NCBI GenBank assembly: GCA_026706755.1
Contig: JAPOYG010000145.1
Location: 1 to 35,547 of the forward strand
From: Acidobacteriota bacterium
GTDB taxonomy: Bacteria; Acidobacteriota; Vicinamibacteria; Vicinamibacterales; UBA8438
Length of the DNA: 35,547 bases
Direction of reading: 5' to 3'
Below are positions 1 to 35,547 of the stretch, in pieces. A program made the position numbers and the translations under genes. The notes under the pieces were generated by a model. The model was not told the DNA's origin. It saw only the letters and a program-made list of their open reading frames with translations, and did not search any database. Positions within the stretch are counted from its first letter, which is position 1, and each line of letters starts with the position of its first letter.

Positions 1-3
1 TCT

Positions 4-1119
4 TCAGGCGATTCGGCTGTCACGTCGTCTGTCATGGTCGGACGATGCCGCCTGCGCGACGAGAACGCGGCTCACGGCTCGCGAAACCCGATCCACGGCG
101 GCGATGGCGCGCGAGTAGCGCATGCGGCGAGGGCCGATGATGCCGATGCTGCCGGTGCACCCGCCATCGAAGTACGTGGAGGTCACCAGGCTGAAGTGCC
201 GCATCTCCGGGGAGATGTGCTCGGTACCGATCACGACCGTGAGGCCGGGACCCTCGATGTACTCGTGCAGGAGCCGAACCAGCAGGTCCTTGCGCTCGAT
301 CAATGCGAGCAGAGCGCGCAGCGTGGCGAGGGGCACGCGATCCTCGCCGTCGGACACCCCTTCGACGAGGAAGCCCGTGCCCTCCACGAAGAGCCGGTCC
401 TGGGGCGCCATGTCCTCGAGGGTGGAGCTGGCGAGCCGCAGCACGGAGGAACGAAGCTGGTCGTAGAGCATCCGTTCCTGGCGGAGCTGCTCCACGACGG
501 CGGCGCGGACCTCCCAGAGGGGCAGTCCGGTGAACTCCTGATTCAGGTAGAGAGCGCCCTGCTCCAGCGCACCGCGGCCGATCGGCTCGCCGAGGTCGAT
601 CGCCTTGTGCGCGACCTGGCCGTCCTGCGTGGACACGACGACCAGAATGCGCGTGCCGTCGAGGGGGACGAACTCGATGTGGCGAAAGGTGCCCGACGCA
701 ACCTGCGGCATCAGCGCGAACGCCAGGTGCCGCGACGCCAGGGAGAGCTCGTGCGAGACGTTGGACAGGACGTCGCCGAGCGTCCCCGCCTGGCGCAGGC
801 GCGCCTCCACCTCCCGCGTCGGCTGCGTGCCGCGCCGCCGCTCCAGCAGCAGATCGACGAAGCAACGGTAGCCGTGGTCCGTGGGGACCCGGCCGGCGGA
901 CTTGTGGGGCTGATGGACGTAGCCGAGATCCTCGAGCTCGGCCATGATGTTGCGGACCGAGGCCGACGAGAGACCGACGTCGCCGTGCTCCGCCAGCCAC
1001 AGCGAGGAAACCGGCTCGCCGGTGTCGATGTAGTGCTTGACGAGCGTGGCCAGGATGGCGCGGGAACGGGCCGACAGGCCGTCACCGGCGGCACCCTGCT
1101 TGTCGGAATGTCGACTCAT
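4..1119 (-). CDS. hrcA: Heat-inducible transcription repressor HrcA
   Basis: HrcA represses class I heat-shock genes (groE, dnaK) by binding CIRCE operators, and is kept active by GroEL. The 371-aa protein has the N-terminal winged-helix region with the family-typical stretch SASVRNIMAELEDLGY and the following HKSAGRVPTDHGYR segment (about residues 50-85). The GAF-like central and C-terminal region ends with IGIIGPRRMRYSRAI, which is diagnostic. It is slightly longer than the usual 340-350 aa because of short N- and C-terminal extensions. The ATG at 1119 is the natural start. The gene lies last on the minus strand and stops 3 nt from the window edge, so grpE/dnaK, its common neighbours, would be outside. 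No CIRCE inverted repeat is visible upstream. Identification is secure. Confidence 0.95.
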   Translation of the reverse strand: MSRHSDKQGAAGDGLSARSRAILATLVKHYIDTGEPVSSLWLAEHGDVGLSSASVRNIMAELEDLGYVHQPHKSAGRVPTDHGYRCFVDLLLERRRGTQPTREVEARLRQAGTLGDVLSNVSHELSLASRHLAFALMPQVASGTFRHIEFVPLDGTRILVVVSTQDGQVAHKAIDLGEPIGRGALEQGALYLNQEFTGLPLWEVRAAVVEQLRQERMLYDQLRSSVLRLASSTLEDMAPQDRLFVEGTGFLVEGVSDGEDRVPLATLRALLALIERKDLLVRLLHEYIEGPGLTVVIGTEHISPEMRHFSLVTSTYFDGGCTGSIGIIGPRRMRYSRAIAAVDRVSRAVSRVLVAQAASSDHDRRRDSRIA

Positions 1120-1217
1120 GGTGACCAGGCCGCCGTTCGTCGCCTGCGGCTCCGCTCGGCGCCCAATCCAATCCTTCAGGAGCGCGCGCCGTTCTGCGGC
1201 CCGGACCCCTGACCCGC

Positions 1218-1226
1218 ATTATATCA
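1218..1226 (-). promoter_or_regulatory. Extended -10 promoter upstream of hrcA
   Basis: On the minus strand the sequence TGATATAAT is a perfect extended -10 (TGnTATAAT), about 95 nt upstream of the hrcA ATG and just downstream of the xdhC-family stop. No good -35 is present, as expected for extended -10 promoters. It suggests hrcA can be transcribed separately from the upstream genes. Confidence 0.55.
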
Positions 1227-1268
1227 GCCGTCCTCGGCCACCCTCCCGACGCGATCCGCCGTCCCGCG

Positions 1269-2144
1269 TCAGGGTTCGGCGGGTGCCGCGGCGGCGGGCG
1301 CCGCGCTCGCCTGCGGCCGCCAGCGCAGCGAGCGGACTCGCGTGTCGCGGGTCGCTTCGTCGTGGTCGAGCTTGCCGTACTTGACCGCGATCAGCTCGGC
1401 CAGGATGCTGACGGCGATCTCCTGCGGCGATACGGCGCCGATGTCCAGGCCGACGGGAGCGTGCAGGCCGTCCAGGTCGTGGAACGCGACGCCCTCCTCG
1501 TGGAGCGCCTCGTGGAGACGCGCCACCTTGGCGCGGCTGCCGATGAGGCCCAGGTACCGCAGCTCGCGGGTGGCCAGGGCGCGGAGCGCGTCGAGATCGT
1601 GGCGATGCCCCCGGGTGAGGATGACCACGTAGGCGTTCGGCGGGATCGTGGCGCGGGTCAGCCACTCCGGAACGTCGTCGACGGCCACCTCGACCGCCTC
1701 CGGGAAGCGTTCCGCGTTGGCGAACTTCTCGCGGTCGTCGAGCACGTGGATCCGGAACCCGACCGTCGCGGCCAGCCGGCCGAGGTGATAGGCGACGTGC
1801 CCGCCCCCGACGAGATAGAGGTGCGGCGCGGCCTCGAGCGGTTCGATGTACACCTCCATCTGACCCCCGCAGATGAGCCCGGACTCCTCGGCCAGGTCGT
1901 CGGCGAGCTCGTACTTCGCCACGAGCGGCTGCCGCGTCTCGAGGGCGCGGCGCGCCTTCCAGAAGGCATCGTTCTCGTAGCAGCCCCCTCCGATCGTGCC
2001 GACCGATCGACCGTCGGGGAAGACCAGCATCTTCGCCCCGACACGTTGCGGCGTGGAGCCCTGGGTGCGGATCACGGTCACCAGCGCGGCCGATTCCCCG
2101 CGCCGCAGCATGTCGCCGACGGCCTGGAACACCTCTTCGTTCAT
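1269..2144 (-). CDS. XdhC/CoxI family protein
   Basis: XdhC-type proteins bind the molybdenum cofactor and help sulfurate and insert it into xanthine dehydrogenase-class enzymes. The 291-aa product has the N-terminal XdhC/CoxI domain (VTVIRTQGSTPQRVGAKM, then GTIGGGCYE, about residues 20-60; LICGGQMEVYIEP near 95). The C-terminal Rossmann-like XdhC_C domain follows (YLVGGGHVAYHLG, VVILTRGHRHDLDAL, YLGLIGSRAK). The start ATG at 2144 overlaps the stop of the upstream PpiC gene as ATGA, so translation is probably coupled; the longer ORF-track start is a read-through of another frame. A low-complexity alanine/proline tail ends the protein. No molybdo-hydroxylase gene is in the window, so its partner enzyme is unknown. 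Confidence 0.9.
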   Translation of the reverse strand: MNEEVFQAVGDMLRRGESAALVTVIRTQGSTPQRVGAKMLVFPDGRSVGTIGGGCYENDAFWKARRALETRQPLVAKYELADDLAEESGLICGGQMEVYIEPLEAAPHLYLVGGGHVAYHLGRLAATVGFRIHVLDDREKFANAERFPEAVEVAVDDVPEWLTRATIPPNAYVVILTRGHRHDLDALRALATRELRYLGLIGSRAKVARLHEALHEEGVAFHDLDGLHAPVGLDIGAVSPQEIAVSILAELIAVKYGKLDHDEATRDTRVRSLRWRPQASAAPAAAAPAEP

Positions 2145-3151
2145 AGGTAGGTCTCGATCTCGCCGGCGGCCCGCAGCCGGGCGACGAGCTCCGCCGCGAG
2201 CGCCTGACGCGCCTGCGCGACGAGCATGCGCCGAATTCCGTCGCCGGCCTCCTCGAAGGGAACGACGCGCGCGTCTCGCCGGCCGTCGGCGCGGATTACG
2301 TGAAAGCCGAACTGCGACTCGGTCACCGGCCCGACCTCGCCGGGTTGCAGGGCGAAGAGGGCCTCCTCGAACGGCGGGACGGTCTGTCCCCGAACCACGA
2401 AGCCGAGCTCGCCGCCCGCCGCCGCCGTCGCTCGGTCGTCGGAGTGCTCCCGCGCGAGGGCGCCGAAGTCGGCCCCCGCCGCCAGCGCCTCGCTCCGAAT
2501 CGCCTCCGCTCGCGCCCGGGCGGCGTCCCGCTCGGCCGGCGCTCCGTCGGACGCCGCCTCGATGAGGATGTGGCTGGCCCGCACCGCCTCCGTCTCCGCG
2601 AACTGGTCCGGGTGCTGGTCGTAGAAGGCCCGCACCGCTTCGTCGCCCACGGCGATCCGGGGTGCCACGTCGGCCTCGATGAGCTTCGCGATCAACATGT
2701 CCCGGCGCCGCTCCGCCCGCAGCTCGTCGAGCGACGTGCCCCACTGGGAGAGCTGGGCCTCGAAGGCCTCCTCGGAGGGGAAGTCCTCGCGGATTCGGTC
2801 GATCTCGGCATCGACCTCGCCGTCGTCGACGACGAGTTGCCGGGCCCGGGCCTCCTGGAGGAGAAGGTGAAACACGATCAGGCGGTCGAGCACGCGGTCG
2901 TAGATCGCCGCGCGGAGCGACGCGGGGACCACCTGTCCCGCCCGCACCTCCGCGGAACGGACGGCGCGCTCGAACTCGTGCCGCGGTATGGAGATGCCGT
3001 TGACGTGCGCCACGACCTCGGGAAGGTCGGCCTGCGATTCGGGCGTCTCGGCGGTTGCCGTCGCGCCTCCACCGGAAGCTGCGTCGCATCCCGCCAGGGC
3101 CGTCCCCGCCAGGAGCCCGGCGGCAATCACCACGGGGAACCGAAGCTGCAC
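2141..3151 (-). CDS. PpiC/SurA-type peptidyl-prolyl isomerase lipoprotein
   Basis: This is a predicted extracytoplasmic foldase acting on secreted or outer-membrane proteins. The 336-aa protein begins with a signal peptide ending in the lipobox LAGC (Cys about residue 21), so it should be lipid-anchored. A SurA/PrsA-like helical N-terminal domain follows (VNGISIPRHEFERAV and on). The parvulin domain spans about residues 190-290 (VRASHILIEA, ELGFVVRGQTVPPFEEALF, ESQFGFHVIRAD). The start is GTG, with AGGA-type sequence upstream. The gene sits between bshC and the XdhC-family gene on the same strand and overlaps the latter by 4 nt. Family assignment is firm; the client proteins are not known. 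Confidence 0.9.
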   Translation of the reverse strand: MQLRFPVVIAAGLLAGTALAGCDAASGGGATATAETPESQADLPEVVAHVNGISIPRHEFERAVRSAEVRAGQVVPASLRAAIYDRVLDRLIVFHLLLQEARARQLVVDDGEVDAEIDRIREDFPSEEAFEAQLSQWGTSLDELRAERRRDMLIAKLIEADVAPRIAVGDEAVRAFYDQHPDQFAETEAVRASHILIEAASDGAPAERDAARARAEAIRSEALAAGADFGALAREHSDDRATAAAGGELGFVVRGQTVPPFEEALFALQPGEVGPVTESQFGFHVIRADGRRDARVVPFEEAGDGIRRMLVAQARQALAAELVARLRAAGEIETYL

Positions 3152-3188
3152 CTGCGTGTCCTGTCCTGACAGTAGGCGATTTGCTGAG

Positions 3189-3194
3189 AGTATA
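3189..3194 (-). promoter_or_regulatory. Candidate -10 box for the PpiC-XdhC pair
   Basis: TATACT on the minus strand lies about 38 nt upstream of the PpiC start, in the short gap after bshC. No convincing -35 is seen. It may allow transcription of the PpiC-XdhC pair independently of bshC. Confidence 0.35.
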
Positions 3195-3242
3195 CCGTCG
3201 TCTGCGGCGCTGGCCCGCCGTCGTCGCCTGCGGCAAAGACTC

Positions 3243-4931
3243 CTAGATGGTCAGCAGCCAGTGCCGGCCGGGGTCGAGCGGGAGGTCGGCCAGCAGCCGA
3301 TCGACGAAGGCGGGGCCGTAGCGGTTGAGGAAGTAGATGGTGCCGACGCTTCTCTCCTGGGGCTCGCCGTTCGGGAACGCCTGCGCGCGGGCTCGCCGAA
3401 ACTGCCGGCGCAGCGTCTCATCCCGCCGCTTCGCCGCCTGCACGACCTTCCCGCGGAGCGTGGCCAGATCGCGCTGCATCCGCTTGCGCGTCGACGCCAC
3501 CACCCCGGACAGGGTGGGATCGAGCAACGGTGCGGCCGCCGAGACCGCGGCGAGGCGCTCGTCCACCGCCGCGTCCGCCCCCGCCAGCGCCGTCTCCAGC
3601 TCGGCCGGGATCAGCGCGGCGAGCAGGCGGTTGAGCACGGCGTCGTCGCGCGGCCGGAGATTGGCGAAGTCGAGCCCGTAGCGCTCCAGGAACCTCACGG
3701 TCGCCCGGTCTACGATGGTTGCGCTCGTCCGCGGGAAGATGATCGGCATCGGTATGCCGAACCGGTCGTAGACGCCCCGAAGCTGGCCCAGATAGGCGAG
3801 CTCGTTCGGACCGGAGACGTACGCGGCGGTCGGGAACAGCGCGTCCTGCACCAGTGGTCGGAGCAGGACGTTCGGGCTGAAGCGCGCCGGGTGGGCGTCG
3901 ACCTCGCGCAGCAGTTCGTCGGCGCCGACCACGCGCCCGCCCACCGCGAATCCCTCCGGCGCCACCCGGATGGCCTGCCGCGTCTCGCCCAGACGGAAGA
4001 GCGCCACGCCTTCGGGCTGCGGCTCGACCTGCGCGTGGTAGCCGGCGGCCACGAGCGCCGCGCCCGCCGCGGCAGCCTGGCGCGCGGTCTCGCCCGAAGC
4101 CCGCAGCTCGTCCGTGAAGAGCGACCGGACGAGGGGTTTCGCGGCGGGGTCGGAAGCGTCGAACACGACGAGCCCTGCGGGGCCGGCCAGCCGGTCGAGC
4201 CAGCGGGCGAACGCTTCCACCAGTCGCGTGCCCTCGGCGTACGCGGCGTCGAGACCGCCGAGCACCTCGTCCGTGAACTCGGTCGGCGGCAACAGCTCGC
4301 GGAGGGCGGCCGTGGCGTCGCGCACGTTGGCCGCCAGGCGGACGGCGGCCGCCGCCGTGCCGCGCGGAGAATCGAGGTCGAGACTGATTGCGTGCGGGTC
4401 GAGATTGTCGTCGAGGAGCGGGCAGGCACGAATCTCGTCGAGGTCGTGGTCCTCCGCGTCCACCCAGAATATGGGGACGACGGTCGCATCGTGCTCGCGT
4501 GCGAGGCGCTCGGCAAGCCGAATGCCGGTCAGTGCCTTGAGCAGCGTGTACAGCGGGCCGCCGAAGAGGCCCGCCTGCTGTCCGGTCACCACGGCCACGG
4601 CCCCCGGCTCCGCAAGGCGCCGGGCCGCCGCCTGCGCCGCGGCGGGTGCCGCCCGCGCAGCCAGTTGCGCGGCCAGCACGTCCGCGATGGCGGGCCGCGG
4701 GGGACGGCGACGGCAGCGCTCGACCGCCTCCGCCCACGCCTCCGGCGCGGCCGGCGAGCCCGCGTAGAAGGGAGCCAGCCGGTCGAACGCGTGACTGTAG
4801 TCGCGCACGAGTCGACGCGTCCACGGCAGGCGGCGAAGGTCGATGGACACACCCGACGAGGAGGGGCTCGAGGACGGCACGTCGGCGGGCACGCTCAACG
4901 TACTCTCGCAAACGCGGGATTGCACTGTCAA
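3243..4931 (-). CDS. bshC: Bacillithiol biosynthesis cysteine-adding enzyme BshC
   Basis: BshC is assigned the last step of bacillithiol synthesis, joining cysteine to glucosaminyl-malate. The roughly 560-aa protein carries the family signatures VTGQQAGLFGGPLYTLLKA (near residue 130) and PIFWVDAEDHDLDEI (near 170), a Rossmann-like core, and a C-terminal coiled-coil with NRYGPAFVDRLL near the end. Length fits the family (about 540 aa). The start is uncertain. The ORF-track TTG at 4931 coincides with a TTGACA box, and homologous sequence seems to begin around VSIDLRRLPW, so a GTG at 4892, 4880 or 4850 may be the true start. bshA and bshB are not in the window. It leads the minus-strand group bshC-ppiC-xdhC. 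Confidence 0.92.
   Translation of the reverse strand: MTVQSRVCESTLSVPADVPSSSPSSSGVSIDLRRLPWTRRLVRDYSHAFDRLAPFYAGSPAAPEAWAEAVERCRRRPPRPAIADVLAAQLAARAAPAAAQAAARRLAEPGAVAVVTGQQAGLFGGPLYTLLKALTGIRLAERLAREHDATVVPIFWVDAEDHDLDEIRACPLLDDNLDPHAISLDLDSPRGTAAAAVRLAANVRDATAALRELLPPTEFTDEVLGGLDAAYAEGTRLVEAFARWLDRLAGPAGLVVFDASDPAAKPLVRSLFTDELRASGETARQAAAAGAALVAAGYHAQVEPQPEGVALFRLGETRQAIRVAPEGFAVGGRVVGADELLREVDAHPARFSPNVLLRPLVQDALFPTAAYVSGPNELAYLGQLRGVYDRFGIPMPIIFPRTSATIVDRATVRFLERYGLDFANLRPRDDAVLNRLLAALIPAELETALAGADAAVDERLAAVSAAAPLLDPTLSGVVASTRKRMQRDLATLRGKVVQAAKRRDETLRRQFRRARAQAFPNGEPQERSVGTIYFLNRYGPAFVDRLLADLPLDPGRHWLLTI
4902..4931 (-). promoter_or_regulatory. Candidate bshC promoter (TTGACA)
   Basis: On the minus strand a consensus -35 TTGACA (4931-4926) is followed after 18 nt by GAGAGT (4907-4902), a weak -10. 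If used, transcription starts inside the ORF-track 5' end of bshC, which argues for one of the downstream GTG starts. Confidence 0.35.
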
Positions 4932-4967
4932 GGCCCCGCCGGCCCCTCACCCGGTCCGGCCAACCCA

Positions 4968-4996
4968 TTGAAACGACGCCGCTTCCATGGTACGAT
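4968..4996 (+). promoter_or_regulatory. Sigma-70-type promoter for the pseudokinase-carAB operon
   Basis: TTGAAA (4968-4973), a 17-nt spacer and TACGAT (4991-4996) form a near-consensus promoter in the bshC/pseudokinase divergent gap. The predicted transcription start near 5003 leaves only about 22 nt before the proposed start codon, with GGGGGA as ribosome-binding site in between. Confidence 0.6.
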
Positions 4997-5024
4997 CGCG
5001 CCACTGGCCCGGGGGACTGCACCA

Positions 5025-7100
5025 CTGACATTCGAGGACGCCGCGTCGCCTTCCGCTCCCGGTGCGTTCGGCCCGTTCCGAGTGCTGCATCAGCTCGGGG
5101 CGGGTGTCCTCGGCCCCGTGTACCGCGCCTCGGATCCGGCGAACGGCGAGGCCGTTGCGGTCAAGGCCTTCCACCTCGATCTCACGCCGGAGCTCGCCGA
5201 CGAGCTCGCCGACGCCCTGCAGCGGCTGGTCGGGGCCGGGTTGGCGCATCCGGGCATCGTCACGCCGCTCGCGGTCGGGTGCGAGGGGAGCGTTCCCTAT
5301 CTCGCGCAGGAGTACGTCGCCGCCGAGTCGCTGGACGTCGCGATGCGCCACTACGCGCCGGCTGCCGCCGAACGCGCCATGCCGCTGCTCCATCAGCTCG
5401 CGGGCGCCGTCGACGCGGCGCACGACGCTGGCGTCCTGCACGGGAGCCTTCATCTGCGCGATGTGTTCGTGTCACCGGAAGAGGCCCGTGCGACGGGCTT
5501 CGGGGTGGCGCGCGCCCTCGCGGATGTCGGGCTCCGCGCGCCGGTGCGGCGTCCGTACGCCGCCCCGGAAGTGGTGGACGGGACCGACTGGGGTGCCGAG
5601 GCGGATCGCTACGCCGTGGCCGCGATCGCCTACGAGCTGTTGACCGGGCGTCGCGCCACCGGCAGCGGGGACGAGATCATCGAGCGGCTGGGTTCCATCT
5701 ACGTGGGGGACGAGGGGGCGTTGCCCGCCCTGCGGGACGCGTTCTCCTGGGGGCTCTCCGAGGAACCCGCCGACCGGCCGAGCCGCGCCGTCGAGCTCGT
5801 GGCCTCGCTCGCCGCGGCGCTGGGCGTCGAGGTGATGGAGCCGGAACCGATCGACGCTGCGGCGCAAACGGTCCGTCCCGCCTCGTCTCCGACGCTGTCG
5901 GACCGGGCCGGCGACGGCGTGCTCCCGGGTCCCGACGAGGAGCTCGACGGCGAGCGCGAGCCCTCCGCGGCCGATGACGCCGAGCCGGGACTCCCGCCGA
6001 GCCTCCGCGAGCGCCTGCCCGGGCCGCGGTCGGATGGCGCGCACGACGCCGACGGGCACGAGGCCGCACGGGTTGCCGCCGGCCCGGAGAGCGACGCGGA
6101 TCTGCTCGAGGACCTGGAGCCGATCGAGGACGAGGAGCCTCTCTCCATGGGAGAGCGGGTGCGCGGCATCCTGCAGGGAACCGCTGCGGTCCTCCTCGGC
6201 GTCCTCGGCGCGGGCGTGCTCTACTTCCTCTTCGCGCCGGAGGCAGGGGTGGGTGGCGGCGACGCGGCCGCCCCCGGCGCGGAGGCTGGCTTGGGCGAAC
6301 GGTCGGAGCCCCGCGAGATCCCCGAGGATCCGCCGCTGCGGATGGGGGACCTCGACGCGCTGCCGCCCGAGGCGCCCGCTCGCGAGCCGGGTGGCGAGAG
6401 CCTGCCGCCCGGGGGGGCGTTCCGGCCGGCCGAGCCTGAGCCGCCGGTGGATTCCCGGGCGCCAGGGGATGCCTTCGCGTCGGTGGTGGGCGACGCGTTC
6501 CCGCTGGCGGACCCGGTTCCGACCCTGCCGGCCGCCCCTGCCGCGGAGCAGGCGTCGGCGACAGCCGCCCCGCAGGTCGGGTGGCTGCTCGTCCGCACGT
6601 CTCCGCCGGGGGCAACCGTCACCGTGGAGGGGGTCGATCGGGGGCGAACGCCGCTCTCTCTCCAGGACGTGCCCTACGGCACCCACCGGGTCGGGATCGA
6701 GGCCCCCGGCTACGGCTTGCAGACTCGCGAGGTCACGCTTTCCACGGCGGCGAAGGTGGCGGCGCTCAGCGTCGAGCTGGTGCGGAGCGGCGTACCGCCC
6801 GCGGCCGAGACCCTGCCGCCGGCCCCCGCCGAGCCCGCCACCCCTCCCGCTCCCGTCATCGCCGGAGCCGGCGCCGGAACGACCGGGTCGGTCTTCGTCG
6901 AGTCCCGGCCGGCCGGCGCCCGCGTCCTCATCGACGGCGAGCGCGCCGGACTCACGCCGATCGTCGTCGCCGATCTCCCGGCGGGCCGCCTCGAGGTACG
7001 CATCGAGCAGGACGGGTACGCGCCGTGGGTCACCGTGGTCGACGTGCCGGCGCTCGACCGCGTCCGCGTCGCGGCGTCACTCGATCGGGCACGCCCATGA
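5025..7100 (+). CDS. PEGA-domain membrane pseudokinase (catalytically dead Ser/Thr kinase fold)
   Basis: The N-terminal kinase-like domain (about residues 15-270) keeps the glycine loop [10 protein letters not shown], the ATP-binding lysine in VAVK and the APE motif. The catalytic HRDxKPxN loop reads HGSLHLRD and DFG reads GFG, so the catalytic Asp, catalytic-loop Lys, Mg-binding Asn and DFG Asp are all lost. An acidic, Pro-rich linker, one membrane helix (about 382-405, [17 protein letters not shown]) and two PEGA repeats (about 519-590 and 620-691) follow, the latter probably outside the membrane. I place the start at CTG 5025, just after GGGGGA and the promoter; no ATG/GTG precedes the kinase fold in frame. 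The ORF-track extension to 2988 is antisense to bshC and ppiC. The stop overlaps the carA start as ATGA. A scaffold or sensor role is inference. Confidence 0.8.
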
Positions 7101-8227
7101 ACGCGGTCCTCGCGCTGGAGAGCGGCGCGTCGTTCGTGGGCCGGGCCGTCGGTGCGGCGGGCCGGGCGACGGGCGAGGTGGTCTTCAACACGAGCATGAC
7201 CGGGTACCAGGAGGTCCTGACCGACCCGTCCTATGCCGGGCAGATCGTGACGATGACCTGTCCGCAGATCGGCAACTACGGGGTCGCTCCCGACGACGTG
7301 GAGTCCGGACGGCCTCACGTGGCCGGGTTCGTCATTCGCGAGGCCTCGCCCATCGCCAGCAACTGGCGCGCCACGGGGACGCTCGACGACTACCTGGCCG
7401 CGCATGGCGTGGTGGCGATTGCGGGCATCGATACGCGAGCCCTGACCCGTACGCTGCGGTCGTCGGGCGTCATGCGGGGCGTGATCGGCACGGGCGCCGT
7501 CAACCCGGACGACCTCGTCGACCAGGCGCGGGCCGCGCCGGCGATGGAAGGCAGCGATCTCGTCCGCGGGGTCACCTGCACGGAGCCGTTCGACTGGCGG
7601 GCGTCGGGGCCGCCGCCCGGCTTCGCCCTCGACCCTCCCCGCCGCGCGGCGCGGCGGTTGCGGGTCGCCGCCTACGACCTCGGGATGAAACGCAACATCC
7701 TGCGTCGGCTCGACAGCCACGGCTGCGACGTGCGGGTCTTCCCGGCCGCCGCTCCCGCCGCGGAGCTCCTCGCGATGCAGCCCGACGGCGTCTTCCTCAG
7801 CAACGGTCCCGGCGACCCGTCGCCGCTCGACTACGCCGTCGCCAACGCCCGCGATCTCATGGGCTCGGGCGTACCGCTGTTCGGCATCTGTCTCGGGCAC
7901 CAGGTTCTGGGCCTCGCCATGGGCGCCACCACCTACAAGCTCAAGTTCGGCCACCGGGGAGCCAACCACCCGGTCAAGAACCTGCGGACCGGGCAGGTGG
8001 AGATCACGTCGCAGAACCACGGCTTCGCGGTCGACCAGGATTCCGTGCCGGACGACGTCGAAATCACCCACCGGAACCTGTACGACGGCACGGTCGAGGG
8101 GCTGCGGCACAAGCGCCTGCCCGTCTCCTGCGTGCAGTATCATCCCGAGGCCTCGCCCGGGCCCCACGACGCCGACTACTTGTTCTCCGCGTTCGTCGAC
8201 GCGATGGAGCGGCCGCCGTCACGGTGA
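7097..8227 (+). CDS. carA: Carbamoyl-phosphate synthase small subunit
   Basis: CarA hydrolyses glutamine and channels ammonia to CarB for carbamoyl phosphate, the precursor of pyrimidines and arginine. The 376-aa protein has the N-terminal CPSase_sm_chain domain ([21 protein letters not shown]) and a C-terminal class I glutamine amidotransferase domain. The nucleophile is in GICLGHQ (Cys near residue 264), and the His/Glu pair is in [19 protein letters not shown] is also present. The ATG overlaps the stop of the pseudokinase gene by 4 nt, and carB starts 19 nt downstream, so the three are very probably one operon. Confidence 0.97.
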
Positions 8228-8246
8228 GCCCTCACCCTGCACCGTC

Positions 8247-11495
<3,249 letters not shown>

Positions 11496-11542
11496 GCCTC
11501 CCGCGATCCGAACCGGGCGCACCCCTTGCATGCCCGCCCCGC

Positions 11543-12265
11543 ATGCTGCACGGGGCGATTGCGCCGGCTGCCGCGATGCTCTCCGGTGCGGCGGCCGGCT
11601 GGGCGCTCGGACGGGCGGTCCCGCTGGCCGTGGCCGTCGCCATCCTTGCCTGGGCCGTCGCCGCCCTTCTCCTCCGGCGTCACGCGGAGCGGTGGTTCGT
11701 GGTCGCGTCCCTCCTGGGATTCACCGCCTGCGGCACGGCCCTCGGCGGGATTGCCCGCGCGGAGTTGCGCACGCCGTTGGTGGCGTGGTACGCGGCACAG
11801 CGGGCGGGGGAACCGCGCACCGGGGGACCCCGACGGGTGGTGGTCGTCGAGGGGCGCCTCCGCCGGGACGCGCTGGCGACGGACTACGGCGCGAGCCTCG
11901 TCGTCGACGTCGACCGGCTGACCGACCGGGGCCGCGAGGTTGCGGTGCGCGGGGGCGTGCGAGCCTCCGTCGGCGGTCGATTCGTCGAGGCGCGCATGCC
12001 TGCGTGGCGCGTCGGCCGGCGCGTACGCGTGCCGGTCGCCCTGCGCTGGCCGCCTCGCTACGCCAACTTCGGCACGCCCGACCAGGCCCACCGCCTCCGG
12101 ACGCGCGGCATTGGTCTGCTCGGCTCGGTGAAGAGCGCTCTGCTCGTCGAGGTGCTGGAGCCGGCGGCCCGGCGCGCGGAATGGGCGGCCGCGGTGCGCG
12201 CCAGGGTGCGCGGCTGGATCGCCCGCTCGGTGGGTGCCACAGCACCCGCTCCGCGGGCATCGTGA
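11543..12265 (+). CDS. comEC: ComEC/Rec2 N-terminal part (separate frame)
   Basis: This frame encodes the N-terminal part of a ComEC DNA-uptake channel: hydrophobic helices over about residues 1-70, then a DUF4131/OB-like segment (VVVVEGRLRRDALATDYGASLVV region) ending in RARVRGWIARSVG. It stops at a TGA (12263-12265) just where ComEC proteins normally continue into the conserved LIGDRAGLD...ISG segment, which is found intact in the next frame (12262 on). The shift equals a 1-nt deletion (or 2-nt insertion). The two frames meet as GTGA, so re-initiation is possible, but a frameshift mutation or sequencing error is equally plausible. It lies 47 nt after carB. Confidence 0.75.
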   Translation: MLHGAIAPAAAMLSGAAAGWALGRAVPLAVAVAILAWAVAALLLRRHAERWFVVASLLGFTACGTALGGIARAELRTPLVAWYAAQRAGEPRTGGPRRVVVVEGRLRRDALATDYGASLVVDVDRLTDRGREVAVRGGVRASVGGRFVEARMPAWRVGRRVRVPVALRWPPRYANFGTPDQAHRLRTRGIGLLGSVKSALLVEVLEPAARRAEWAAAVRARVRGWIARSVGATAPAPRAS

Positions 12266-14052
12266 CGGCGGTGCTGATCGGGGACCGGGCGGGGCTCGAT
12301 CCCGAGACGACGCGGCGCCTGCAGGAGGCGGGGACGTACCACGTCATCGCGATCTCGGGCGGCAACATCGCGGTCCTGGCGGGCCTGCTCGTCGCCGCGT
12401 GCCGGCTGGCCGGAGCGGGGCGCCGCGCGGCCGCGCTCTTCGCCGCGGCGGGCCTCCTCGCCTACGCGGAGGTCGTGGGCCCGGAGCCGTCCGTCGCCCG
12501 GGCCACGTTCACCGCCGTCACGTTCCTGCTCGCCCGCGCCGCCGACCTTCGCACGCGGCCGCTCAACACGCTGGCCCTCGCCGGAGCCTGCCTCGTGGCC
12601 GCATCGCCGGGGCAACTGGCCGATCCCGGCTTCCAGCTCACGTTCGGCGCCACGCTGGGCATCCTCGCCGGGATGCCGCGGCTGGCCGGATCCGCCGCGT
12701 CAACCGCGGTGGACAGGCTCGGTTCGCTCGGCCGCCCGGCGGCGAAGGCGGCGCTCCTGCTCCTCGGGGCAACGGTTTGCGCCGAGGTGGCGCTGCTGCC
12801 GGTCGCGGCCACGTGGTTCTCGCGCATCAGCCTCGCCGGCCTCCTGTTGAATTTCGCCGCGATTCCCCTGATGACGGTTACCCAGCTCGCCGGCATGGCG
12901 GCGGCCGCGCTCGCCCCCGCGTGGCCCGCGGCCGCGGCCGGGGTCGGCTTCGTGGCCCATCTCGCCGCGTTCGGCATCGTGGAGTCGACCCGCCTGGTCG
13001 ACGCGGCGCCGGGCCTGGTGGTGGACGTGGCGAGGCCGTACCCGGCGCTGGCCGCGGTCTACTACGGCACCTGGGCCCTCTGGCTCTGCGCCCCGCGCCG
13101 CCGGGTACGCGCGTGCGGACTCTGCGCGGCGGCCCTGGCCACGGCCGCGGTCGTGTCGCCGCCCGGCTTCGCCAGTCCCTCCCGGTGGCTCGCCAGCTCG
13201 ACGTGCGCGGGGCTCGACGGCCCGGATGCCGCGGGGGACGCGCGGCTGCGGGTGCTGTTCCTCGACGTGGGGCAGGCCGACGCCACGCTCGTGCTGCTGC
13301 CGGGAGGGCGGTCGCTGCTCGTCGACGCCGCCGGGTCCGCGACGGGCGGATCCGGCATCGGTCGTCGCGTCGTGGTGCCCGCCTTGCGCGCGGCAGGGGT
13401 GCGGCGGCTGGACTACCTTCTCGTGACGCACGCGCATCCGGACCACATCGGAGGGGCGGCGGAGGTCGTTCGCGAGTTCGCACCGCGCGAGATCTGGGAG
13501 GGGGTGCCGGTTCCCGCGTCGCCCCCGCGAGCCGAGTTGCTGGCGCTCGCGCGCGCGACCTCGGCGACCTGGCGGACGCGCAACGCCGGAGAGCGGTTCG
13601 TCGCAGGCGGCGCGGTGGTGCGGGTCGTCCATCCTCCGCGGCCCGACTGGGAACGGCCCCGCGTGCGCAACGACGACTCGGTCGTCCTCGACGTCCGGCT
13701 GGGCGACGTGTCGGTCGTGCTGCCGGGCGACGTCGGCGCTGCCGTGGAGGCGGAGCTGGCCGCCGCCTGGACTCCCGCCCCGATCCGCGTCCTCAAGGCG
13801 CCGCACCACGGAAGCCGCACCTCCAGCTCCGAGGGACTCCTGACGGCCCTCGAGCCCGACGTGGCCATCGTCAGCGCCGGCCGCGACAGCCGCTTCGGGC
13901 ACCCGCACCCCGAGGTCGTCGCGCGCTACGAGGCGCAGGGGGCGCGGCTGCTCGAGACCGGCGAGGTGGGGGCAGTCTCGGTCTGCACCGACGGTCGCCG
14001 GGCCGTCGTGGCGACGGCGGTGGACGGCATGCGGTTCACTCTCGACCCTTGA
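12262..14052 (+). CDS. comEC: ComEC/Rec2 competence channel and metallo-beta-lactamase domains
   Basis: This 596-aa frame carries the bulk of ComEC: the competence domain with multiple membrane helices starting at LIGDRAGLDPETTRRLQEAG and YHVIAISGGNIAVLAG, and the C-terminal metallo-beta-lactamase domain (about residues 325-596). The latter has VLFLDVGQADATLVLLPGG, the metal site THAHPDHIGG, LPGDVG and KAPHHGSRTSSSE. ComEC moves single-stranded DNA across the inner membrane during transformation; the lactamase domain may act as a nuclease. The proposed GTG at 12262 overlaps the stop of the N-terminal frame, but no good ribosome-binding site precedes it. Its 3' end overlaps the convergent mazG by 17 bp. 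Whether a functional full-length protein is made depends on the frameshift being real. Confidence 0.85.
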   Translation: MTAVLIGDRAGLDPETTRRLQEAGTYHVIAISGGNIAVLAGLLVAACRLAGAGRRAAALFAAAGLLAYAEVVGPEPSVARATFTAVTFLLARAADLRTRPLNTLALAGACLVAASPGQLADPGFQLTFGATLGILAGMPRLAGSAASTAVDRLGSLGRPAAKAALLLLGATVCAEVALLPVAATWFSRISLAGLLLNFAAIPLMTVTQLAGMAAAALAPAWPAAAAGVGFVAHLAAFGIVESTRLVDAAPGLVVDVARPYPALAAVYYGTWALWLCAPRRRVRACGLCAAALATAAVVSPPGFASPSRWLASSTCAGLDGPDAAGDARLRVLFLDVGQADATLVLLPGGRSLLVDAAGSATGGSGIGRRVVVPALRAAGVRRLDYLLVTHAHPDHIGGAAEVVREFAPREIWEGVPVPASPPRAELLALARATSATWRTRNAGERFVAGGAVVRVVHPPRPDWERPRVRNDDSVVLDVRLGDVSVVLPGDVGAAVEAELAAAWTPAPIRVLKAPHHGSRTSSSEGLLTALEPDVAIVSAGRDSRFGHPHPEVVARYEAQGARLLETGEVGAVSVCTDGRRAVVATAVDGMRFTLDP

Positions 14053-14860
14053 CGCGTCGCCACTCCGCGTCCAGCTCCGCGGGCGAGGCGTCGCGGAGCT
14101 CGCTTCCCCGGTCGCGAAACCGCTGCTCGAGCGCGCGGAACCGCGCCGCGAACTTCCGATTGGCGGCGCGCAGCGCGGCTTCGGGATCGACGTCGAGATG
14201 CCGTGCGAGATTCGCCAGCGCGAACAGGAGGTCGCCGAGCTCCTCCTCCACCTCGCGCCGCGAGCCCGCGGTCCGGGCCTCCCGGAGCTCCCGGAGCTCC
14301 TCGTCCACCTTCGCCTCGACCTCGGCGGGCGCCGTCCAGTCGAAGCCGGCGGTGGCCGCACGCTTCCCGATGCGGTAGGCCCGCAGCAGCGCCGGCAGGG
14401 CCTCGGGGATCTCGCCCAGAGCCTCCGGCTCGCGGCCGGCGGAGGTCCGCTCGTCCGCCTTGATGGCCTCCCACTGCCGCTTGACGTCGTCGGCCGACAG
14501 GGGGGGAGCCGCCCCGTCGGCGGGGCCGAACACGTGCGGGTGCCGCCGCACGAGCTTCGCGCAGACCGCATCGAGGGAATCGCGAATCCCGAAGGCTCCC
14601 TGCTCGTGCGCCACCTGGGCCAGGAACACCGCCTCGAGCACGAAGTCCCCGATCTCCTCCCGGAGCGCCGCGAGGTCGCCCCGGTCGATGGCGTCGACCA
14701 CCTCGTAGGCCTCTTCGAGCACGAAGGGACGCAGCGAGGCCAGGGTCTGCTCGCGGTCCCAGGCGCAGCCGCCGGGAGACCGCAGGGTCCGCATGGTCTC
14801 GACGAGACGATCGAAGGCGGCGCCGGGGGTCGGTCGGCCGGGGTCGCGCGGTGACGACAT
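14036..14860 (-). CDS. mazG: Nucleoside triphosphate pyrophosphohydrolase MazG
   Basis: MazG hydrolyses (d)NTPs to monophosphates and pyrophosphate, cleaning nucleotide pools. The 274-aa protein has two MazG repeats. The first has CAWDREQTLASLRPFVLEEAYE and EEIGDFVLEAVF (Mg-binding EExxE and ExxD pattern). The second has VEAKVDEELRELREA and EEELGDLLFALANLARH. I use the ATG at 14860, giving MSSPRDPGRPTPG; the ORF-track extension to 15037 is a shadow of the divergent DUF1844 gene. It converges on comEC with a 17-bp tail overlap. Confidence 0.93.
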   Translation of the reverse strand: MSSPRDPGRPTPGAAFDRLVETMRTLRSPGGCAWDREQTLASLRPFVLEEAYEVVDAIDRGDLAALREEIGDFVLEAVFLAQVAHEQGAFGIRDSLDAVCAKLVRRHPHVFGPADGAAPPLSADDVKRQWEAIKADERTSAGREPEALGEIPEALPALLRAYRIGKRAATAGFDWTAPAEVEAKVDEELRELREARTAGSRREVEEELGDLLFALANLARHLDVDPEAALRAANRKFAARFRALEQRFRDRGSELRDASPAELDAEWRRVKGRE

Positions 14861-14930
14861 GCTGGCGTATGCTTGGAATCCGGAGCCGGACAGATTATGC
14901 CGTGCCACCACGGCCCGGACCAGCCCGAGC

Positions 14931-15242
14931 GTGACTGGAGTTACCTTCAACGGCTTTGTAGTCTCGCTGGCGACGACCGCCGCCGTCCACTTTGGCGACG
15001 TCGCCGATCCCGGCTCCGGCGAGAAGGGGCCCGCCAACCTCTCCGCGGCCGGTCAGGCGATCGCCATGCTGGCCCTGCTCGAGGAGAAGACCCGCGGCAA
15101 CCTCACCGACGAAGAAACGCGGTTCCTGCGGCAGGTGCTGTACGAGTTGCGGCGCCGCCTGGCCGATGCGCGGAAGCGGACTTCCGACGACGCCGGCCAG
15201 GCCGCCTCGCCGGACGAGACGACGTTCGACGGGGAAGGGTAG
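14931..15242 (+). CDS. DUF1844 family protein
   Basis: This small protein of about 103 aa matches DUF1844: FNGFVVSLATTAAVHFGDV near the N-terminus, then DPGSGEKG, AGQAIAMLALLEEKTRGNLTDEE and a helical FLRQVLYELRRRLADA segment. Function is unknown; the family is small, helical and common in Acidobacteriota, Planctomycetes and deltaproteobacteria. I chose the GTG at 14931 because the conserved region starts 8 residues later; an in-frame ATG at 14859 would add 24 non-conserved residues and overlap the divergent mazG start. The C-terminal 30 residues are low complexity. The next gene starts 15 nt downstream. Confidence 0.8.
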   Translation: MTGVTFNGFVVSLATTAAVHFGDVADPGSGEKGPANLSAAGQAIAMLALLEEKTRGNLTDEETRFLRQVLYELRRRLADARKRTSDDAGQAASPDETTFDGEG

Positions 15243-15257
15243 GAGTCTGCGCCGCCC

Positions 15258-16079
15258 GTGCGGATCACGTTCCTGGGGACGGGCACATCGTCGGGCGTGC
15301 CGGTAATCGCCTGCGAATGCGAGACTTGTCGCTCCAGCGACGTTCGGGACCGGCGCTGGCGCACGTCGGTGGCCCTCGCGCTCGACGACGGTACGTCGGT
15401 GCTCGTCGATGCCTCGCCGGACCTCCGTGCGCAGGCCCTCGCCTTCGGCCTGAAGCGCGTCGACGCGATTCTCCTCACGCACGAGCACGCGGACCACGTG
15501 CTTGGCCTCGACGACGTTCGCATCTACAACTTCCGGCAGCGCCGGGCGATCCCGTGCCTCGGCACGGCCCGGACGCTGGCGCGGGTGCGGGGCATGTTCT
15601 CGTACGTCTTCGACCCCGAGACGCCGCGCGGAGGCGGCCTCCCGCAACTGGCCCTGTCGACGGTGGTCGGCCCGTTCTCCATCGGCCGACGCCTGGTCGT
15701 CCCGATTCCGCTGCTCCACGGCACGCTGCCCGTGCTCGGGTTCCGCATCGGGGCGTTCGCCTACCTTACCGACTGCAACGCCATCCCGGACGCCTCGTGG
15801 CCGCTGTTGCGGGGACTCGACGTCGTGGTCCTCGATGCGTTGCGCCGCAAGCCTCACGCGACCCACTTCACCCTCGACGAGGCGGTGGCGGCCGCCCGGC
15901 GGATCGGCGCCGCGCGCACCTATTTCACCCACATGGCGCACGATCTCGCGCATGCGGCAACGTGCGACGAGCTGCCGGCGGGGATGACGTTGGCCTACGA
16001 CGGGCTGTGCCTGGAAGTGGACGGGGGCGCGGAGCCGTCCGTGCCGGCGAATCCTGCGCCTTGGACTATGATCCCGTGA
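15258..16079 (+). CDS. PhnP-like MBL-fold metal-dependent hydrolase
   Basis: This 273-aa metallo-beta-lactamase-fold hydrolase resembles the PhnP phosphodiesterase branch. It has the N-terminal FLGTGTSSGVPVIACECETC (a Cys cluster typical of PhnP-like proteins), the metal site LLTHEHADHVLGLDD (about residues 75-89), then LLHGTLPVLGFRIG, YLTDCNAIPD and a late THMAHDLAH histidine ligand. Start is GTG with AGGAG 12 nt upstream, overlapping the DUF1844 stop region. No phn genes for C-P lyase are near, so a general cyclic phosphodiesterase role is more likely than phosphonate use. Substrate unknown. Confidence 0.87.
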   Translation: MRITFLGTGTSSGVPVIACECETCRSSDVRDRRWRTSVALALDDGTSVLVDASPDLRAQALAFGLKRVDAILLTHEHADHVLGLDDVRIYNFRQRRAIPCLGTARTLARVRGMFSYVFDPETPRGGGLPQLALSTVVGPFSIGRRLVVPIPLLHGTLPVLGFRIGAFAYLTDCNAIPDASWPLLRGLDVVVLDALRRKPHATHFTLDEAVAAARRIGAARTYFTHMAHDLAHAATCDELPAGMTLAYDGLCLEVDGGAEPSVPANPAPWTMIP

Positions 16080-16085
16080 TCGAGC

Positions 16086-17024
16086 GTGGAGGTCATTCAC
16101 TATCCTGACGACCGGCCGCCGGCGGCGTGGACGCAGACCGCCCTGGCGCTCGGCAACTTCGACGGCCTGCACCGGGGTCATACCAAGCTCGTCGAGCGCG
16201 TGCGGAGCCAGGCGGACGAGCGCGGCGGCACCGGTGTGGTGCTGACGTTCGACCCCCACCCGCCCCGCGTCGTCCGGCCGGATCGCGCCCCGCCGCTCCT
16301 GATGACGCTCCCCCAGAAGCTCCGGGGCCTGGCCGACCTCGGCATGGACGGCGCCGCGGTAGTGCGTTTCACCCTCGAGCTGTCGCGTTGGGATCCGGAG
16401 CGGTTCGTGCGGACCGTGCTCGTCGAGTGGCTGGCGGTGCGCGACGTCTGGGTGGGCGCGAACTTCCTGTTCGGCCGCGACCGCCGCGGCAATTTCTCCC
16501 TCCTGCGCGCGCTCGGGGCGCAGTACGGCTTTCGCACGGAGCGGATCGAGCCGGTACGCTACAAGGACTTCGTCGTCAGCAGCACGCGGCTGCGACGCCT
16601 GGTGGGCGAGGGCCGCGTGGACGAGGCCGGCGCCCTCCTCGGCCACCACTACGCCATCGAGGGCACGGTCGTGCACGGAGCGGGCCGGGGCCGGAACCAG
16701 GGGTTTCCGACCGCCAACCTCGACAGCGACAACGAGCTGCTGCCCCCGGACGGCGTCTACGCGACGACTGCGACCGTGGACGGGATCCTGCATCCGTCCA
16801 TTACCAACATCGGTGTCCGGCCGACGTTCGAGAGCGCGGGACCGCGCACCGTCGAAACGCACCTGCTCGAGTCGGGTGACGATCTCTACGGTCGGCGCGT
16901 CAGGCTGGCCTTCATCCAGCGGTTGCGAGGGGAACGGCCGTTTCCGGACGCCGCCGCCCTGACCCGGCAGATCGCGGCCGACTGCGACCAGGCGCGGGCG
17001 TTGTTCAGCCGGATTTCACTATAG
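16086..17024 (+). CDS. ribF: Bifunctional riboflavin kinase/FAD synthetase
   Basis: RibF converts riboflavin to FMN and then FAD. The 312-aa protein has the N-terminal FAD synthetase domain with the nucleotidyl-transferase motif GNFDGLHRGHTKLV (about residues 23-36), VLTFDPHPPRVV and STRLRRLVGEGRVDEA. The C-terminal riboflavin kinase domain follows (GRNQGFPTANL near 205, PDGVYAT, SITNIGVRPTF, VETHLLE). Length is typical. The GTG start lies 6 nt after the preceding stop. Its stop shares one base with the next gene's start (TAGTG), inside a 14-bp palindrome. Confidence 0.96.
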   Translation: MEVIHYPDDRPPAAWTQTALALGNFDGLHRGHTKLVERVRSQADERGGTGVVLTFDPHPPRVVRPDRAPPLLMTLPQKLRGLADLGMDGAAVVRFTLELSRWDPERFVRTVLVEWLAVRDVWVGANFLFGRDRRGNFSLLRALGAQYGFRTERIEPVRYKDFVVSSTRLRRLVGEGRVDEAGALLGHHYAIEGTVVHGAGRGRNQGFPTANLDSDNELLPPDGVYATTATVDGILHPSITNIGVRPTFESAGPRTVETHLLESGDDLYGRRVRLAFIQRLRGERPFPDAAALTRQIAADCDQARALFSRISL

Positions 17025-17028
17025 TGAA
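17015..17028. repeat. Perfect 14-bp palindrome at the ribF 3' end
   Basis: TTCACTATAGTGAA is a perfect palindrome, AT-rich in a GC-rich region, spanning the ribF stop codon and the start of the next gene. It could be an operator or a small RNA hairpin, or chance. No second copy was noticed in the window. Confidence 0.5.
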
Positions 17029-17482
17029 CGCCGTGACGGAAGGGAGTGCCGCGGGCCCCGTGCCGATGCGCCTGGACATGACGGTGTCCTGCGACGAGCG
17101 CTTCCGCCCGCTGCTCGACCAGTTCGTCTCGCGCATGATCGCCTACGTGGGCTACGACGCGTCGGACGCGACGGCCGTCGCCGGCGTCGTGGAGCGTGCG
17201 ATCGGCGGCGCCTGGGCCTGCATGGCCGGCACGCCGGACGCCAGCGTCGACCTGCGGTTCGTGATCGGCGAGACCGAGATGCAGATTCGCATCGGGTGTC
17301 GGCCGGCGCCCGGCGCCGGGCCGACCGGGGAAGTGGGTCTCGACCGCGCGTTGCGCGAGGGGGGGGCGGGCGAGGATGCGCCGCTCCACCGCATTCGGCA
17401 GGTAATGACGCGGGTCGAGTTCGGCCGCGAGGGCGGCCTCGACGTGTGCACCCTCGCCAAGGCCCTGCCCGGCCGGGGCTGA
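17024..17482 (+). CDS. Small protein of unknown function, possibly degenerate RsbW-like ATPase fold
   Basis: I do not recognise this 152-aa gene with confidence. The stretch from MTVSCDERFRPLLDQFVSRM through VERAIGGAW to VDLRFVIGETEMQIRIGC follows the secondary-structure rhythm of RsbW/HATPase anti-sigma kinases (beta strand, helix, helix with N-box, strands). The N-box Asn and the glycine-rich ATP lid are missing, so it would not be an active kinase. The GTG start overlaps the ribF stop by one base; an ATG at 17066 is an alternative. It is soluble, with no signal peptide, and probably co-transcribed with ribF and cysS. The fold suggestion is weak inference. Confidence 0.6.
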   Translation: MNAVTEGSAAGPVPMRLDMTVSCDERFRPLLDQFVSRMIAYVGYDASDATAVAGVVERAIGGAWACMAGTPDASVDLRFVIGETEMQIRIGCRPAPGAGPTGEVGLDRALREGGAGEDAPLHRIRQVMTRVEFGREGGLDVCTLAKALPGRG

Positions 17483-17546
17483 CTGCCGACCGGTCCCCGT
17501 GCAGCCGCACGGGCGCCCGCGGCGCCGCGGAAACCGAGCCACCGAC

Positions 17547-18962
17547 ATGCGCCTCTACAACACCCTGACGCGCTCGCTCGAGGAGTTCGCCCCGTCGCAC
17601 GGCGATACCGTGCGGATGTACGCGTGTGGGCTGACCGTGTACGCCCGCGGCCACATCGGCAACTTCCGGACGTTCGTCTGCCTGGACGTCCTGCGGCGCA
17701 CGCTGCGGCACGTCGCGGGGCACGAGATGCGTCAGGTGGTCAACTTCACCGACGTCGACGACAAGACGATCGCCGGCGCGCGGGCGGCCGGGGTGCCGCT
17801 GCGCGAGTACACGGACCGCTACATCGACGCGTTCCGCGAGGATGCCGCCACCCTGGGGCTCGAGGCCGTCGAGGAATCGCCGCGCGCGACGGATGGCGCG
17901 AACCTGCAGGCGATGGCCGACATGATCGCGGCCCTCGAGGCGCGCGGACATACGTACCGGAGCGATGGATCGGTGTATTTCCGGATCGGCACGCTGCCCG
18001 GCTACGGCAAGCTGGCGCGTCTCGACCACGACGGGATGCGCCCCGGCGCGCGCGTCGACAGCGACGAGTACGCCAAGGAGGACGCTCGCGACTTCGTGCT
18101 CTGGAAGGCGACCGCGCCCGAGGAGCCGAGCTGGGATCTCGGGGTAGGACCCGGGCGTCCCGGGTGGCACATCGAGTGTTCCGCGATGGCCTTGCGCCTT
18201 CTGGACGGGCCACCCATCGACATCCACGCCGGCGGGGTGGATCTCGTCTTCCCCCACCACGAGAACGAGATCGCCCAGGCGGAGGGGGCAACCGGCCAGC
18301 CGTTCGCGCGCTTCTGGGTGCACGTGGAGCATCTGCTGCTCGACCGCGACGTGAAGATGTCGAAGTCGCTCGGCAATGTCTTCACGGTGCAGGACATCCT
18401 GGAGCGCGGCCACCGGGCGTCGGCGCTGCGCTTCGTCCTGCTGTCGACGCACTACCGCAAGCAGTTGCGATTCACGTGGACGAGCCTCGCGCAGGCGGAG
18501 GAGGCGCTGCAGCGGCTCATGGCATGTCTGGCCCGCGTCGAGTCGGTGTCGCGGGGCGAACGGCACGACGCGATCGCCGAGCGCGTCGAATCCGCACGCC
18601 AGGCGTTTGCCGCGCGGATGGCGGACGACCTCAACATGCCGGGCGCGCTCGGCGCGGTCTTCGAGCTCGTGCGGGACGTGAACGCGGCGATCGACGCGGG
18701 GGAGCTGGGCTCCGGCGACGCCGCGCTCGTCCGGGACGCGTTCGAGGCGTTCGATCGGGTCCTCGGGGTGATTTGCCTGCGGCGGGCCGAGGAGGCCGCG
18801 CCTCCGGTCGAGGTGGGCGAGATCGACCGCCTGATCGCCGCCCGGCGGGAGGCGCGCCGCCGGCGCGACTTCGCGACCGCCGACCGGATCCGGGACGAGC
18901 TCGACGAACGCGGCATCCAGCTCGAGGACACGTCCGACGGGACACGCTGGCGGCGGAAGTAG
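17547..18962 (+). CDS. cysS: Cysteinyl-tRNA synthetase
   Basis: CysS charges tRNA-Cys. The 471-aa class I synthetase has the HIGH-type signature CGLTVYARGHIGNFRTF, the KMSKS loop in DVKMSKSLGNVF, and zinc ligands in CGLTVY, IECSAM and FPHHENEIAQ. The C-terminal DALR and anticodon-binding regions are present (MADDLNMPGALGAVFEL, then RREARRRRDFATADRIRDEL). I use ATG 17547; the ORF-track GTG 48 nt upstream adds a non-conserved basic extension. yraN follows closely, then two tRNAs, one of which is this enzyme's substrate tRNA-Cys. Confidence 0.97.
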   Translation: MRLYNTLTRSLEEFAPSHGDTVRMYACGLTVYARGHIGNFRTFVCLDVLRRTLRHVAGHEMRQVVNFTDVDDKTIAGARAAGVPLREYTDRYIDAFREDAATLGLEAVEESPRATDGANLQAMADMIAALEARGHTYRSDGSVYFRIGTLPGYGKLARLDHDGMRPGARVDSDEYAKEDARDFVLWKATAPEEPSWDLGVGPGRPGWHIECSAMALRLLDGPPIDIHAGGVDLVFPHHENEIAQAEGATGQPFARFWVHVEHLLLDRDVKMSKSLGNVFTVQDILERGHRASALRFVLLSTHYRKQLRFTWTSLAQAEEALQRLMACLARVESVSRGERHDAIAERVESARQAFAARMADDLNMPGALGAVFELVRDVNAAIDAGELGSGDAALVRDAFEAFDRVLGVICLRRAEEAAPPVEVGEIDRLIAARREARRRRDFATADRIRDELDERGIQLEDTSDGTRWRRK

Positions 18963-18991
18963 GCGCGGAGCTTGCAAGGACTGTCGGCGTC

Positions 18992-19360
18992 GTGCCGACT
19001 CCTCGACAGGCGGCGCTCGGGACTCTCGGCGAGCTTCTGGCGTGCCGCGAGTTGCGGCGGCGGGGCTACGCCATACTGGCCCGCGGATTCCGTACGCGGC
19101 ACGGCGAGATCGACATCGTGGCTCGTGACGGCGACGTCCTGGTGTTCGTGGAGGTGAAGGCGCGCGCCGGCCGCCGCTACGGCACGGCGCTCGAGGCGGT
19201 CACCGCGCGCAAGCAGCGCCGGGTCGCGGCGATGGCCCGCAGCTACCTCGCCCGCGCCGGATGGGGCGAACGCCCCTGCCGGTTCGATGTCGTCGCCGTC
19301 ACCGGGCGCGAGCCGGAACGAGCCCAGGTGACGGTGGTGAGGAACGCCTTCAGCCTGTGA
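18992..19360 (+). CDS. YraN/UPF0102 family endonuclease-like protein
   Basis: This 122-aa protein belongs to UPF0102 (YraN), a small family with a Holliday-junction-resolvase-like nuclease fold. Visible signatures are GELLACRELRRRGYAILARGF, then HGEIDIVARDGDVLVFVEVKAR (the E-D-EVK catalytic-type pattern), and RRVAAMARSYL. I chose GTG 18992, preceded by AAGGA at about 11 nt; the ORF-track protein from 17624 is mostly a shadow of cysS. The exact cellular role is unknown. It is probably the last protein gene of the ribF-cysS group. Confidence 0.88.
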   Translation: MPTPRQAALGTLGELLACRELRRRGYAILARGFRTRHGEIDIVARDGDVLVFVEVKARAGRRYGTALEAVTARKQRRVAAMARSYLARAGWGERPCRFDVVAVTGREPERAQVTVVRNAFSL

Positions 19361-19387
19361 CGGCGCCGGGAACGTCGGTCGCCGGCC

Positions 19388-19446
19388 CGGTCCCCGGGGC
19401 CCTGCCCGCGCCCGCTCCCGCCACGCCCCGCGGGCGCCGGGGGCCG
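19388..19446 (+). terminator. GC-rich inverted repeat after yraN
   Basis: CGGTCCCC (19388-19395) pairs with GGGGGCCG (19439-19446) with one wobble, and GCCCGCG (19404-19410) pairs with CGCGGGC (19429-19435) inside it. There is no T-tract, so it is at best a weak or Rho-assisted terminator between yraN and the tRNA promoter. Confidence 0.35.
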
Positions 19447-19449
19447 TCC

Positions 19450-19479
19450 TTGAAGCACTCGGATGCCCTGTGGTACGGT
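19450..19479 (+). promoter_or_regulatory. tRNA promoter
   Basis: TTGAAG (19450-19455), an 18-nt spacer and TACGGT (19474-19479) preceded by TGG (extended -10) lie about 22 nt upstream of the tRNA-Gly 5' end, suitable for the tRNA-Gly/tRNA-Cys pair. Confidence 0.55.
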
Positions 19480-19500
19480 TGGGGGCGCGCGTTGTGGCGG

Positions 19501-19575
19501 GCGGGAATAACTCAGTGGTAGAGTGCGACCTTGCCAAGGTCGAAGTCGCGGGTTCGAATCCCGTTTCCCGCTCCA
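19501..19575 (+). tRNA. tRNA-Gly(GCC)
   Basis: Complete cloverleaf: acceptor GCGGGAA pairs with TTCCCGC, D-loop CTCAGTGGTAGAG, anticodon stem-loop CGACC-TTGCCAA-GGTCG with anticodon GCC, T arm GCGGG-TTCGAAT-CCCGT (last pair wobble), discriminator T and an encoded CCA. Confidence 0.97.
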
Positions 19576-19613
19576 TCCCTCCTTGCTTGAACGATTCGCG
19601 CGGCCGGTCTGAC

Positions 19614-19687
<74 letters not shown>

Positions 19688-19734
19688 TCAGCCGCACGTC
19701 GAGCGAGCGCGAACGCAAAAGGACGCGAGAAACC

Positions 19735-21072
19735 ATGAACATCACGAAGCTGTACGCGGGGCTGGCGACGGTCGCCGTCCTTGCCGGCCTGGCCGGTCCC
19801 GCCGCGGCGGCGGAGGCGGAGACGCCCACCTTCACGCGGGACGTCGCGCCCATCTTCCAGGCCAAGTGCGAGGCCTGCCACCGTGCCGACTCCATTGCGC
19901 CCATGTCGCTGGTGACGTACCAGGAGGCTCGTCCCTGGGCGCGGTCCATTCGGGAACGCGTCTCGACGCGGCAGATGCCGCCGTGGCACATCGACCGCAC
20001 CGTCGGCATCGCGGAGTTCAAGAACGACCGCTCGCTCACCGACGCGGAGATCGACACCGTCGTACGGTGGGTCGACGGGGGCGCGCCGCAGGGCGATCCG
20101 GCCGACCTGCCGCCTGCGCGCGAGTGGCCCGACGCGTCGAAGTGGTACTTCGCGGAGCGGTTCGGCGGCCCGCCCGACCTCATCGTCCGCTCGGCCCCGT
20201 TCACGATGCCCGCGGAGGCGAACGACGCGTGGTGGAAGCCGCAGAGCGAGACCGGCCTGACCGAGCCGCGCTGGGTGCGGGCCATCGAGTTGCGGCCGGC
20301 CACGGTCGCCGGCCGGCGCATCACCCACCACGCGATCGCGCGCCTCGAGCAGGAGGAGACCGACCCGCTGCTGCGCAACGCGAACGCGACCGACGACGAC
20401 GATCCGCTCAACAACTCCGGGCTCTTCATGGAGTGGGCGGTCGGTAAGCAGGGCGAGCTGATGCGCCCCGGCAGCGGCAAGCTCATGCTTCCCGGGTCGC
20501 GCATCATCTGGGACGTTCACTACTCGGCGGCCGGCGAGGAGATCACCGACCACGTCGAGCTGGGTATCTACTTCTACCCGCGCGACGAGGAGCCGGACCA
20601 CCGTCAGGTCCTGCACCTGATGGGCGCAACCGGCGGGGGAGCGCTCGACATCCCGCCGCACAGCGTCACGGTGACCGAGGGCTTCTTCCCGCTGCGCCGG
20701 GCCGCGCGCATCGAGAGCTACCAGCCGCACATGCACCTGCGAGGCAAGGCGATGTCGATGGAGGCGATTCTCCCCACCGGCCGCGTCCGGACCCTGAGCC
20801 ACGTCGGCGACTTCAACTTCAACTGGCACAACGCCTACGTCTACGCCGACGACGCCGCGCCGCTGCTGCCGCGCGGCACGGTGATCAAGGTCACCGCGTG
20901 GCACGACAACACGGCGGCCAACCGGGCCAATCCCGATCCGAACGTCTGGGTCGGGTACGGGGACCGGACCGTAGACGAGATGGCGCACGCCTGGGTCAAC
21001 GTCACCTACTTCACGGACGACGACTACGAGGCGGAGCTCGAGAAGCGCGCGGCGGGGACGGACGACAATTGA
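19735..21072 (+). CDS. Secreted cytochrome c fused to copper type II monooxygenase-like domain
   Basis: This 445-aa exported protein has a Sec signal peptide (MNITKLYAGL to AAAAEA). A monoheme cytochrome c-like domain follows, with CEACH at 45-49 and downstream MPPWHID as possible axial ligand region. The C-terminal part resembles copper type II ascorbate-dependent monooxygenases (PHM/DBM). All ligand types are visible: HH in RITHHAIARL (about 200), His in WDVHYS (about 261), HxH in QPHMHLRGKAM (about 332) and Met in DEMAHAWVNVTYF (about 416). The heme domain could feed electrons to the copper centre in place of ascorbate; that is inference. Substrate unknown. The ATG has an AAAAGGA-type site upstream and the gene follows the tRNAs. 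Its stop overlaps the next start (TTGA). Confidence 0.82.
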   Translation: MNITKLYAGLATVAVLAGLAGPAAAAEAETPTFTRDVAPIFQAKCEACHRADSIAPMSLVTYQEARPWARSIRERVSTRQMPPWHIDRTVGIAEFKNDRSLTDAEIDTVVRWVDGGAPQGDPADLPPAREWPDASKWYFAERFGGPPDLIVRSAPFTMPAEANDAWWKPQSETGLTEPRWVRAIELRPATVAGRRITHHAIARLEQEETDPLLRNANATDDDDPLNNSGLFMEWAVGKQGELMRPGSGKLMLPGSRIIWDVHYSAAGEEITDHVELGIYFYPRDEEPDHRQVLHLMGATGGGALDIPPHSVTVTEGFFPLRRAARIESYQPHMHLRGKAMSMEAILPTGRVRTLSHVGDFNFNWHNAYVYADDAAPLLPRGTVIKVTAWHDNTAANRANPDPNVWVGYGDRTVDEMAHAWVNVTYFTDDDYEAELEKRAAGTDDN

Positions 21073-21971
21073 CGGGACGCGCGCACGCGGTGCCGGCGTC
21101 TTCCCCTGCGTCGGGCGCCCTGCCGTTCGTTCTGCTGGCGGCCATGCTGCTGGCGGCGTCCGGTGCGGGGGCGCAGCCGCCACGGGCACCGTTGCCTCTC
21201 GAGCCGGAGGGCGATCGCGGAGAGGCGATCTACCCGGCCCTGGAAGGCTGGTACCGCAACGCCGACGGGAGCCACACCATCCTGCTCGGCTACTTCAACC
21301 GCAACGCGGTACCGGTCGACCTGCCGATCGGTCCGGACAACCGCATCGAGCCCGGCGGTCCGGACCTCGGACAGCCGACGCACTTCCTGCCGCGGCGCGC
21401 CTGGGGCGTGTTCGCGATCCGCGTGCCCGCCGACTTCGCCGAGCGTCGGCTGACCTGGACGCTGGTCGCGAACAACCAGCGCGCCGAGGTCACCTTCTGG
21501 CTGAATCCCCCGTACTTCGTCGATCCGTTCCTGAACCGGGCGAACGGCAACCGGCCGCCGCTCCTGCGCGTGGCCGACGGAGGGCCGGAGCTCCAGGGAC
21601 CGCCGCAGGGCGTGGCGGCGTCCCTCCGGGCGGTCGCCGGGACTCCCGTCCGACTGACCGCGTGGGCGAGGGACACGGAGCTGGAGAACCCGCCGCCGCC
21701 CCGCGCCCGCAGCCGCCCGCGGCCTCCGCTCACGGTCACCTGGCGCAAGCATCGCGGCCCGGGCGACGTCACCTTCGACGAGGCGGCGTACGAGTACGAG
21801 AGCCTCGCGGGCGGGGAGGCATCGACGATGGCGACCTTCGCGGAGCCGGGCGCCTACCGTCTCACCGTAACCGCGAACGACATCTCGGGGAACGGAGGGG
21901 GTGGCGACCAGTGCTGCTGGACGACCGCCCACGTCGACGTCGTCGTCGAGCCGGCCCCGCTGTCGCCGTGA
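21069..21971 (+). CDS. Secreted protein of unknown function with PKD-like C-terminus
   Basis: I do not know the function of this roughly 300-aa exported protein. The signal peptide runs through ALPFVLLAAMLLAASGAGA, then a mature region starts PPRAPLPLEPEG. A first domain has YPALEGWYRNADGSHTILLGYFNRN and WGVFAIRVPADF. The C-terminal beta-rich part (LTVTWRKHRGPGDVTF, ATFAEPGAYRLTVTANDI, TTAHVDVVV) looks like a PKD/Ig-like module. I chose TTG 21069, coupled to the previous stop (TTGA), because the GTG at 21090 would leave the signal peptide without a positive N-region. Coupling suggests it works with the copper/cytochrome protein. Confidence 0.7.
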   Translation: MTGRAHAVPASSPASGALPFVLLAAMLLAASGAGAQPPRAPLPLEPEGDRGEAIYPALEGWYRNADGSHTILLGYFNRNAVPVDLPIGPDNRIEPGGPDLGQPTHFLPRRAWGVFAIRVPADFAERRLTWTLVANNQRAEVTFWLNPPYFVDPFLNRANGNRPPLLRVADGGPELQGPPQGVAASLRAVAGTPVRLTAWARDTELENPPPPRARSRPRPPLTVTWRKHRGPGDVTFDEAAYEYESLAGGEASTMATFAEPGAYRLTVTANDISGNGGGGDQCCWTTAHVDVVVEPAPLSP

Positions 21972-22000
21972 TTTCGTGCTTGCCTCCGGAGGGGGCGAAG

Positions 22001-22015
22001 TGGCACGCTTGGGGC
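22001..22015 (+). promoter_or_regulatory. Candidate sigma-54 promoter before the NHL gene
   Basis: TGGCACGCTTGGGGC keeps the GG-N10-GC spacing and a perfect -24 TGGCACG, but the -12 element is GGGC instead of TTGC. The predicted start near 22027 would leave a short leader containing CAGGAGG and the ATG at 22043. Confidence 0.3.
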
Positions 22016-22042
22016 GCGATAGCGAAACGTCAGGAGGCATAC

Positions 22043-23263
22043 ATGATCCGGAAGTTCGGCTGTCTGATGGTGGTGGCGCTCCTCGCGGTCACCGTGGCGT
22101 GCGGTGGGGGCCCCATTCCCGGAGTGCAGGCGCAGGGCTCGGAGCTGCCCCCGACCACGGGCGAGGGCGCGCCGACGTTCGAGGTGGACCCGTTCTGGCC
22201 GAAGCCGCTGCCGAACAACTGGCTGCTCGGCTCGACGATCGGGGTCGCGGTTGACTCCGACGACCACGTCTGGATCGTGCACCGCGGCAACCTCGGCAAC
22301 AACGAGATTCCTGCCGCCCTCGATCCGCCGCTCGCGGCAGAGTGCTGCTTCCCGGCGCCGCCGATTCTGGAGTTCGATTCGGAAGGCAACCTGCTGCAGC
22401 ACTGGGGCGGCCCGGGCGAGGGCTACGACTGGCCCGAGTCGAACCACGGCATCTTCGTCGACCACATGAACAACGTCTGGATCGGCGGCAACGGCGGGGA
22501 CGACTCGCACGCGCTGAAGTTCAGCCACAACGGCGAGTTCCTGCTGCAGATCGGCGAGGACGGTCACCCGGAACCGGATAGCAGCTCCACCACGCGCTAC
22601 TCGCGGGTGGCCAAGGTGGCCTTCGACGCCTCGGCGAACGAGGCGTATCTCGCGGACGGCTACGGCAACCGGCGGGTGGCGGTGGTCGACGGGGACAGCG
22701 GCGAGCTGAAGCGCTTCTGGGGTGCCTACGGCAACACGCCGAGCGACGATCCCTTGCCGCCGTACGACCTCGACGGCGCTCCGGAGCATGGCGCGGTCAG
22801 CAGCGACAAGTCCGGCGATCCGCAGTTCCGGAATCCCGTGCATTGCGCCGATCCGACGAACGACGGCCTGGTCTACGCCTGCGACCGTCCGGGCAACCGC
22901 GTGCAGGTGTTCGAGAAGGACGGGACGTTCGTCGAGGAGATCTACCTGCAGACGAAGACCCTCGGGGCCGGGGCGGTCTGGGACATCGCGTTCTCGACCG
23001 ATCCGGATCAGACCTTCGCCTACGTGGCCGACGGCATGAACGAGAAGGTCCACGTGCTGCGCCGCAAGCCGCTCGAGTACATCTACAGCTTCGGGAGCGG
23101 CGGCCGCATGGCGGGCCAGTTCTACGGCAACCACAGCATCGCCGTCGACTCGCAGGGCAACGTCTACACGACGGAGACCTACGAGGGGAAGCGGGTGCAG
23201 AAGTTCCGCTACACCGGCATGGGGAATCCCATGGGGGATGTCGGCGTTCCGCATCCGCAATAG
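22043..23263 (+). CDS. NHL-repeat beta-propeller protein, peptidyl-amidoglycolate lyase-like
   Basis: The 406-aa exported protein begins MIRKFGCLMVVALLAVTVAC, a signal peptide that may be a lipoprotein signal (weak lipobox TVAC). The mature part consists of NHL-type propeller blades: GVAVDSDDHVWIVHRGN, HGIFVDHMNNVWIGG, KFSHNGEFLLQIG, YLADGYGNRRVAVVD, YACDRPGNRVQVFEKDG and NHSIAVDSQGNVYTTET. The order of HRG, HG-VD-NVW and DGYGNRR motifs resembles the lyase half (PAL) of peptide-amidating monooxygenase, but generic NHL proteins share much of this. ATG 22043 has a strong CAGGAGG at 5 nt. It lies 71 nt after the preceding gene and is followed by a strong hairpin. Confidence 0.8.
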   Translation: MIRKFGCLMVVALLAVTVACGGGPIPGVQAQGSELPPTTGEGAPTFEVDPFWPKPLPNNWLLGSTIGVAVDSDDHVWIVHRGNLGNNEIPAALDPPLAAECCFPAPPILEFDSEGNLLQHWGGPGEGYDWPESNHGIFVDHMNNVWIGGNGGDDSHALKFSHNGEFLLQIGEDGHPEPDSSSTTRYSRVAKVAFDASANEAYLADGYGNRRVAVVDGDSGELKRFWGAYGNTPSDDPLPPYDLDGAPEHGAVSSDKSGDPQFRNPVHCADPTNDGLVYACDRPGNRVQVFEKDGTFVEEIYLQTKTLGAGAVWDIAFSTDPDQTFAYVADGMNEKVHVLRRKPLEYIYSFGSGGRMAGQFYGNHSIAVDSQGNVYTTETYEGKRVQKFRYTGMGNPMGDVGVPHPQ

Positions 23264-23286
23264 GCTTCCGTCCGCGACCGGCAACG

Positions 23287-23323
23287 CACGAAGGCCGGGT
23301 GCCGATCGCACCCGGCCTTCGTG
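23287..23323 (+). terminator. 16-bp perfect hairpin after the NHL gene
   Basis: CACGAAGGCCGGGTGC (23287-23302) pairs perfectly with GCACCCGGCCTTCGTG (23308-23323) around the 5-nt loop CGATC, 24 nt after the NHL stop. There is no T-run after it, so it may act as a Rho-independent-like stem or an mRNA 3' stabiliser. Confidence 0.65.
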
Positions 23324-23331
23324 TGTACGAG

Positions 23332-23361
23332 TTGCCGGCCCCAGGCCTCCCGCCTTACGAT
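23332..23361 (+). promoter_or_regulatory. Candidate promoter for the cytochrome c'-like gene
   Basis: TTGCCG (23332-23337), an 18-nt spacer and TACGAT (23356-23361) lie just after the hairpin, about 100 nt before the next start codon. The -10 is identical to that before the pseudokinase gene. Confidence 0.45.
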
Positions 23362-23462
23362 TCGGGGAAGGGCGGATGCCCGGGGCGGCGCGGCCGGAGG
23401 TGAGCCTCCTGGTCGGTCCCACCGATACGAGGAAGCAACGGAAACGGGGGCGAGGACACGAC

Positions 23463-23936
23463 ATGCGAAAGACCAGTGGGCTGTTGTTGTCGGCGGTGCT
23501 GCTCATCGCCGGGTGCGCGGAAGAGCCGGCGGGGCCGCCGCTCGACCTGCGCCACAACACGCGGGACCTCATGGCCGGGATGATCGACGCGTCCGCCGAC
23601 GCGCTCTGGGATGCCGTCGGGACGGTCTGGGACGAGAACGGGGAGCAGTACTGGCAGCCGGAGACGGAAGAGGACTGGCTCGCTGTGACGGGCGCCGCGA
23701 TGACGCTGGTCGAGTCGGGCAACCTGCTCATGCTCGGCGACCGTCCGCGTGACGACACGCAATGGATGAGCTTCTCCCAGGACATGATCGACGCGGCGTC
23801 GGTGGCGCTCGAGGCGGCGCAGGCGCGCGACCCGGATGGCGTCTTCGACAGCGGCGAAGTGGTCTACAACTCCTGCAACACCTGCCACAGCGTCTACTGG
23901 GTGGGCGACGAGCAGCGCGGTCGCGCCATCCAGTGA
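23463..23936 (+). CDS. Cytochrome c'-like monoheme lipoprotein
   Basis: The 157-aa protein has a lipoprotein signal (LLLSAVLLIAGC, Cys about residue 19). The mature region is helical with a single heme site CNTCH close to the C-terminus (about 138-142), the layout of class II cytochromes (cytochrome c'). It reads DLRHNTRDLMAGMIDASADALWD near the start and ends soon after CHSVYWVGDEQR. It may shuttle electrons or bind small gases at the membrane surface; direct evidence for either is lacking. ATG 23463 follows GAGGA. Its own promoter and the hairpin upstream separate it from the NHL gene, but context suggests a shared redox locus. Confidence 0.78.
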   Translation: MRKTSGLLLSAVLLIAGCAEEPAGPPLDLRHNTRDLMAGMIDASADALWDAVGTVWDENGEQYWQPETEEDWLAVTGAAMTLVESGNLLMLGDRPRDDTQWMSFSQDMIDAASVALEAAQARDPDGVFDSGEVVYNSCNTCHSVYWVGDEQRGRAIQ

Positions 23937-23960
23937 CGGGCGCCCGGCGGCGGTCGGCAA

Positions 23961-24230
23961 GCTCCTAGGACGGTGGGGGCTGGGGCCGACCCGGAGCGTG
24001 CGACGGGTTGGCGGCGCTAGGAGCTTGCGCCGCAGAACGCCAACGGAGTGCGTGCCGCGGCGCAGGCTCCTAGGACGGTGGGGGCTGGGGCCGACCCGGA
24101 GCGTGCGACGGGTTGGCGGCGCTAGGAGCTTGCGCCGCAGAACGCCAACGGAGTGCGTGCCGCGGCGCAGGCTCCTAGGACGGTGGGGGCTGGGGCCGAC
24201 CCGGAGCGTGCGACGGGTTGGCGGCGCTAG
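23961..24230. repeat. 105-bp tandem repeat, 2.6 identical copies
   Basis: Copies start at 23961, 24066 and 24171 (GCTCCTAGGACGGTGGGGGC...). The first two are full and identical; the third is 60 nt and stops at 24230. Each full unit holds the inverted pairs GCTCCTAG/CTAGGAGC and GCGGCGC/GCGCCGC, so a stable stem-loop per unit is likely. The period is a multiple of 3, which keeps frames open on both strands and creates misleading ORFs. The last copy supplies the stop codon of the DUF6152 gene. Codon logic and position argue for an intergenic repeat rather than a gene. Confidence 0.95.
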
Positions 24231-24706
24231 CGTTGGGAGAGGGTCGCGATCTCGGGGCTCGATTCGCGTTCGCAGAGAGCCGCGCGCGTTGCCGGCTCCG
24301 CCGGACCCGAAGGACGCCGGGCGACGTTGAGGAGATAGAGCCGATAGGCGCCCGGGTCGCGCCCCGGGTGGCCGCACAAGATAACCGCGTCCCCACGCGC
24401 GAGCGCGTCCCCCCGCACCCCGGCCCGTGAGAGCCGGTCGGCGGCGCGCCACTCCACGGCCCACGTGCGGGTGAGCCCGCGGTCGTCGGGGACACGAACG
24501 TGCAGGACGGAGTGCGGGTTCCCGAAGAGGAACGCCTCCACCTCGCCGTCGAGGACGATGGTCTGCTCTTCGTCGTAAATCTCACCGATTGCGTGGTGTC
24601 CTGCGGCCGGGGCACCGGGCGCCAGCATCTCGGGAGCCGGGCGGCCGGGCATTCCGGTCGCCGGCAGCAGAGAGGCGGCGATCAGAACGGGCAGCGTGCT
24701 CTTCAT
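24227..24706 (-). CDS. DUF6152 family exported protein
   Basis: This 159-aa protein has a signal peptide (MKSTLPVLIAASLLPATG) and a DUF6152-type core: GHHAIGEIYDEEQTIVLDGEV (the family usually shows HHS-type residues then a hydrophobic turn), FLFGNPHSVLHVRV, TWAVEWRAADRL and AVILCGHPGRDP. DUF6152 proteins are small periplasmic beta-barrel-like proteins of unknown function, frequent in Acidobacteriota and proteobacteria. ATG 24706 has GGAGAA at about 7 nt. It is divergent from the response regulator and its promoter contains the CTTCAG direct repeats, so it is a predicted regulon member. The last stop lies inside the tandem repeat. Confidence 0.78.
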   Translation of the reverse strand: MKSTLPVLIAASLLPATGMPGRPAPEMLAPGAPAAGHHAIGEIYDEEQTIVLDGEVEAFLFGNPHSVLHVRVPDDRGLTRTWAVEWRAADRLSRAGVRGDALARGDAVILCGHPGRDPGAYRLYLLNVARRPSGPAEPATRAALCERESSPEIATLSQR

Positions 24707-24806
24707 GGGCCGTTCTCCACTTCTGCCGAGGGCGGGCTCTTCTCGCGACGGGGCGGTCGCCGGCGTGGCCGCCACGGGTCGGCCCGCAACCCGCCACCTG
24801 CAACCT

Positions 24807-24851
24807 ATCATAGTGCGCGGCGGCCTGTCCCTGTCTGAAGATCCCCTGAAG
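24807..24851 (-). promoter_or_regulatory. DUF6152 promoter with CTTCAG direct repeats (regulator box)
   Basis: On the minus strand CTTCAG occurs at 24851-24846 and 24840-24835 (11-bp period), followed after 22 nt by the -10 TATGAT (24812-24807). The same layout precedes the MbnH-like and BtuB-like genes. The 11-bp direct repeat is what OmpR-family regulators commonly bind; the regulator encoded alongside is the natural candidate. Confidence 0.65.
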
Positions 24852-24879
24852 ATCCTGTCGCTCGCGCCCCGAGGGCCGT

Positions 24880-24885
24880 TATGCT
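24880..24885 (+). promoter_or_regulatory. Candidate -10 for the response-regulator operon
   Basis: TATGCT on the plus strand lies 28 nt after the CTGAAG direct repeats (24835-24851), so the same box could also autoregulate the regulator operon. The predicted start is near 24892, giving a leader of about 40 nt to ATG 24933. Confidence 0.4.
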
Positions 24886-24932
24886 CGACGGAAATGCCAG
24901 CCGGCGAACACGGGTTCGAGGCGGCGGAGGGC

Positions 24933-25640
24933 ATGGAGGCCACATCCGCAACGCAGCGGTTGCGCGCGCTGGTCGTCGAGGACGAGCCGAAGGTGGCGGC
25001 GGCCCTGCGGGAGGGGCTCGAAGGTGAAGGGTACGAGGTAGCCGTAGAGGGGTCCGGCGAGGCCGCGTTCTTCCGCCTGACCACCGACAGCTTCGACGTC
25101 GTGCTCCTCGACCTGCGGCTCCCGGGTCGGGACGGTATCGAGATCCTCTCGGCCGCCCGGCGGCGGGGTGTCGCGACGCCGGTCGTCGTGTTGACGGCGC
25201 GCGACACGCTGGAGGACAGGGTGATCGGCCTCGACGCGGGGGCCGACGACTACGTCGTCAAGCCGTTCGCCTTCGCCGAGTTGCTGGCCCGCATCCGCGC
25301 GGTCGTGCGGCGCGGCCGAACGGCCGAGCCCGCGCGCCTCGTGATCGACACCCTGGTCGTCGACCGCGTCTCGCGCCAGGTGACGCGCGCGGGCGAGGCG
25401 GTGGAGTTGACGGTGAAGGAATTCGACCTGCTGCTTCATCTGGCGCGCCACGCCCGACAGGTAGTTTCCCGCGACACGCTGGTCCGCGATGTGTGGCGGG
25501 AAACCTCCCGCAGCACGACGCTGGACAACGTGATCGACGTCCACGTGTCGCGCCTGCGGCGGAAGGTGGACACACAGCGGCCGGTCAAGCTGATCCACAC
25601 CGTGCGCGGCGTCGGGTTCGTGCTGCGGGAGGCCCAGTGA
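24933..25640 (+). CDS. OmpR-family response regulator
   Basis: This 235-aa DNA-binding response regulator has a receiver domain with acidic pocket VVEDE (16-18), phospho-acceptor Asp60 in VVLLDLRLPG, Thr in VVVLTARD and Lys in VVKPF. The C-terminal winged helix carries ELTVKEFDLLLHLARH, VSRDTLVRDVW, VIDVHVSRLRRKVD and IHTVRGVGFVL. I use ATG 24933; an in-frame ATG at 24894 is possible but lies at the predicted transcription start. The stop overlaps the sensor kinase start as GTGA. Two CTGAAG half-sites at 11-bp spacing lie upstream, and similar boxes precede three other transcription units nearby, suggesting it controls them and itself. The inducing signal is not evident. Confidence 0.95.
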   Translation: MEATSATQRLRALVVEDEPKVAAALREGLEGEGYEVAVEGSGEAAFFRLTTDSFDVVLLDLRLPGRDGIEILSAARRRGVATPVVVLTARDTLEDRVIGLDAGADDYVVKPFAFAELLARIRAVVRRGRTAEPARLVIDTLVVDRVSRQVTRAGEAVELTVKEFDLLLHLARHARQVVSRDTLVRDVWRETSRSTTLDNVIDVHVSRLRRKVDTQRPVKLIHTVRGVGFVLREAQ

Positions 25641-27055
25641 GCGGCCGCTGGTTGCCGCGCACGCTTCGCGTCCGGCTCACCGCCTGGCACGTCGCCGTGA
25701 TGGTCGTCGTGCTCGCGATCTACGTGACCGCCGTCCTGCTGATCGTGGCGCGCAATGCCTCGCGCGCCCTCGACGCGCGCCTGCGCAGTGATTTTCGATG
25801 GGCCGCGGGGATGGCGCAGCGGGACTCCGACGGTGCCCTCTCGTGGTTCGAGGGCGACCCGTGGAGCGAGGACAGCCCGTGGCTGCAGGTGTGGACGAAC
25901 GACGGAAGACTGATCTACCGGACGGCGGTCGCCCGGCGCCTCCCGGTACCGGCGAGCGAGGCGTTGCTCGACCGCGCCGACGGACGCATCGTGTCGCTGC
26001 CCAGCGAGCCCGCGCCGTTCCGCGTGCTGGGGCGGCGCGTCACCCTCGGCGGAGAGCCGGTCATCGCGCAGGTGGGGCGGTCGGAGGCGCTCATGCGCCA
26101 GGAGATCGCCGAGCTGGCCTTCGTGCTCCTGCTGGGACTGCCGCTGAGCGTGGTGGCGGCCGGCCTCGGGGGCTACTACCTGGCCCGCCGGGCGCTGGCG
26201 CCCCTGGCGCGGATGACGGACCGGGCGCGTGCCATTACGGCGTCGCGTCTCGGCGAGCGCCTGCCCATCGACGACCCGCAGGACGAGCTCGGACGCCTGG
26301 CGGTCGTGTTCAACGAGACGCTGGGCCGCCTGGAGGCGTCGTTCACCGAGATGCGGCGGTTCACGGCCAATGTCTCGCACGAGTTGCGCACGCCCTTGAC
26401 CGCGATTCGCAGCGTCGGCGAGGTGGGCCTGCGCGAGCCTCGCGACGCAGCGTCGTACCGGGCGGTGATCGAGAGCATGCTCGAGGAGGCGGATCGGCTG
26501 AGCTGCCTGGTCGATCAGCTGCTGACGGTGTCCCGGGCCGACGGCGGCGAGGGCGCGCGCGCCGGCCGCATCGACCTCGCGGACCTCGCCGAGAACGTGG
26601 CCGCCCACCTGGGAGTGCTCGCCGAGGAAAAGAGCCAGTCGATGGTCGTCGTGCGAGACGCCGCACCTGTCTGCCGCGGCGATCAGGTCGTTCTGCGGCA
26701 GGCGCTGATCAACCTGGTGGACAACGCGATCAAGTACACGCCCGCGGGCGGCCGCATCGAGCTCAGGGTGGCCGCGACGGAGGGGGAGGCGCTCCTGGAG
26801 GTGAGCGACAACGGTCCGGGTGTGGCGGACCGGCACGCGCCGCGACTGTTCGACCGCCTGTACCGGGCCGGAGACGGCGACCGGACCGACGCCGGGACAC
26901 CGGTACCGGACACGGTCGGCGCCGGACTCGGCCTGGCGCTTGCCCGCTGGGCGGTCGAGGCCAATCATGGGCGCCTCAGCTACCAGCCCGCGGACGGCCC
27001 CGGGAGCATCTTCCGCATCGTCTTGCCGGAGCACGCACGTGACATTCACCCATGA
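25637..27055 (+). CDS. Sensor histidine kinase
   Basis: This 472-aa membrane sensor kinase is the partner of the regulator. TM1 is at about 19-38 (VAVMVVVLAIYVTAVLLIVA), a periplasmic sensor segment of about 115 residues follows, and TM2 is at 158-182. A HAMP domain starts at RRALAPLARMTDRARAI. The H-box is VSHELRTPLTAIRS with His248, the N-box LINLVDNAIKYTP, then G1 SDNGPGV, LFDRLYR and GAGLGLALARW. The overall build is like CusS/heavy-metal-type sensors, but no metal motif is evident in the sensor region. GTG 25637 overlaps the regulator stop (GTGA) with GGGAGG just upstream, so translation is coupled. Confidence 0.94.
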   Translation: MSGRWLPRTLRVRLTAWHVAVMVVVLAIYVTAVLLIVARNASRALDARLRSDFRWAAGMAQRDSDGALSWFEGDPWSEDSPWLQVWTNDGRLIYRTAVARRLPVPASEALLDRADGRIVSLPSEPAPFRVLGRRVTLGGEPVIAQVGRSEALMRQEIAELAFVLLLGLPLSVVAAGLGGYYLARRALAPLARMTDRARAITASRLGERLPIDDPQDELGRLAVVFNETLGRLEASFTEMRRFTANVSHELRTPLTAIRSVGEVGLREPRDAASYRAVIESMLEEADRLSCLVDQLLTVSRADGGEGARAGRIDLADLAENVAAHLGVLAEEKSQSMVVVRDAAPVCRGDQVVLRQALINLVDNAIKYTPAGGRIELRVAATEGEALLEVSDNGPGVADRHAPRLFDRLYRAGDGDRTDAGTPVPDTVGAGLGLALARWAVEANHGRLSYQPADGPGSIFRIVLPEHARDIHP

Positions 27056-27130
27056 GGCCGCCGCCGTGGTTCGAGAGTGGAGGAACAGGCGCGGGACCCT
27101 GAGCCCGCCCGTGAGCGGGGGCGGCCGGCA

Positions 27131-28708
27131 ATGACGCAAACGGTCCTCCGGGGGCTGATTCTGCTGCACCGCTACCTCGGGATTCCGCTCGGCGTGCTCT
27201 TCGTAGTCTGGTTCGCCTCGGGCATCGTGATGATGTACACGGGCGACATGCCTCGCCTGACGCCCGAACGGCAGGTGGAGCGGCGTCCGCCGCTCGACCT
27301 CGCCGGGGTCGCCCTGTCGCCGGCCGCGGCGGCTCGACGGGCGCTCCTCGCGCCGGCCCCGCGCCGCGCCCTGCTTCTGACGGTGCTCGATCGGCCGGCC
27401 TACCGCTTCGACGGAGTGACCGTGTTCGCGGACACCGGGGAGCGCCTGGGGAAGGTCGGGCCGGCGGCGGCCGTTCGGGTCGCGAGTCGCTTCGCCGGCC
27501 TGCCGCTCGATGCCGTCGAGCACGTCCGCACCCTGGACGAGCCCGATCAGTGGACGCTCGTGGAACGAGGGCGGCTTCCGCTGCACCAGCTTCGGGTCGC
27601 CGACGCGGCCGGCACCGTCCTCTACGTCTCGCCTCGCACCGGCGAGGTCGTCCTGGAGACGACCAGGCGCAGCCGGGCGCTCGCCTGGCTCGGTGCGATC
27701 CCGCACTGGTTCTACTTCACCGCACTCCGCACGAACCAGCCGCTGTGGTCCGCCGTCGTCGTCTGGACGGCGACCCTCGGATGCGTGCTCGCGGTGCTCG
27801 GTCTCGCCCTCGGCGTGACGCAGTTCCGGTGGCGCACGCGCAGCAAGACCGCGCGCTCGGGCCGCGCCGGACCGCGGATCCCGTACGCAGGCTGGATGCG
27901 GTGGCACTACCTGACCGGCGTGGTCTTCGGCGTGGTGACGCTGACCTGGGTCTTCAGCGGCCTGCTCTCGATGGAACCCTACGCCTGGACGAGGGCGCGC
28001 GGCCTGGAAGTGCCGCCGGATGCGTTGGCCGGGGGAAGGCTCGATCTCACGCGCTTCCCGCCCGTCGATCCGCAGGCGTGGGCACGACTTGCGGAGGGGC
28101 GGGTCGTCAAGGAGATCGAGCTCCTGCGCGTTCAGGACGATCCGTACTACCTGATCCGCACGGTGCCGGGGCCGGATGGCGAGGCCTCGCCGCCGGGCTC
28201 CGGCCCGGCGGACCTGCTCGCGGCGGCCGACACGCTCGGGGTGCGAAGCGAGCCCTTCGACGTGGAGGCGCTGCTGGCGCGGTTGACGGCGGCGATTCCC
28301 GGGACGCCGATCGTCGCCTCCGAGCTCCTGCACGACTACGACGCCTACTACTACGCCCGGCGGAGCGCGGCGCCGCTGCCCGTGCTGCGGGTGAAGCTCG
28401 GCGACCCGCAGGAGACCTGGGTCTACGTCGACCCCGCACGAGGCAGGGTGGTCTCGAGCACACACCGGCTCGGCCGCGTCGAGCGGTGGCTCTTCAACGG
28501 CCTGCACAGCCTCGACTTCGCGTTCTGGTACGACCGCCGGCCGCTCTGGGACATCGGGCTCATCGTCCTGAGCCTTGGCGGCGTCGCATCGAGCGGCATC
28601 GGTCTCTGGATCGGCTGGGGCCGCGTGCGCCGGGCGATTGGTCGCGGCCTCCCGGCGCGGGCGGTTCGCACCGGGCGGGCGCGCGCGCGGGCTACTCCTC
28701 GTCGGTGA
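27131..28708 (+). CDS. PepSY-associated TM (PepSY_TM) membrane protein
   Basis: This 525-aa inner-membrane protein has four main membrane helices: LHRYLGIPLGVLFVVWFASGI near the N-terminus, VVVWTATLGCVLAVLGLAL, WHYLTGVVFGVVTLTWVFSG and IGLIVLSLGGVASSGIGLWI near the C-terminus. Two periplasmic PepSY-like segments lie between, for example LYVSPRTGEVV and WVYVDPARGRVV. The His in LHRY, WRWH-like and LHSLDF positions are typical of PepSY_TM proteins, some of which are heme-dependent ferric-siderophore reductases. It follows the sensor kinase by 75 nt and is probably in that operon. ATG 27131 is preferred over GTG 27077. The 3' end overlaps convergent hepT by 17 bp. Role here (metal or corrinoid reduction) is inference. 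Confidence 0.87.
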   Translation: MTQTVLRGLILLHRYLGIPLGVLFVVWFASGIVMMYTGDMPRLTPERQVERRPPLDLAGVALSPAAAARRALLAPAPRRALLLTVLDRPAYRFDGVTVFADTGERLGKVGPAAAVRVASRFAGLPLDAVEHVRTLDEPDQWTLVERGRLPLHQLRVADAAGTVLYVSPRTGEVVLETTRRSRALAWLGAIPHWFYFTALRTNQPLWSAVVVWTATLGCVLAVLGLALGVTQFRWRTRSKTARSGRAGPRIPYAGWMRWHYLTGVVFGVVTLTWVFSGLLSMEPYAWTRARGLEVPPDALAGGRLDLTRFPPVDPQAWARLAEGRVVKEIELLRVQDDPYYLIRTVPGPDGEASPPGSGPADLLAAADTLGVRSEPFDVEALLARLTAAIPGTPIVASELLHDYDAYYYARRSAAPLPVLRVKLGDPQETWVYVDPARGRVVSSTHRLGRVERWLFNGLHSLDFAFWYDRRPLWDIGLIVLSLGGVASSGIGLWIGWGRVRRAIGRGLPARAVRTGRARARATPRR

Positions 28709-29150
28709 CGCGGTCGGGATGCGCCGCCATCCAGGCCGTGACGGCGTCCACGATCTCCGGGACGTCTGCGAGGTGCCGGGTCAGGACGTCGTACAGCTCG
28801 GGCTCGGTCACTTCGTCGTACATGTGCACCAGCCGGTTTCGGTAGCGCGCCATGAGCACCAGCCGCTCGGCCTGGTCCGGAGACACGACGCCCACGTCTC
28901 CGAGTTGGCGCGCTACCTCGGCGTACTCGGTGGCGCCGCGCCCGAACGCTCTGGCCAGCACGTGGCGGGCGATATCGAGCAGCGCCTCGAGCGCGCGGCG
29001 GAGGTAGGACTCCGCGGCGGCGACCATGCGCGGGTCACGCTGAAACTCGCGGAGATCGTCGAGGGGGAGTGTCGCGATCCCGTCGAGCAGTCGATGGATC
29101 AGGGCGACCTTGTCGGCGACGACGGCGCGCCGGATCGGTCCCGGGGTCAT
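28692..29150 (-). CDS. hepT: HepT-like HEPN toxin (type VII toxin-antitoxin)
   Basis: This 152-aa DUF86/HepT protein is a HEPN-fold RNase toxin. The catalytic and modification motif RX4HXY is intact as RNRLVHMY (about residue 105-112). Helical regions such as VALIHRLLDGI and AESYLRRALEALLDIARHVL fit the fold. In characterised pairs the partner MntA AMPylates the Tyr of this motif to silence the toxin. The ATG overlaps the mntA stop as ATGA, so the two are coupled, antitoxin first. The tail overlaps the PepSY gene. Confidence 0.88.
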   Translation of the reverse strand: MTPGPIRRAVVADKVALIHRLLDGIATLPLDDLREFQRDPRMVAAAESYLRRALEALLDIARHVLARAFGRGATEYAEVARQLGDVGVVSPDQAERLVLMARYRNRLVHMYDEVTEPELYDVLTRHLADVPEIVDAVTAWMAAHPDRVTDEE

Positions 29151-29541
29151 CGTCGCGGCGAGAGGAGCAGCGCGCGGCGCTCGCGTTCGAACGGCAGGAG
29201 ATCCCCGGCCCGCCGCAACACGTACAGCTCGAAGAGGTCGGTTTCGAGCGGGTCGCGTGTGTAGAGCCGTTCACCGCGGACGACGGCTAGGGCCAGGTAG
29301 GCGCTCGCCCTCGACACATCGATCAGGTCGATCCGGTGGGGAGAGACCCGGTCGAGCATCTCTTCCAGCCGCAACGTGGCCTCCAGCCGTTGCCGCGCGG
29401 TGTACAGCACGCCCAGGTCGAGGTCGGCGTCCGGGTTCGCCTCGCCGTCGAGTCTCGAGCCGAAGGCATAGAGCGCGCGCACCGTCGGCCGACCTGCACC
29501 ACGGCGCACAGTCGCCCGACGAGCGCGGCCGGCAGCCCCAT
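29147..29541 (-). pseudogene. mntA: MntA-like nucleotidyltransferase antitoxin, frameshifted near N-terminus
   Basis: The catalytic region is intact: FGSRLDGEANPDADLDLGVLY gives the GSX10DXD motif, followed by HRIDLIDVSRAS and LYTRDPLETDLFELYVL. The expected N-terminal helix MGLPAALVGRLCAVVQ is in a different frame, starting at ATG 29541, and the switch falls between about 29482 and 29509. The shift equals a 1-nt deletion. Without it the gene would encode about 130 aa. An alternative is a shorter functional protein from GTG 29509 or 29482, which would lack the first helix. Mutation, sequencing error and re-initiation cannot be told apart here. It is followed by hepT with ATGA overlap. Confidence 0.7.
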
Positions 29542-29547
29542 CCAGAG

Positions 29548-29553
29548 AGTATA
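29548..29553 (-). promoter_or_regulatory. Candidate -10 for mntA-hepT (leaderless)
   Basis: TATACT on the minus strand lies 6 nt upstream of the ATG at 29541, so the transcript would be leaderless. This supports 29541 as the original mntA start. No convincing -35 is seen. Confidence 0.4.
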
Positions 29554-29644
29554 GATACGGTTCCGGGTGAGAACGGCGACGTGTTCGGCGGTCGGGCCGC
29601 AGTGCCCGCTGCCGTCGGGCCGCGACATCCCGCCGTGACGCAGA

Positions 29645-29690
29645 GTTCAGCGAAACTTCAGTCTGCGACGGCACGCACCGCGGGTAGGAT
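29645..29690 (+). promoter_or_regulatory. MbnH-like gene promoter with CTTCAG direct repeats
   Basis: GTTCAG (29645-29650) and CTTCAG (29656-29661) repeat at 11 bp, followed after 23 nt by TAGGAT (29685-29690). The layout matches the boxes before the DUF6152 and BtuB-like genes. Predicted start is near 29697, with a 55-nt leader. Confidence 0.6.
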
Positions 29691-29751
29691 GCGGGGTCGT
29701 GGTGCGGTGCGGAGTGCGCGCGAGCGCACCGGGAGCGGCAGCGAGGTGGTC

Positions 29752-30927
29752 ATGCGACGGAGAGCGATGGTCGGAGCCGTGGTCGTGGCAGCGGCGGTGA
29801 CGGGGCTTGCGGCGCAGGGGCCGGATGCCGACGGCTACGATTGGAAGTTGCCGCCCGGCGTGTCGCCCCCGCGACTGCCCCTCGACGCTCCGATGACGAG
29901 CGAGCGAGTGGAGCTGGGCCGGCATCTCTTCTACGACACGCGGCTGTCGGGGAACGGCACGCAGTCGTGCGCGACGTGCCACATCCAGGCCCTGGCCTTC
30001 ACCGACGGCCGTGCGCAGGGGCTTGGATCGACGGGCGAGCGCCACCCGCGCAGTGCGATGTCGCTCGTCAACGTAGCCTATCGGGACGCGTTGACGTGGG
30101 CGGACCCCACGCTGCATTCGCTGGAGGAGCAGGCGCTGGTCCCGATGCTCGGGACGGACCCGGTCGAGCTGGGGCTGTCGGGGCACGAGCCCCGCGTCTA
30201 CGCGGCGCTGGCCGCCTCGCCGGTGTACCAACGCCTGTTCGCGGCGGCGTTCCCTCCTCCGCCCCCCGCCGACGCGCACGAGGACGGCATCGAGTCGCTC
30301 GTCACGACCCGCAACGTCGCGCTCGCCCTGGCCGCGTTCCAGCGCTCGATCATCTCGTTCCGGTCGCCGTACGACCGCTATCGCTTCCACGGAGACGAGG
30401 CGGCGCTCACGCCTGCGGCCCGCCGCGGGATGGCGCTCTTCTTCTCGCGCCGGGCGCGGTGCGGCGGCTGCCACCTGGGCCATACGGTGTCGACCGCGAT
30501 CGGCCTCAATCTGGACGGGGGGTCGAAGGCCTCGACGAGCCCGCTGAGCGACCCGCCGGTGTTCCTGTTCCACAACACCGGTCTCTACAATCTGCCCGGC
30601 CGGATGCCGTACCCGGCCGACAACACGGGCAAGTACGCCCATACCGGGAAGCTGGAGGACGCGGGCCGCTTTCGCATTCCGACGCTGCGCAACGTGGCCG
30701 TGACCGCTCCCTACATGCACGACGGGAGCATCGCGGCGCTCGGTGAGGTGCTCGACCACTACGTGGCCGGCGGACGCGCGCCGAATCCACAGCAGAGCGA
30801 GTCGATCCAGCCGTTGACGCTGCGCGACGACGAGCGCCGCGACCTCATCGCGTTCCTCCAGAGCCTGACCGACGAGGCGCTGTTGCGCGACCCGCGCTGG
30901 AGCGACCCCTGGAGCGTCGATCCGTAA
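29752..30927 (+). CDS. MbnH-like di-heme enzyme (MauG/cytochrome c peroxidase superfamily)
   Basis: This 391-aa exported di-heme c-type enzyme has a signal peptide (MRRRAMVGAVVVAAAVTGLAA). The N-terminal heme site CATCH is at 73-77 and the second CGGCH at 237-241. Stretches such as YDWKLPPGVSPPRLPLD, LFYDTRLSGNGTQSC, FTDGRAQGLGSTGERHPR and PMLGTDPVELGL fit the MbnH branch better than classical peroxidases. MbnH in methanotrophs oxidises a Trp in its partner MbnP, creating a copper site; no MbnP gene is in this window. ATG 29752 has GAGG at 5 nt. Promoter boxes suggest control by the nearby OmpR-type regulator. It converges on the BtuB-like gene. Confidence 0.83.
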   Translation: MRRRAMVGAVVVAAAVTGLAAQGPDADGYDWKLPPGVSPPRLPLDAPMTSERVELGRHLFYDTRLSGNGTQSCATCHIQALAFTDGRAQGLGSTGERHPRSAMSLVNVAYRDALTWADPTLHSLEEQALVPMLGTDPVELGLSGHEPRVYAALAASPVYQRLFAAAFPPPPPADAHEDGIESLVTTRNVALALAAFQRSIISFRSPYDRYRFHGDEAALTPAARRGMALFFSRRARCGGCHLGHTVSTAIGLNLDGGSKASTSPLSDPPVFLFHNTGLYNLPGRMPYPADNTGKYAHTGKLEDAGRFRIPTLRNVAVTAPYMHDGSIAALGEVLDHYVAGGRAPNPQQSESIQPLTLRDDERRDLIAFLQSLTDEALLRDPRWSDPWSVDP

Positions 30928-30946
30928 CCGTCGGCGCCGCGCGACG

Positions 30947-30984
30947 AGCCGGCCTCGGGCTCTCCCCCGAACCCTCGGCCGGCT
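30947..30984. terminator. Candidate bidirectional hairpin between convergent genes
   Basis: AGCCGGCC (30947-30954) pairs with GGCCGGCT (30977-30984), extended inward by a 3-bp GGG/CCC after a 2-nt mismatch, in the 64-bp gap between the MbnH-like and BtuB-like stops. There is no T-tract on either side, so it is a weak call. Confidence 0.45.
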
Positions 30985-30991
30985 GGAACCG

Positions 30992-33352
30992 TCAGCCCCC
31001 GATCTCGAAGCGGCCGCCCGCCATGACGGCCCGCGGCAGGCCGGGATACCCGAGGGCGCCCTCGTACGCCTCGTCCGTCAGGTTCTCGACGCGCAGGAAG
31101 AGCGTGAAGTCGTTCCGCACCCGGAGCTGCCCGCCTACGCCGAGCAGGACGTAGCCCGGATTGACGGTGATGTCGACCGGGCGGCCGTCGGAGAGCCGCT
31201 GGAGCCCGAGGAATGCGCTGTCGTGGCGGTCGCCGGTCACCCGCACGTTCAGGTGCAGGCTGCCGCGGCCGCGCGCGTAGTCGACCCGCGCGCCGCCGGA
31301 GTGCCGGGGCCGGCGGAGCAGCGGCTGCCCCGGCTGGAACTGCTGGCTGGTGCTCACGTTGGTGACGACCTCGGTGTCGACGAGGGCGTACCAGGCGCTC
31401 GCGGTCAGGCCGCCCAGTGGCCGCTCCAGGCCGGATTCGAGCTCCAGGCCGGACGCCCGCGACCCGTCGATGTTCACGTAGTCGGGAACGCCGTCCCCTC
31501 CGAATCCCAGGGAGGGCGAGTAGGCGATCTGGTCGGTGTAGTCGTTGGCGAACCAGGTGACGCGGGCCAGCCAGCGCTGATCGTCGAACGTGAACTCCGC
31601 CCCCGCGTCGATGGAGACGGCCTGCTCGGGCTGCAGCAACAGGTCGCCGTCGACCCACTGCGAGCCGTAGATCTGCGAGAAGCTCGGGTTCTTGATGCCG
31701 CGGCCGACGTTCGCGGACAGCCGAACCGACGACAGCGCCCCGGATCGGTACGGCAGCGGGTAGCCGCCCGCGGAGAGCTTCGGGTTGACCGCGGTTCCGT
31801 AGTGGGCGTTGTCGTCGATGCGCGCCCCGCCGGTGACGAACCAGGCGTCCGCGAGATTGAGCTGCTGCTGCACGAAGTACGAGTGGTTCTCCACCCGCTG
31901 CAGTTCCTCGAGCGCGTTCGTCTCGCGGTAGTAGTCGTAGCCCGCGCTCAGCACCTGGCTGTCCATCCACGTCGCGTTGATCTGGTAGCGGACGGAGGGG
32001 CGGCGGAACTGCGTCTCGAAGGTGAACGGGTAGTCGTAGCCGCTGAACGGGCCGCTCCGGGCCAGGAACTGCCCGCCGGGGAGGCTCGACGGATCGGCCG
32101 CCAGCGCATCGAACTCCCGCTGATCGAGCAGGCGCACGAGTCGCGTTCCGGCCGGGTACAGCGCTCCCGGCTCGCCGGCGAGGATCGCGCGCACGAGCTG
32201 GCGCGGATCGCCGATCGCGTCCGCCGACTGGCGTCCGGATCGGAAGTAGCTCACCGTGGCCGCGTGGTCCACGCGCGACGAGAGCTGCTGGTCGAGGTCG
32301 ACGTGCCACGACAGGTCGTCCGTGTCGTAGCTCGTGCCGGTGTCGCCCGCCGTGTAGGCGATGGGCCCCACGGAGTTGGCACGGGCGTCGCTGTGGCGGA
32401 CGCCGGTGCGCAGTCGGGTGTTGTCGCCCAGGATGGCGCCGACGTTGGCATCGACCGTGGTCTGGTCGAAGCGATCGGGGTCGGCGAGGCGGTCTCCGAA
32501 AGCGCCGTCCGTGCCCCGGTAGGTGACCCCGAGCTGGTAGTCGACGCGTCGACTGGCGCCCCCGAGCAGGCGCAGATCGCCGCGCGACGTGCCGAACGAG
32601 CCGCCCTCGACGGAACCCGACAGGCCGGGCCCGCTGTCGGGCGCGCCCCGCTTCGTGAAGATCTGAATCACGGAGCCCATGGCGTCCGAGCCGTAGAGTG
32701 CGGACTGGGCTCCCCGCACCACCTCGACCCGTTCGATCTCGGACGCCGAGACTCGGCCGAAGTCGTAGTAGCCCCCGTTGGCGTTCACCCGCACGCCATC
32801 GATCAGCACGTGGTTGTAATCCGACTCCCCGCCGCGGGAGAAGAGCGACGACAGGCTTCCCTCGCGTCCGGTCGCCTCGATGCTCAGGCCGGGCACGTGC
32901 CGGAGCACGTCCGCCACGGAGGAGCTGCCGAGCGTCTGGATCTCCTCCGCGGTGAGGACGGCGTGGGACTCCATGACGGAGGCGCGCCCCTCCGCCGTCC
33001 GCGACGCCGTCACGATGATCGAGTCCCGCAGGGGAGCGATGTCGAGGCTAAAGTCGGCGGTCCCGGCTCCGGCAGCGGTCACCTCGGTCTCGCCGGCCGC
33101 GAAGCCGTCGAGGTGCGCGGTCACGAGGTAGACGCCCTCCGACGGCAGATCGAGGCGGTAGCCGCCGTCCTGCCCGGTCGATGTGCCGGCGACGACGCGG
33201 AGGCCGCGCAGAGCCGCGATCGACGCTCCCGGCAAGACGCCGCCCGACGAGTCGGTGACGACGCCGGTCACGGTGGCGGGAGCCTGCGCGGCGGCTGGCA
33301 AGACGGCCAGGGCCCACACGGCGAGGGCAGAGAGCGGAAGCGAACGGTTCAT
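30992..33352 (-). CDS. btuB: BtuB-like TonB-dependent receptor (corrinoid/tetrapyrrole)
   Basis: This 786-aa outer-membrane receptor has a signal peptide (MNRSLPLSALAVWALAVLPAAA), a carboxypeptidase-regulatory-like domain (about 25-100) and a TonB-box-like DSIIVTASR. The plug has VADVLRHVPGLSIEATG, VLIDGVRVNANGGYYDFG and IERVEVVRGAQSALYGSDAMG, a BtuB-style arrangement. A 22-strand-type barrel follows, with FLRVENLTDEAYEGALGYPG near the end; the last residue is Gly rather than the usual aromatic. ATG 33352 has GAGGAG at 8 nt. The leader carries a cobalamin riboswitch, which supports corrinoid as substrate, plus a regulator-box promoter. An ExbB/DUF2149 module is divergent. Heme or another tetrapyrrole cannot be excluded by sequence alone. 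Confidence 0.88.
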   Translation of the reverse strand: MNRSLPLSALAVWALAVLPAAAQAPATVTGVVTDSSGGVLPGASIAALRGLRVVAGTSTGQDGGYRLDLPSEGVYLVTAHLDGFAAGETEVTAAGAGTADFSLDIAPLRDSIIVTASRTAEGRASVMESHAVLTAEEIQTLGSSSVADVLRHVPGLSIEATGREGSLSSLFSRGGESDYNHVLIDGVRVNANGGYYDFGRVSASEIERVEVVRGAQSALYGSDAMGSVIQIFTKRGAPDSGPGLSGSVEGGSFGTSRGDLRLLGGASRRVDYQLGVTYRGTDGAFGDRLADPDRFDQTTVDANVGAILGDNTRLRTGVRHSDARANSVGPIAYTAGDTGTSYDTDDLSWHVDLDQQLSSRVDHAATVSYFRSGRQSADAIGDPRQLVRAILAGEPGALYPAGTRLVRLLDQREFDALAADPSSLPGGQFLARSGPFSGYDYPFTFETQFRRPSVRYQINATWMDSQVLSAGYDYYRETNALEELQRVENHSYFVQQQLNLADAWFVTGGARIDDNAHYGTAVNPKLSAGGYPLPYRSGALSSVRLSANVGRGIKNPSFSQIYGSQWVDGDLLLQPEQAVSIDAGAEFTFDDQRWLARVTWFANDYTDQIAYSPSLGFGGDGVPDYVNIDGSRASGLELESGLERPLGGLTASAWYALVDTEVVTNVSTSQQFQPGQPLLRRPRHSGGARVDYARGRGSLHLNVRVTGDRHDSAFLGLQRLSDGRPVDITVNPGYVLLGVGGQLRVRNDFTLFLRVENLTDEAYEGALGYPGLPRAVMAGGRFEIGG

Positions 33353-33454
33353 GAGTACAGCTCCTCTCGTATCCGGGGCGGACGAGCGCGTACGCACGAC
33401 GAACGCGTGCGCACGGGTCGCCGAGTCAAGGCCCGGGATGATCGAGCCAGCCGG

Positions 33455-33510
33455 AGCGTACCGAACACCGCCCCGGCCGATCCTGAAGACCTACTGAAGA
33501 TTCCCTGAAG
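33455..33510 (-). promoter_or_regulatory. btuB proximal promoter with three CTTCAG direct repeats
   Basis: On the minus strand CTTCAG occurs at 33510-33505, 33499-33494 and 33488-33483 (period 11, then 11). After 22 nt comes TACGCT (33460-33455) as -10. The start would be near 33448, giving a leader of about 96 nt that lies entirely downstream of the riboswitch. This is the strongest of the four boxes. Confidence 0.65.
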
Positions 33511-33544
33511 ATTGCCTGCCCGGCGGGTGCCGCTGGCGGATCAC
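33491..33544 (-). CDS. Possible 17-codon leader ORF downstream of the riboswitch
   Basis: GTG at 33544 is preceded by GAGGAGG at 5 nt and would encode MIRQRHPPGRQSSGNLQ before a TAG. It starts just after the riboswitch-adjacent hairpin and overlaps two of the regulator half-sites. It has no database-recognisable feature. It could be a translated leader peptide gated by the riboswitch, or chance. Confidence 0.3.
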   Translation of the reverse strand: MIRQRHPPGRQSSGNLQ

Positions 33545-33556
33545 CGGTTCCTCCTC

Positions 33557-33573
33557 GCCTCCCCTTCGGAGGC
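33557..33573 (-). promoter_or_regulatory. Hairpin of possible riboswitch expression platform
   Basis: On the minus strand GCCTCC pairs with GGAGGC around a GAAGG loop, 11 nt after the aptamer's P1. The GCCTCC arm could alternatively pair with the GAGGAGG just downstream, so it may gate that ribosome-binding site. Mechanism is inferred. Confidence 0.4.
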
Positions 33574-33584
33574 AGTCGTGAGGC

Positions 33585-33737
33585 GCGGCTGGATCGGTCT
33601 CCTGGCTTGCAGGATCGGCCTACTCTCCGCGTCTTCCCACCCGTTGCCGGGCAGTGACCTGGGTGCGGATTTCGTTCCTGCTCACAGTTGCGAGGGCAGC
33701 GCCGGCTTCGCACCGGACTTCCCGTGCATCCAGCCGC
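33585..33737 (-). ncRNA. Cobalamin (B12) riboswitch
   Basis: On the minus strand the aptamer is closed by P1 GCGGCTGGAT / ATCCAGCCGC (33737-33728 with 33594-33585). Core elements are in order: GGGAAGTCCGGTG, then CCTCGCAACTGTGAGC (the family's CGCAACTGT element), the CACTGCCCGGCAACGGGTGGGAAG arm and the B12 box AAGCCAGGAGACC. Order, spacing and about 153 nt length fit the class. It is transcribed from a TTGACA promoter and lies about 230 nt upstream of the BtuB-like start, implying repression by adenosyl- or other cobalamin. Confidence 0.92.
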
Positions 33738-33754
33738 AACCGCGTGGCGAACGA

Positions 33755-33784
33755 ACCTTAGGGCCGCGCGTGGCAACGTGTCAA
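33755..33784 (-). promoter_or_regulatory. Riboswitch/btuB distal promoter
   Basis: On the minus strand consensus TTGACA (33784-33779), 18 nt and TAAGGT (33760-33755) predict a start near 33748, about 11 nt before the aptamer P1. This transcript would include the whole riboswitch. Confidence 0.6.
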
Positions 33785-33799
33785 GCTGGGTACGGACAC

Positions 33800-33816
33800 C
33801 TGAAGTCTTCCTGAAT
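33800..33816. promoter_or_regulatory. Fourth regulator-like box in the divergent region
   Basis: CTGAAG (33800-33805) and CTGAAT (33811-33816) on the plus strand repeat at 11 bp. The site lies about 16 nt upstream of the distal btuB -35 and 160 nt before the membrane-protein gene. No -10 stands at the 22-23 nt distance on either strand, so its role is unclear. Confidence 0.35.
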
Positions 33817-33979
33817 TCGGGAGGCACGCCGCGCCTTCCGCTCGTGAGCGGGCGTCGTTGGCATAGACTTGCCGCGTCGACGGGCTGGGAACCTGCGCCG
33901 CCGCACGGGCCGCGCTCGGCCTCGCGCGAAACGCGGACTCCCAAACGAGCCGGACAGGGCGCTGGCGCCCCATCGCGTC

Positions 33980-34546
33980 GTGCTGGACGATGGACTAGGT
34001 CTGCTGTGTGCGCTCGGCGCGGCGGTGCTGGCCGCGGCTGCCGCCCGCCGGCGTGACGCCGTGGCGATGGCGGCCGGTTTCGGCGCCGCCGCCCTGTGGC
34101 TGCCGCCCGAGCCCGGGTTCACGGGCGCGGCCGTGGCGGTGGTGGCCGGGGCGGTCCTGGTTCGGCCGGGCCGCGTGCGGTTGGTGGGGGCGGCGGCCGC
34201 CGGACTGCTGGCCGGCACGTGGACGCACGTTCTGGCGGCGCACGGCTTCGCGCGGTGGAGCGCCTGGCTGTTGGCGGCCGGCGTCGTGGCGGTTTCGGCG
34301 GCCGCAGCGCGCCGCAGTCCGCGCTTCGCGCCGCGAGCGATTCGCGAGGAGGCGCTCGCCGTGCTCGCCGTGGGAGCCTTGATAGTGGCTGCCGCCCCCG
34401 CGGTGGCCGCGGGGTGGAGCGCGGCGGAGGCGATGAACCTGAGGGCCGGCGACGTGAACCGGTCCGCGGTCCACCCCGTGGTGCTCGCGGTCCTGGGTGC
34501 GGTCGTGGCGCTCGGAGGCGCGCACGCGCTTCGGAGGCGTCAGTGA
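33980..34546 (+). CDS. Small polytopic membrane protein of unknown function
   Basis: I do not recognise this 188-aa protein. It is very hydrophobic and Ala/Val-rich, with about seven possible helices, including LGLLCALGAAVLAAAAA, FTGAAVAVVAGAVLV, LVGAAAAGLLAGTWTHVLAA, WLLAAGVVAVSAAAA, LAVLAVGALIVAAAPAVAAG and VVLAVLGAVVALGGAHAL. Arg-rich loops separate them. GTG 33980 (MLDDGLGLL) is the likely start; no ribosome-binding site precedes it. It overlaps the ExbB-like gene by GTGA with GGAGG upstream of that start, so the two are coupled. By position it could be an accessory or permease component of the tetrapyrrole uptake module. Confidence 0.65.
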   Translation: MLDDGLGLLCALGAAVLAAAAARRRDAVAMAAGFGAAALWLPPEPGFTGAAVAVVAGAVLVRPGRVRLVGAAAAGLLAGTWTHVLAAHGFARWSAWLLAAGVVAVSAAAARRSPRFAPRAIREEALAVLAVGALIVAAAPAVAAGWSAAEAMNLRAGDVNRSAVHPVVLAVLGAVVALGGAHALRRRQ

Positions 34547-35253
34547 ATCTGCTCGGGGCGCTCGAGAACGGCCTGTTCGCGTTGGCGCAGGTGCTGCGCC
34601 TGCCGGTCATCACCCTGCTCTGGGTAGCGGTCGGGGCGGCCGTCTTCATGGCGGGCGGGTGTGTGGTGGAGTGGCTCGCCCGCCGGCGTGAGCGCGCTGG
34701 GTTCAATCTCAACGCGTGGCTCGAGGCCGGAGCCGTGCTCGGCGCCGACGCCGCACGCCGTTCGGCGCTCCCTGCACCGCTGCGCGGTCTGCTCCGGGAT
34801 GTCGAAAGCGAGCGGCGGAAGCCGTCGTTCGGCGACGGAGGCCTCGAGCACCTCGTCCTCGAACGTGAGGAGCGGGTGAGGCGCACGCTGAACGGGTCGC
34901 GGGTGTTGGTCAAGGTCGGGCCGAGCCTGGGTCTGCTCGGGACCCTCATCCCGATGGGGACGGCGCTGGCTTCGCTGACTGCCGGCAACCTCGAGGCCAT
35001 GGCCGGCCAGATGGTCGTGGCTTTCACGACGACCATCGTGGGTCTGGCGGCGGGGACCGTCGCGTACGTCATTCAGGTCGTACGTCACGGCTGGGTCAAC
35101 GAGACCGTGCGGGAGCAGCGGTTCCTGGCCGAGCGCGTCGCCGGCGAGATCGCCCGCGGCGAGGCGGGTACGGACGCGGGCGCCCCGGCGCCGGGGGCCG
35201 CGCAGGAGGAACGGGACGATGGCGCGCTTTCTGCATCTGCCGTCGCCGGCTGA
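34543..35253 (+). CDS. MotA/TolQ/ExbB-type proton channel protein
   Basis: This 236-aa inner-membrane protein matches MotA/TolQ/ExbB proton channels. TM1 is LPVITLLWVAVGAAVFMAGGC, followed by a cytoplasmic helical region (LEREERVRRTLNGSRVLVK). Two C-terminal helices carry the family core GPSLGLLGTLIPMGTALASL and MVVAFTTTIVGLAAGTVAYVI. It likely powers TonB-type or analogous outer-membrane transport. GTG start overlaps the preceding stop (GTGA). DUF2149 follows with 35-nt overlap. This ExbB-DUF2149 pairing, as in HmuU/HmuV, is known beside CobN-like chelatases and TonB receptors. Confidence 0.88.
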   Translation: MNLLGALENGLFALAQVLRLPVITLLWVAVGAAVFMAGGCVVEWLARRRERAGFNLNAWLEAGAVLGADAARRSALPAPLRGLLRDVESERRKPSFGDGGLEHLVLEREERVRRTLNGSRVLVKVGPSLGLLGTLIPMGTALASLTAGNLEAMAGQMVVAFTTTIVGLAAGTVAYVIQVVRHGWVNETVREQRFLAERVAGEIARGEAGTDAGAPAPGAAQEERDDGALSASAVAG

Positions 35254-35547
35254 CGCCGAGGACGAGGATCCGCTGGCAGGTGTCGCCAACATCTTCGACG
35301 TGTCGGTCGTGTTCATCGTCGGCCTGATGATCACGCTCTTCTCCGTCTACCGCATCGGCGACCTGGTCGATCCGGAGAGCGAGGTCACGCTGGTCAAGAC
35401 GAACGCCGACGGCCTCAGCGAGATCATCATCAAGGAAGGCACGGAGATCACCGCCTACGAGCTCACCGGCGAGGCGCTCGGCGGTCAGGGCGAGCGCCTC
35501 GGCACGGCGTACCGCCTCGCCGACGGCCAGGTGATCTACGTGCCCGA
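35219..35547 (+). CDS. DUF2149 family protein (partial at window edge)
   Basis: The frame begins MARFLHLPSPADAEDEDPLAG with AGGAGG at about 9 nt, inside the 3' end of the ExbB-like gene. It has one membrane helix in NIFDVSVVFIVGLMITLFS, followed by a small periplasmic domain (GTEITAYELTGE, LGTAYRLADGQVIYVP). DUF2149 proteins take the place of ExbD/TolR-like partners of ExbB in tetrapyrrole uptake clusters (HmuV of Porphyromonas is an example). About 109 residues are visible; the typical C-terminus is near, so only a few codons are lost beyond the window. The ORF is missing from the track because it runs off the end. Confidence 0.85.
   Translation, partial: MARFLHLPSPADAEDEDPLAGVANIFDVSVVFIVGLMITLFSVYRIGDLVDPESEVTLVKTNADGLSEIIIKEGTEITAYELTGEALGGQGERLGTAYRLADGQVIYVP

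Follow-up and report, generated by a model that had tools for sequence, protein, structure and literature searches.

A class I chelatase gene linked to ExbB-DUF2149 and a BtuB-type receptor in an Acidobacteriota bacterium, a possible corrinoid counterpart of the Hmu heme system

Chelatases of the CobN superfamily are mostly without assigned function, and iron removal from heme by HmuS was first shown in 2025 (PMC12583661). The locus described here raises the question of which tetrapyrrole such a chelatase serves when it is encoded beside a receptor of the vitamin B12 type. It lies at the end of the first 35,547 nt of contig JAPOYG010000145.1 (assembly GCA_026706755.1, Acidobacteriota bacterium; Vicinamibacterales; UBA8438), a stretch called the window below. 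The following features make up the locus, the operon divergent from the receptor being referred to as the module:

30992 to 33352, minus strand: TonB-dependent receptor of the BtuB type, 786 aa, start ATG 33352 (longer frame from GTG 33397)
33575 to 33748, minus strand: cobalamin riboswitch aptamer in the receptor leader (RF00174, whole model)
33980 to 34546, plus strand: small membrane protein, 188 aa, start probably GTG 33980 (frame open from TTG 33869)
34543 to 35253, plus strand: ExbB/MotA/TolQ-type proton channel subunit, 236 aa (PF01618, E 4e-12)
35219 to 35547, plus strand: DUF2149 protein reaching into an assembly gap (PF09919, E 3.5e-28)
C712:36007-38738, outside the window: cobN-like gene, incomplete, stopping at the contig end (PF02514, 797 bits)

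All parts named in a preliminary description of this DNA (receptor, riboswitch, membrane protein, ExbB and DUF2149) are present. The cobN-like gene that it had predicted beyond position 35547 is present just past the gap, a run of 459 N that starts at the window edge and separates it from the DUF2149 gene. A copy of the locus in the same genus is without this break. No sigma-70 promoter or intrinsic terminator was found in the intergenic region between receptor and module, and no AT-rich palindromic Fur/Zur-like operator was found there across 10 loci.

The CobN-like protein could be assigned to a clade of its own, class A, together with proteins from Acidobacteriota and Sphingomonadales that are likewise linked to ExbB-DUF2149; class A and HmuS form distinct clades with a support of 100 each. 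The fragment stops short of the site equivalent to the HmuS motif LSLDHxxEFMGG, and the motif calls are from complete relatives, which carry LDNDDFFMYxGG in its place. At the position of HmuS His-1209, these relatives have the CobN-type Asp instead of the His seen in HmuS and BchH/ChlH. Nearly all class A proteins keep the catalytic HxGTHG motif. A C-terminal hydrophobic segment is present in all complete CobN-like proteins linked to ExbB-DUF2149 and absent from all AAA-linked ones; for class A this anchor was read from complete relatives, the copy at the window being truncated. No cobaltochelatase AAA subunit above cut-off was found in the genome, the best TIGR02442 score being 51.8 bits against 779, a cut-off that 12 of the 13 ringing control genomes also fall below. 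Class A proteins score almost the same against CobN and HmuS. Canonical CobN was rejected for this protein on its partners, membrane anchor and tree position. Motif and tree likewise ruled out HmuS, the type expected in the preliminary description, for class A; that identity holds for a separate paralogous cluster (C429) in the same genome. No hmuY-like gene was recognised by position or size between receptor and CobN, where every gene was identified or compared.

The receptor contains a plug (Pfam, E 2.3e-24) and a barrel (E 1.1e-30), and its top NCBIfam model is TonB-B12 (TIGR01779) with 211 bits, under the cut-off of 600. In the tree it joins E. coli BtuB and receptors linked to a riboswitch or to btuFCD (support 97/97), while HmuS-linked and siderophore receptors fall elsewhere, and a second tree agrees, in line with the BtuB-like nature first proposed for it. 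In other genomes, its close relatives adjoin a riboswitch and btuF/btuC. TonB-B12 is also the best match of class A module receptors in distant lineages (336 bits over the full length for A. xanthus, 161 bits for Bryobacterales and 218 bits for G008), and in the tree, class A operon receptors from several orders fall on the BtuB side. In the window's own genome, the receptor linked to HmuS has TonB-hemin as its top match.

With 88 bits (E 1.2e-20), the riboswitch is well above the gathering score of 31.5. Riboswitch control, as initially suggested, applies to the receptor, which has the full-length aptamer in its leader and is predicted to be under cobalamin-dependent control; it does not extend to the module operon, which no riboswitch leads. 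Most class A loci are without a riboswitch nearby, and the folding stability of the receptor leader was not above expectation.

Candidate elements common to receptor and module were found in a direct repeat, which also occurs upstream of a two-component operon in the window:

33483 to 33510, plus strand: CTGAAG-N5-CTGAAG repeat, three copies with an 11-bp period, between riboswitch and receptor start
33800 to 33816, plus strand: the same repeat with one mismatch, upstream of the module operon
24835 to 24851, plus strand: the same repeat, exact, upstream of the response regulator operon
24960 to 25640, plus strand: OmpR-type response regulator (Response_reg, Trans_reg_C)
25646 to 27055, plus strand: sensor histidine kinase (HAMP, HisKA, HATPase_c; longer frame opens at GTG 25493)
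27077 to 28708, plus strand: PepSY_TM membrane protein of the same operon (PF03929, E 7e-13)

The two-component/PepSY operon (24960-28708), the receptor and the module thus have the same rare repeat, a putative operator, in common. With one mismatch allowed, 0.06 occurrences are expected by chance per shuffled window; genome-wide, seven exact matches were counted against none for the reversed control. Relatives of the response regulator adjoin class A or BtuB-type genes in G001, G002, G006, G008 and L121, and elsewhere in class A, PepSY proteins are encoded next to the module. The response regulator likely controls both receptor and module, and the PepSY_TM protein is possibly a reductase.

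For the ExbB-DUF2149 pair, the pattern of an ExbB/ExbD-type motor was found, i.e. an ExbB-family channel with a single-TM partner bearing an acidic TM residue. DUF2149 has one TM helix, in which an Asp lined up with that of ExbD is invariant in 18 aligned sequences; Runella DUF2149 has Glu at this position. The predicted structure of DUF2149 is poor (pLDDT 57). In the archaeal contigs read, no CobN-like gene adjoins the ExbB-DUF2149 pairs, so that archaea support only the occurrence of the pair without an outer membrane. The small membrane protein is a multi-helix protein kept across class A loci, where it occupies the position of HmuT/DUF2162. No Pfam or NCBIfam family was found for it, and homology to HmuT, DUF2162 or the Runella NicO-like protein was rejected, as all profile comparisons were null. 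A relative was modelled with seven helices (pLDDT 82), and a fold search with a model of fair quality gave no match at E < 0.001.

Among the genes of the genome are those for MetH and methylmalonyl-CoA mutase. A BtuCD/CbiP operon led by a riboswitch adjoins BtuF, CbiB and CbiZ, while the corrin-ring pathway marker CbiC was not found. Judged from this gene content, the host probably salvages B12 and cannot make it, which agrees with the corrinoid salvage suggested at the outset.

Hmu-like clusters with a cobalamin riboswitch are already known, and the locus is a variant of such clusters. With the hmuYRSTUV system of Bacteroidota (HmuS; PMC12583661, PDB 9d26) it shares the clustering of a receptor, an anchored CobN-like protein, a small membrane protein, ExbB and DUF2149, the last two (HmuU and HmuV) standing alongside in both. 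It differs in its BtuB-type receptor without hmuY alongside, and in a CobN-like protein that is without LSLDHxxEFMGG and belongs to another clade. BtuS, a third CobN type, was proposed in 2003 (as cited in PMC6460266), and hmu-like operons of Bacteroides carry a cobalamin riboswitch (PMC10100974). Both resemble the locus in linking a CobN-like protein to B12 regulation and a TonB receptor, and were proposed for tetrapyrrole salvage; here, however, the clade consists of Acidobacteriota and Sphingomonadales with the riboswitch on the receptor only. Plasmid pSZ77 of Trichlorobacter lovleyi carries TBDR-DUF2162-ExbB-DUF2149-CobN between cobalamin genes, without CobS/CobT (PMC3403914). Its CobN is sister to class A with a DNDD signature, but its run includes a separate ExbB-ExbD-TonB, and DUF2162 stands where the window has the small membrane protein. 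The adjoining receptor matches TonB-hemin best and lies outside the BtuB side of the tree. CobNST and ChlHID belong to the same superfamily (PF02514, HxGxHG motif), the Asp signature being common to CobN and class A, but they are cytosolic and AAA+-driven, whereas class A proteins are membrane-anchored and ExbB-DUF2149-linked.

It is quite possible, if somewhat short of probable, that the locus is to corrinoids what the Hmu system is to heme, the CobN-like protein most likely removing or exchanging the corrinoid metal, driven by ExbB-DUF2149. Tree, riboswitch and neighbourhood suggest that the receptor would carry corrinoids into the periplasm. There the CobN-like protein, predicted from complete relatives to begin with a signal or membrane segment and to end in a membrane anchor, may bind the corrinoid in its class I chelatase cleft and act on the bound metal. 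ExbB-DUF2149 would power it from the proton gradient in place of the AAA+ CobST, since a periplasmic protein is out of reach of ATP-driven CobS/CobT and no such partner above cut-off was found. Most likely, imported corrinoids would lose their metal or have it exchanged. The small membrane protein may pass a product inward, the weakest step of the proposal, and usable cobamides would reach MetH and methylmalonyl-CoA mutase via BtuFCD.

This counterpart reading is favoured by the BtuB ancestry of the riboswitch-led receptor and its relatives beside btuF/btuC, by the split between TonB-B12 matches in class A and a TonB-hemin match for the HmuS-linked receptor, by the CobN-type Asp and anchor with no AAA subunit above cut-off, by the T. 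lovleyi run between cobalamin clusters and by the salvaging host. Against it stand the module that is not riboswitch-led, the absence of a riboswitch from most class A loci, the TonB-hemin-like receptor of T. lovleyi and the nearly equal CobN and HmuS scores; to our knowledge, enzymatic cobalt removal from corrinoids has no precedent. The more specific claim of an extracytosolic, proton-motive-force-driven class I (de-)chelatase that removes or exchanges corrinoid cobalt, with ExbB-DUF2149 in place of the AAA+ ring, is rather doubtful. A riboswitch-led receptor would be made under B12 scarcity, when removing cobalt would waste the vitamin. Together with the B12-dependent enzymes and BtuFCD, this speaks for a salvage relay without metal chemistry, in which the periplasmic protein catches corrinoids tightly and hands them to BtuF while ExbB-DUF2149 opens and closes a cleft kept from CobN; a hand-over role was also suggested for P. 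gingivalis HmuS (PMC13227078). We consider such a relay rather unlikely, as nearly all class A proteins retain HxGTHG, and G013, which has a riboswitch-led receptor next to btuF, has a second BtuB-type receptor without riboswitch facing the module, suggesting a task beyond vitamin supply.

The substrate of the module could also be a different tetrapyrrole or metal complex (heme, or a complex of zinc or nickel), the BtuB receptor then being an incidental or recent neighbour. PepSY genes are often linked to iron uptake, and the direct repeat recurs in front of one on contig C412; most class A loci, moreover, are without the riboswitch, and relatives in Runella lie among hydrogenase maturation genes. 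In Pseudomonas aeruginosa, the PA1922-PA1925 operon, similar in gene content (TBDR, CobN-like, ExbB/ExbD-like and DUF2149), differs in being under zinc control through Zur (PMC4542158, PMC9431628), which also counts against the counterpart reading. The genome, however, already has an HmuS cluster for heme, and the CobN-type active-site signature, together with class A operon receptors from several orders that lie on the BtuB side, makes another substrate unlikely. Periplasmic insertion of cobalt into scavenged metal-free corrinoids, making them usable, would fit a signature of the CobN (insertase) type and a host that requires cobalt corrinoids yet is without the ring-pathway marker, but nothing indicates a cobalt supply to the periplasm, and we regard it as improbable.

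The locus ties one orphan chelatase clade to corrinoids in an organism that probably relies on imported B12, and with the heme-type paralogue two chelatase types can be compared within one genome. The association of ExbB-DUF2149 linkage with a membrane anchor, and of AAA+ linkage with a soluble protein, offers a concrete hypothesis for the role of DUF2149. Action of the module on cobalt, if borne out, would add a previously unrecognised step to cobamide cycling, and if the extracytosolic (de-)chelatase reading is true, bacteria could mine B12 for its metal or swap that metal.

Domain and riboswitch searches recovered all the elements that the preliminary description had named at the right-hand end of the window, arranged as follows.

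Layout of the receptor locus and of the gene beyond the window edge
33352..30992, minus strand: TonB-dependent receptor with plug and barrel domains
33748..33575, minus strand: full-length cobalamin riboswitch in the receptor leader (88 bits, E 1.2e-20)
Divergent from the receptor: small membrane protein, in one run with ExbB and DUF2149 (start position uncertain)
Divergent from the receptor: ExbB (PF01618, E 4e-12)
Divergent from the receptor: DUF2149 protein (PF09919, E 3.5e-28)
36007 onwards in contig C712, broken by the contig end at 38738: CobN-like frame (PF02514, 797 bits)

A run of 459 N in C712 begins exactly where the window stops, and the CobN-like frame starts behind it. In a genome of the same genus (G001, locus L039), receptor, riboswitch and membrane protein-ExbB-DUF2149-CobN follow one another in that order with no break, at 91-97% identity. 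The frame behind the gap and this unbroken order therefore bear out the prediction of a cobN-like gene just beyond 35547. An MbnH-family di-heme protein adjoins the receptor (29734-30927, plus strand; TIGR04039, 406 bits, above cut-off), with relatives near the corresponding modules of G001 and a further genome, G013. Between it and a PepSY gene lies a HepT-like/nucleotidyltransferase pair (28692-29674, minus strand; PF01934, PF18765), likely a HEPN-MNT toxin-antitoxin module.

Against NCBIfam, the receptor matched TonB-B12 best, at 211 bits (below the curated cut-off), while TonB-hemin scored 120 bits. In the careful tree it fell, with 97/97 support, among receptors linked to riboswitches or to btuFCD, together with E. 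coli BtuB, and the HmuS-linked receptors, HmuR and FepA fell on the opposite side; the quick tree gave the same placement. Relatives that share about 73-85% identity with it along their entire length lie directly downstream of cobalamin riboswitches in five genomes (L087-L091); in L087 and L088 the receptor gene is flanked by btuF and btuC. By descent and gene neighbourhood, the receptor belongs to the BtuB type.

In the family of the window, DUF2149 was found in two kinds of cluster: the window-type module (class A) and a HmuS-type cluster (class B), named after the CobN-like de-chelatase of the hmuYRSTUV heme system. The class B CobN-like protein of the same genome (contig C429) scored 1257 bits against the solved HmuS and contains GALSLDHVYEFMGG, and the class B receptor matched TonB-hemin best. 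This cluster (L007) comprises the HmuS-type CobN, a kelch/PQQ propeller protein, a heme-type receptor and an ABC-type permease; a second HmuS-like gene starts in tandem at the contig end (C429:13093). The class A CobN-like protein of G013 is nearly equidistant from CobN (466 bits) and HmuS (456 bits). In a quick tree of the CobN-like proteins, class A (19 rows), HmuS (8) and AAA-partnered CobN (5) each formed a single clade at 100; closest to class A, on long branches, stood the proteins of the Trichlorobacter lovleyi plasmid pSZ77 and of Runella (97).

His-1209 of HmuS has been proposed as a metal ligand (PMC12583661). This position is His in HmuS and Sulfitobacter BchH, and in ChlH according to the phmmer alignment; it is Asp in AAA-partnered CobN and in class A. 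The HxGTHG motif is present in class A except in the G001 copy, which reads HLGTPGPPEW versus HLGTHGTLEW in all other copies, through either decay or sequencing error. The window's own fragment carries HxGTHG and stops upstream of the His-1209-position motif. Hydropathy profiles show a C-terminal hydrophobic segment in those ExbB-DUF2149-linked proteins whose sequence extends to the C-terminus (weak in one class A member), and none in the AAA-linked CobN and BchH references; this contrast is already known, since the same was reported for HmuS versus CobN/ChlH (PMC13227078). A diverged CobN-like protein beside ExbB-DUF2149 in genome G061 (L042) has lost HxGxHG (VSLFSNIVL).

Class A occurs in Acidobacteriota, Sphingomonadales and MAGs labelled Gammaproteobacteria or Pseudomonadota. 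The strongest support for its tie to corrinoids outside the family comes from Aurantiacibacter xanthus, where the genes for receptor, PepSY, membrane protein, ExbB, DUF2149 and CobN directly follow one another on one strand and the receptor matches TonB-B12 best, at full length (336 bits). In G013, a riboswitch-led receptor lies next to btuF and a second, riboswitch-free BtuB-type receptor faces the module, an arrangement suggesting a role that goes further than supplying the vitamin. At many loci, the 3' end of the cobN-like gene of class A adjoins a gene, on either strand, for a protein of about 390-440 aa; the four tested among the six listed below had no Pfam match.

Proteins of about 390-440 aa 3' of class A cobN-like genes
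L034, 13065-14249
L037, 4660-5973
L040, 11675-12880
L124, 12494-13669
L125, 12487-13662
L127, 13734-14915

On a Runella slithyformis plasmid (L139), ExbB-DUF2149-CobN is located between the hydrogenase maturation genes hypF, hypC, hypD and hypE, and a NicO/DsbD-like protein takes the place of the small membrane protein, a context that hints at nickel.

The riboswitch of the window is confined to the receptor leader. Among the class A loci read, only the window and G001 have one beside the receptor, and none of 16 further loci, some on short contigs, has any; in G008 the distance between riboswitch and receptor exceeds 2 kb, and the riboswitch is upstream of an ABC ATPase gene. A direct repeat, CTGAAG-N5-CTGAAG, was found upstream of the neighbouring response regulator-kinase-PepSY operon (kinase start uncertain) and between riboswitch and receptor, with a one-mismatch copy upstream of the module (chance 0.06); a fifth match, with one mismatch, lies at 29645. 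The genome holds seven exact matches (reversed control, 0), and those outside the window lie at two sites only.

Exact repeat sites outside the window
C369:7250-7288, array of four copies where an ATP-grasp-like frame ends
C412:1163-1179, upstream of a PepSY gene

The repeat also occurs near class A or BtuB-type receptors in G001, G006, G008, G011, G013 and G021, and in a Vicinamibacteria MAG (L121) the module has a related two-component system immediately upstream. We infer that the neighbouring response regulator binds this repeat.

DUF2149 has a single TM helix with an Asp, invariant in 18 sequences including archaea, that aligns with the ExbD Asp; HmuV, its Hmu counterpart, has been described as without homology (PMC13227078). 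In T. lovleyi, ExbB-DUF2149 adjoins CobN, and a separate ExbB-ExbD-TonB set lies within the same gene run. Methanosarcinales have no outer membrane. In their contigs read (L129-L135), ExbB-DUF2149 is located downstream of a DUF2162-like gene, with no CobN-like gene. The host genome encodes a canonical ExbD elsewhere and no cobaltochelatase AAA subunit above cut-off. Our hypothesis is that ExbB-DUF2149 drives the CobN-like protein; in the Hmu papers, the role given to the pair is to energise the receptor or to transport heme (PMC12583661, PMC13227078).

The host genome lacks CbiC/CobH, which marks the corrin-ring pathway, but encodes MetH (1538 bits) as well as the methylmalonyl-CoA mutase B12 domain. 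Its second cobalamin riboswitch (97 bits) stands in front of the genes for BtuC, BtuD and cobyric acid synthase, adjoined by BtuF-like, CbiB and CbiZ-like genes, the last assigned through a weak CbiS match that stays under the cut-off. The host is probably a B12 salvager, although a single absent marker is no proof of auxotrophy.

Earlier work had already noted cobalamin riboswitches at Hmu-like operons of B. fragilis (PMC10100974) and tied the pSZ77 cluster to cobalamin without CobST (PMC3403914). BtuS, a third type of CobN, goes back to a 2003 proposal (cited in PMC6460266), and a P. aeruginosa relative is under Zur control (PMC4542158, PMC9431628). This analysis adds a separate clade that bears a CobN-type signature, receptors of BtuB ancestry for that clade in several orders, the presence of this clade and a HmuS cluster in one genome, and the shared CTGAAG repeat. 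By association, the class A substrate would be a corrinoid, and the module may act in cobalt removal, insertion or simple hand-over.
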